Shown one piece after another: positions 1 to 45,553 of a stretch of DNA of 45,553 nucleotides. Within the stretch, counting starts at the first letter, position 1, and each line of letters opens with the position of its first letter. The position numbers were made by a program, and so were the translations under genes. Below the pieces are notes generated by a model. That model saw only the letters and a program-made list of their open reading frames with translations. It was not told the origin of the DNA and ran no database searches. This DNA comes from Waterburya agarophytonicola KI4 (GTDB lineage: Bacteria; Cyanobacteriota; Cyanobacteriia; Cyanobacteriales; Xenococcaceae), in assembly GCF_020640915.1 (NCBI RefSeq), contig NZ_JADWDC010000037.1, forward strand, positions 1 to 45,553, written 5' to 3'.

Positions 1-37
1 ATCATTAGCTATGATTCATATTTGGATTAATAAATTA

Positions 38-452
38 TTAGTGGGATAGGTTCAAAGCAACTCCTTTGCCATAATAAGCTAGATGAACAAACTCTGGATT
101 TAGTTCAATCGCGCGATCAAATGCTTCTACAGATCGATCATATTGTTTCAATCGCCAAAGTATATTTTCTCTTTCCAGCCAGCCTTCAGTAGTAGTATTG
201 CCTTCAGATATTTTCGCTCCTAAAGACGAGATATTTATTTTCTTGCTTGCCAATTAATACCCCCGAACCTTTGCCCTTATTATTGTTAGAAATTTTGACT
301 GATATAGATTTGGCGTATGCTTTTAAACCTGGATCTAGTTGAGCAACTGTTGTAATAGTTTTATTATCTTCTGAATCTAAATTGGGTTGCGCTTGTACTA
401 TCTGTGGTTTCTCGGTTAATAATGCTTGAGCGACAAAAGGAAGTTGATGCAA
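38..452 (-). pseudogene. Remnant of a trypsin-like serine protease with TPR repeats
   Basis: Two overlapping minus-strand fragments in different frames look like pieces of one gene. The upstream piece (452 to 204) ends in ISNNNKGKGSGVLIGKQ, the usual lead-in to the first beta strands of cyanobacterial trypsin-like proteases, but it diverges before the catalytic His. The downstream piece (253 to 38) contains one recognisable TPR unit (WRLKQYDRSVEAFDRAIELNP) and stops soon after. The whole catalytic domain and most TPRs are missing, so an internal deletion plus a frameshift is inferred. The upstream piece also lacks a proper start: its first possible codon is TTG at 452, exactly where the adjacent structured RNA candidate ends, so the signal peptide seems cut off there. 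Not expected to make a working enzyme. Confidence 0.6.
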
Positions 453-457
453 GCATA

Positions 458-700
458 CAACGCGGGCTTCCCTAGACTCGCAACTAGGTATTTCTGCGTT
501 GCACTTATCTAGACCTCGAACAAGTTCAAGGTCCCTGACAGTAAGCAGTCAGCAGACAGTTTCCATTCCCCAGCGTCCCTGGGTACAGTTTTCAAAATGA
601 TCCTTCTTACGGCAAACATTTTACGCAGCTACCGAGTTCCTAATTGGAACTATTTCTTAGCTGCAACCATATATGTTTGATTTTCAAGGTGCTTGCTAGC
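458..700 (-). ncRNA. Structured RNA candidate, possibly a stand-alone IscB omega RNA (HEARO)
   Basis: A non-coding stretch with five or more nested stems visible by eye. They are GCAGCTA 625-631 with TAGCTGC 658-664 enclosing AGTTCC 635-640 with GGAACT 646-651; CCCAG 569-573 with CTGGG 579-583; CTGAC 535-539 with GTCAG 548-552; GACCTCGAAC 512-521 with GTTCAAGGTC 524-533 (one wobble); and CTAGA 472-476 with TCTAG 508-512 enclosing GCAAC 480-484 with GTTGC 498-502. GGGCTTCCC lies at 464-472. It is more G+C rich than the surrounding spacer and has no long ORF. Size and architecture resemble the omega RNA of IscB elements, which can occur without the nuclease gene, but this identity is inference from appearance. 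Strand is chosen because it reads toward the truncated protease remnant; the stems alone do not fix it. Confidence 0.42.
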
Positions 701-1020
701 TTTAGTTTTTTGATTATCCGATCTTCGGTAACTAGCGACCCATTGATACGCTCGAAAGTATTATACAATGCCTGAACCCCTTGACATTTGAAGATTATAT
801 GAATACTGAAAATTCGCTAACAATTTTCATATAGAGAAATCTACGCTCTCGATCAAGCAAAATAATTGAGCATATTTTGACTTGTGAATGAATCAGACCA
901 AAAATTTAATAACGGAAAAATATGACTTTGGAGATCAACTTTTAAAGCCAAAACTTTTTTTCTAATTGACTCGTCTTGCATCGTTTTGGTACTGCTAGAG
1001 ATATCTCTGTGTTCTTTAAT
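701..1020. other. Spacer without recognised gene
   Basis: About 320 A+T-rich bases between the structured RNA candidate and the 3' end of the QueC-like gene. I see no convincing ORF, tRNA or strong terminator hairpin. Confidence 0.5.
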
Positions 1021-2256
1021 CTATTTTTGCTTTAAGAGATTTTTACCCGTACTTAATAAATTGCCATCAAAAAAAGTGCGATCAAATCGTTTAATTAAAC
1101 CTTTGAGATCTTTTTCATGATATCTTCTGATAACAAAATTTATACCATCAACTAAATCTTGACGACCTAATTTAGTTAGAGGTTCGATTAATTCTAAATA
1201 AGTACTCTCGCCATAAGCATCGCTGAGATAGCAATTACTAATTAATAGTTCTTTAGAAACATCTTGTTCGGTAAAAGTAGCAGTATTTTTTAATAAATCT
1301 AATGCAACCAAGGCAGTCATAGTCTTAACACACTTATCGCACTTGCCACAATTATAATTACCTTGGCTATAGCTAGACTTTTCATTACATACTCTAAGAT
1401 GTTTTAAAGCTACATCCCATTCTCCCACTAATTTAGTTTTTTCTAGTCTAGATAATGCTGCATTTTCATGACGAATTTGTAATCCTGTATTGCTATATAA
1501 AGGATCGATTAAGGGATGAGAACCCCAAGGATCTAAATTAGCATAATCGTAGGTGGAAGCAATGGAAACAGTGGTAAATCTAGGAGCAAAAGTATGGGCG
1601 ATCGCAGCTAAAAAAGAACCAATATATTCTAACCGCCAAAACTTAAACTCAGGATCTAAATCTCGAAAACTAGCATAGACATTGGTAGAGACTTGAATCA
1701 AGCCAATTCCCGCATCTTTTGCCATTGCGGAAACTGCATTAATTACATTTTGAAAACTAGGATCGGTATTACTTTCACCCTCCAAAATTCCGTAAACCAA
1801 AATACCATCTTGTATATGACGGGGATGATCTTGGGGAAAACGAAGATGATTGTCCCGTAACATTGCTAAAGCATCAATTCCTCCCGAAAATAATGCTCCT
1901 GCTTTGGGGGGTTTGTCAGGAAATAAAACCTTTGTTTGGACGGGTGCTTCAATAGTAATTACTTGACGATCTCCTCCATGCCAATTAATTAAACATTTCA
2001 TGGCATTAATTAAGCCGTCTTTAACTTCCGAACAAATGGGTTCGGATAAAGCAATTCGTTGCTCTCCATAGCGCATTGCAGGAAGAGTACAGGCTAATAA
2101 GAAAGTATTGGGATTGAGATAAAAATCATCTGCGAATTCAGTAGTAGTTTCAAAATAAATATCTTGATTGGGGCGATCACAATTTTCCCAAATCATTTCA
2201 GCAATTATTTTAACTTTATCTCCTTGAGTTTCTTTTCTAATATTTTCAATTTTCAT
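1021..2256 (-). CDS. QueC-like PP-loop ATPase with a four-cysteine zinc site, substrate unknown
   Basis: A 411-residue protein starting at ATG. Residues 124-128 (SGGID) form the pyrophosphate-binding PP-loop used by enzymes that adenylate a substrate with ATP. Cys290, Cys303, Cys306 and Cys309 (CGKCDKC) match the zinc-binding pattern of 7-cyano-7-deazaguanine synthase QueC. The protein is much longer than ordinary QueC (about 220-230 residues), with about 120 extra N-terminal residues and about 90 C-terminal ones, so it is a divergent relative and not a clear housekeeping QueC. No other queuosine gene lies nearby. Long QueC-like proteins occur in natural-product clusters and in the Qat defence system (QatC), but no QatA, QatB or QatD partner is present, so the function is left open. 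Adenylation chemistry is inferred from the fold. Confidence 0.75.
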   Translation of the reverse strand: MKIENIRKETQGDKVKIIAEMIWENCDRPNQDIYFETTTEFADDFYLNPNTFLLACTLPAMRYGEQRIALSEPICSEVKDGLINAMKCLINWHGGDRQVITIEAPVQTKVLFPDKPPKAGALFSGGIDALAMLRDNHLRFPQDHPRHIQDGILVYGILEGESNTDPSFQNVINAVSAMAKDAGIGLIQVSTNVYASFRDLDPEFKFWRLEYIGSFLAAIAHTFAPRFTTVSIASTYDYANLDPWGSHPLIDPLYSNTGLQIRHENAALSRLEKTKLVGEWDVALKHLRVCNEKSSYSQGNYNCGKCDKCVKTMTALVALDLLKNTATFTEQDVSKELLISNCYLSDAYGESTYLELIEPLTKLGRQDLVDGINFVIRRYHEKDLKGLIKRFDRTFFDGNLLSTGKNLLKQK

Positions 2257-2485
2257 AATTTATTTTCTAGATATTCGTTCGTATTAATTTATCTGTAAAA
2301 ACCCATACGAGTAATTACTTATATTACAGCAAATATTAACACGAAAAAATGGGATAAGTTAGTCTAGAACTTATTTTTTGATTACTGAAAATCAATTTCA
2401 ATAATTACTATCGAGAATTACTATCAGTAATTAATTATTAAAAAGATAGTCATCCCAATTCAAACCTAAAACTTTTGTTACCAAG

Positions 2486-4216
2486 TTAATTTGCTTGAAA
2501 CTGCCTGGCATAAAAACTGGCATATATGCCATGTTTATTTAATAGTTCTTGATGATTGCCAGATTCGACTATTTGACCTTTCTCTAATACCAAAATACGG
2601 TCGGCTCGACGAACTGTAGCTAAACGATGAGCAATGACAAATACAGTACGCTCTTGCATAATTCTTTCTAAAGCTTCTTGTACCAAATCTTCTGATTCGG
2701 AGTCTAAGGCTGAAGTTGCTTCGTCCAAAATTAGAATGGGAGGATTTAATAAGATAGCGCGAGCAATAGTAATTCTTTGTCTTTGTCCCCCCGATAGATT
2801 TACGCCTCTTTCTCCTACATAAGTAAAATAACCTTGAGATAATTCGCTAATAAACTGATGAGCATTAGCAATTTTAGCTGCTTTCTCTATACCTTGTAGA
2901 TCCAAATCGGTCTTGCCAAAGGCAATATTTTGGGCAATCGTGCCAGAGAATAAAGTTGTTTCTTGAGGTACAATTCCTATTTGCTGTCTCAAGCTTTTGA
3001 GGGTAACATTCTTAATATTTACTCCATCAATTAAAATATCTCCTTGATCAACATTGTAGAAACGAGGTAAAAGATTAACTAAAGTTGATTTGCCCGCACC
3101 AGAAGATCCTACTAAAGCAATGGTTTCTCCAGGGCTAGCAGTTAGACTCAGATTATTAATTACTGGAGTCTGGGGAACATAAGCAAAACTGACAGAATTA
3201 TATTCAACTTTACCCGTAACAACCTGTAAAGCGATCGCATTTTTTGGCTCAGTTACACTCGGCTCGATTGCTAACAATTCAAAAATTTTGTCAGCAGATG
3301 CTTGTCCTTCTTTGAAGCTATTGTAGTTATTAGTAGTGTGAGTAATCGGATCGATTAATAAAGCGACTCCAGCCAAATAACTGACAAATTCTTTTCCTGT
3401 CAGATTGTTCTGAGAAATTTGCCAACCACCCAAGAAAAAAATAGCAACCACACTCATCAAAGTCAGGAAACCAACTACAACAATTTGGAATGCTTTGGCT
3501 TTTTCTGCTTGATATTTCGCTTGACAATTACCTTCCGCTTCTTGGGCAAAACGAGACAATTCATAATCTTCTGCTGCAAAAGCTTGGACTAAACGAATCC
3601 CGCCTAAAACTTCAGTTAATAATGCCGATAAATTAGAAATTCTGTTTTGACTGCGCCGAAAATACTGTAGAAGCCTTTCGCCAAATGCGCCAATTATTAT
3701 TGCCATTAAAGGTGCTAAAACCAAGGTTGCCATCGTCAATTGCCAGTTGAGCCACAGCATATATCCCAACACCACAATTAACTGTAAAATACAAGGAACA
3801 AAATCATGAAAAAACTGATTGACTACTTCCCCAATGCGATCGATATCTTCTGTTAGGCGATAAGTGAGATCTCCTGTTTTAGCTACTTCAAAATAATTGA
3901 GACTCAGCTTTTGTAAATGACTATAAACAACTTTGCGCAAGTTTAAAGCAATAGTCAAAGCAGCCTTTGCCATCAAAGAATCTTGTCCGTACTGCACAAT
4001 ACCTTTGACAATAAAAACAACTGCGGTTAATCCTGCCAATCTAGCAATACTATTGGTATCTCCTCGACCAATATATTCAGTCATTTCTCCTGCCAACCAT
4101 GCCTGAATTGGCCAGAGAGTGGTAAACAAAAGAGTACAAATAAAAGCCAGGGTTATCGTCGTACTTTGGGGAAGAATAAAAGGAATAAGCTGTAAATAGC
4201 TAGAGCGATTCTTCAA
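2486..4216 (-). CDS. ABC exporter half-transporter (MsbA/LmrA type), permease fused to ATPase
   Basis: A 576-residue type I ABC exporter. Residues 1-310 form a six-helix transmembrane domain, followed by a nucleotide-binding domain with Walker A GSSGAGKST (370-378), signature LSGGQ (474-478), Walker B with DEATSALD (498-505) and the switch His530. Such proteins work as homodimers or heterodimers, exporting lipids, lipopeptides or drugs from the inner membrane; the substrate cannot be read here. The start is TTG at 4216, because an in-frame stop lies three codons upstream and the next Met (residue 47) would remove a helix. It is co-directional with the QueC-like gene but separated by about 230 bases, so cotranscription is uncertain. 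Confidence 0.9.
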   Translation of the reverse strand: MKNRSSYLQLIPFILPQSTTITLAFICTLLFTTLWPIQAWLAGEMTEYIGRGDTNSIARLAGLTAVVFIVKGIVQYGQDSLMAKAALTIALNLRKVVYSHLQKLSLNYFEVAKTGDLTYRLTEDIDRIGEVVNQFFHDFVPCILQLIVVLGYMLWLNWQLTMATLVLAPLMAIIIGAFGERLLQYFRRSQNRISNLSALLTEVLGGIRLVQAFAAEDYELSRFAQEAEGNCQAKYQAEKAKAFQIVVVGFLTLMSVVAIFFLGGWQISQNNLTGKEFVSYLAGVALLIDPITHTTNNYNSFKEGQASADKIFELLAIEPSVTEPKNAIALQVVTGKVEYNSVSFAYVPQTPVINNLSLTASPGETIALVGSSGAGKSTLVNLLPRFYNVDQGDILIDGVNIKNVTLKSLRQQIGIVPQETTLFSGTIAQNIAFGKTDLDLQGIEKAAKIANAHQFISELSQGYFTYVGERGVNLSGGQRQRITIARAILLNPPILILDEATSALDSESEDLVQEALERIMQERTVFVIAHRLATVRRADRILVLEKGQIVESGNHQELLNKHGIYASFYARQFQAN

Positions 4217-4542
4217 AATTCATCTTGGGGGATAGATATTCGTCCTCAGTCTACACTAGAGTTTATCTATTTTGATTGCCTTATTTCCTTGAGTCAATTT
4301 AGTTATTAATTAATATATCTAAAAATATATCTAAAAAAAATTGACAAAAAAAAAGTGCGTCATGTACGAGCGCACCCTTCAAGATTGGTAAATAATAATG
4401 AATATCTAGTCTTAAATTTATTATTCCACAATTTACTAAATATTTCGATTTGTTCATAAAAGCTTGTCCTAAAATCGTTTATCTTCATCTCTGCTTTAAA
4501 AAACTCTGGATTTTAGGGCGATGTTAGTTTTAAATTGGGGAT
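4217..4542. other. Spacer holding the cruA terminator
   Basis: A+T-rich, with a short repeat of TATATCTAAAAA near 4312-4335. Apart from the terminator at 4345-4376 and presumably the promoter of the ABC exporter, I see no gene. Confidence 0.5.
4345..4376 (-). terminator. Rho-independent terminator for cruA
   Basis: Stem of GTGCG 4355-4359 with CGCAC 4371-4375 and, read on the minus strand, a run of nine T directly after it. It lies about 170 bases beyond the cruA stop. Confidence 0.7.
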
Positions 4543-6522
4543 TCACCTTAATTGATAATTTAAACTTAATAACTTCAGCCACAAGCCTGAATTGTGTTTT
4601 TCTAACCAAGGCTGCAACAATTTCAGCCAGCCAGGAAACCAACGACTCAAAAGTAAATTTCGCAAAGCATCTTTATTGAAAGAGGAATACGAACCCAGCC
4701 AACGAATCATATCTTTGCTTCCTGCCATCTGCCAGATCCACACTAAGAGTGCGGGGTTTTTGCGGGCTGCAATTAGGGCTAGTCTAGTAAAAGTAAGCCA
4801 GTCGGTACGATCTTTGATGAAAGTATCTGCTACTTCAGGAGGTTCGTCTGCCAGTAGTCCAAAAAAAGTATTTAACATGGAGTTAATTCGCTGGGGAGGT
4901 AAGGTTTTCCCCGTTGGTACCATCATGCCCTTGGAAAATAACCAAGTTACTGAAATATTGCTTTGATAGGCTCTAATTTGGTTCAAGTGCTTAGCAGCAA
5001 GTAAGTCATGCTGTAATGCCGTATTTAGAAGATTAGTCAATCTTTCCAAATTACGAACTAACGAACCAAAACCAGTAAAGATCAAAGGAGATTGTAAAGA
5101 AGCCGCATCACCAATTGCCAGCAAGCGATCGAAGGCTACAGTGCGATCGCTGTCACTAGTACTAAAATGTCCGGGGATATAGCCAAAAGTAGGCTTTTTC
5201 CAAACTAGTTTCTCCATGTCGCAACGGCGATACTCAGGAAGGATAGTAAAGAAATCTTCATACATTTCTAGTAAAGATCCTGGGTTTTCTGGATCTACCT
5301 GATGATAATGGAAGAGATAAAAAGTTAATTCTCCATTTCCCCCAGGAAATAATTCCCAAATAAGTTGTCTTCCCCTAGATATATCTCCGTGAGAATTTAA
5401 AACATCGCCATAATCTCGATCCCATACTTCATCGGCAAATCCGCTTTCAATTACCGCCCCCACCGTAGGACATACACTATCAAAAGTACGCCCCCCGTTT
5501 AGTTGCCAAGCAATGGGGGAAGCTGTACCCATTGCATCGATTAATAGTCTTCCTGTGGCTTGTTTGCTGCTTTGGGTGGGTAGATGAGTTAATTTGACTG
5601 TAACTTCTTGAGGGTTAATATCAGCACGAACAAATTCTGTTTCATCCCAAATATCTCCTCCTGCTTGGCATAGTTTATCGCCACAAAAACGGAGCAGTTT
5701 TTCGGCATCGATCGCCACATTTAAAACTGTAGGGGTGTGCAATACTTTAGCTTTAAGATGAGGTGGGTTATAAGCATCAAAAAACTTACTAAAACCATCT
5801 ATATATTCTGCTGCAATGACTGATTCAAATTCATCGGGAGTAAACAAACCCAGATTTATCAAGCTTTGAAATTCGTCGCGGGATATATTCCACTCTCGAT
5901 TCATTCTACCGAAGGGTAATCTTTCAATTAAGAGTACTCGATAGCCTTTTTGCGCCATTACCGCAGCATGAATGACTCCTAAGGCACCACCCACATAGAT
6001 AAGATCGTAATCATATTCTACTTCTCGATCTACGGTGCGATCGCTTTTGAAAATTACTTGCTGTGGTTTCTGAGGATTATTTACACCATCGCGCCAACGT
6101 TTTTCCCACCAATAAACTCGATTGAGATCGTACTCTCCCTTGGGCATTTTCTGAAAATATTTTACTGTTTTGGGATAAGCTTGCGCCAAAGCTTCAAAAA
6201 TATTCTGTTGCGATAAATCTATTTCTGGAGGAATGGGATATTTTTGGGGGAATGCTTGACGTATTTCTGTCAATAAATGTTGCTCAATTTGCTTAGCTTG
6301 AGCGATCGCTTTTTTTCCCCACTGAAAGATTTTGAGATAAGTTGTGCGTTGTAGTTGCCAGACGAAGATTGATAATTCGCTATCGGTGACATCAAACTGG
6401 AGAAGAATGCCATCTTGAGTAGTAGTTTTTTTTCCCTGGTGGGGTTGCCAGGTATTTTGTAACCAATTCCGAACTCCTTCAATGTCAGGAGTAGGTATTT
6501 CTGTGTATAGTAATTCTTGCAT
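4543..6522 (-). CDS. cruA: Lycopene cyclase CruA-type FAD-dependent oxidoreductase
   Basis: A 659-residue flavoprotein. A roughly 165-residue N-terminal extension precedes a Rossmann FAD-binding segment, YDLIYVGGALGVIHAAVMA (about 172-190), followed by an acidic strand end (LLIER) that would hold the ribose. CruA cyclises the ends of lycopene to give gamma- and beta-carotene; CruP is a shorter paralogue. The length and the conserved block around RMNREWNISRDEFQSLI favour CruA over CruP, but I cannot align it. The start is ATG at 6522. The gene is alone in its transcription unit and ends in its own terminator; carotenoid genes are not clustered here, as is usual for cyanobacteria. Confidence 0.75.
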   Translation of the reverse strand: MQELLYTEIPTPDIEGVRNWLQNTWQPHQGKKTTTQDGILLQFDVTDSELSIFVWQLQRTTYLKIFQWGKKAIAQAKQIEQHLLTEIRQAFPQKYPIPPEIDLSQQNIFEALAQAYPKTVKYFQKMPKGEYDLNRVYWWEKRWRDGVNNPQKPQQVIFKSDRTVDREVEYDYDLIYVGGALGVIHAAVMAQKGYRVLLIERLPFGRMNREWNISRDEFQSLINLGLFTPDEFESVIAAEYIDGFSKFFDAYNPPHLKAKVLHTPTVLNVAIDAEKLLRFCGDKLCQAGGDIWDETEFVRADINPQEVTVKLTHLPTQSSKQATGRLLIDAMGTASPIAWQLNGGRTFDSVCPTVGAVIESGFADEVWDRDYGDVLNSHGDISRGRQLIWELFPGGNGELTFYLFHYHQVDPENPGSLLEMYEDFFTILPEYRRCDMEKLVWKKPTFGYIPGHFSTSDSDRTVAFDRLLAIGDAASLQSPLIFTGFGSLVRNLERLTNLLNTALQHDLLAAKHLNQIRAYQSNISVTWLFSKGMMVPTGKTLPPQRINSMLNTFFGLLADEPPEVADTFIKDRTDWLTFTRLALIAARKNPALLVWIWQMAGSKDMIRWLGSYSSFNKDALRNLLLSRWFPGWLKLLQPWLEKHNSGLWLKLLSLNYQLR

Positions 6523-6699
6523 CTAAAAATATTATTAATTTATATTATTAATTTATCGTTAAGAAGTCTCAAAACCAAAGTTAAATCAATCCCTCGTGGG
6601 TTAGACTTACGGGGTTATTTATTTTTGCAACTAAACTCAGACAAAAATAAACATTGATACATAGCTAGTAACTAGTCTCAACACAACATAACCCTATCT

Positions 6700-6945
6700 A
6701 TGGATTATCCCATCCCAGCTAGCACAGAGGAAATATTGGCACTAAGAAATAATTCCGTCAATGAAGAAGTTATTGCCACAGCGATCGCGGGTGTCGTAAA
6801 TATAGCCCGTCAACAAGGTCAATCTTTGGAAGATTTGACTAGGGGTGTTTTGCAAGACGATTGTCTTTTAGACCTCGATCGCCGAAAATGGTTATCCGAA
6901 TTGGTAGCTCAAGCTTGGGTGATGTTACCCTCCTTAAAGGATTAG
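6700..6945 (+). CDS. Small conserved-looking protein upstream of a two-component system
   Basis: An 81-residue soluble, acidic, mostly helical protein (TEEILALRNNSVNEEVIATA, then a C-terminal helix ending in MLPSLKD). It starts at ATG 6700 and ends 56 bases before the response regulator gene, in the same direction, so it may be cotranscribed with the kinase pair. I do not recognise a domain. HIP1 sequence sits inside the reading frame. It is considered real because of codon use and its tidy position; function unknown. Confidence 0.65.
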   Translation: MDYPIPASTEEILALRNNSVNEEVIATAIAGVVNIARQQGQSLEDLTRGVLQDDCLLDLDRRKWLSELVAQAWVMLPSLKD

Positions 6946-7001
6946 AGCTGAAAATTAGTTTTATGTCTAGGTCTGTCCGTTACTCTACAATAATTATTAC
7001 A

Positions 7002-7706
7002 ATGAAAATTTTAATTGTTGAAGATGAACTAGAAATAGCCGAAATCATCCAAGAATGTCTAGAGGCAGAAGGATTTGACTGTTCTGTCTGCCATGACGGT
7101 AATTCTGCTCTCAGACTATATAGCGAACAACAGCCAGACTTAGTGATTCTTGATATCCGACTGCCAGGAATAGATGGATTAGAAGTATGCAATCAAATCC
7201 GCTCCAAGCCAGTGACGAACGATCCTTACATTTTGATGCTGACTTCTCGGGGAGAAGAAATAGATCGCATTATTGGTTTATCTACAGGAGCAGATGATTA
7301 TTATATTAAACCTTTTAGTCCCAGAGAATTAGTCGCTAGGGTACGAGCTTTGCTACGTCGCCGTTTGAGAGATTCTAGTGATTACTCCAAATTAATTAGG
7401 ACAAATTCTTTTACCATTGATTTAGAACAACACTGTATCAGTCGTCATATTGATACTGATATAGCTGAACAGCTAGACTTATCTTCTTCAGAGTTTAAGC
7501 TCATGGTTTTATTTCTCAAACACCCTAGCAGGGTATGGGAACGAGGACAACTAATTGAAAAACTATGGGGGGATGATTTCTTTGGTGAAGAACGAGTAAT
7601 TGATACTCACATTGCTAGATTACGCAAAAAAGTTGAACCAGAAGCAGGTAAGCCCAGATTTATTCAAACCGTTGTTGGTGTTGGCTACAAATTTGAAGAT
7701 TTTTAA
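7002..7706 (+). CDS. OmpR/PhoB-family response regulator
   Basis: A 234-residue two-domain regulator. The receiver domain (about 1-120) has the acidic pair E7-D8, the phospho-acceptor Asp51 in LVILDIRLPG and the conserved Lys of YIKPFSPRELVARV. The C-terminal winged helix (about 135-234) contains the transactivation loop and the ending VVGVGYKFEDF typical of OmpR/PhoB proteins. The ORF is open further upstream, but ATG 7002 (MKILIVED) is where family homology begins. The kinase gene follows after 5 bases, so the pair is an operon. Four similar intergenic sequences nearby, with two half-sites about one helical turn apart, are plausible binding sites for this regulator; that link is inference. 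Confidence 0.93.
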   Translation: MKILIVEDELEIAEIIQECLEAEGFDCSVCHDGNSALRLYSEQQPDLVILDIRLPGIDGLEVCNQIRSKPVTNDPYILMLTSRGEEIDRIIGLSTGADDYYIKPFSPRELVARVRALLRRRLRDSSDYSKLIRTNSFTIDLEQHCISRHIDTDIAEQLDLSSSEFKLMVLFLKHPSRVWERGQLIEKLWGDDFFGEERVIDTHIARLRKKVEPEAGKPRFIQTVVGVGYKFEDF

Positions 7707-7711
7707 CAGCA

Positions 7712-8815
7712 ATGGTCAAACTAAACTTACAAGCCCGACTCTTTTTTTCCCATATTTTAGTCACGATTGTTGGAGTAACGGCTTCTTCTGTCGTTGGTAA
7801 TTTCTTTTCCCCTCGCTTTTTTCAAATCCATGTCAGAGCTTTAGAAGGAAAAGGCTTGAATATTCGTACCGCCCATGCTCAACTATTAGCAGTGTTTGAA
7901 ACGGCTTGGGCAAGAGGTAATTTCTGGTCTTTTTTAATCGGTACATTAGCAGCAGCAATGCTTAGTTATTGGCTGGCGAAAAGAATAGTTCAACCGTTAA
8001 ATGAAATGGAAACTATTGTCGAGCAATTTGCTAATGGGAAACTAGATGAAAGAATGTCTCATCTGGAAATACCAGAATTAGATCGTCTGGCAATGGGATT
8101 TAATCGCATGGCAACTAGCCTTGAGGAAGTAGAAGAAAGACGAAGGGAAATTATCGACGATCTTACCCATGAGTTGCGAACGCCATTAACGATTATTCGG
8201 GGACGACTAGAAGAAATAGCGGATGGTATTATTGTTGCTAACGATCGCGTATATTCACGTTTGATCCGTGAAACCAAGCGTTTACAACGTTTACTCAACG
8301 ATCTACAGGAATTATCCCAGGCAGAATCAGGCAACCTCTCTTTAAATTTAAAACCAACTAATTTACGCCAGATTCTTGAACCACTAACAGAAAGGTTTAG
8401 CGAGCAATTACTTGATAGCGATCGCGCTTTAATTTTAGACTGTCCGAACAATTTGCCCTATATCATCGCTGACAGCGATCGCCTGGAGCAAGTTTTAGTT
8501 AATTTACTCAGCAATGCTATTCGTCATACTCCTGAAGGTTTGATTACTATTAAAGCTTGGAGTGTAAACAATCGAGTTTGGATATCCGTTAGCGATACAG
8601 GTTCGGGGATTGCCGAAGAAGAATTGGGTCATGTATTTCGGCGGTTTTGGCGATCGCAATCATCCCGAACCCAAAGATATGGCGGGACTGGGATCGGGTT
8701 GGCAATTTGTAAGCGTTTGGTAGAACTACATCAAGGAGAAATATTTGTTGACAGTCAGCCCAATGTAGGCAGTACTTTCAAGTTTTTCTTACCCATCTTA
8801 AGATGGATCGAATAG
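7712..8815 (+). CDS. Membrane sensor histidine kinase
   Basis: A 367-residue kinase, partner of the preceding regulator. Helix 1 (about 9-30), a short 40-residue extracytoplasmic loop and helix 2 (about 70-90) lead into a HAMP domain (about 91-143). The dimerisation helix follows with phospho-acceptor His153 in LTHELRTPLT, then the ATPase domain with N-box NLLSNAIRHT, G1 DTGSGI, F-box region VFRRFWR and G2 GGTGIGLAI. The sensory loop is too small for a PAS or Cache domain, so it probably senses through the membrane or a partner. The architecture resembles BaeS-like envelope-stress kinases, but the real signal is unknown. Confidence 0.93.
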   Translation: MVKLNLQARLFFSHILVTIVGVTASSVVGNFFSPRFFQIHVRALEGKGLNIRTAHAQLLAVFETAWARGNFWSFLIGTLAAAMLSYWLAKRIVQPLNEMETIVEQFANGKLDERMSHLEIPELDRLAMGFNRMATSLEEVEERRREIIDDLTHELRTPLTIIRGRLEEIADGIIVANDRVYSRLIRETKRLQRLLNDLQELSQAESGNLSLNLKPTNLRQILEPLTERFSEQLLDSDRALILDCPNNLPYIIADSDRLEQVLVNLLSNAIRHTPEGLITIKAWSVNNRVWISVSDTGSGIAEEELGHVFRRFWRSQSSRTQRYGGTGIGLAICKRLVELHQGEIFVDSQPNVGSTFKFFLPILRWIE

Positions 8816-8869
8816 ATGGTCTAGCAAATTCTCAGCGAGCAGAACCAATCTAATCTAGATTTTCACTAC

Positions 8870-8907
8870 TTTGTCAAAATTGACATCAACTTGGCATAAC
8901 AATGCAA
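8870..8907 (+). promoter_or_regulatory. Shared operator motif, copy A (before 2OG oxygenase gene)
   Basis: Begins TTTGTCAAAATTGACATC and continues into TTGGCATAACAATG. The half-sites TTGACAT and TTGGCAT are spaced 11 bases apart, as in sites of OmpR/PhoB-type regulators. It lies 57 bases before the ATG at 8965 and may overlap the -35 region. About 29 of 38 bases agree with copy B by eye. Confidence 0.55.
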
Positions 8908-8964
8908 CGCTAATTTGGTAAGTTACCAAAAATTAAATGCTAAATTTTCACTGGATGTGTAATT

Positions 8965-9783
8965 ATGACTGCTGCGTTGACCGATCTTGATCTAAACAAT
9001 AACTATGAAAACAACTGTCTAGATTTAGGTGCTTTTTCCCAGGCACTGAATAAATTACAAAATAGATCGGCATCATTGCGTCAGTCTTATAAATCAGCAA
9101 AACCTTATCCCCACGTTGTCATAGACAATCTTTTTGCCCCCGAACTTTTAGATCGTTTAGTTGCGGATTTTCCTAAGCAAGAAAATAGAAACTGGCTCGT
9201 TTGGGATACCAAGCACGAACTAAAGACTACATCGAAAGGTATAAATGGATTGTCTTTATTTACTCAGATGTTTTGCCTCTGGCTCAATTCTCAAGACGTA
9301 ATTAGCACCATAGAGTCAATCGTCGATATTGATAACCTAGTTGGAGATCCCCTGTTTCATGGTGCGGGTTTACACGAAATGTATCGGGATGGCTGGTTGG
9401 AGATGCACGCGGACTATACCAAACACTTTAGTTTGCCTTTGATGCGACGAATTAATATCTTGATCTATCTCAATCGAGATTGGGATACTAGTTGGGGTGG
9501 CGAGTTAAAGCTGCAAAATCCTGAAAATAAGCAAGATAGCATAAGTTATCCGCCCAACTTCAACCGCACTATCATTTTCCCGACTACCGCTAAAACTTTA
9601 CATGGTGTACCCAATCATCTTGCTTGCCCTCTAAATTGTAGTCGTAAGTTACTGTCAATTTACTATTGGACTCCAGTTCCTATGCCCTTGTGGTCAAAAA
9701 TGGGAACTCCTTTACTTTGGGCATCAGATTCTAAGAAAAACTTGAAAAATTGGTTTGTCAATAAAATAGTCAGTAATTCTTGA
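8965..9783 (+). CDS. 2-oxoglutarate/Fe(II)-dependent oxygenase
   Basis: A 272-residue soluble protein with the double-stranded beta-helix signature of the prolyl-4-hydroxylase-like family. Iron ligands are His148 and Asp150 (EMHAD) and His213 (TLHGVPNH); Arg227 (SRKLLSIYYW) would bind 2-oxoglutarate. The N-terminal part (PYPHVVIDNLFAPELLDRLV) is the usual entry to this fold. Such enzymes hydroxylate proteins, sugars or small molecules; the substrate is unknown. It is preceded by operator copy A and followed, after about 250 bases, by a glycosyltransferase gene with its own copy B, so the two may act in the same response without being one operon. Confidence 0.88.
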   Translation: MTAALTDLDLNNNYENNCLDLGAFSQALNKLQNRSASLRQSYKSAKPYPHVVIDNLFAPELLDRLVADFPKQENRNWLVWDTKHELKTTSKGINGLSLFTQMFCLWLNSQDVISTIESIVDIDNLVGDPLFHGAGLHEMYRDGWLEMHADYTKHFSLPLMRRINILIYLNRDWDTSWGGELKLQNPENKQDSISYPPNFNRTIIFPTTAKTLHGVPNHLACPLNCSRKLLSIYYWTPVPMPLWSKMGTPLLWASDSKKNLKNWFVNKIVSNS

Positions 9784-9799
9784 TTAGAGAATGAAGAGT

Positions 9800-9837
9800 T
9801 GTGTCAAGATTAACATCTGTCTGACATAGCAATGAAA
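9800..9837 (+). promoter_or_regulatory. Shared operator motif, copy B (before GT4 gene)
   Basis: TGTGTCAAGATTAACATC followed by CTGACATAGCAATG. The half-sites TTAACAT and CTGACAT are 11 bases apart. Same order and spacing as copy A. Confidence 0.55.
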
Positions 9838-9859
9838 GAACCGCTTGTTAACTTAACAA

Positions 9860-9895
9860 TATAAATCAACTTATAAATCAACTTATAAATCAATT
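9860..9895. repeat. Three tandem 12-bp repeats
   Basis: TATAAATCAACT occurs at 9860-9871 and 9872-9883, with a near copy TATAAATCAATT at 9884-9895. The array lies in the leader between operator copy B and the glycosyltransferase gene. It may be a slippage product or a regulator site; its role is unknown. Confidence 0.85.
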
Positions 9896-10036
9896 ATTTA
9901 CTTGCTTCAAGTAGGTTTTCACTACTGGAGGAAAAACTATGACCAGTTGCCCTTTCTGCTCCCAAAATTTACTTTCCCATCTACGTTCCCACGATCGCTA
10001 TTAGTATTGTCAACATTTTTGGAATATTTTAGAATT

Positions 10037-11305
10037 ATGCAACCACTTCAGACTATCGCTTTAATCTCAGTCCATAGTGACCCTGCTAATGAAACTGGTA
10101 GACAAAATATATATGTGCGTCAAGTAGGGGAAGCATTGTCTCGTATGGGTTGGCAGGTTGATATGTTTACCCGCAAAACTGAGATTAACCAAGAAGAAAT
10201 AGTACAACATAATCCTTTATGTCGAACTATTCGCCTTACTGCGGGGGCAAAACAGTTTATTCGTCAAGAAAAATTGATTGGTTGTCTACCACAGTTTTTA
10301 CAACAACTATTAAAATTTCAAGCAGAGAATAATCTTCAATATCGCTTAATTCATACCAATTACTGGCTTTCTGCATGGGTGGGTATGGAACTCAAAAAAA
10401 TTCAATCCTTAAAACATATTCATACCTATCATTCATTAGGGGCAGTTAAATATATTGGAGAGCAGCAGCTTGACAATCTAGCAAAGAGTCGTCTGGAAAT
10501 TGAAAAAACTTGTCTAGAAACAGCAGATCTCAATATTGCTACCTGTCCCCAACAAAGAGATTATCTTAGAGATTTGGTTTCAGATCGGGGGAATATAGAA
10601 ATTATTCCTGGCGGCACAGACATCGATTTATTCGGCTCGATATCTCAAATTAAAGCAAGGCAAAAACTAGAAATTGAACCAGATCAATTTAACATACTCT
10701 ATGTAGGTGGATTCGATCGCGATCGGGGAGTTGAAACCCTAGTCAAAGCTATTAGTAAACCTCAATTACATAGCAAGGCCAATATTCGTCTAACGTTGAT
10801 TAATGACTCTTGCAAGATCAACATTATAGAACAAAAACGAATTGAGAAACTAGTTTGGGACGCGGGGCTTGATAACATCACTACTTTTGTCTCAAGATTT
10901 AGCCGATCGCAATTAGCTGTCTATCATGCTGCTGCCGATGTCTGCGTTGTTCCCAGCCATTATAATCCTTCAGGAATGGTAGCTATGGATGCGATGGCAA
11001 GCGGTACCCCTGTAATTGCTTCTAATTTAGGTGGCTTAAAATATGTAATCGAAGATCAAAAAAATGGTCTATTGTTTCCCTCTCAAAATTCATTTTTGTT
11101 AGCTAGAGCTATTTTTCACCTACTTACCAAACCACAATTGCGCTTGAGAATGAGTGTTATGGCTAGAGAAAGAGTATTTGAACTATTTACTTGGGATGGT
11201 GTGGCACAACAGCTTAATGAAATTTATCTAGAGCAAATAGGACGACAAAATCTTGAGTTACTAGATAAGTCATTGAGTTATTCAATTCAGGCGATTAAAG
11301 CATAA
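10037..11305 (+). CDS. GT4-family glycosyltransferase
   Basis: A 422-residue GT-B glycosyltransferase. The N-terminal acceptor domain begins IALISVHSDPANETGRQNIYVRQVGEAL, resembling sucrose-phosphate-synthase-like GT4 enzymes, and the C-terminal donor domain contains NILYVGGFDRDRG and PSHYNPSGMVAMDAMASGTPVIAS. The reading frame is open back to 9902, but the ATG at 10037 is chosen because the extra 45 residues look like translated leader. The usual E-x7-E catalytic or donor motif (EPFG...LEA) reads NPSG...MDA here, so both glutamates appear replaced; activity may be altered. Probably transfers a sugar to a lipid, polysaccharide or small molecule. Controlled, by inference, from copy B of the shared operator. 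Confidence 0.88.
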   Translation: MQPLQTIALISVHSDPANETGRQNIYVRQVGEALSRMGWQVDMFTRKTEINQEEIVQHNPLCRTIRLTAGAKQFIRQEKLIGCLPQFLQQLLKFQAENNLQYRLIHTNYWLSAWVGMELKKIQSLKHIHTYHSLGAVKYIGEQQLDNLAKSRLEIEKTCLETADLNIATCPQQRDYLRDLVSDRGNIEIIPGGTDIDLFGSISQIKARQKLEIEPDQFNILYVGGFDRDRGVETLVKAISKPQLHSKANIRLTLINDSCKINIIEQKRIEKLVWDAGLDNITTFVSRFSRSQLAVYHAAADVCVVPSHYNPSGMVAMDAMASGTPVIASNLGGLKYVIEDQKNGLLFPSQNSFLLARAIFHLLTKPQLRLRMSVMARERVFELFTWDGVAQQLNEIYLEQIGRQNLELLDKSLSYSIQAIKA

Positions 11306-11387
11306 ATTTAGTTTCAAGATATCCTAATTTTCAAACTAACGCCAAAATTATTATCTAAGAAATCAAAGGAGAATTAATAGATTATTG

Positions 11388-11966
11388 ATGTTAGAAAGTA
11401 CTAAATGTAAATGGCTGGTAAAAACCTTCGAGGGTGGAGAGAAAGTTAGGATTGACCCCGATACTCTATATTTAATCAAACAAGGGGCAGTTAAAATTAG
11501 TACTTACGACTTATCAGGCAAAACAATAATTTTAGGATATTGGGGTAAGGGAGATGTCGTTGGTCAATCTTTAACTAAGATCGACCCTTATGAAATAAAA
11601 TGTCTAATTTCTACAGAAGTAGACTGTGTACCTTACCCAGATTGGCATCAAGTAGCCAAAGAAATACGTAGTTGTTATCAAGATGCTGAAAAACTGCTCT
11701 ATATTTTGGGTCAAAATGGCGTAGAAGAAAAATTGCTAGAACTTCTAATTTATCTTGGCAATAAATTTGGCTCTATTCAAGCTAATGGTAAAGCAATTTT
11801 ATTACCTTTGAGTCATAGAGAATTAGCTGAATTCTTAGGAGCTACTAGAGTAAGTATTACCAGATCGATGAACAAATTACAAAGTAAAAAGCTAATTGAA
11901 TATCCTAAAAGAGGAACAATTATTTTACATACATCTCAAATTTCCAGACTAAATTATAAAATTTAA
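11388..11966 (+). CDS. Crp/Fnr-family transcription regulator
   Basis: A 192-residue protein with a cyclic-nucleotide-binding-like beta-roll (about 1-95: LYLIKQGAVKISTYDLSGKTIILGYWGKGDVVGQS), a dimerisation helix and a Crp-type helix-turn-helix (about 143-170: LSHRELAEFLGATRVSITRSMNKL). It is shorter at the N terminus than Crp and I do not see the full cAMP phosphate-binding cassette, so the ligand is uncertain; no Fnr-type cysteine cluster is seen. ATG 11388 is preceded immediately by an in-frame TTG at 11385. AAGGAG lies about 16 bases upstream, rather far. It is followed by a small membrane-peptide gene and an SLC13-type permease in the same direction, which it may regulate. Confidence 0.88.
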   Translation: MLESTKCKWLVKTFEGGEKVRIDPDTLYLIKQGAVKISTYDLSGKTIILGYWGKGDVVGQSLTKIDPYEIKCLISTEVDCVPYPDWHQVAKEIRSCYQDAEKLLYILGQNGVEEKLLELLIYLGNKFGSIQANGKAILLPLSHRELAEFLGATRVSITRSMNKLQSKKLIEYPKRGTIILHTSQISRLNYKI

Positions 11967-11995
11967 TTATTCAGTTTTGAAAGGAGTCCTTGATC

Positions 11996-12121
11996 ATGAT
12001 TATAGGTTTATTATTCCAGCTACTTGTTTTCTTTTTTATTGCTTTTAATATATTACTACTCACCAAGCTTTTTCCTGTGGAACAAAAGCGTAAAAGAAAA
12101 GTAACAACCAGAAAAGCCTAA
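11996..12121 (+). CDS. 41-residue single-pass membrane peptide
   Basis: A short ORF with an excellent ribosome binding site (AAGGAG at 11981-11986, nine bases before the ATG). It encodes MIIGLLFQLLVFFFIAFNIL, one strongly hydrophobic helix (about residues 3-24), then a very basic tail rich in Lys and Arg (KRKRK...TRKA) that should stay in the cytoplasm. It lies 29 bases after the Crp-family gene and 29 bases before the SLC13-type permease, so it could be a small subunit or regulator of that transporter. No family recognised; the function is inference from position. Confidence 0.7.
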   Translation: MIIGLLFQLLVFFFIAFNILLLTKLFPVEQKRKRKVTTRKA

Positions 12122-12150
12122 ATTCATTTAATTTATAAATTAAATACTAG

Positions 12151-13941
12151 ATGACTATATTCTTAACTTTGGGTGTAGTAATTGTTGCCCTAATCTGTTT
12201 TATTACAGAATGGTTGCCTGTAGATATTACGGCTCTTTGTGTGGCGGTAGTTTTAGTTCTATTAGGATTAGTTACTCCCGATGAAGGTATAGCGGGGTTT
12301 GGTAATTCTGCCACCATTACCGTGATGGCGATGTTTATTCTTAGTGCGGGAATTACTCGTACTGGAGTAATCCAAATCTTTCGCGATTTATTACTGAGGT
12401 GGGGAGGCAAAAGTATTACCCGTCAGATATTGGTAATGGGTTTGCTCGTCGGGCCAATTTCAGGATTTATTAACAATACCGCAGTAGTGGCTATATTTCT
12501 ACCAATTATCGAAGACTGGTGTAAAAAAAGAGGTATATCTCCCTCTAAGCTGCTGATGCCTCTATCTTTCGTGACTATTTTGGGAGGCATGATTACCTTA
12601 ATTGGTACTTCGACTAACATTTTGGCGAGCGGTATCGCTAAAGATTTGGGCTACCAAGAATTTAGTCTGTTTCAGTTCACTAAATTGGGTATTGTGACTT
12701 TTTTAGTTGGTTTAGCATATCTTGCTTTTGTAGCCCCTCGCCTGTTACCCAATCGTAAAGACTTAAATAGCGATCGCGTTAGTGAAGACTATGGTTTAGA
12801 AGATTATGTGACTGAAGTAATTGTTAAACCTGGTTCTAAATTAATTGGTAAAACATTGCGATCGTCTAAGTTGAGACAAAATTCTGCTGTCGATATCCTA
12901 GAAATTATTCGCAATGGCGAAAGATTACCTCAGCCCGTAGCCAATCAAACCATTTATGCCAACGATCTGTTGATGGTGCGAGGTAAAACTGAAGATGTTT
13001 TGCAGATTCGTACCGAACAGGGTATAGATATATTGCCAGACATCAAATTCAATCAACAAAATCTAGAAACTGAACTAAGTTCGGCAAATGAAGGTATTGC
13101 TGAAGTATTGATCTTATCTAACTCTCGTTTAATCGGCACAACTCTAAAAGATTTAAGATTTCGCCAACGCTATAACTTAACGGTGTTAGCCATTCGGCGC
13201 GGAGAGGAATTAATTAGAGACAGGTTGGGTAGAGTCAGCTTAAAATTCGGTGATCTACTGTTGGTGCAGGGTGCAAAACAAAGCTTGCTCGGTTTACAAA
13301 CTACCAGAGAGTTACTGGTAATCGAGCAAAAAGAGCCAGAATTTATCCGTCGCAACAAAGCCTGGTTGGCGGTAGGGATTGTTTTGGGAGTTATCTTACT
13401 CGCTGCTTTTGATATCCTACCGATTTTGGTCAGTGCTTTGGCTGGTGTCGTGCTGATGATTGTTACTGGCTGTCTTAAACCTGGAGAAATCTACGGTGCG
13501 GTAAGATGGGACGTAATTTTTCTTTTGGCGGGGTTAATCCCTTTAGGTACGGCAATGGAAAACTCTGGGGCGACTAAATGGCTGGCAGATAATCTGATGG
13601 TAGTAGGTGGCAATTTTAGCGGTTATTGGATTTTGTTGTTCTTCTTTGTGATTACTTCTCTACTGACAGAGATCCTTTCTAATAACGCTTCAGTAGTTTT
13701 ACTAATTCCCATTGCAGCCAAAGTAGCTGAGTCTCTCAATCTCAATCCAGTGGCGATGATGTTTGCCGTCACCTTTGCAGCATCTAATAGCTTTATGACT
13801 CCCATTGGCTATCAAACAAATACTATGGTGTATAGCCCAGGAGGGTATAAATTTAGCGACTTTTTCCGCGTTGGCGCACCTTTAAATTTGATTATGGCGA
13901 TCGTAACACCCTTGCTAATTATGAAATTCTACGGATTGTAA
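12151..13941 (+). CDS. SLC13/DASS-type anion permease with two RCK_C domains
   Basis: A 596-residue membrane protein. Two sets of membrane helices (about 1-195 and 405-596) flank a cytoplasmic insert with two TrkA-C/RCK_C-like modules, around residues 215-290 (VIVKPGSKLIGKTLRSSKLR) and 305-385 (VLILSNSRLIGTTLKDLRFR). The transport halves contain the family-typical repeated signatures NNTAVVAIFLP / GTSTNILASG and NNASVVLLIP / PIGYQTNTMVY. Relatives move sulfate or di- and tricarboxylates with sodium. The RCK_C modules often bind small ligands, including c-di-AMP in some proteins, which is notable given the c-di-AMP riboswitch nearby; that link is speculative. Substrate not determined. Confidence 0.88.
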   Translation: MTIFLTLGVVIVALICFITEWLPVDITALCVAVVLVLLGLVTPDEGIAGFGNSATITVMAMFILSAGITRTGVIQIFRDLLLRWGGKSITRQILVMGLLVGPISGFINNTAVVAIFLPIIEDWCKKRGISPSKLLMPLSFVTILGGMITLIGTSTNILASGIAKDLGYQEFSLFQFTKLGIVTFLVGLAYLAFVAPRLLPNRKDLNSDRVSEDYGLEDYVTEVIVKPGSKLIGKTLRSSKLRQNSAVDILEIIRNGERLPQPVANQTIYANDLLMVRGKTEDVLQIRTEQGIDILPDIKFNQQNLETELSSANEGIAEVLILSNSRLIGTTLKDLRFRQRYNLTVLAIRRGEELIRDRLGRVSLKFGDLLLVQGAKQSLLGLQTTRELLVIEQKEPEFIRRNKAWLAVGIVLGVILLAAFDILPILVSALAGVVLMIVTGCLKPGEIYGAVRWDVIFLLAGLIPLGTAMENSGATKWLADNLMVVGGNFSGYWILLFFFVITSLLTEILSNNASVVLLIPIAAKVAESLNLNPVAMMFAVTFAASNSFMTPIGYQTNTMVYSPGGYKFSDFFRVGAPLNLIMAIVTPLLIMKFYGL

Positions 13942-13998
13942 TTTGCTTTACATGAGCTATCTTAGCGTTACCACCAATTCCAAGATAAGTCAGTATTA

Positions 13999-14811
13999 AT
14001 GTCTAAGCACTATGTCAGATTAGTAGGATTAATTGCAGTTTTATTGATTAGTGTTTTAGACTATTTCATTGTCGTTGATATTTCTCTGTCTATTCTCTAT
14101 TTACTGCCTATTGTCTTCACTAGTTGGCATGGTACGAGGCGGTTTTCAAGTCTTTTGGTGTTCGTTAGCAGTGTTGGCTGGTTTTTGGCAGAGTTTTCAG
14201 CTAAAGAAAATCTAAATTTTGCTATTCTGCTTTGGAATACGGCAGTTAGATTAATTGTCTTTTTGACTATAGCTCATCTTTTATCTAGCCTAAAATTAGC
14301 CTATGAACGAGAAAAAACCCTGTCCCAAACCGATGGATTGACGAAAATAGTTAATCGGAGATTTTTTTTAGAAATATTAGACACAGAGTACCAGCGATCG
14401 CTACGTTATGACTGTTGTTTTACCTTGGCTTATTTGGATTTGGATAACTTCAAACAGATTAACGATCGCTTTGGACACCAGACAGGAGACGATCTGTTAA
14501 AGCTGGTGGCACAAACCCTGCAAAAAAATATCCGTGAAATTGATACGGTAGCCCGCTTGGGGGGAGACGAATTTGCCTTACTTTTACCCGAAACAAACTA
14601 TCAAAATGGCAAGCTTGTTTTAAACCGTCTTCAACAACAGTTAATGACAGAGATTACAGCTTATTCTCCCCCAGTCAGCACAAGTATTGGAACAATTACA
14701 TTTTTGAATGTACCCGAATCGGTGGATAAAATACTAGAATCTGTAGATAATCTGATGTATAAAGTTAAAAAAAGTGGCAAAAACGGAATTGAACATCAGC
14801 TATTTCCATAA
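13999..14811 (+). CDS. Membrane-anchored diguanylate cyclase (GGDEF)
   Basis: A 270-residue protein with three or four transmembrane helices in residues 1-97 and a C-terminal GGDEF domain (about 105-268). The active-site motif is intact, GGDEF at 188-192, and an inhibitory-site RxxD (REID, 179-182) stands five residues before it, so synthesis of c-di-GMP with product feedback is expected. There is no EAL or HD-GYP partner in the window. The gene follows the SLC13-type permease after 57 bases and may be transcribed with it. The N-terminal helices could sense a membrane signal; no named sensor domain recognised. Confidence 0.92.
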   Translation: MSKHYVRLVGLIAVLLISVLDYFIVVDISLSILYLLPIVFTSWHGTRRFSSLLVFVSSVGWFLAEFSAKENLNFAILLWNTAVRLIVFLTIAHLLSSLKLAYEREKTLSQTDGLTKIVNRRFFLEILDTEYQRSLRYDCCFTLAYLDLDNFKQINDRFGHQTGDDLLKLVAQTLQKNIREIDTVARLGGDEFALLLPETNYQNGKLVLNRLQQQLMTEITAYSPPVSTSIGTITFLNVPESVDKILESVDNLMYKVKKSGKNGIEHQLFP

Positions 14812-14844
14812 GTCTAATCATCAGAAATCCTTAAAGATTGTAAA

Positions 14845-14882
14845 TTTATCAAAATTGACATCGAAAAGACATCTAATTGATA
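14845..14882 (+). promoter_or_regulatory. Shared operator motif, copy C (before rimK)
   Basis: TTTATCAAAATTGACATC followed by AAGACATCTAATTGATAG. The half-sites TTGACAT and AAGACAT are 11 bases apart. If TTGACA is a -35 box, TGATAG stands 17 bases downstream as a -10 candidate, about 105 bases before the rimK ATG. Confidence 0.55.
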
Positions 14883-14989
14883 GATAGTTTGTTTATCTTA
14901 GACAGGCTCAAAAACTGTTAATATCCTCTTTCTGGGCTTAATAAAGCAGTCACCCTTTTATATCGCTAAAACTTTGTTCCAAAACACAA

Positions 14990-15895
14990 ATGAAAATTGC
15001 TATTCTATCTCAAGATTCCTCTTTATACTCCACCAGAAGACTTAAAGAAGCGGGGGAAGAACGAGAGCATCAAATACGGGTGATTCCTTATTTGCGCTGC
15101 TATATGAATATTACTTCTCGTCGTCCCAGCATCATATTTAATGGTACTCCCTTAGAAAACTTTGATGCTGTGATCCCTCGAATTGGTGCATCGAGAACAT
15201 TTTACGGTACAGCAGTTGTACGTCAATTTGAAGTCATGGGAGTGTTTAGTGCTAACGAATCTCAAGCTATTTCCCGCAGTCGCGACAAACTACGCTGTAT
15301 GCAAATCCTGGCTAGAGAAGGAGTAGGTTTGCCAGTAACTGGTTTTGCTCATGCTACCCAAGACATTGACGGTTTGATTGAAACCGTGGGAGGCGCACCT
15401 TTAGTGATCAAGCTTTTGGAAGGAACTCAGGGAATTGGCGTAGTTCTAGCTGAAACCTATCAGGCTGCCAAATCAGTAATTGAAGCATTTAGAGGTTTAG
15501 ATGCCAATATTTTGGTGCAAGAATATATCAAAGAAGCAGGAGGCGCAGACATACGCTGTTTTGTTGTAGGGGGAGAAGTAATTGCAGCGATGAAGCGTCA
15601 GGGAGCAAAAGGGGAATTTCGTTCTAATTTACATCGAGGTGGTAATGCTGAGAAAATCGATCTTTCTGTGGAAGAGAGAACCACCGCAATTAAAGCAGCC
15701 AAAGCGATGGGCTTGAATGTAGCGGGGGTTGATTTACTTCGTTCTAACCATGGTCCTGTAATTATGGAAGTCAATTCCTCTCCTGGATTAGAGGGAATTG
15801 AGAAAGCGACGGAAATGGATGTGGCGGGAAAAATTATTGAATATGTGGTTCAAAATGCAGAGCCTAATAATGTCAAAGACTCAATCAAATATTAA
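14990..15895 (+). CDS. rimK: RimK-type ATP-grasp glutamate ligase
   Basis: A 301-residue ATP-grasp protein of normal RimK length. It begins [22 protein letters not shown], has the RimK-typical [18 protein letters not shown] block, and carries the ATP-grasp elements [37 protein letters not shown] and the metal-binding ending [15 protein letters not shown]. In E. coli RimK adds glutamates to ribosomal protein S6 and can make poly-glutamate; the cyanobacterial substrate is not known from sequence. It stands alone between two copies of the shared operator motif. Confidence 0.9.
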
Positions 15896-15937
15896 AACTA
15901 AAACTCCCTTTTTATTTAGGATCGATAAAATTCAGTA

Positions 15938-15975
15938 TTTGACAAAACTGACATAAGAAAAACACACTCTAGAAA
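15938..15975 (+). promoter_or_regulatory. Shared operator motif, copy D (before the riboswitch)
   Basis: TTTGACAAAACTGACATA, aligned with copies A to C over the first 18 bases; the second half-site (AACACAC) is weaker. It lies about 75 bases before the riboswitch aptamer, where its promoter is expected. Confidence 0.42.
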
Positions 15976-16049
15976 CATTGGTTGATTAATATGCAAATTA
16001 CAAATTAAATAAGCACAAAAAGAGTTCAGTCAGCCTAGTTCTATAGTCA

Positions 16050-16165
16050 GATATAGAAGCGGGGGAACCAATACAGGGGGCGTATTTCTACTATAGGTAG
16101 TCAGGGACATCTCTCAGTCCTAGCCCGTCAGCTAACCTCGTCGGCATTGAGAGGAGATTGAAGAA
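16050..16165 (+). ncRNA. c-di-AMP riboswitch (ydaO-yuaA class)
   Basis: The 5' block GCGGGGGAACCAA (from 16059) and the 3' block CCGTCAGCTAACCTCG followed by GGC and GAGAGGAG (16125-16156) are the conserved strands of the ydaO-yuaA aptamer, in the right order and at normal distance. This class binds cyclic di-AMP and usually switches genes off when the ligand is high. The next gene is the 77-residue protein at 16261. A weak A+T-rich hairpin (AACAGTAT 16165-16172 with ATATTGTT 16177-16184, then T-rich) could be the expression platform, but that is uncertain. Confidence 0.88.
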
Positions 16166-16260
16166 ACAGTATTTTTATATTGTTTTCATCACGATCCTTA
16201 GTTACTAACTGCTCTCTACAACTAGCTATTTTGCTTTAGTTACCAAGGAGATTTAGATTT

Positions 16261-16494
16261 ATGTTTAAAATTGGCGATCGTGTCCAGCATCAAACAACAG
16301 GGATTACTGGCAAGGTAATTGGCTATGGATATCGACAAGTCAACGACCGCTACTATAAAACTACTATCAAGGTAGAATTGCTCTCCTATTTTCCGATTAA
16401 GCCAATAGCAGAAGATTTAGCAGATCGATGGATCAGACAGGACGCGAAAATACTAACTCTTTCTTTGCCTAAATTAAAATTGTTGTCTCATTGA
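16261..16494 (+). CDS. 77-residue protein under the c-di-AMP riboswitch
   Basis: A small basic protein beginning MFKIGDRVQHQTTGITGKVIGYG. The first 40 residues look like a small beta-barrel of KOW or SH3 type (GDRVxH...GxTGKVIGYG...TTIKVEL). The C-terminal half has no recognised domain. ATG 16261 has AAGGAG at 16245-16250, ten bases away. The gene is monocistronic: the riboswitch is upstream and a terminator follows at 16586. Because c-di-AMP riboswitches commonly control potassium, osmolyte and cell-wall functions, a role in osmotic or ionic response is a reasonable guess; the direct function is unknown. Confidence 0.8.
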   Translation: MFKIGDRVQHQTTGITGKVIGYGYRQVNDRYYKTTIKVELLSYFPIKPIAEDLADRWIRQDAKILTLSLPKLKLLSH

Positions 16495-16585
16495 GATAAA
16501 TTGCGACACATCTACATTTTTTTTCTAACTTGCCAATTAGCAATATTTGTTTAATTGGCAGGTCATACCTCACTTATATTTAAGA

Positions 16586-16617
16586 CAGCCAGGTTTTATC
16601 TGACTGGCTTTTTTTTG
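16586..16617 (+). terminator. Rho-independent terminator
   Basis: Stem AGCCAG 16587-16592 with CTGGCT 16604-16609, followed by a run of T. It ends the riboswitch transcript and separates it from the antiporter gene. Confidence 0.85.
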
Positions 16618-16742
16618 AACCTATCATTTAGCAGAATTACTCCTATTAGTCTTAATCTCAGAAGCAAGATCGATCGGATTGGTATCGACCGACAAAGTAA
16701 TTGTCAAGATTGAAACTTCTAGCATCACGCCCCAAAACCAAT

Positions 16743-18794
16743 ATGGAATTAATCTCAGCCACGATACGCGAACCTATTTTCACCTTTGCCCTACTACTAG
16801 GAATTATTTTTATAGTTCCACCGATCTTTGAAAAATTAAAGTTGCCAGGCTTGGTAGGACTCTTAATAGCAGGGGTAATCTTTGGCAGCAGTGGCTTGAG
16901 TTTACTAGATAGTAAGTCAGAGACCATGGTTCTTTTGGCAGATATTGGCAAAATCTATCTGATGTTTGTGGCAGGATTAGAAATTGACATGGAGCAGTTT
17001 CGTCGTACTAGAAATCGTTCGATGGGATTTGGTTTTGCTACTTTTGCCGTTCCCTTAATTGCTGGAATTTTGGTCGGAAAAGCATTCGGTTTTGGCTGGA
17101 ATACAGCGGTTTTAATTGGCTCTCTCTTAGCTTCCCATACCCTGCTGGCGTATCCCATCGTCAAACGATTAGGGGTAGTCAATGACGAAGCAGTCACGGT
17201 CACGATTGGGGCAACTATATTTACTGATATTGGTTCTTTGCTGGTATTGGCAATATGTTTAGGGGTAAACCAGGGAGATTTTACCGCGATCGATTTGGGT
17301 ATATTATTAGGCTCTTTGATTATTTATACCTTAGTGGTGCTGTTGGGCTTAGATCGTTTGGGTAAATCCTTTTTCCGCCGTTCTAAAAACGACCAGGGCA
17401 ATCAATTTCTGTTTATACTCTTGGCATTGTTTGTTGCTTCAGTGGGGGCGCAGGCAATTGGCATTGAAAAAATTGTCGGGGCTTTTTTAACGGGATTGGC
17501 GGTTAATGATGTTATCGGTGATGGGCCAGTTAAAGAAAAAGTAGAATTTATCGGTTCGGTCTTGTTTATTCCTATTTTCTTTGTGGATATGGGCTTGCTG
17601 ATTGACTTGGACGCTTTTCAGGATGTTTTTCGCTCTGTGGGTATTCCGCTCTCCATTGTCGGAGCATTAATTTTAAGCAAGTTTATTGCAGCTTGGATCG
17701 CCAAAATAGCCTATCGCTATAGCTGGCAACAAACTATAACCATGTGGTCGCTATCGTTACCCCAGGTGGCAGCAACTCTGGCTGCTGCTTTGATTGGTTT
17801 TCAGGCACAGATTATTAACGAGCGGGTCTTTAACAGCGTTATCTTATTAATGTTGGTAACTTCGATCGCCGGCCCTTTAATTACCTCTCGTGCTGCTGCT
17901 CAGTTGAATAGTCAAGATTCACCTGAAAGGGAAAGGGATCGAGAATTTACTAGTGATGCTCCTGTGGCGAAAGGTTTACGAGTGGTCGTTCCCGTATATA
18001 ATCCCCAAACAGAACGTTATTTATTGCAGTTAGCTTCTTTGTTGACCCGTAAAGATGAGGGAGAAATTATCCCTTTGGCGATCGCTAAAGCTGAATCCCG
18101 CTTAGATTCTCCTCAACTAAATGTAGATGTAGAACGGTGTCAAAAATTGCTCGCTCAAGCTCAATCCATAGGCGAAGAATTAGGCATAGTGGCTCAACCA
18201 GAGTTAAGAATTGCCTATGATATTGCTCAAGGTATTAGTCATGCCAGTCGAGAAGTCAATGCTGATTTAATTGTCTTAGGATTTGATAATTTAAGGAGCT
18301 TTCGCTCTCTTTTATTTAGCTCTGTTACCGATAGTGTACTTTGGTCGGCACACTGTTCGGTAGTCATGGCTAGTATGCATGATTCTCCTCTAAAAATTAG
18401 ACGTATTTTAGTACCAGTAGAAAGCTTCTATCCTGTTGGGTTGCGTCCGATTCGTTTTGCTCAAAACTTAATTACTGAAGGCACGGAAATTACCTTGCTC
18501 CATGTCTGCCCCTATGGGAGTTCTCAAGAACGTAAAACCCATCTACACAATAAATTAGAAACTATCGGCAAACATTTTTTACCTGATACTAGGCTAGATA
18601 TTCAGGTAACGGCTCAAAACAATTTTGTACGGGAAATTTTAAACGCCAGCAAAACTCATGAGCTAGTAATCTTGCGATCGCAACGTCAGCGCGTCGGCGT
18701 AGATAGTTTGGCTCTGGGTGCTACTACCAAGCCTTTAATTCAGAATTTGAACTGTTCGATTATTTTACTCGGAGAATTATCAAGCTTTGACTAA
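16743..18794 (+). CDS. CPA2-family cation/proton antiporter with C-terminal universal-stress domains
   Basis: A 683-residue protein. Residues about 10-405 form 12-13 membrane helices of the monovalent cation:proton antiporter-2 family (LPGLVGLLIAGVIFGSSGL; FVAGLEIDM; SLLASHTLLAYPIVKRLG). The rest (about 425-683) is cytoplasmic and looks like two universal-stress-protein-like modules (LRVVVPVYNPQ; RRILVPVESFYPVGLRPIRFAQNL), not an RCK domain. It would exchange Na+ or K+ for protons, with nucleotide or stress control through the tail. ATG 16743 is used; a TTG start at 16701 would add 14 residues. The gene is convergent with dgt, with only 18 bases between stops. Confidence 0.9.
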   Translation: MELISATIREPIFTFALLLGIIFIVPPIFEKLKLPGLVGLLIAGVIFGSSGLSLLDSKSETMVLLADIGKIYLMFVAGLEIDMEQFRRTRNRSMGFGFATFAVPLIAGILVGKAFGFGWNTAVLIGSLLASHTLLAYPIVKRLGVVNDEAVTVTIGATIFTDIGSLLVLAICLGVNQGDFTAIDLGILLGSLIIYTLVVLLGLDRLGKSFFRRSKNDQGNQFLFILLALFVASVGAQAIGIEKIVGAFLTGLAVNDVIGDGPVKEKVEFIGSVLFIPIFFVDMGLLIDLDAFQDVFRSVGIPLSIVGALILSKFIAAWIAKIAYRYSWQQTITMWSLSLPQVAATLAAALIGFQAQIINERVFNSVILLMLVTSIAGPLITSRAAAQLNSQDSPERERDREFTSDAPVAKGLRVVVPVYNPQTERYLLQLASLLTRKDEGEIIPLAIAKAESRLDSPQLNVDVERCQKLLAQAQSIGEELGIVAQPELRIAYDIAQGISHASREVNADLIVLGFDNLRSFRSLLFSSVTDSVLWSAHCSVVMASMHDSPLKIRRILVPVESFYPVGLRPIRFAQNLITEGTEITLLHVCPYGSSQERKTHLHNKLETIGKHFLPDTRLDIQVTAQNNFVREILNASKTHELVILRSQRQRVGVDSLALGATTKPLIQNLNCSIILLGELSSFD

Positions 18795-18812
18795 CCAACT
18801 AGACTTTGAATA

Positions 18813-20144
18813 TTAATGCCAATTATCCAAAAAAGAGCCTTGGCTAATTCCAATTAAACGGCGGTACTGCACCACTGCTTCGGTTTCACTTAACCCTGCA
18901 ATAATATCTACTGCCATCCGAATCTTTTCCAAACACATCTCGGTTTTATTGCCAGTATGCTCCTCAATTTCCAAGAATTCCCTGACAAAGCGAGGGGGAA
19001 TAAAACTTAAATCGCGATCGCGAATTGCTTCTAAATAAATTTCAAATAGAGTCTTGATAATTCTTTTTTGTCCATATCTTTGGGTAGCTAAACGAGGAGC
19101 GGAAATAACATAAGACCAAACAATACGCTGTAAAAATCTCAACTCTTCTTCTCGATTGCGATTGTATTTTAAATAACCGCGATCGCCATATTCTGTAGTC
19201 AATTCTACAGAATGAATATAAGTTTGAATTAGCTGGGAACTAATACGCTTAATCTGAGCTTTTTGCTCGAACGAACCTGGAGGATATTGTCCTTTGAGGT
19301 TATAAGTAGCATTGAGAAAATTTTGAAATCGGTGAGGATTGGCTTTGACTACTTTAGCCACCCAATTGTGAGGAGATTCCCTCAGCCATTTATTAATAAA
19401 ACGATCCAATTCATCCCAATCTGTAGCCAACAACTCCAGAGGAATTAAACCAGCCAAATAAAAATCTTCCAAATCATGAACGCTATAGGTAATATCATCG
19501 GCAAAATCCATAATACTAGCTTCAATGGATTGAGTATCACTACCCTCTGGTTTGGCAAATTCAAACCCTTGACGATCTAAGTCATAAATAGAATATTTGC
19601 GATGCCTTTTACTAGTAGGATCGGCAGATCTCAACCAAGGATACTTCAAGACAGCATTAAGAGTAGCTTTAGTTAAATTTAGACCATAATAATCAATACG
19701 GTGAATTGCCAATCGCGTCAAAATGCGAAACGATTGAGCATTCCCCTCAAAACCGTCCGATAAACCAGCCTTAACCGCACAATTATCTAATTCTTCCTCC
19801 GCAGTATGACCGAAGGGAGGATGTCCCAAATCGTGGGCTAAAGCAGCAGATTCTACTACATCTGGATCGATTCCCCCAATAGCTGCTGCGACATCAGGCT
19901 GTTCCTCCACCAATCTTTCTGCTAATCTACGAGCTACCTGTGCTACCTTTAAAGAATGAGTTAGACGATTGTGAAAGACATGGCCTTCTTGCGCCGTGAC
20001 TACTTGAGTAATCTGGGCTAAACGTCGAAATGCCGAAGAATACAAAATGCGATCGCGATCGACTTGAAATGATTTGCGACTGTCTCCTGGTTTATCTCCT
20101 TTATTTCCAAACGGCTTGTGTTGTCTTTGTTGTCTTTCCAACAT
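18813..20144 (-). CDS. dgt: dGTPase-like HD-domain triphosphohydrolase
   Basis: A 443-residue soluble protein of the dGTP triphosphohydrolase family, which cuts dNTPs into nucleosides and triphosphate. It begins with the family block DRDRILYSSAFRRLAQITQVV. The metal site is His63 (LTHSLKV), His104 and Asp105 (AHDLGHPPFGH), with a later Asp in the SIMDFADDITYSVHDLED segment. It starts at ATG 20144. The nearest upstream gene on this strand, a 71-residue protein, has its own terminator, so dgt is probably transcribed alone. Confidence 0.92.
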   Translation of the reverse strand: MLERQQRQHKPFGNKGDKPGDSRKSFQVDRDRILYSSAFRRLAQITQVVTAQEGHVFHNRLTHSLKVAQVARRLAERLVEEQPDVAAAIGGIDPDVVESAALAHDLGHPPFGHTAEEELDNCAVKAGLSDGFEGNAQSFRILTRLAIHRIDYYGLNLTKATLNAVLKYPWLRSADPTSKRHRKYSIYDLDRQGFEFAKPEGSDTQSIEASIMDFADDITYSVHDLEDFYLAGLIPLELLATDWDELDRFINKWLRESPHNWVAKVVKANPHRFQNFLNATYNLKGQYPPGSFEQKAQIKRISSQLIQTYIHSVELTTEYGDRGYLKYNRNREEELRFLQRIVWSYVISAPRLATQRYGQKRIIKTLFEIYLEAIRDRDLSFIPPRFVREFLEIEEHTGNKTEMCLEKIRMAVDIIAGLSETEAVVQYRRLIGISQGSFLDNWH

Positions 20145-20158
20145 AAACCCTCAATCTT

Positions 20159-20194
20159 CAAAAAAGACGTACTCTCATCTCGATAGTACGCCTT
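20159..20194 (-). terminator. Rho-independent terminator for the 71-residue gene
   Basis: Stem GACGTACT 20166-20173 with AGTACGCC 20185-20192 (one wobble), followed on the minus strand by six T. It lies between the small gene and dgt. Confidence 0.75.
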
Positions 20195-20228
20195 AACCAA
20201 ATTTTTAGCCGTAGTTTGAACGGGAAAA

Positions 20229-20444
20229 TTACAAAATTTCTAAATCCCAGGTAGAATTAAACTTTACTTTTCCTTCTTCCACTAAACCCCAAGCAGCTTC
20301 TTTGAGAGTGCGATGAGACAAGTTTGCTTCTACTCCCAAGTTCAGTCCCAGTTGTTGCAAGCTCATAGGGGTTTGATGCTCTTGTAGTTCGGCTAATAGT
20401 AAATCCCTAGTCTGTTCTACTTGTTCGACAGCAGATAGTTTCAT
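20229..20444 (-). CDS. 71-residue small helical protein, winged-helix-like
   Basis: The protein (MKLSAVEQVEQTRDLLLAEL, then TPMSLQQLGLNLGVEANLSHRTLKEAAWGLVEEGKVKFN) has the helix-turn-helix-wing pattern of a minimal winged helix: an LQQLGLNLGV helix, a second helix with ATLKEA-like spacing and a short strand pair at the end. ATG 20444. It has its own terminator. It could be a small DNA-binding protein; no specific family is recognised. Confidence 0.7.
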   Translation of the reverse strand: MKLSAVEQVEQTRDLLLAELQEHQTPMSLQQLGLNLGVEANLSHRTLKEAAWGLVEEGKVKFNSTWDLEIL

Positions 20445-20745
20445 GTACTTGTACTGATTAAAATTAAAACATAGCAGCTTAATACTATATATAGAGTTTT
20501 ATGAGATACTTTTTCATTTTAAACTCTACCTATAGTGCCGTCTCTTATTATGCAACAAGATCGGCAAGTGGGATAAAAGTTTTTTGCTTGTTGGGATTAC
20601 CTTCTAACTTTTAAAAATTAAATAAAATTACGTAGAAAATTAAGCTAAAAATATAATTATTCAAATAAAGACTGAAGATTAACTGAGGCTCGATCGCTAT
20701 TTTCCTGTTTATAATCAAAGGCGAATATTCGGTTGTATCGATAGT
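20445..20745. other. Divergent promoter spacer
   Basis: Between the 71-residue gene and the kinase gene. An inverted repeat TAGAGTTT / AAACTCTA (about 20492-20527) is visible. No gene or structured RNA recognised. Confidence 0.5.
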
Positions 20746-22596
20746 ATGATTACTCAGTGCCTTAACCCTAACTGTCTTCACGTTAATCTTACAGATACAA
20801 AGTTATGCCAGCAATGTAATTCTACTTTGCTTTTGATGGATAGATATCGAGCTGTTAGTCTTTTAGGTCAAGGGGGTTTTGGTCGAACTTTTTTAGCAAT
20901 TGATGAATTTAAACCATCTCAGCCACGTTGCGTGATCAAACAGTTTTTACCTGAAGTAAAAGGAAAAAAAGCCCTCAAAAAAGCAACTGAATTATTTGAA
21001 AGAGAAGCTGCTCGGCTCGATGAATTGGGCAAACATCAGCAAATTCCTGAGTTGTTGGCGTTTTTTAATCAAGAAGAACGTAAATATTTGGTTCAAGAAT
21101 TTATTGATGGCGAAGATCTATCAAAAGAATTAAAAAATCAAGGTGTGTTCGATAGCAAAAAAATCAAAGAATTACTATTAGACTTATTATCAGTTTTAGA
21201 TTTTGTGCATAATAACAATGTGATTCATCGCGATATTAAACCAGAAAATATTATTAGAAGAAAAAAAGATAACAAACTAGTTTTAGTCGATTTTGGTGCA
21301 GCTAAAGAAACTATGGGAGAAAATACTTCAGCGGTGGGAACAATTATTGGTTCTGCTGCTTATATTGCTCCCGAACAAGCAGTAGGAAAAGCTAAGTTTG
21401 CCAGCGATCTTTATAGTCTGGGTGCAACCTGCCTTCACTTATTAACCAATATCGAACCTACAGAACTTTTCGATGTTGCAGAAGGAGAATGGATCTGGCG
21501 CGACTATCTTCAAGATAATGAAATTGATTACGAACTCAGTCGCGTTTTAGATAAACTAGTAGAAGGCGCGACTAAACGACGTTTTCAATCGGTAAGTGAA
21601 GTATTAGCAGCATTGAGTGGCAATACAAATCCAAATTCTACCTATTCTTCTCGATCCGATCTTATTAAAGCTCAATATAGCAATCCCTCATCACATAAAA
21701 ATCAAATTCCATCCACTAGAGTAAAAAAGCAAATTCAAAAACTAGAATTAAAAATCTTTGAATATGATTGGCAAACTATTGCTGACAATTCTGGTTTGAT
21801 TATAGGTAAAAAATCTCACTTACAAACTTACCTCCATCATGGAAAAGCTAAGTACATAACTATTAATTTAGCTAAAGATATTACTTTAGATTTGATTGGT
21901 ATCCCTGGAGGAAAATTTCTCATGGGTTCCCCTAACAATGAATTAGAAAGAGAAAAAGAAGAAAGCCCCCAGCACCAAGTTTCTGTTCGTCCTTTTCTAT
22001 TTGGAAAATATCCTATTACTCAAGCTCAATGGCAAGCCATAATGGGTAATAATCCTGCTAAGTTTGTCGATTCAGATGTATCTTTAAGCAAAAAACCTGT
22101 AGAACGAGTATCTTGGTTTGATTGCAATTTATTTTGCGAAAAATTATCTCAAAAGATCGGTAGAGAAATTAGATTACCCACTGAAGCAGAATGGGAATAT
22201 GCTTGCAGAGGAAAAACTACAACTCCCTTTCATTATGGCTCGACTATTGGTGCAGAATTAGCTAATTATAATGGCGAAGATGTTTATGGATCTGGCTTTG
22301 AAGGAGAAAATCGTCGCGAAACTACAGATGTCGATCGCTTTTCTCCCAATAGATTTGGTTTGTACGATCTTCATGGTAATGTAGCAGAATGGTGTGCTGA
22401 CAGTTGGCACGATAACTATCATAATGCTCCTACAGATGGAAGTGCGTGGACTAATAATAATCCCAAGGATAGTCGCATTCTTCGAGGGGGTTCTTGGCTG
22501 CATTTACCAGGATCTTGTCGTTCTGCTCAAAGAATTAAATCCGATCCTAAAAGTAAATCTGATGCTTTTGGTTTTCGGATTGCTGCAAGTATTTAA
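20746..22596 (+). CDS. Ser/Thr protein kinase fused to a formylglycine-generating-enzyme-like domain
   Basis: A 616-residue soluble fusion. The N terminus has a small zinc-ribbon pattern (Cys5, Cys10, Cys21, Cys24). The kinase domain (about 33-290) has GQGGFG 41-46, Lys65, HRDIKPEN 161-168 and DFG 182-184, so it should be active. A low-complexity linker (about 292-380) leads to an FGE/SUMF1-like domain (about 384-615: IPGGKFLMGSPNNE, LPTEAEWEYACRG, GNVAEWCADSW, RILRGGSW, FGFRIAAS). In cyanobacteria this domain is often attached to kinases and probably binds or modifies other proteins rather than sulfatases. Target unknown. The gene appears monocistronic. Confidence 0.92.
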   Translation: MITQCLNPNCLHVNLTDTKLCQQCNSTLLLMDRYRAVSLLGQGGFGRTFLAIDEFKPSQPRCVIKQFLPEVKGKKALKKATELFEREAARLDELGKHQQIPELLAFFNQEERKYLVQEFIDGEDLSKELKNQGVFDSKKIKELLLDLLSVLDFVHNNNVIHRDIKPENIIRRKKDNKLVLVDFGAAKETMGENTSAVGTIIGSAAYIAPEQAVGKAKFASDLYSLGATCLHLLTNIEPTELFDVAEGEWIWRDYLQDNEIDYELSRVLDKLVEGATKRRFQSVSEVLAALSGNTNPNSTYSSRSDLIKAQYSNPSSHKNQIPSTRVKKQIQKLELKIFEYDWQTIADNSGLIIGKKSHLQTYLHHGKAKYITINLAKDITLDLIGIPGGKFLMGSPNNELEREKEESPQHQVSVRPFLFGKYPITQAQWQAIMGNNPAKFVDSDVSLSKKPVERVSWFDCNLFCEKLSQKIGREIRLPTEAEWEYACRGKTTTPFHYGSTIGAELANYNGEDVYGSGFEGENRRETTDVDRFSPNRFGLYDLHGNVAEWCADSWHDNYHNAPTDGSAWTNNNPKDSRILRGGSWLHLPGSCRSAQRIKSDPKSKSDAFGFRIAASI

Positions 22597-22664
22597 TTCC
22601 TCAAACTAAGATGAAAATTTTGATTACTTAAAGGCTTACGTTAGTTATAATAATCTCAGAAAAA

Positions 22665-22697
22665 GCTAGCTAAAATATTTAGTAAAAGTTAGCTAGC
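22665..22697. repeat. Inverted repeat after the kinase gene
   Basis: GCTAGCTAA 22665-22673 pairs with TTAGCTAGC 22689-22697 around a 15-base loop. It may form a transcript-end hairpin, but no T-tract follows. Confidence 0.5.
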
Positions 22698-22720
22698 CAA
22701 ATATCAATTTAATCTCGTTG

Positions 22721-22757
22721 AAAAACTATTAAACTGCCAGGCTTAATAGTTTTTTTC
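22721..22757 (-). terminator. Terminator overlapping the end of the 36-residue gene
   Basis: AAAAACTATTAA 22721-22732 pairs with TTAATAGTTTTT 22743-22754, loop ACTGCCAGGC. The arms supply A/T tracts on both strands, so it may act in both directions. The stop codon of the small gene lies inside the stem. Confidence 0.7.
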
Positions 22758-22853
22758 ATTGGCAAAATAAGCGATAGTTCCTAATCCTACCCCCATAATA
22801 TATCCAGCCGTAATTACAACAACTAGCGCGATCTCATAGGAAGATAATATCAT
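22743..22853 (-). CDS. 36-residue single-pass membrane peptide
   Basis: A short ORF with an AAGAGG ribosome binding site seven bases before the ATG. It reads MILSSYEIALVVVITAGYIM and continues with a glycine-containing hydrophobic stretch to a polar end, FANEKNY. One transmembrane helix (about 8-30) contains small residues (AG, GVGLG), a packing pattern common in tiny subunits of photosynthetic or respiratory complexes. I cannot assign it to a known Psb, Pet, Psa or Ndh subunit. The dedicated terminator supports a real gene. Confidence 0.62.
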   Translation of the reverse strand: MILSSYEIALVVVITAGYIMGVGLGTIAYFANEKNY

Positions 22854-23162
22854 CACCAAACCTCTTGATAATTTACACACACAATCTAGCAATTAAGTCA
22901 ATAAATATCAATAAATATTAACGATCCCTGGCAATTGTTACATATAGCAATAAATAATTAATCAATCAGATTAATTATGAAGACACTATGGAAAAGTGCT
23001 ATTCTTCGTCTGAAGATACCTTGAAGTGTTTTATAAAATCTAGCTGATTGCAGGATTAAGATGAGAATTCTCGACTAAAATATTTCAATTATGAGAGAAA
23101 TTTACAGCTAAAAGTCGATTGAAAGCGATCGCTAAAGATCCCCATCATGATTATTACTGTGA
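22854..23162. other. Spacer, promoter side of the 36-residue gene
   Basis: A+T-rich, with a direct repeat TCAATAAATA twice near 22899-22919 and a GAGAATTCTC palindrome near 23065. No gene seen. Confidence 0.5.
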
Positions 23163-24437
23163 TTATGCAGGTTTTAAAATCGTGATTGCGTAACATTCGG
23201 GAGATAAATAATTACTAGCGATCGCTTGAAGTTCTTCTGACTGTAGCTTACTGACAATCTGGGGATATCGTGCAGAATCGGCAGCAGTAGCTACTATATT
23301 ATAAAAACCATAAATACTGGCTAGCTGACTGGGAGTTTCAGTAGAAAAAATATAGTCGTTGATTAGTTGTCTTTTAGCGCGAAGAATTTCAGTTTCAGGA
23401 ATCGGATCTTTTTGCAGTCGTTCTAAGCGATCGCTAATAATATTTTCCACCATCTCCAAATTTGCTGTTTCCAACCAAGCTGCGATCGTAAACATACTAG
23501 AATCTTTTTGCAGAGATAAATTACAATCAATATCCATCACCAATTGTCTTTCTTCTCGCAATTCTCTGACTAACCCCGAACTACGCCCACCAGATAAAAT
23601 TAGAGCAATTAAATCTAGGGCGATCGCTTGAGTTAAATTTTGCGCTCCAGGACATACCCAAGCCATCAAAAGACGAGCTTGTTCGATGCGAGGAAGATGT
23701 AATTCCTGACGGCGAACGGCGATAGCTGCTGGTTCGGCTTCCACTATTACGGGAGGACATTCAGAACGGACGCTAAAATCGCTAAAATTTTCATTAACCA
23801 ACGCCAAGGCTCGTTCTTGTTCGACACCACCAACAATGACTACTGTCATATTTTCTGGCTGATAGTGAGTGCGGTGAAAACAGCGCATCTGATTGGGAGT
23901 ATGCTCTAACAACAATTCTTCATCTCCTAATATCGAGCGTCGGTAGGGATGACACTGATAGGTATTCTGACATAAAGCTTGAAATCCCAAAAAATCAGGA
24001 TCGTCATTACTAGAATAAATCTCTTCGATAACAACCTCTCGTTCGCGAACAAATTCCTCATCGGCAATATTAGCGCGCAATAAAATATCTGCTAAAGCTG
24101 GTAGAGTTTTTTCTAAATGAGGTGCAGCAGTAGTTAAATAAAAATGGGCATAATCATAGCTAGTAGCTGCGTTGGCTATTCCTCCCGTATTTTCGATGAG
24201 CCAATCAAATTCACCTACCATTACATTAGGAGAACCTTTAAAAATCATATGCTCCAAAAAGTGTGCCATTCCCGACCATTTTGTCGGTTCGGCGATCGCA
24301 CCTGCTTGCACCCAAATATCAGCTACTACTACAGAAGTCGCTGGTAAGTATTGATGAATAATGGTCAATCCATTACTTAACTCAAATGTTTTGGCGTTAA
24401 ATGGAGCGTTATAGACAGATTGCGATAATATTGGCAT
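23163..24437 (-). CDS. M16-family zinc peptidase (processing-peptidase-like)
   Basis: A 424-residue protein, ATG at 24437 (a TTG lies one codon earlier). It carries the inverted zinc motif HFLEH (His59, Glu62, His63) and the third ligand Glu139 exactly 76 residues later, in EREVVIEEI, so this copy is catalytically complete. The C-terminal half (about 215-424) is the second, non-catalytic M16 domain. Relatives include mitochondrial and cyanobacterial processing peptidases. Many bacteria have a catalytic and a non-catalytic M16 gene side by side; no partner is next to it here, so it may be a homodimer or its partner may be elsewhere. No signal peptide is evident. Confidence 0.9.
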   Translation of the reverse strand: MPILSQSVYNAPFNAKTFELSNGLTIIHQYLPATSVVVADIWVQAGAIAEPTKWSGMAHFLEHMIFKGSPNVMVGEFDWLIENTGGIANAATSYDYAHFYLTTAAPHLEKTLPALADILLRANIADEEFVREREVVIEEIYSSNDDPDFLGFQALCQNTYQCHPYRRSILGDEELLLEHTPNQMRCFHRTHYQPENMTVVIVGGVEQERALALVNENFSDFSVRSECPPVIVEAEPAAIAVRRQELHLPRIEQARLLMAWVCPGAQNLTQAIALDLIALILSGGRSSGLVRELREERQLVMDIDCNLSLQKDSSMFTIAAWLETANLEMVENIISDRLERLQKDPIPETEILRAKRQLINDYIFSTETPSQLASIYGFYNIVATAADSARYPQIVSKLQSEELQAIASNYLSPECYAITILKPA

Positions 24438-24555
24438 CAAATAACTAGAGGAGCGTTAATTTAGCTAATCATATCTTTTCTATAATGCTGTTCTTGTTAC
24501 ATTTGTGACAAAATAATTTTACAATTTCAAGTTTTGTAGAGATCGAATGTAAGAT

Positions 24556-24740
24556 AGCCCACCGCCACGCCGTTTTACCTAAGTTTATGACCTGGAAGTC
24601 CAGGGTGGGAATTGGCTGCCTTTATATCCATTTCCGAGTACATGCTCGGTATACTTCCATAAAAACTATTGCTACTCCCTCATAAATCAAGCATAGATCA
24701 ATAAACTTGGAAGGTAGTCACCAACGCGGTAGTGGTACTT
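24556..24740 (+). ncRNA. ssrS/ssaA: Probable 6S RNA
   Basis: A non-coding region that folds as one long interrupted hairpin, the form of 6S RNA, which binds the housekeeping RNA polymerase. The outer stem pairs CCAC...CCG near 24565-24573 with CGG..GTGG near 24727-24734, then CTAAGTTTAT 24579-24588 with ATAAACTTGG 24701-24710. A small side hairpin CCTGG 24591-24595 with CCAGG 24600-24604 follows, then an open central region, and the terminal part has CCGAG 24635-24639 with CTCGG 24646-24650. The segment ACATGCTCGGTA and the following CCATAAAAACT resemble the same part of E. coli 6S RNA as I remember it. Ends are approximate; a TAAGAT -10 candidate lies at 24550-24555. Confidence 0.7.
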
Positions 24741-24804
24741 TATACATGATAATCAGTTTTTCAAATTTAGCAAGAAAATTAGTCGTAAATTTGATAATAA
24801 ATAA

Positions 24805-24834
24805 AAATGAGTAGTTATGATAACCACTCATTTC
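24805..24834 (-). terminator. Rho-independent terminator for fbaA
   Basis: AAATGAGT and GTTAT on one arm pair with ATAAC and ACTCATTT on the other, followed on the minus strand by a T-rich tract. It lies about 50 bases beyond the aldolase stop. Confidence 0.85.
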
Positions 24835-24884
24835 TAATTATTTGTTCGACTTATATCCCGAACATCAATTTCAAAACTTGCTTT

Positions 24885-25964
24885 CTATACGGAAACAGTT
24901 GTTTTGTTACCAGTAGACAATTCGCCTTTAGCGTATTTAGCAGCATAATCGTCTAAAGAAACTTGTTTGATTTTGCTTGCATTACCAGCAGTACCAAAAG
25001 CTTCATAACGTCTAAGACATACAGTTTTCATGTATGCGATCGAAGGCTTGAGGAAATGACGGGGGTCAAAGTTAGAAGGATCTTTGAAAGCTGCTTCACG
25101 GATAGCAGCAGTGATAGCCAAACGGTTATCAGTATCGATGTTAACCTTGCGAACACCACTCTTGATACCTTTTTGAATTTCTTCTACAGGTACACCATAA
25201 GTTTCAGGAATTTTACCACCATTAGCATTAATGATGTCGATCCACTCTTGAGGTACGGAGGAAGAACCGTGCATTACCAAGTGTACGTTGGGTAGACGAC
25301 GGTGAATTTCTTCAATTCTGCTGATAGCTAGAATTTCGCCAGTAGGTTTGCGAGTGAATTTATAAGCACCATGACTAGTACCAATAGCAACAGCTAGAGC
25401 ATCTACTTGAGTGCGCTCAACGAATTCTACCGCTTCATCGGGATCGGTCAAAAGTTGTTCTTTGCTCAACGTTCCTTCAAAACCGTGACCGTCTTCTGCT
25501 TCGCCTTGACCAGTTTCTAATGAACCCAAGCAACCAAGTTCGCCCTCAACACTAGCACCAACAGAGTGAGCCACTTTAACTACTTCTGCGGTTACGTTTA
25601 CATTGTATTCAAAACTAGCAGGAGTCTTAGCATCAGCTTCTAAAGAGCCGTCCATCATGACGCTAGTAAAACCATTGCGAATCGCAGAATAGCAAGTGGC
25701 AGGGCTGTTTCCATGATCTTGGTGCATGGCGATCGGAAGGTGAGGATAGCTTTCCGCTGCCGCTAGTACTAGGTGACGTAGGAAATTTTCTCCAGCATAT
25801 TTACGTGCGCCACGAGAAGCTTGTAAGATTACTGGGCTGTCAGCTTCGTTGGCAGCTTCCATAATGGAGATAATTTGCTCCATGTTATTAACGTTATAAG
25901 CAGGAATACCATAACTGTTTTCAGCAGCGTGTTCTAAAAGCAAACGCATTGGGACGAGCGCCAT
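24885..25964 (-). CDS. fbaA: Class II fructose-1,6-bisphosphate aldolase
   Basis: A 359-residue zinc aldolase of the Calvin-cycle type (also called cbbA or fda). It cleaves or forms fructose 1,6-bisphosphate and sedoheptulose 1,7-bisphosphate. Visible family elements are [13 protein letters not shown], the catalytic Asp83 and zinc ligand His84 in MHQDHG, the glycine-rich [28 protein letters not shown] and the phosphate-binding VMHGSSS and NIDTD. It starts at ATG 25964 with an AGGGAGA ribosome site. It has its own terminator, and the lspA gene lies upstream on the same strand, 154 bases away. Confidence 0.96.
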
Positions 25965-26118
25965 ATATATTCTCCCTAATTTATATCTTTGTCAAATAGT
26001 TAAGTTTTTAAGAAATTTTAACTTCTTACTTGTCAATCTTAAGATATTTTTTACATCTAGACTAATTTAATTTGTTAGTTCATCGAAAAATTGTTGCGTC
26101 TTATTGAATTTTTAAAAT

Positions 26119-26586
26119 TTATGACTTACTAAAAGTAGCCAGTAAGAGTAAGACTACTCCAACATTGATCGATACATCCGCTATATTGAAAACAGGAAAA
26201 TTGATTAAGCGAAAATCTAAAAAATCTACTACATAACCAAATAAAAAGCGATCAATCCCGTTACCTACAGCCCCTGCCAAAACAAATCCATATCCTAATT
26301 GTTCTAGCAGAATCATCCTGGGACTGTACCAAACAAAAATAATCAACAATAAACTAACGATCAAAGAAACCCAGCGCAAGATCTCGACTTGTCCGCTAAA
26401 TACGCTAAAAGCAGCACCCGTATTAATTACATAAGTTAGATGAAATACTCCTTCCCACAGGGGAAAAGTATTGTTGACTGTGGCAAATTCCCTGACAATT
26501 GAGTATTTTGTTAGTTGATCGAAAATAATCCCGATAATAGTAACCAGCCAAAAAATTCGTTTGCGCTTCATTAATCTATTTCTCAT
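26119..26586 (-). CDS. lspA: Lipoprotein signal peptidase (signal peptidase II)
   Basis: A 155-residue protein with four transmembrane helices, which removes signal peptides from lipid-modified prolipoproteins. The catalytic aspartates are Asp112 (GNGIDR) and Asp137 (FNIADVSINVGV), both in their family motifs. ATG 26586 is preferred; a TTG three codons upstream is also possible. It is divergent from typA and lies upstream of fbaA on the same strand. Confidence 0.95.
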   Translation of the reverse strand: MRNRLMKRKRIFWLVTIIGIIFDQLTKYSIVREFATVNNTFPLWEGVFHLTYVINTGAAFSVFSGQVEILRWVSLIVSLLLIIFVWYSPRMILLEQLGYGFVLAGAVGNGIDRFLFGYVVDFLDFRLINFPVFNIADVSINVGVVLLLLATFSKS

Positions 26587-26674
26587 AGCATTCAAATATC
26601 AATAAAAACAGAACTGAGTTATAATTGTTAAGAAATTTTGAGCTAACGACACAAAAGTCTATAGACCAATCCTT

Positions 26675-28465
26675 ATGTCTCTTCCTATTCGCAACATTGC
26701 AATCATTGCTCACGTCGATCACGGTAAAACAACTCTTGTAGACGCGCTACTCAAACAATCGGGTATTTTCCGCGAAGGCGAAGACGTACCAGATTGTGTC
26801 ATGGACTCTAATGACCTCGAACGAGAACGAGGAATCACTATTTTGTCCAAGAATACAGCAGTTAGCTATCAAGACACCTTAATTAATATTGTTGATACTC
26901 CTGGACACGCAGATTTCGGTGGAGAAGTAGAGCGCGTTTTGGGTATGGTGGACGGTTGCGTATTGATCGTTGATGCTAACGAAGGACCTATGCCACAAAC
27001 CCGCTTCGTACTCAAGAAAGCTTTAGAAAAAGGCTTACGTCCTATTGTTGTAGTTAATAAAATTGATCGTCCCCGCGCTCATCCTGATGGTGCAGTAGAT
27101 AAAGTGTTCGATTTGTTTGTAGAATTGGGTGCAGATGACGACCAGTGTGACTTTACTACTCTTTATGCTTCTGGTTTAGAAGGCTATGTTAAAGAAGCAT
27201 TAGAAGAAGAAGGGGTAGATATGCAGCCTTTGTTTGAAGCAATTCTCAACCATGTCCCGCCACCAGCAGGAGATGTGGACAAACCTTTACAGTTGCAGGT
27301 AACTACTCTAGATTATTCTGATTATTTAGGTCGCATTGTGATTGGTAGAATCCACAATGGAGTTTTGAAAGCTGGGCAACAAGCAGCATTAATCAAAGAA
27401 GATGGCAAAGTTGTCAAAGCTAAAATCTCTAAGCTTATGGGCTTTAAAGGATTAGCTAGAGTTGAACTACCAGAAGCAGGTGCGGGTAATATTGTGGCAG
27501 TCTCTGGTTTTGCTGACGCCAATATTGGGGAGACTATCACTTGTCCTAACGAACCTCAAGCTTTGCCTTTAATTAAGGTAGACGAACCAACTTTACAAAT
27601 GACTTTCTCGGTTAATAATTCTCCATTTGCAGGACAAGAAGGTGATTTTGTAACTTCTAGACAAATTCGCGATCGCTTGATGCGAGAATTGGAAACTAAT
27701 GTGGCTCTCCGTGTGGAAGATGGAGATTCGGCAGAGAAATTCTTGGTTTCTGGTAGAGGAGAATTGCACTTAGGGATTTTAATTGAAACGATGCGTCGTG
27801 AAGGCTATGAGTTTCAAGTATCCCAACCACAAGTAATTTATCGCGAAATTAAAGGCAAACCTTGCGAGCCTTTTGAATATTTAGTATTGGATGTTCCTGA
27901 AGCTGCTGTAGGAAGCTGTATCGAACGTCTCGGACAGCGCAAAGGCGAGATGAAAGATATGCAGAATAATGGCGGACGCACTCAGCTAGAATTTGTCATT
28001 CCTGCTAGAGGTTTGATTGGTTTCCGTGGTGATTTTGTCAGAATTACTCGCGGAGAAGGGATTATGAATCATAGTTTCTTAGAGTATCGTGGTTTCTCTG
28101 GCGAATTAGAAACTCGTTACAATGGGGTGATTACTGCTTTTGAGGAAGGTGTAGCGACATTTTATGCCCTTAAAAATGCTGAAGATCGAGGAGTATTCTT
28201 CATCACTCCAGGGACTAAGGTTTACAAGGGTATGATTGTTGGGGAACACAATCGCCCTCAAGACCTTGAATTAAACGTTTGTAAAGCCAAGCAATTGACT
28301 AACCACCGCGCTGCTAGTGGAGATGAATTGGTACAGCTACAAGCACCTACAGAAATAAGTCTGGAAAGAGCTTTGGAATATATTGGTGCTGATGAATTGG
28401 TGGAAGTTACCCCTGAATCTATTCGTTTGCGCAAGCTAAATACTAAGAAATTAGCTAAAAGATAG
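26675..28465 (+). CDS. typA: Ribosome-associated GTPase TypA/BipA
   Basis: A 596-residue translational GTPase of full normal length. The G domain has [10 protein letters not shown] (G1), the ERERGITI segment (G2), [11 protein letters not shown] (G3) and NKIDRP (G4). EF-G-like domains II and III follow, then the BipA-specific C-terminal part ([15 protein letters not shown]...[18 protein letters not shown]). It binds ribosomes and helps large-subunit assembly, especially under stress and low temperature. It is transcribed away from lspA and ends with a strong terminator. Confidence 0.97.
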
Positions 28466-28528
28466 ATTAAATTCCTCGTAGTTGAGTTAATTTGTCTAGA
28501 AGTTTCAGTAAATCATAAAAATATATTA

Positions 28529-28557
28529 AGGGTAGTTATTAATAACTACCTTTTTTC
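28529..28557 (+). terminator. Rho-independent terminator for typA
   Basis: GGTAGTTA pairs with TAACTACC (loop TTAA), followed by TTTTTTCTTT. Confidence 0.9.
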
Positions 28558-28575
28558 TTTAGATATAATTGTTAA

Positions 28576-29163
28576 TTACTCATAGTTGAAATCATCTTGA
28601 ATATTTTCCTGGAATTCTAATTCCAAACTATCTCTCCCAAACGTTTCTAAATATAGTTCCCATTTTGGAGGATTGCTGACAGAATTGTATTTATAAGTTG
28701 CCAAACATTGTTTTTTTTGGTTGAAAATATTGAGACTATAGCCGTGTTTTCTAACTACTGTGCCGAATTGATTTACAAATCGATATCGTCCAAAATAATC
28801 TAAAAGCGTCCATAATTGCCAATTAACAGTTAAGTTTATTTGCTGTTTTTGAGGATAAGTCAGCCAATTTTGAATCAAATTACCGTCAAAAGGATCGAAC
28901 TGCTCTGCTGCCCACCAAATGCTTTCTTGAGGAATATCTGCATTCGTATTTCTTCGGTTGATTGCTTTAAGATCTTTTTCTATTTTGGTTCGATCTTTAG
29001 AATCATTGATAAATGGTAAGGATGAATGAATCACACCGTCGCAACTGGCGATCGCTTTTATTCCAGGTTCGGAGAAAGTATTCAAAGCGATCGCCGATTT
29101 GGTGATTAATAAAACCGATAGTCCTATTAAGTTAATTAATAGTAATAGATAGTATCTATTCAT
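28576..29163 (-). CDS. Exported protein of unknown function
   Basis: A 195-residue protein. ATG 29163 gives MNRYYLLLLINLIGLSVLL, a convincing signal peptide, with likely cleavage near SAIALNTF; the TTG six codons upstream is less likely. The mature part is soluble, rich in Trp, Asn and Tyr, with LTVNWQLWTLLDYFGRYRFVNQFG and two Cys (ASCDGV, KKQCLAT) that could form one disulfide. No family is recognised. It converges on typA across its terminator. Confidence 0.7.
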   Translation of the reverse strand: MNRYYLLLLINLIGLSVLLITKSAIALNTFSEPGIKAIASCDGVIHSSLPFINDSKDRTKIEKDLKAINRRNTNADIPQESIWWAAEQFDPFDGNLIQNWLTYPQKQQINLTVNWQLWTLLDYFGRYRFVNQFGTVVRKHGYSLNIFNQKKQCLATYKYNSVSNPPKWELYLETFGRDSLELEFQENIQDDFNYE

Positions 29164-29536
29164 AAAAGATTTAATAGACAATAGTTATCAGTTAATTGCA
29201 TCAAAAATTCTTACTTTTAAATAAGTAAGTAAGTAATAAAACCAAAGTTAGGTATTCAATTATAATTAAATATTTGATGAATTTAAAAGCCTATAAATCT
29301 TCAAACTATTGTTGGTCAACACTTTGAGCCAATAAAGTAAAATATTTGCTACTTGATGTGATTTTTTTGATCGACTACTAGGGGTGTGCGATCAAATGAA
29401 TATAATAATTACAACTTTTGTCTTGTAATGAAATTTTGACTACTTGATTGAATATTCTGTAGTTATTATTATCTAAACGCGCAAAGTATTCTAAAAAGCC
29501 AACTTCATAGATTTTATTCGTTCTGTCTTTAGTAAT
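29164..29536. other. Divergent spacer
   Basis: A+T-rich, with AAGTAAGTAAGTAA near 29221-29236 and several possible -10 boxes. No RNA or gene recognised. A 63-codon minus-strand frame here overlaps the next start and is not believed. Confidence 0.5.
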
Positions 29537-29842
29537 ATGCCACAAGAAAAACCCAATGTACCAAAACAACTACGTTTAGGGAGGACTAGAAATTCTATCG
29601 AAAGAAAACCGCCTGAAGCTAGTGGGGGGTCTGGATCTATTCGGACTAATTTTCAGGAAATTAATTGGACTCCCAGCAAATTAACCATTACTATAATTCT
29701 TCTGTGTATTCCTTATATTGTAGCGATTATTGTATCTTTAGCAGTTAAAAATTATTTGATTGCTGGAGTATTTGTGGGTATAGGATTTTTGGTCGTAGGA
29801 ATGTACTTTCTTCTCCGCTATTTGGAAAGATCGGATTTTTGA
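29537..29842 (+). CDS. Small protein with two transmembrane helices
   Basis: A 101-residue protein. The first 50 residues are polar and basic with Gly and Pro (PKQLRLGRTRNSIERKPPEASGGSGS), followed by two transmembrane helices (about 52-71 and 74-96) and a short cytoplasmic end. The layout, a basic tail and a two-helix hairpin, resembles the PAM68-type assembly factors of photosystem II in outline, but the residues do not clearly match, so this is only a suggestion. Confidence 0.72.
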   Translation: MPQEKPNVPKQLRLGRTRNSIERKPPEASGGSGSIRTNFQEINWTPSKLTITIILLCIPYIVAIIVSLAVKNYLIAGVFVGIGFLVVGMYFLLRYLERSDF

Positions 29843-29870
29843 AAGGTCGACTTTTTTTTGATTAATCAGA

Positions 29871-29899
29871 AAAGACTTGTCTGAATTTACAGACAAGTC
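29871..29899 (-). terminator. Terminator for the DUF4079 gene
   Basis: GACTTGTCTG 29874-29883 pairs with CAGACAAGTC 29890-29899; on the minus strand TTTTCTGATT follows. Confidence 0.75.
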
Positions 29900-29951
29900 C
29901 TGATCGGTTTATTCCAAAATAATATAGATAATACTTGTCGGTTTTAAAAGC

Positions 29952-30428
29952 TCAAGACATCATGCGATCGAGAATTTTTTGCACGATCTGCATTCCAGTA
30001 AGAGCTTGCCAACCAAACAACCCTAAAAGCACAATATTCAAGGAAACATGAGTATTACGAGCTAAGTCATTACCCTTTTGCATATAGGGTACTAAAGATG
30101 CAGAAATAGCGATTAGACAAGTCATTCCCAAACCTGCTAGTAGATGAGGTCCGACAAATAGCTTACCGTTATTAATATAGGTAACTGCCATACCACCAAT
30201 ATTTCCTACTACCATCAAGGCTAACAAAATTGACCCCATTTTGTGGTGTCTTTGACTAAAATTCTGTTTAATTAATTCTTTTCTGGTTTCTTTGTCTGCA
30301 CTACGAACTTTAGAACTTTTAACTCCGAGATACAAAGCATAAATAGTAATGCCAAACAGTGTCCACATTAAAATTGGATGACCAAATTGCGACCAGGTTT
30401 TTATTCCTTCAGGAATTTCCAATGCCAT
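29952..30428 (-). CDS. DUF4079-family membrane protein
   Basis: A 158-residue protein with four transmembrane helices. It matches the cyanobacterial DUF4079 pattern: FGHPILMWTLFGITIYALY at the first helix, QRHHKMGSILLALMV, VGPHLLAG and NTHVSLNIVLLGLFGWQ. Conserved His residues at several helix ends recall b561-type cytochromes, so heme binding is possible but not shown. ATG 30428 has a strong GGAG ribosome site. Not part of an operon. Confidence 0.85.
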   Translation of the reverse strand: MALEIPEGIKTWSQFGHPILMWTLFGITIYALYLGVKSSKVRSADKETRKELIKQNFSQRHHKMGSILLALMVVGNIGGMAVTYINNGKLFVGPHLLAGLGMTCLIAISASLVPYMQKGNDLARNTHVSLNIVLLGLFGWQALTGMQIVQKILDRMMS

Positions 30429-30501
30429 GATGTTCTCCTCTCTAACTTGTATAATCTAAAGACTTTATAAAAATTAACTTAACATATATTGATATTTCTA
30501 A

Positions 30502-31395
30502 ATGATTAAACCCTATCAATTGCCTCCTTTGCTTAAACCTGGAGATTTAGTTATGGCGATCGCTCCTAGCGGATCGCTTAAAACAACTGATGCTTTGGAA
30601 AAAGGAATTGCTATTTGGCAGGAGAGGGGTTATAGAGTAGAACTAGGTAAAAATTATCAGTCTTGTTATGGTTATCTGGCAGGAAGAGATCGCAATCGTC
30701 GGGAAGATATGACCACAGCTTGGCAAAACCCAGAATGTAAGGCAATTATTGCTATTCGTGGTGGTTATGGAGGAGCAAGATTACTAGAAGACTGGAGTTG
30801 GTCGACTAACAAGAGAAAATGGATTATCGGATTTTCTGACATTACTAGTTTGTTGTGGAGTTTGGCAACAGTAAATATTTCTAGCCTTCACGCGCCCGTA
30901 TTAACCACCCTTGCATCCGAACCCCCGTGGGCGATCGACCGAATGTTTGATTATTTAGAAACTGGCAAAATAAAACCTCTACAAGGCAAACCAGGAAAAG
31001 GAGGAGAAACTACAGGAATATTATTACCCGCCAATTTGACTGTAGGTATTCACCTTTTAAACACGCCCCTTCAGCCAAGTTTTAAGGGGGCGATCATCGC
31101 TCTGGAAGATGTTACCGAGTATCCCTATCGTATTGATCGAATGTTGACCCAGTGGCGCATGATGGGGGTCTTTAAAGAGATAAAAGGAATTGCTCTCGGT
31201 CGCTTCAGTCGCTGTGAACCGTATCCAGGTACTAAAAGCTGGACAATTGCCGAAGTTTTACGAGATCGCCTTGAAGATCTAAATATTCCTCTTGTTTACG
31301 ACTTGCCCTTCGGACACGATGGAGTCAATGCAGCCTTGCCAGTAGGACAAGTAGTTACTCTCAATGGAAATACGGGTATTTTGAGTTGGGAATAA
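30502..31395 (+). CDS. ldcA: LD-carboxypeptidase (S66 family, LdcA/MccF-like)
   Basis: A 297-residue serine peptidase. The nucleophile Ser112 (GFSDIT), Glu202 (LEDVTEYPYRIDRM) and His272 (GHDGVN) form the S66 catalytic triad, and IAIRGGYGGARLL is the family oxyanion block. LdcA removes the terminal D-Ala from tetrapeptide stems during murein recycling; MccF relatives cleave microcin C-type peptide nucleotides. Which role this copy has cannot be read from sequence, but the single-copy setting and lack of a microcin cluster favour murein recycling. No signal peptide, so it is cytoplasmic. Confidence 0.9.
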   Translation: MIKPYQLPPLLKPGDLVMAIAPSGSLKTTDALEKGIAIWQERGYRVELGKNYQSCYGYLAGRDRNRREDMTTAWQNPECKAIIAIRGGYGGARLLEDWSWSTNKRKWIIGFSDITSLLWSLATVNISSLHAPVLTTLASEPPWAIDRMFDYLETGKIKPLQGKPGKGGETTGILLPANLTVGIHLLNTPLQPSFKGAIIALEDVTEYPYRIDRMLTQWRMMGVFKEIKGIALGRFSRCEPYPGTKSWTIAEVLRDRLEDLNIPLVYDLPFGHDGVNAALPVGQVVTLNGNTGILSWE

Positions 31396-31610
31396 AAAAT
31401 AACGAAAGATCGATCAATTGAAATAATTCCTGGAATAAAAGCCGAACCGCTTTTGCTGCTATTCTCATACGCGCTAAACGGATAGGTTTACCCGTCGCCT
31501 TTTCGCGATCGCAAAAATCAACAATCAATCCTCAAAAAAATAAGTCACAATACTTAATTGGATAATTTCGCGTACAATCTTTACGAACAATGCTAAGTAC
31601 TTAGGCAAAA

Positions 31611-32807
31611 TTAATTATCAGTTAATAATTGTTTGTCGATCGCCGATACAAGGCGATCGCATTCTTCTTTTAAAGTGAGATAATGAACGCAAGCGCGAAT
31701 ACAGTCTGGATCGGCTATTGTTCTTAAAAGAAAGCCTTGTTTTTCTAGATCGTCGACCATTTTTGCGTGTTCTATGTCCGCTACAGTAAAGGAAATTAAT
31801 CCAGCTTCGGGAGGAGTATTTTTCAGACAGCTAAGGCGATTTATTGTTTGCAGTTGCGCCCAAAGATATTTACTAATTTCACAAATTCTTTGATATCTTT
31901 GTTTGGAAGTACCCCAAGATTGATGTAAAGCGATCGCATTTCTCAAGCCTTCGTATTCGGGGTATGCTGAAGTAGCTACTTCGTATTTTGTACCGTCTTG
32001 CTTCCAGGCAATAGGTTTGCCCTTCCCATCCATTTTTACCCCACGCCAGCCGATAAAGGTCGGATTTAAGTGCCCAAAAGCCTCTTTACTAATATACAAT
32101 CCGCCGACCCCCGCAGGACCACAAAGCCATTTATGTCCTGTAAAAGCATAGTAGTCTACTTCTAATTCTGGTAAGTTAAGATCTAATGAACCGACTGACT
32201 GTGCAGCATCTACCATCAACCTAACGGTATGTTTGGCTGGATAGTTGTGACAAGTTTGGGCTATTTCTTTGAGGGGTAATACTTGTCCTGTATTCCAGAG
32301 TAAATGACTCAAAACTACCAGGCGCGTATTCTCTGTCAGATGAGCGCGAATTATCTCTACAGGATCGCTATCATTTAGACTATCCATAATCGGACATATT
32401 GTTACTTCTACCCCGAAACGTCGGGTTATCTCTTCAACCGTAGCAATGATACCTGGGTGTTCGCAGTCGCTCATCAAAATGCGATCGCCGTTTTGCCAGT
32501 CTACCCCCCACAGGGCGATATTACATCCTGCGGTAACATTTTCAGTAATGGTAATGGTTTGGGCTGTTGTATTAAGTTCTGTTGCGATCGCTTCTCGTAA
32601 AGCATTAATTTTGTCAGTCAGCCAACTGTTTATTTGACCAGAAAAAGGTCCTACTTGTTGGATATATTTATGGGTATCAATAATGGCGTTTAATGCAGCA
32701 TCGGGCATCGTACCTTGACCACCAAAGTTAAAATAGGTTTTGTTAACTAATCCTGGGAATTTTTGGCGATGTTCTTGGAGATCGTTTGACGATAAACTAT
32801 TATTCAT
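31611..32807 (-). CDS. Class V aminotransferase-fold PLP enzyme (cysteine desulfurase/C-S lyase-like)
   Basis: A 398-residue PLP enzyme. Lys226 in FTGHKWLCGPAGVGGLYIS is the Schiff-base lysine and Asp200 (VDAAQSVGSLDL) binds the pyridine nitrogen. The conserved Cys-containing loop of group I and II cysteine desulfurases is not obvious, which would fit a lyase such as the cyanobacterial L-cysteine/cystine C-S lyase or an isopenicillin-N-epimerase-like enzyme. No iron-sulfur assembly gene is next to it. It is divergent from the nuclease gene. Confidence 0.85.
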   Translation of the reverse strand: MNNSLSSNDLQEHRQKFPGLVNKTYFNFGGQGTMPDAALNAIIDTHKYIQQVGPFSGQINSWLTDKINALREAIATELNTTAQTITITENVTAGCNIALWGVDWQNGDRILMSDCEHPGIIATVEEITRRFGVEVTICPIMDSLNDSDPVEIIRAHLTENTRLVVLSHLLWNTGQVLPLKEIAQTCHNYPAKHTVRLMVDAAQSVGSLDLNLPELEVDYYAFTGHKWLCGPAGVGGLYISKEAFGHLNPTFIGWRGVKMDGKGKPIAWKQDGTKYEVATSAYPEYEGLRNAIALHQSWGTSKQRYQRICEISKYLWAQLQTINRLSCLKNTPPEAGLISFTVADIEHAKMVDDLEKQGFLLRTIADPDCIRACVHYLTLKEECDRLVSAIDKQLLTDN

Positions 32808-32982
32808 AAATAATATCTTGCTCTGTGGCGAACCTTTGTTAGTATATCGATATTTCTCCGTTAATATTCAGCAACTCAATTTTTGGGGAAGCAAAACTGC
32901 TATCTGGCAAAAAAAACAGGAATTTATCCTTTCCTTAATTGATGACACGCTTTACTTATTTCTTTTGCTTCCCTGGTTATAA

Positions 32983-34548
32983 ATGCTAATTACCGACCAT
33001 CTTTTACTAAACTATAAACGCTGTAACCGTCGTACCTTTCTCGAAATTTATGGCGATGTTCAACAAAGAAATACTGAAAAAGATTTTATCATCAAACTAA
33101 AAAGAGAAAATCAAACTCATATTACTAATACGATCCGAAATCGATGGATTGATACTCAAGATGGCGATATATTCAATTTTCAACAACCCCAAGCTTCAAG
33201 GAGGGATTGGCAACTAAATGCAGCTCAGACAATAGAACTGATGGCAGATGGTGCTGAATACATTATTCGAGGTACTTTAAGTGTTACTTTACCTCAATGG
33301 CAAACATTATTTGATAATAATTTTGTTGAAAGTAATTTGGCATTCCAGCAGCAAGAATTTTTCCAAAAAGTTACTTTTACTGCTGCCCCAACTTTATTAA
33401 TTAAACAACCTGGAAGTTCTAGGTTTGGAGACTGGGAATATATCCCCGTTAATATCAAACTCGGTCGTCGCTCTAAACCCGAATATAAATTAGTTTCTGC
33501 CTTTCACAGTCAGCTTTTAGGTATTATTCAAGAACGCATTCCAGAGCGTTCGCAATTAATTTTAAAAGATGAAAATGATTACTTTATTAATCTGGATATT
33601 TGGCTGATAAAAATGCAGGAAGTTATAGTTGAATGTCTGGCAATGTTAGCCCAGAAAAACGAGCCTGAAGTATTTATTTCTCGGCAAAGATGCAGTCTTT
33701 GTAGTTGGTATAATTATTGTTATCAAATAGCAAAATCAGCCAATCATTTATCTTTAGTACCAGGAGTCACTCCCAAACGCTATGAATATATGCAAAATAT
33801 TGGAGTTGACAATTTTGAATCTTTAGTAAATGTATCTGAAACAAAATTAGCCCAAATGTTTGACGATAATATTGCTCGTCAACTGAAACAACAGACTATG
33901 GCAATTAAAAGCGATCGCCCTCTAGTACGTTCTGATTTTGATTTAATTAATACCCAACCCATCCCTACAGGAGTATTTGAAATCTATTTTGATATAGAAG
34001 CAGAACCCGAAAGAAAAATCGATTATTTGCTTGGGGTTCTATTAATAGATCGCTCTAATAATACAGAAAAATTTTATGCTTTTGTCGCCGAAAAACCAGA
34101 AGATGAAGGTGAAATGTGGCAAGATTTTTTAGATTTTATGGCTCTTTATCCCGACGCACCAATCTTTCACTATTCAGAATATGAAATAGATACGATCAAG
34201 CGTCTTAGCAGTCTTTATCATACCCCTCAAGCTATTACTAAAGAGCTAATATCTCGTTTAGTAGATTTACATTTATGGGTGATAGAATCGACTATTTTTC
34301 CTGTGGAAAGCTATTCCCTCAAAGCATTAGCCAACTGGATTGGTTTTTATTGGCGAGAAACCACAGGAAGTGGCGATCAATCTGTCTGTTGGTACGATCG
34401 TTGGTTGGCTACTGGCGATCGAGCTTTGTTAGAATTAATTCTAAGTTATAATGAAGATGACTGTCGTGCAACTCGTCATTTAAAAGACTGGTTATTAGAT
34501 TTTTTAGAATATCAAAGAACTCAGTTAATTGTTAATAGGATATTTTAG
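32983..34548 (+). CDS. TM0106-family RecB-like nuclease
   Basis: A 521-residue protein of the TM0106 type: an N-terminal PD-(D/E)XK nuclease region (about 1-240: LITDHLLLNYKRCNRRTFLE...QRCSLCSWYNYCYQIA), a helix-hairpin-helix-like middle (LVPGVTPKRYEYMQNIGVDNFESLV) and a C-terminal RNase H-like exonuclease domain (about 320-515) with DIEAEPE, FHYSEYEIDTI and SYNEDDCRAT supplying the acidic metal ligands. CSLCSWYNYC may hold an iron-sulfur cluster, as in AddB and Cas4. The function is not established; it is thought to act on DNA ends. ATG 32983. Confidence 0.85.
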   Translation: MLITDHLLLNYKRCNRRTFLEIYGDVQQRNTEKDFIIKLKRENQTHITNTIRNRWIDTQDGDIFNFQQPQASRRDWQLNAAQTIELMADGAEYIIRGTLSVTLPQWQTLFDNNFVESNLAFQQQEFFQKVTFTAAPTLLIKQPGSSRFGDWEYIPVNIKLGRRSKPEYKLVSAFHSQLLGIIQERIPERSQLILKDENDYFINLDIWLIKMQEVIVECLAMLAQKNEPEVFISRQRCSLCSWYNYCYQIAKSANHLSLVPGVTPKRYEYMQNIGVDNFESLVNVSETKLAQMFDDNIARQLKQQTMAIKSDRPLVRSDFDLINTQPIPTGVFEIYFDIEAEPERKIDYLLGVLLIDRSNNTEKFYAFVAEKPEDEGEMWQDFLDFMALYPDAPIFHYSEYEIDTIKRLSSLYHTPQAITKELISRLVDLHLWVIESTIFPVESYSLKALANWIGFYWRETTGSGDQSVCWYDRWLATGDRALLELILSYNEDDCRATRHLKDWLLDFLEYQRTQLIVNRIF

Positions 34549-34812
34549 TTATAAATACTTAGTTTAAATACTTGGTAAATATCGAAAACTAAAGTTGTAT
34601 TAAGAAAATTTACAATATTCATAATTAGCTCAGAAATGACCGATTTTTTCGGGAATCCCACGCTAAATTAGAAGAGTAAATGATAAACACAAGTTATGAA
34701 ACTAATAAGTAAAGTTTATCTACATAGCTGGCAAGGTTAAGAGAAAACAAATTCAAAAGCTACCCTTTTCCCTCAAAGCACACCAATAATTAACCCTCAC
34801 CCCACGATCCCT

Positions 34813-35034
34813 ATGTTTCCTATACTATTATTCGTCACTGCTATAGCTAATATTGTTATTTATCTCCGCACTTCTAACGATATATTTGCCCTGCTTGGTG
34901 TTGGGATGTCGGTTGTTTGTTTAATTTGGGGTCTAGTTATCGCGCACTGGTCGATCCATATTTTAGCTTTGGTCGCACTATTCTTTTTTGTCAAACCAGT
35001 ATCCGTAGCTACGGTTAGTTCTCGCTATAAATAA
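34813..35034 (+). CDS. Small hydrophobic membrane protein
   Basis: A 73-residue protein, three quarters hydrophobic: MFPILLFVTAIANIVIYLRT, then two more hydrophobic segments (about 27-45 and 46-62) and a short cytoplasmic tail (SSRYK). Two or three helices. No domain recognised. The gene ends 28 bases before bioF, so it could be cotranscribed with it. The 264-base upstream gap holds no other gene that I can see. Confidence 0.65.
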   Translation: MFPILLFVTAIANIVIYLRTSNDIFALLGVGMSVVCLIWGLVIAHWSIHILALVALFFFVKPVSVATVSSRYK

Positions 35035-35062
35035 TGTTCGTAGCTGTTAAAAAGATAATGTT

Positions 35063-36202
35063 TTGGTAAATCCTTATAGTTGGCTAGACAAATCTTTAGA
35101 GACGATACATCGTGCTAATTGGTATCGTTCGGTAAAAGCGATCGCGGGGAAGCCAGGAGCAATTGTAGAACTAGCAGGGAAACCTGTAGTTAATTTTGCC
35201 AGCAATGATTATCTGGGATTAGCAGGAGACGAAAGATTAATACAAGCTGCGGTTGATGCGACACAAGCTTATGGTACGGGTAGTACGGGATCTCCGTTGA
35301 CCAGTGGACACAAAGACTTACATCGCGACTTAGAAAAAGCGATCGCATCTTTAAAACAAACTGAAGACGCCCTTGTATTTAGTTCTGGTTATTTAGCCAA
35401 CTTGGGGGCGGTATCTGCTTTAGTCGGACAAAGAGATTTAATTTTAGGGGATCTATACAATCACTCCAGTCTAAAAAAAGGAGCAATTCTCAGCGGTGCG
35501 ACGGCAATTGATTATCAGCATAACGATATTGCCGATCTGCGCTATAAATTAATCGAGCATCGCAGTTTATATCGTCGTTGCTTGATTGCGACTGATAGCG
35601 TCTTTAGTATGGATGGGGATCTATGCCCTTTGCCCGAATTAATTGCGATCGCCGAAGACTTTCAATCTATGCTATTGGTAGATGAAGCCCACGCCACGGG
35701 AGTTATGGGAAAAACGGGAGGGGGTTGTGTCGAACACTTCAACTGTACTGGTACAGAATTAATTCAAATCGGTACTCTCAGCAAAGCTTTAGGAAGCTTG
35801 GGGGGATATGTTGCGGGTAGCGCAGTTTTAATTGATTTCTTACGCAACCGCGCAGCAAGCTGGATCTATACTACTGGCTTATCTCCCGCAGATACCGCAG
35901 CAGCCACCAAAGCCATTGAAATAATCAAACAAGAACCCCAGAGAAGAGAACAACTTTGGCAAAACATTAATTATCTCAAGCAGAAATTATCCTCTCAGGA
36001 TCTTCTACCCTCGGAGTCGCCGATCCTCTGCCTCAATTTAAATACCCCAAAAGCAGCTTTAAACAAATCTCAACAACTAACCCAAGCTGGCATATTTGCC
36101 CCTGCAATTCGCCCACCTACAGTGCCTACCAGTCGTATTAGATTATCATTAATGGCTACTCACCAGCGATCGCATTTAGATCGTTTAATTAGTAGTTATT
36201 GA
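35063..36202 (+). CDS. bioF: 8-amino-7-oxononanoate synthase
   Basis: A 379-residue PLP enzyme that joins L-alanine with pimeloyl-ACP or pimeloyl-CoA, the first step of the biotin rings. Lys241 ([12 protein letters not shown]) carries PLP; the family blocks [25 protein letters not shown] and [13 protein letters not shown] are all present. The start is TTG at 35063, because the ATG just upstream is out of frame and soon stops. The 3' end overlaps the convergent DUF309 gene by 18 bases. No other biotin gene lies in the window. Confidence 0.93.
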
Positions 36203-36631
36203 AATATAAGGAATCTGACAACTAGCAAACAGATTATTTAATAAATCGTCATCCAACGGTGAAACATCCTTTCCTGACTGTTTTTTTTGTAACTGCTGAA
36301 AAAACTCCGTAGTTTTTCCTGGTGGTAGCTGCTGCAAAGCTTGTAACAATTGACTGGCTTGTTCTAACAACAGTTCGACGTTAACCCCTTCGTAATCTGG
36401 TTGATAATCGCACAACCGTCTAACAGCTTCCCCCAAAAGAATAATCGCCCCCCGTAGATTATCATTACTCAGGTGGTAGCAACCCACCGCTACCTGTAAA
36501 ATCCCTTGATAAAACCTTTTATCAACTTCTTCTGCATCTACCCATATAGCTTCTAGGGTATCGTGACAAGCATAAAACTCTTGTTGATTAAATTCAGCAA
36601 TTCCTCGCTTAAATTCTCGTGACTTTACCAT
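36185..36631 (-). CDS. DUF309-family protein
   Basis: A 148-residue all-helical protein with the DUF309 signatures [34 protein letters not shown] and [15 protein letters not shown]. The family's function is unknown; the His/Asp-rich first motif suggests metal binding. It follows ftrC after 20 bases on the same strand, so the two are probably one operon, and it ends inside the bioF reading frame. Confidence 0.88.
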
Positions 36632-36651
36632 ATTATTATTGTTATTATTTA

Positions 36652-37020
36652 CTACATCTGCTGGCAGAGTTCGTTAATTTGTTCTGTAGTAATCTCTTGA
36701 GTATCCCCTGCAAAAGCATTATCGGGAGTTAGAAATAACATGCAGTGACATTTTTTTTCTTCCCGCATTGGCACACAAGGACAATTCCAGTAAGCCTTTT
36801 TAACTTCTGCTGCTTTATCTTCATAATGACGACAAGGACACAAAGGCGAACCCAATTCTTCCTTATGTTGGGCTAATCCCTTAATTACCGCAGCAGTTAC
36901 CGCTAAATTGCTACAAAAATAAGTATCAGTGCGACTGGCATACTTTTCGGCAAATTTCCTCATCGACTCTAGATTTTTGCCTTGACTTTGACCTGTAGGG
37001 GTTGATTTTGGCGTAGTCAT
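36652..37020 (-). CDS. ftrC: Ferredoxin-thioredoxin reductase, catalytic (beta) chain
   Basis: A 122-residue protein that takes electrons from photosynthetic ferredoxin and reduces thioredoxin through a 4Fe-4S cluster next to a disulfide. All seven conserved cysteines are present: Cys36, Cys61 and Cys63 (CPCRHY), Cys80 and Cys82 (CPC) and Cys91 and Cys93 (CHC). The variable chain (ftrV) is not in the window. It is the promoter-proximal gene of a pair with the DUF309 gene. Confidence 0.95.
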   Translation of the reverse strand: MTTPKSTPTGQSQGKNLESMRKFAEKYASRTDTYFCSNLAVTAAVIKGLAQHKEELGSPLCPCRHYEDKAAEVKKAYWNCPCVPMREEKKCHCMLFLTPDNAFAGDTQEITTEQINELCQQM

Positions 37021-37426
37021 AATTTTCCCAGATTGAGATTAAATATTTTTGAGTCTTATATTTTGTCAGGTTGTGTGGAATCGAGCAAACACTATCCTTG
37101 ACTATTCAGGATTACACAGTATTTCTCAAAATCTGAGAATATTTATGAAAAATTATTAATCTAATATTCAGGGAGTTCTATATGTCGGAAATGTAAAATG
37201 TTAGTTATAAAGGACTAGTTATGTTAAAAATTTGAGTTATTTTGGTGTGTTTAATGCAGAATTGCGTAGAAACTTTATTCAAGAAAGTATCGATCTCAAT
37301 TTTCAACATTAGAGTTTAAGTGCTTACCAACAGTTTTTGTGACCTACTCAACATTACTTGTATTGTTTCTTTTAGAAGCTAGCCCACAGCCAAATATTTT
37401 AGATAAGTTACTAATCATCTTTCATT
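37021..37426. other. Divergent promoter spacer
   Basis: A 406-base spacer between ftrC and the receiver-HlyD gene. A short palindromic stretch TTCTCAAAATCTGAGAA (37124-37140) is visible. A codon stretch reading GVFNAELRRNFIQESIDLNF (about 37243-37310) lacks a start and is at most a gene scrap. No RNA gene recognised. Confidence 0.5.
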
Positions 37427-39673
37427 ATGAACTCATCCAGCAATGGTAAAAGTGATCGCCCTAATAATGGTGAAAATTCCAATCTTCCCGATAAGATTGC
37501 GGTGTTGATCGTAGACGATCAGAAAATGATTAGGGAAGGATTAAAAGCCCTAGTTAAAACTGAAGAAGATATTGAAATAGTTGGTGTTGCCGAAAATGGC
37601 GAACACGCCGTCAAACAAGTAGAATCCCTCAAACCAGATGTTGTCTTAATGGACATGGAAATGCCTGGTATGAATGGGATGGAAGCTACAAAACTAATTT
37701 GCCAGCGTTTCCCCGATGTCAAAGTATTAGTTCTCAGTACCTTCGATACTCAAGAATATGTTTCTCGTTCTCTCAGTTCTGGCGCAATGGGTTACTTGCT
37801 GAAAGGAACTCCCGCCAAAGAATTAACTGACGCGATTAGATCGGTTCATCGCGGTTACGCTCAAATTGGGCCAGGAATCTATCGCAACCTATCATCCCTG
37901 CCTCAAATAGAAGAAGCTCAAAAACTTCCTGCAATGTCTTCTATTAGTCTGACACCTCCCGAAGAAAAGAGTCGTCCAGAACGTTCTTATCCCAAGGGAG
38001 AATTGGTTACGACAAATTCCGCTAAAGAATTGGATGCTTTAGTTAAGCGTAATCCTGCTTCTGCTAAAACCCGTAAGTTCGAGCAAACAGTAATTTTACG
38101 CCGTTCCCCTAAATGGTCTAGATATACTATTTGGGGAATTATGGGAGTCAGCGCATTTGCGGTTATTTGGTCTTATTTTGCCAAAATAGAACAGGTAATT
38201 CCCGCCCAAGGACAAATACAACCTTCAGGAAAAGTACAGGAAATACAAGTCCCCACCAACGGGGTAGTACAGGAAGTCAAAGTAGAAGAAGGGCAAAGAG
38301 TCGAAAAAGGTGATGTCCTACTACTTTTAGATGCAACAACTTCTCAGGCGCAAGTTGACTCTCTCAATCAAGTCCGCAAATCTTTGGTTCAAGAAAATAA
38401 ATTTTATCGAGCTTTGTTGGCAGGAGATATTGATGCGAGTAATATAGATGGCGCGATCGCATCTTTAGAAATACCTAGAGAAATTGCCTACCTGACCCGC
38501 AATAGAGCCGAGCTCAAAGACGAAAACGAACTGTTTCAAAATCTTTTGGGTAATTCTAATAGAGCCATGAGTCCCGAGCAACAGGCTAGATTGGAAACTT
38601 CTCAAGCAGATATCAGCGAAAGAACAACTTCTGCTAGGTTGGAAGTCGAACAGCTAGAAAAACAGCTAGAGCAAAATAAAATTCAGGTAGAAGATACTAG
38701 AGCGCAGCTAGCCACAGGAAAGCAGAACCTTAAAGAAATCAAAGAGCGTAACACGGAAGCCATGACTCAAGCCAAAGAAAGCTTGGCAATTGAAGAACAA
38801 ACTCTCAAGGCTATTTTGCCCGTATTTAAAGAGGGCGGACTTTCTAAAATTCAAGTCGATCAACAGCAACAAAGAATCAACGATCGCAAAGCTGCCATCA
38901 ATGACGCTCTTAAAGAGGGTAACTTAGAACGCGATCGCCAGCAACAGCAAGTAACAACCCTGCAAGCAGAAATTCAACGTCTGCTCCAAGAAGAACAAAG
39001 ATTAACTCTCGATATTTCCCAAGCTAGACAGCAGTTAAATAACACTACTACCCTATCTAAAAAAGATTTATTAGATCAAATTGCGGCTAACCGCAAACGA
39101 CTTTCAGAGATTGATAGTCAACTCAACAAAACTATTGTTGAAAACGACAAACGTATTGCTGAAATTAACAGCCAAGTTAGTAGTGCCGCGATGAATCTCA
39201 AGTATCAAACCATTACAGCCCCCGTCACTGGAGATGTGTTTGACCTAAGAGCCTATTCTGGCTACGTTCCCCCTTCTGGTCAAAATGCCCCACCAGTATT
39301 AAAAATTGTTCCGACGGAAAATTTGGTTGCGGAGATATTTATCAGCCCTAAAGACATTGGCTTTGTCAAAAAAGGTATGGACACTGACGTGCGTATTAGT
39401 GCTTTCAACTATAGCGACTATGGCGATATTGACGGCAAGGTGAAGTTTATCAGTGCTAGTGCCTTAGAACCCGAACCACCCTATGATTTTTTCCGTTATG
39501 TGGCTAAAGTCGATTTGGAACAAGACTATTTAATAATTAATGGTGAGAAACAATATATCCAGCCTGGAATGGAAGTTCAAGCCAATGTGAGAATTAATAA
39601 GGATCGTACTGTCTTCCAGTTATTTACCAGTAAATATAAAGGTGGAATTGATAAATTCCAAGAAGTAGAATAA
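37427..39673 (+). CDS. Response-regulator receiver domain fused to an HlyD-type secretion adaptor
   Basis: A single 748-codon frame. Residues about 24-150 are a NarL-type receiver: acidic pair Asp30-Asp31, phospho-acceptor Asp76 (VVLMDMEMPGMNG), STFD switch region and Lys126 (YLLKGTPAKEL). In place of the usual DNA-binding domain there is a polar linker (about 155-230), a transmembrane helix (about 232-251), then an HlyD/membrane-fusion protein: half-lipoyl strand (VQEIQVPTNGVVQEVKVEEGQRVEKGDVLLLLDA), a long coiled coil (about 385-600) and the second half with barrel domains (YQTITAPVTGDVFDL to the end). HlyD proteins link an inner-membrane ABC exporter to an outer-membrane TolC. The receiver would lie in the cytoplasm, so secretion may be phosphorylation-gated. 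No ABC partner is adjacent. Confidence 0.92.
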   Translation: MNSSSNGKSDRPNNGENSNLPDKIAVLIVDDQKMIREGLKALVKTEEDIEIVGVAENGEHAVKQVESLKPDVVLMDMEMPGMNGMEATKLICQRFPDVKVLVLSTFDTQEYVSRSLSSGAMGYLLKGTPAKELTDAIRSVHRGYAQIGPGIYRNLSSLPQIEEAQKLPAMSSISLTPPEEKSRPERSYPKGELVTTNSAKELDALVKRNPASAKTRKFEQTVILRRSPKWSRYTIWGIMGVSAFAVIWSYFAKIEQVIPAQGQIQPSGKVQEIQVPTNGVVQEVKVEEGQRVEKGDVLLLLDATTSQAQVDSLNQVRKSLVQENKFYRALLAGDIDASNIDGAIASLEIPREIAYLTRNRAELKDENELFQNLLGNSNRAMSPEQQARLETSQADISERTTSARLEVEQLEKQLEQNKIQVEDTRAQLATGKQNLKEIKERNTEAMTQAKESLAIEEQTLKAILPVFKEGGLSKIQVDQQQQRINDRKAAINDALKEGNLERDRQQQQVTTLQAEIQRLLQEEQRLTLDISQARQQLNNTTTLSKKDLLDQIAANRKRLSEIDSQLNKTIVENDKRIAEINSQVSSAAMNLKYQTITAPVTGDVFDLRAYSGYVPPSGQNAPPVLKIVPTENLVAEIFISPKDIGFVKKGMDTDVRISAFNYSDYGDIDGKVKFISASALEPEPPYDFFRYVAKVDLEQDYLIINGEKQYIQPGMEVQANVRINKDRTVFQLFTSKYKGGIDKFQEVE

Positions 39674-39703
39674 CCAACTCCAATTATTTTGTATATTTTT
39701 ACC

Positions 39704-39731
39704 AAGGCGTTCGATCTCGAACGTCTTTTTT
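39704..39731 (+). terminator. Rho-independent terminator
   Basis: CGTTCG pairs with CGAACG around ATCT, extended by AAG/CTT, followed by six T. It ends the receiver-HlyD transcript. Confidence 0.85.
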
Positions 39732-39889
39732 AAATTCAAATAAAAATTCTCTAACAAAATTGCAGCCATCATACAATAATCGAGATCGTTTTGACTGCTT
39801 CAAACAGAAAATAGAATCTAAAAATTAAAGATGAAGACTGCGAGTGTTTTAATATAAAGCTGTTTCTTTACCAATTGCCAAAATCAAAC

Positions 39890-40126
39890 TTAGTGCTTAT
39901 TAAGATTAATACCAGCTTCTTTAGCCATTGCACCAATACCTTTTTTTTCTAAAGTTTTGATTGCTTTAGTCGATAAACGCAGTCTAACCCAGCGATTACC
40001 TTCTGCCCACCAAACTCTTTTCCACTGCAAATTTACGCCCTGTAATTTTTTAGTACGACGGTGAGAGTGAGAAACCGCCATTGCGTTGTTGGCTTTTTTG
40101 CCTGTTATTTGACACCTGCGAGCCAT
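39890..40126 (-). CDS. rpmB: 50S ribosomal protein L28
   Basis: A 78-residue basic ribosomal protein: [20 protein letters not shown] is the standard L28 start, and [13 protein letters not shown] and [16 protein letters not shown] complete it. The frame is open eight codons further, but the ATG at 40126 is the family start. Monocistronic, divergent from ndhCKJ. Confidence 0.96.
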
Positions 40127-40353
40127 GATTAGCCTCCGATTATATTCCACGATCCATCATTATAGCCAAGATCGGACTATGACTCTAGTTTTATTACTAT
40201 ATTATCTGTAACCTATTTCAAAAAGGCGTACCGAAGGAAAGCTTAGCTTATCGCTCTTTCGTTTCTCCTTTCCTAACATCCATTACAATTATTAAAAGTT
40301 AACCAGTATAGTAAAAACATACACAATCCACAATAGGGAGTGAGAGATAAAAA

Positions 40354-40716
40354 TTGTTTGTTCTCAACGGTTATGAATATTTTCTAGGCTTCTTGCTAAT
40401 CTGTAGTGCAGTTCCAGCACTCGCTCTAACTGCCTCTAAATTATTAAGACCTAGCAACGGCGGGCCAGAACGTCAAACAACCTATGAATCTGGGATGGAA
40501 CCCCTCGGTGGAGCCTGGATTCAATTTAATATCCGCTATTATATGTTTGCTTTGGTATTCGTCGTCTTTGATGTAGAAACAGTATTTTTATATCCCTGGG
40601 CAGTAGCTTTTAGTCGTTTAGGGTTGCTAGCCTTTGTAGAAGCCCTCATTTTTATTGCCATTTTGGTAATTGCTTTGGTTTATGCGTGGAGGAAAGGAGC
40701 TTTAGAGTGGTCATGA
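40354..40716 (+). CDS. ndhC: NAD(P)H-quinone oxidoreductase subunit 3
   Basis: A 120-residue three-helix membrane subunit of the cyanobacterial NDH-1 complex, used in respiration and cyclic electron flow. [19 protein letters not shown] and [23 protein letters not shown] are the conserved loop and helix of NuoA/NdhC proteins. The start is TTG at 40354, with GGGAG about 13 bases upstream. The stop overlaps the start of ndhK (ATGA). Confidence 0.96.
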
Positions 40717-41447
40717 ATTCCCCAATATTTGAACAAAATCAGCAAGAAAAAATTCTCAATCCAATTAGTTCCAGTGCGGTAACTCAGGATTTATCAGAAA
40801 ACGTAATTTTAACTACAGTAGATGACCTTTATAACTGGGCAAAGCTATCTAGTTTGTGGCCCATGCTATACGGTACGGCTTGCTGTTTTATTGAATTTGC
40901 AGCCCTGATTGGCTCTAGATTCGATTTTGACCGCTATGGTCTAGTACCTCGTTCTAGCCCCCGTCAAGCGGATTTAATTATCACCGCAGGCACAGTTACC
41001 ATGAAGATGGCCCCCGCATTGGTTCGTCTTTATGAAGAAATGCCCGAACCCAAATATGTGATTGCAATGGGTGCTTGTACGATCACGGGAGGAATGTTTA
41101 GCAGTGACTCTACCACTGCCGTTAGAGGGGTAGATAAACTAATTCCTGTAGACGTTTATATTCCTGGTTGTCCTCCTCGCCCTGAAGCTATTTTTGATGC
41201 CATTATTAAATTACGCAAAAAAGTTTCCAACGAATCTATCCAAGAGCGTGCGACTGTTTTAGAACAGACTCATCGTTATTACAGCACCAGACATAACATG
41301 AAGATGGTCGAGCCAATTTTGACTGGTAAATATATTCAGTCAGAAACTCGCCAAGCACCACCAAGAGAACTAGCCGAGGCAATGGGAATGCCCCTACAAG
41401 CGATCGAATCAGCAGAAACAGAGGAGGCAAAACGTGGCGGAAAATAA
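40713..41447 (+). CDS. ndhK: NAD(P)H-quinone oxidoreductase subunit K
   Basis: A 244-residue peripheral-arm subunit that holds the N2 4Fe-4S cluster. Ligands are Cys57 and Cys58 ([11 protein letters not shown]), Cys122 (GACTITGG) and Cys153 ([10 protein letters not shown]). ATG 40713 overlaps the ndhC stop and has GGAAAGGAG upstream. The longer frame from 40686 would only add translated ndhC codons. The C-terminal tail (about 205-244) is the cyanobacterial extension. Confidence 0.96.
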
Positions 41448-41967
41448 GAAGGAAAATCAAAATCCTGAAGAAACAGGAGCAGATTTAGTAGTTGCCGGTC
41501 AGACTTCCACTTGGCTGACAGAAAATGGTTTTGATAATGAAGCCCTTTCTCCTGATGTTTCTAATGTGGAAATGATTAAGGTAGATGCAGAGTTATTATT
41601 GCCCATAGCTACCGCTTTGTATGCTTATGGTTATAATTATCTCCAGTGTCAGGGTGCTTACGACCTCGGTCCAGGAAAAGAGCTAGTCAGCTTTTATCAT
41701 TTGGTTAAAGTTGCTGATGATGTGGAAGAGATCGAAGAAGTTCGATTGAAAGTTTTTCTTCCCAGAGAAAATCCTTCTGTTCCTTCTGTGTATTGGATCT
41801 GGAAAGCAGCAGATTGGCAAGAGCGTGAAAGCTATGATATGTACGGCATTGTTTATGAAGGACATCCTAACCTCAAGCGCATTCTGATGAATGAGGATTG
41901 GATCGGTTGGCCTTTACGCAAAGATTATGTATCTCCTGATTTTTACGAACTACAGGATGCTTATTGA
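41434..41967 (+). CDS. ndhJ: NAD(P)H-quinone oxidoreductase subunit J
   Basis: A 177-residue subunit of the NDH-1 peripheral arm (NuoC/30 kDa type): [69 protein letters not shown] is the conserved core. The start is GTG at 41434, 14 bases inside ndhK, with a GAGGAGG ribosome site, so the operon is translationally coupled. A terminator follows at 42040. Confidence 0.95.
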
Positions 41968-42039
41968 TTGGCGAACAATTGACAAATAATAACAAATAAT
42001 AATTGTCTTGATGTCGTAACTAGCTTTTGAAAATTATTG

Positions 42040-42077
42040 AGTGTAGAGATTGAAAATGATATCTCTACACTTTTTTT
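42040..42077 (+). terminator. Rho-independent terminator of ndhCKJ
   Basis: AGTGTAGAGAT pairs with ATCTCTACACT around TGAAAATGAT or similar, followed by TTTTTTT. Confidence 0.92.
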
Positions 42078-42105
42078 GTTTTCGATCGCAAGAAAAGAAA
42101 AGATA

Positions 42106-43080
42106 TTAAATACTTTCACCCTTAACTGCCTTAAACTTAGCAGCGATCGCATCTCTTTGATTGATTAAATAAATACTAACTACAGTTAACAAGACTCCTA
42201 CAGATTGGAGGGGACTTAAGACTTCGGCAAGAATAATCGTGCCAAACAATAAAGCAAAAATAGGAGTCAAGAAAGTTAAAGCACTCAAACTAGTCAGATT
42301 TCCTTTGGAAGCCAGATAAAAGAAAATCCCATAAGCGATCGCACTACCAAAAACCGTCGCATATCCTAAGGCTAACCAATTCTCGATCGAAAGGTTGTTC
42401 CATTGCTCTGTTTCTCCCAGCCAAGATAAGCCAAACAAAGGTAGTCCGCCCAAAATCATATGCCAACCCGTAGCTACGACAGGATCGCTATGACGACTAA
42501 TATAAGGAATCATTACCGTTCCCACCGCCATGGATAAGGAAGCCAACAACATCAACCATTCACCATTATCAAACAATCCCAGCCAATTGATATTTACTGC
42601 CTCTAAATCCCCCGCAAAAACGCTGTAGATCCAACGATCTGGCAAGCCAATTAGACTAATTCCCAATACCCCAATACCCAGCCCCAACCAACCCCAGAAG
42701 CCAATAATTTCGCCAAACAATAAACTAGATAATAAAGCCACTGCCAAAGGTTGGGAATCAATCATCACCGAACCCAAACCAGCACCAGTTTTGACAATTC
42801 CTTGGGCTAAAAAACCTTGAAACATCGCTCCATCCACTAAAGCAAAAGCCAAAATCCACAGCCAAGCGGTAATAGTTTTCGGCTGGGGTAGTTTTAAAAT
42901 AGCTGCTACCAACAACACCAAAAACCCTGCGGGAACAAGTCGCACTCCCGCTATGAAAAAAGGTGTCGTATTAGGAATAACACTCTTCATTGCTACCATT
43001 GCCGTTCCCCAAAGGAAAAAAGGGGCAATTAAAAGCAAAGCTCTGGGAAATGATGAAGTTGAATTGGAACTGAGTTGCAT
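42106..43080 (-). CDS. EamA/DMT-family transporter
   Basis: A 324-residue protein with ten predicted transmembrane helices in two EamA repeats (about 14-145 and 170-305). FFLWGTAMVAMKSVIP and FIAGVRLVPAGFLVLL are typical of the first repeat. Members export amino acids, sugars or metabolites; the substrate is unknown. ATG 43080. It converges on ndhJ. Confidence 0.88.
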   Translation of the reverse strand: MQLSSNSTSSFPRALLLIAPFFLWGTAMVAMKSVIPNTTPFFIAGVRLVPAGFLVLLVAAILKLPQPKTITAWLWILAFALVDGAMFQGFLAQGIVKTGAGLGSVMIDSQPLAVALLSSLLFGEIIGFWGWLGLGIGVLGISLIGLPDRWIYSVFAGDLEAVNINWLGLFDNGEWLMLLASLSMAVGTVMIPYISRHSDPVVATGWHMILGGLPLFGLSWLGETEQWNNLSIENWLALGYATVFGSAIAYGIFFYLASKGNLTSLSALTFLTPIFALLFGTIILAEVLSPLQSVGVLLTVVSIYLINQRDAIAAKFKAVKGESI

Positions 43081-43221
43081 TCTTGATTTGAGATTAGATA
43101 CTGCCTGTATATGAGTTTACTTAATTCTCAGCAAGTTTGTACTTTTGTTAAGCAAATTCCTCTTGCCAATTAATCCATTACTTAAGTTAATATTGCGTAA
43201 GGTCTTTTTAGGATTGTTACC

Positions 43222-45483
43222 ATGCTGCCTACTAATTTTGCTAGTTGTGAATTTAAAGTTAGTACTACCATCGTGGTAACTTTAGGCTTTTTTTTGCATT
43301 GTAACGATGTGCGATCGCAGGTAATTAGCGACCAAACAGCCAATACTCAAGTTAAGGTAATCGATAATACCGCCCATATTATTGGAGGTACGCAAGCTGG
43401 AGACAATCTTTTTCATAGCTTTAAGCAATTTTCTTTAGAGACAAATGGAATTGCTAGTTTTGACCATAGTGCGGATATTAATAATATATTTACCCGCATT
43501 ACGGGGGGGAATATTTCGGAAATTGATGGTTTAATTCGGACTCAAAATGACGCTAATTTGTTTTTGATTAACCCAGCGGGAATTATTTTTGGTGCAAATG
43601 CCCAGCTAGATGTGGGAGGATCTTTTATCGCTACCACAGCAGAGAAAACGATCTTTGAAGATGGTCAAGAATTTAGTGCGGTTGCTCCCACAGAACCACC
43701 TATTTTAACTATTAGTTCTCCTATTGGATTGCAGTATGGTGTGAATGGAGAAATTGCAGTATTGCCCAATGCCAATCGAGGAGGTAACAATCCTACTGCT
43801 GGCTTGAGCGTGAAATCGGGAAATACTTTGGCATTATTAGGAGGGGATATTACGATTAATCGTAATAATCTTAATGCGATCGCTAGTAATGTTGAAATTA
43901 GCAGTGTTAGAAGTGGCAAAATCGATCTACTACAAAACGATCGCGATTGGCAGTTTGGTTACGATCGCGCTTTAGAGTACGGCAGAATTGATTTTGATAA
44001 TAGAGCGTTGATTGATAGTAGTGGAGTTGTCAATTTTCGGGGAAAAACGATTAATTTTACGGCTAGTTCGGGAATACGTAACTTTACCGATCTTAGTGGT
44101 AATGGAGGAATTATTAAGCTAGAGGCTACCGAATCAGTAAATTTGGATAGTAGCTTTCTCTTTACTCAAGTAGGGCAACTAGGCTCGAATTTAGAACAAG
44201 CGATCGCAGGTATGGGGGGTGATATCTTTATTGAAGCGGTCAATATTTCTCTTGCTAATGGTTCGATTATTTCTGCTGGTACATTAAGCGAAGGTGCAGG
44301 GGGGAATATCACCCTAGAAGCTTTAGAGACTATAGAATTATCGAGTATCTTGGACCGTAATCCATCTATTGTGAGTACCTCTACTCAGGGAATGGGAGAT
44401 GGAGGACAAATAGAAGTGAACGCGGGTAAATTGATTATTGGCGATGGCAGTCAAATTCAAGCCCTAGCAGGGGGTGGTGCGGGGGGAACAATTACGGTCA
44501 ATGCCACCGAATCTATCGATATATCGGGAACGGGAATTTTGCGATCACAAGATAGGTCGGGCAATTTGACGGAAACTCTCTTAAATAGTGGTTTTGCTGC
44601 TTCTTCGGGAATTGAAAATCTACCATTAGAACAACAACCCCCAGGAGAAAGCGGAAGTTTAATTATGAATACCCCAGATTTAACCATAGAAGATTCGGCG
44701 CGGATTTCTGTAAGTAATTATGGTCTGGCTAATGCAGGAGATATTAAGCTAAATATTGGTAGCTTGAGCTTAGATACCGCAGGAGAAATTATCGCCAACA
44801 CTGCATCGGGGGAAGGAGGTTCAATTAATATTGTGGCTGAAAATGCGATTACTTTAGAAAATAACAGTTCTGTCTCTACTACCGCAGAACAAGATGGTAA
44901 TGGGGGCAATATTTTTATCGAAGCAGATAATTTACTTTTATTAGAATCCGATCGCCTGAGTGCGGATGCTCAACAGGGAAGCGGAGGTAATATTAGCATT
45001 GATACTCAAGGTTTTTTTATCGATCCTAACAGTACTATTACCGCTAGTTCCGCAGTTGAAACCCAAGAAGGCACGATTAAAATAATTACTTTAGACCTGA
45101 ATTCTAGACTATTTATGGGGTTTGAAGAATATTCGCCTCTAGTAGCAGAAGATTATATTCGTACGGGCTGTGGCGCGGGGGAAGATTTGGCTAAAAATAG
45201 CTTTCGTAATATTGGACGGGGTGGTATTCCTTATAACCCTACCCAAGAAATGGCAAATTTGGATACCTTAAAGGATTTTGGCAAGGCTAACAAAAGTTCA
45301 AAATCGTTTCCAACTAAGATTAAAAATACTTTTGAGCATTCTCCATCAAGCGATCGCTCTATAATATCTGAAGCTAATGCTTGGAAAGTAAATTCCCAGG
45401 GAAAAATAGAATTAGTTGCCCAACAAAATATCAATACGTTTAATTATTTATCTAATTATTTATCTGTTTGTCGAACTAATTAA
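43222..45483 (+). CDS. Two-partner secretion exoprotein with filamentous-haemagglutinin-type TPS domain
   Basis: A 753-residue exported protein. A signal peptide (about 1-32, VVTLGFFLHCNDVRSQ) leads to the TPS domain (about 35-300): NTQVKVIDNTAHIIGGTQAGDNLFHSFKQFSL, NIFTRITGGNISEIDGLI and FLINPAGIIFGANAQLDVGGSFIATTA are the cyanobacterial version of the HpmA/FhaB domain that a TpsB barrel recognises. The rest is a long beta helix of GGxI(x)IxA-type repeats, ending in a C-terminal segment with RTGCGAGED. It probably forms a surface fibre or adhesin. No TpsB gene is in the window; it could follow just beyond the end. Confidence 0.93.
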   Translation: MLPTNFASCEFKVSTTIVVTLGFFLHCNDVRSQVISDQTANTQVKVIDNTAHIIGGTQAGDNLFHSFKQFSLETNGIASFDHSADINNIFTRITGGNISEIDGLIRTQNDANLFLINPAGIIFGANAQLDVGGSFIATTAEKTIFEDGQEFSAVAPTEPPILTISSPIGLQYGVNGEIAVLPNANRGGNNPTAGLSVKSGNTLALLGGDITINRNNLNAIASNVEISSVRSGKIDLLQNDRDWQFGYDRALEYGRIDFDNRALIDSSGVVNFRGKTINFTASSGIRNFTDLSGNGGIIKLEATESVNLDSSFLFTQVGQLGSNLEQAIAGMGGDIFIEAVNISLANGSIISAGTLSEGAGGNITLEALETIELSSILDRNPSIVSTSTQGMGDGGQIEVNAGKLIIGDGSQIQALAGGGAGGTITVNATESIDISGTGILRSQDRSGNLTETLLNSGFAASSGIENLPLEQQPPGESGSLIMNTPDLTIEDSARISVSNYGLANAGDIKLNIGSLSLDTAGEIIANTASGEGGSINIVAENAITLENNSSVSTTAEQDGNGGNIFIEADNLLLLESDRLSADAQQGSGGNISIDTQGFFIDPNSTITASSAVETQEGTIKIITLDLNSRLFMGFEEYSPLVAEDYIRTGCGAGEDLAKNSFRNIGRGGIPYNPTQEMANLDTLKDFGKANKSSKSFPTKIKNTFEHSPSSDRSIISEANAWKVNSQGKIELVAQQNINTFNYLSNYLSVCRTN

Positions 45484-45553
45484 TCGGCTCTACTGAAGCT
45501 AAGCTTAGACGCACCTAGTTTAGGTTATAATCAGGGAAAAAAAAGAGCGATCG

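Follow-up and report, generated by a model that had tools for sequence, protein, structure and literature searches.

Two-component systems are generally regarded as acting on transcription, and secretion channels as being controlled through expression. In the accessible text of PMC8277102, most characterized response regulators are DNA-binding and are assumed to act on transcription. Membrane fusion proteins (MFPs) of the HlyD type from type I secretion systems (T1SS; PF13437/PF13533; TIGR01843) are built from a transmembrane (TM) helix, lipoyl and barrel halves, and a long hairpin, all of which recur in the protein described here. Among the matches listed for open-access literature, a set with few subscription papers, the accessible text describes no receiver-HlyD fusion. 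In a subset of the papers that contain both "receiver domain" and "HlyD" (PMC8277102, PMC10781874, PMC13125312, PMC12487129, PMC3899966, and PMC8921679), the accessible passages place them in separate proteins or in references.

In this study, a 45,553-nucleotide stretch of DNA from the cyanobacterium Waterburya agarophytonicola KI4 (the window) was analyzed. Its initial annotation had described a gene in which a complete NarL-type receiver is joined to a HlyD-type adaptor in place of a DNA-binding output, with the receiver predicted in the cytoplasm, where its phosphorylation could directly gate assembly of the export channel, a post-translational output of a two-component pathway.

A receiver-adaptor fusion in the Pleurocapsa group

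The fusion is encoded by a single ATG-to-stop frame (Table 1). Response_reg was matched in the Pfam scan at aa 26-138 (E = 1.7e-28; 99.4 bits versus a cut-off of 30.2), and the site is complete, with DD30/31, D76, S104, and K126 all present. Biotin_lipoyl_2 (PF13533) at aa 272-302 (E = 1.3e-8) and HlyD_3 (PF13437) at aa 595-706 (E = 6.9e-20) both scored above their cut-offs and, with the helix and hairpin, place the protein in the HlyD family, as had been proposed. The best NCBIfam match was type_I_hlyD (TIGR01843; E = 3.3e-60), but its 204.2 bits lie slightly below the cut-off of 208.65; we therefore assign the protein to the HlyD family on its Pfam matches and call it no more than T1SS-like, on the basis of the adaptor tree and the gene order of its relatives. 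NarL/UvrY-type regulators ranked second in NCBIfam, over approximately aa 22-169. The Pfam scan of the protein gave no match to GerE, the LuxR/GerE helix-turn-helix (HTH), and the fusion, lacking an HTH, is not classified among NarL-family transcription factors; we regard it as a response regulator with a transport output.

Table 1. Positions of the fusion gene and its parts in the window
Feature	Position	Strand	Basis
REC-TM-HlyD fusion gene, 748 aa	37427..39673	+	ORF, Pfam, NCBIfam, model
NarL-type receiver, aa 24-147; D30/D31, D76 (phospho-acceptor), S104, K126	37496..37867	+	PF00072, model, orthologues
Linker, aa 148-229; model confidence low to ~aa 228	37868..38113	+	Model
Inner-membrane helix, aa 230-251	38114..38179	+	Model; hydropathy in most orthologues
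HlyD/membrane-fusion module: lipoyl half 272-302, coiled-coil hairpin 304-592, barrel 595-706	38180..39673	+	Pfam, NCBIfam, model, Foldseek

The AlphaFold model is of modest confidence (pLDDT 71, pTM 0.35) and readable domain by domain only. It contains the receiver fold, a poorly predicted stretch at aa 148-228 in the disordered linker, the helix, and the long hairpin. In Foldseek the model matched LiaR/DesR receivers and EmrA/MacA adaptors; its low pTM permits no claim about docking. The end of the linker (RKFEQTV...SPKWSR) has a counterpart in receiver-less adaptors. A hydropathy scan at a threshold of 1.6 detected no helix in the window protein itself and found one in most orthologues. The stretch before the helix (AKTRKFEQTVILRRSPKWSR) is rich in Lys and Arg, and the stretch just after it is not. 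By the positive-inside rule for membrane topology, a single TM helix preceded by many Lys/Arg residues would leave the N terminus inside, and the receiver is therefore probably cytoplasmic, as the initial annotation had supposed.

The search set comprised 60 genomes, including the window genome, of which 27 belong to its cyanobacterial family (the Pleurocapsa group). Receiver and adaptor share one stop-free frame in 26 of these 27; one copy among the 26, that of G019, is truncated by a contig edge at aa 577, and G021, the remaining genome, holds aa 4-259 only, also at a contig edge. Carriers include Xenococcus sp. PCC 7305, Pleurocapsales LEGE 06147, Pleurocapsa metagenome-assembled genomes (MAGs), and Hyella patelloides, whose copy is cut by a contig end. 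The fusion is thus real and not a sequencing or assembly error. The two outcomes that would have undone the initial annotation, namely, a sequencing error joining two genes and a consistent separation of the halves in relatives, are both contradicted by this join in a single frame across the family. Its account of a complete receiver holds as well. D76 and K126 are kept in all 26 aligned orthologues. The acidic pair is DD in 25/26; the gap in G003 arose because the scripted start took an ATG downstream of the pair. The class A frames of L022 (G003) and L042 (Hyellaceae CSU_1_1) open nine codons before the acidic pair, beginning with ATT, and none of those nine codons is ATG, GTG, or TTG. At G001:C425:245-1285, aa 182-528 of the window protein are matched a second time, in a stretch interrupted by two stops.

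Selection was compared across ten orthologue pairs. The dN/dS ratio was 0.029 to 0.135 for the receiver, 0.141 to 0.620 for the linker (aa 149-214), and 0.054 to 0.116 for the HlyD part in the nine pairs where it was computable; these ratios are rough, as the pairs share branches and so are not independent, and dS is above 1 in many cases. The receiver ratio was below that of the linker in every pair (10/10). Constraint on the receiver roughly equals that on the HlyD part and does not exceed it.

Origin of the fusion and its putative ABC partner

Matches to the window protein at E ≤ 1e-120 were found in 26 of 386 sampled cyanobacterial genomes. Two of these belong to the window's family and match from aa 1 and 7, and in the other 24 the match begins no earlier than aa 174 and the frames are 572 to 632 aa long, so that no receiver is present. 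The four receiver-less adaptors inspected at the N terminus have disordered-looking tails, two of them clearly Asn/Gly-rich. An adaptor tree was built from 46 hand-picked rows (31 with a receiver and 15 without) over 481 columns. In this tree, the window class (support, 100/99) nests inside receiver-less T1SS-like adaptors. A single clade of all receiver-bearing adaptors was rejected (p-AU = 4.3e-46), and with it a single origin of all receiver-HlyD fusions. The receiver state changes eight times on the tree, with at least three changes forced by well-supported branches; in this analysis the split G003 copy is treated as receiver-less, REC_C_G025 and REC_B1_G008c are long branches, and class B2 is not one group.

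As the window protein nests among receiver-less adaptors with disordered-looking tails, the adaptor seems to have gained a receiver. The initial annotation had a DNA-binding output replaced by an adaptor, but a simple swap of an HTH for HlyD does not describe the change. G014, G022, and G002 additionally contain a receiver-less adaptor of the same clade near its own ABC gene; an adaptor of this type thus works with no receiver attached. G044 holds both adaptor types, each without one. In the polysaccharide-type set, the REC-MFP gene of Hydrococcus (L051) lies between a phosphoglucomutase-family gene and a glycosyltransferase gene, and G296 has the same gene order with an MFP that carries no receiver. 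The class C fusion also occurs in G140 (another family), Chamaesiphon, and other contigs, and is rare, with 2/386 genomes at E ≤ 1e-50, one of them the window genome. This survey of architectures covered the sampled cyanobacterial genomes and named contigs.

The fusion gene in the window has no adjacent ABC gene. The nearest receiver-less adaptors that were read (G052, G044, and G033) directly follow a gene for an ABC protein of ~1,000 aa, and the G033 protein, the one scanned, scores for cNMP-binding, C39, ABC membrane, and ATPase domains. All four family genomes read (G000, G007, G008, and G013) contain a PPIase-ABC gene pair without an adjacent HlyD gene, and the ABC protein of this pair is 61 to 64% identical to that of G052. 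In G000, the products of the pair match cNMP_binding, Peptidase_C39, ABC_membrane, ABC_tran, and Rotamase (PPIC-type PPIase). As the closest receiver-less adaptors adjoin this ABC family, the adaptor-less ABC gene is the candidate partner, namely, the cNMP-binding, C39-like protein at G000:C67 (L215:5155-8184). The window protein would then be the relocated, receiver-bearing adaptor of the PPIase-ABC transporter.

In an alignment of 12 ABC proteins, the position of the C39-like Cys is occupied by Ser in G000 (L215), Ile in G007 and G008, and Val in G013; outside the family it is Ala in G052 and G044, and G033 keeps Cys. The four class B ABC proteins aligned keep DCG in the C39 domain. The candidate partner is HlyB-like in that its C39-like domain carries no catalytic Cys. 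HlyB likewise has such a domain in the accessible text of PMC8277102, in agreement with the four family copies. An ABC-like ORF of 576 aa inside the window (2486-4216) is not favored as the partner, being a weak match (33% over query aa 424-986). Elsewhere in the window, a 753-aa ORF at 43222-45483 resembles, from a reading of its sequence, a filamentous-hemagglutinin-like two-partner-secretion exoprotein.

Membrane-type receivers

A search of the window genome gave 94 matching places, of which roughly the twenty best were opened. In this subset, a receiver of this type is joined to a membrane or export part in 16 proteins, and the fusion noted in the initial annotation is thus not a singleton. 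Three of the 16 are HlyD fusions: that of the window and those on C40 (638 aa) and C73 (719 aa), the last encoded directly beside a C39 ABC gene. On C29, a receiver with a HlyD_D23/RND-type adaptor (585 aa) is encoded beside a glycosyltransferase gene, which we take to be PelF-like. A 635-aa receiver protein with two TM helices lies among glycosyltransferase- and flippase-like ORFs and can tentatively be called Wzz-like; it had no Pfam Wzz match, and all 50 Foldseek matches listed are of the receiver type by description. The others are a ferric-reductase-like membrane protein, an MFS transporter, eight tail-anchored receivers, and a receiver-BON protein (BON, 25.3 bits versus a cut-off of 27), TM calls for receiver proteins resting on hydropathy. 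The receiver-MFS transporter at L127:1543-3225 (G000:C80; 561 aa) has nine hydropathy peaks. Three of the matches opened (C88, C79, and C24) are of the DNA-binding type.

In other family genomes, close receivers (E ≤ 1e-22) were counted in G007 (14), G008 (10), and G013 (11), and a TM peak follows the receiver in 12/14, 9/10, and 9/11 of them, respectively. Each of five genomes outside the family has none or one, of DNA-binding length. A C39 ABC gene immediately follows one of the receiver-HlyD genes in G007. In G019, two short ORFs precede a receiver-HlyD gene, and one of them scores as a nitrile hydratase alpha chain. The short ORF L232:801-1103, with a similar ORF at 211-513, gives this score at 1.8e-13; it is followed by a receiver-HlyD gene as well as a transporter-like gene. 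Nitrile-hydratase-like leaders are known from NHLP-type RiPP precursors, and L232:801-1103 is presumably an NHLP-type leader.

Several further arrangements were observed. A 904-aa receiver protein in G007 (L186:840-3551), a relative of the 635-aa protein with sub-cut-off matches to Wzz and GNVR and a ParA-like ATPase, resembles a polysaccharide co-polymerase with a tyrosine-kinase-like end. The receiver-HlyD fusions at L121:2930-5086 and L220:2915-4891 have a degenerate acidic pair (DH and DN) and directly follow an ABC gene; a further small gene lies upstream (HTH by Pfam in L121), and the gene order is similar in both genomes. In G003, a class B receiver and HlyD part lie side by side in separate frames (L276:2616-2996 and 3053-4603).

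For a comparison of receiver signatures, 117 receivers in chosen loci were reduced to 106 by dropping ten below 50 bits and one duplicate, with L221 (23.7 bits) kept by hand. Rows were labeled by length, TM, and Pfam, and one Acaryochloris row formed a class of its own. For the 25 DNA-binding-type rows, a scan confirmed GerE in only a part, and the label of the others came from their length and lack of TM. DNA-binding-type rows had Thr at position 104 in all cases (25/25) and Arg at D+2 in 22/25, with an acidic residue there in none. In membrane-type rows, D+2 was acidic in 73/80 and position 104 was Ser in 67/80; the rows are related and do not count as independent events. The window receiver, with Glu at D+2 and Ser at 104, follows the latter pattern, and this signature provides a handle for finding more membrane receivers.

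The phospho-acceptor is not kept in all of these proteins. Asn replaces it in all four receivers of the receiver-TM-BON type (L131:5111-6127, L164, L165, and L246; BON was scanned only in L131, where it fell just below the cut-off), with the Lys and the acidic pair retained; judged from these residues, this type may be a conserved pseudo-receiver at the membrane. In class B1, the phospho-Asp is missing in 2/11 (Gly or Asn). Because of these losses, retention of D76 in the window class is not automatic. In the receiver tree (127 columns), class A (99), the BON type (99), and FR (84) each form one group; most deep forks, including the order among classes, lack resolution. It is possible, though we put this forward tentatively, that a receiver subfamily with mostly acidic D+2 and Ser left gene regulation and moved to the envelope through repeated independent attachment to different export and membrane machines, giving a post-translational "membrane regulon" through which many exporters could be set at once by one kinase or a few.

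Proposed signaling to the adaptor and relation to known systems

HisKA_3 kinases are the usual partners of NarL-type regulators. As the window genome has only two of them, the one on C88, which lies beside a NarL-HTH regulator, was an attractive candidate. However, a C88-like kinase (E ≤ 1e-40) is absent from four of the 27 family genomes (G003, G011, G014, and G024), all of which carry the fusion, and this excludes it as an obligatory kinase. G011, G014, and G024, each with the fusion, gave no HisKA_3 match of any kind in a survey limited to the HisKA_3 type. A regular-expression scan detected no kinase-like ORF in seven of nine stretches around fusion copies, several of them cut short; the two exceptions are the window, with such ORFs ~29 kb from the fusion next to an OmpR-like regulator, and L042, where the distance is ~4.5 kb. 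Of the two partners that the initial annotation had proposed to look for, an ABC protein could thus be suggested, but no HisKA_3 kinase is common to all fusion carriers.

Phospho-gated export through a receiver on the adaptor is the explanation we consider likely. An active NarL-type receiver would have been added to the cytoplasmic N-terminal tail of a T1SS-like HlyD adaptor, and a histidine kinase encoded elsewhere would phosphorylate Asp76. The phosphorylated receiver would change conformation or dimerize, which could alter docking of the adaptor's cytoplasmic end on the ABC transporter or the substrate, so that export would be switched on or off without new transcription. In favor of this explanation are the conservation of the fusion and of D76 and K126 within the family, the constraint on the receiver, the receiver-less relatives encoded next to the ABC family of the putative partner, and the repeated receiver gain by other export adaptors. 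Weighing against it are the receiver-less adaptors of the same clade in G014, G022, and G002, the degenerate receivers of some related fusions, the seven stretches with no kinase-like ORF, and the three carriers in which no HisKA_3 kinase was matched.

Other roles for the receiver can be envisaged. As a docking or localization module, it would recruit the adaptor to a scaffold or a kinase, or organize the export machine by constitutive dimerization, and phosphorylation would matter little. Such a role would fit the paralogous membrane receivers that were kept with an altered phospho-site (Asn in 4/4 of the BON type; Gly or Asn in 2/11 of class B1), but it is rather unlikely for the window class, which keeps D76 and K126 in 26/26 and whose receiver is strongly constrained. 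Reverse signaling, in which the receiver reports the state of the channel by sequestering phosphate or the kinase, as a sink or as feedback, and export goes unregulated, appears distinctly improbable. Competition for phosphate is conceivable because at least 16 membrane receivers face two HisKA_3 kinases in the genome; however, the repeated independent fusion of receivers to many different export parts argues for an effect on the part to which they are fused.

The degenerate receivers of some class B1 members would be expected if neutral domain shuffling had left the receiver as a passenger without function. For the window protein this is very improbable, given a dN/dS below that of the linker in 10/10 pairs and of the same order as that of the HlyD part, and a conserved phospho-site. 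The chance that an error of sequencing or assembly joined two genes is practically negligible. Nothing points to it within the window class, the irregularities being the split class B copy (L276) and the ambiguous class A start of G003, and the same join recurs in 26/27 family genomes and in separate assemblies, such as those of Xenococcus sp. PCC 7305 and Pleurocapsales LEGE 06147.

Members of the window's family form sheaths and baeocytes. The fusion of receivers to parts of export machines suggests that Pleurocapsa-group cells may regulate secretion through phosphorylation of the machinery and not via gene expression. With a receiver inside the adaptor, the signal would reach the machine directly, which raises the question of whether aspartate phosphorylation gates a tripartite exporter. 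Repeated gain of receivers by adaptors for protein, RiPP-type, and polysaccharide export hints at a general solution in the family, and it also raises the question of how kinase specificity is kept among at least 16 related receivers.

Compared with T1SS-type HlyD proteins, the window protein adds an N-terminal receiver and its own gene is not beside an ABC gene, although its nearest relatives adjoin a HlyB-like ABC gene with cNMP-binding and C39-like domains. Its receiver resembles those of the NarL/FixJ regulators UvrY, MctR, DesR, and LiaR in sequence, fold, and DD-D-S/T-K site. Unlike these regulators, it has no LuxR/GerE HTH, carries Glu at D+2 and Ser at 104, and is probably membrane-bound. 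MetOD3 of methanogens, an archaeal domain of one or two genera, is a loose precedent in that it too ties a receiver protein to the membrane; the accessible text of PMC5847659 mentions no export adaptor. Two-component regulation of tripartite exporters, as covered in the accessible text of PMC8277102, is the same type of control, and in the window protein the receiver sits in the adaptor itself.
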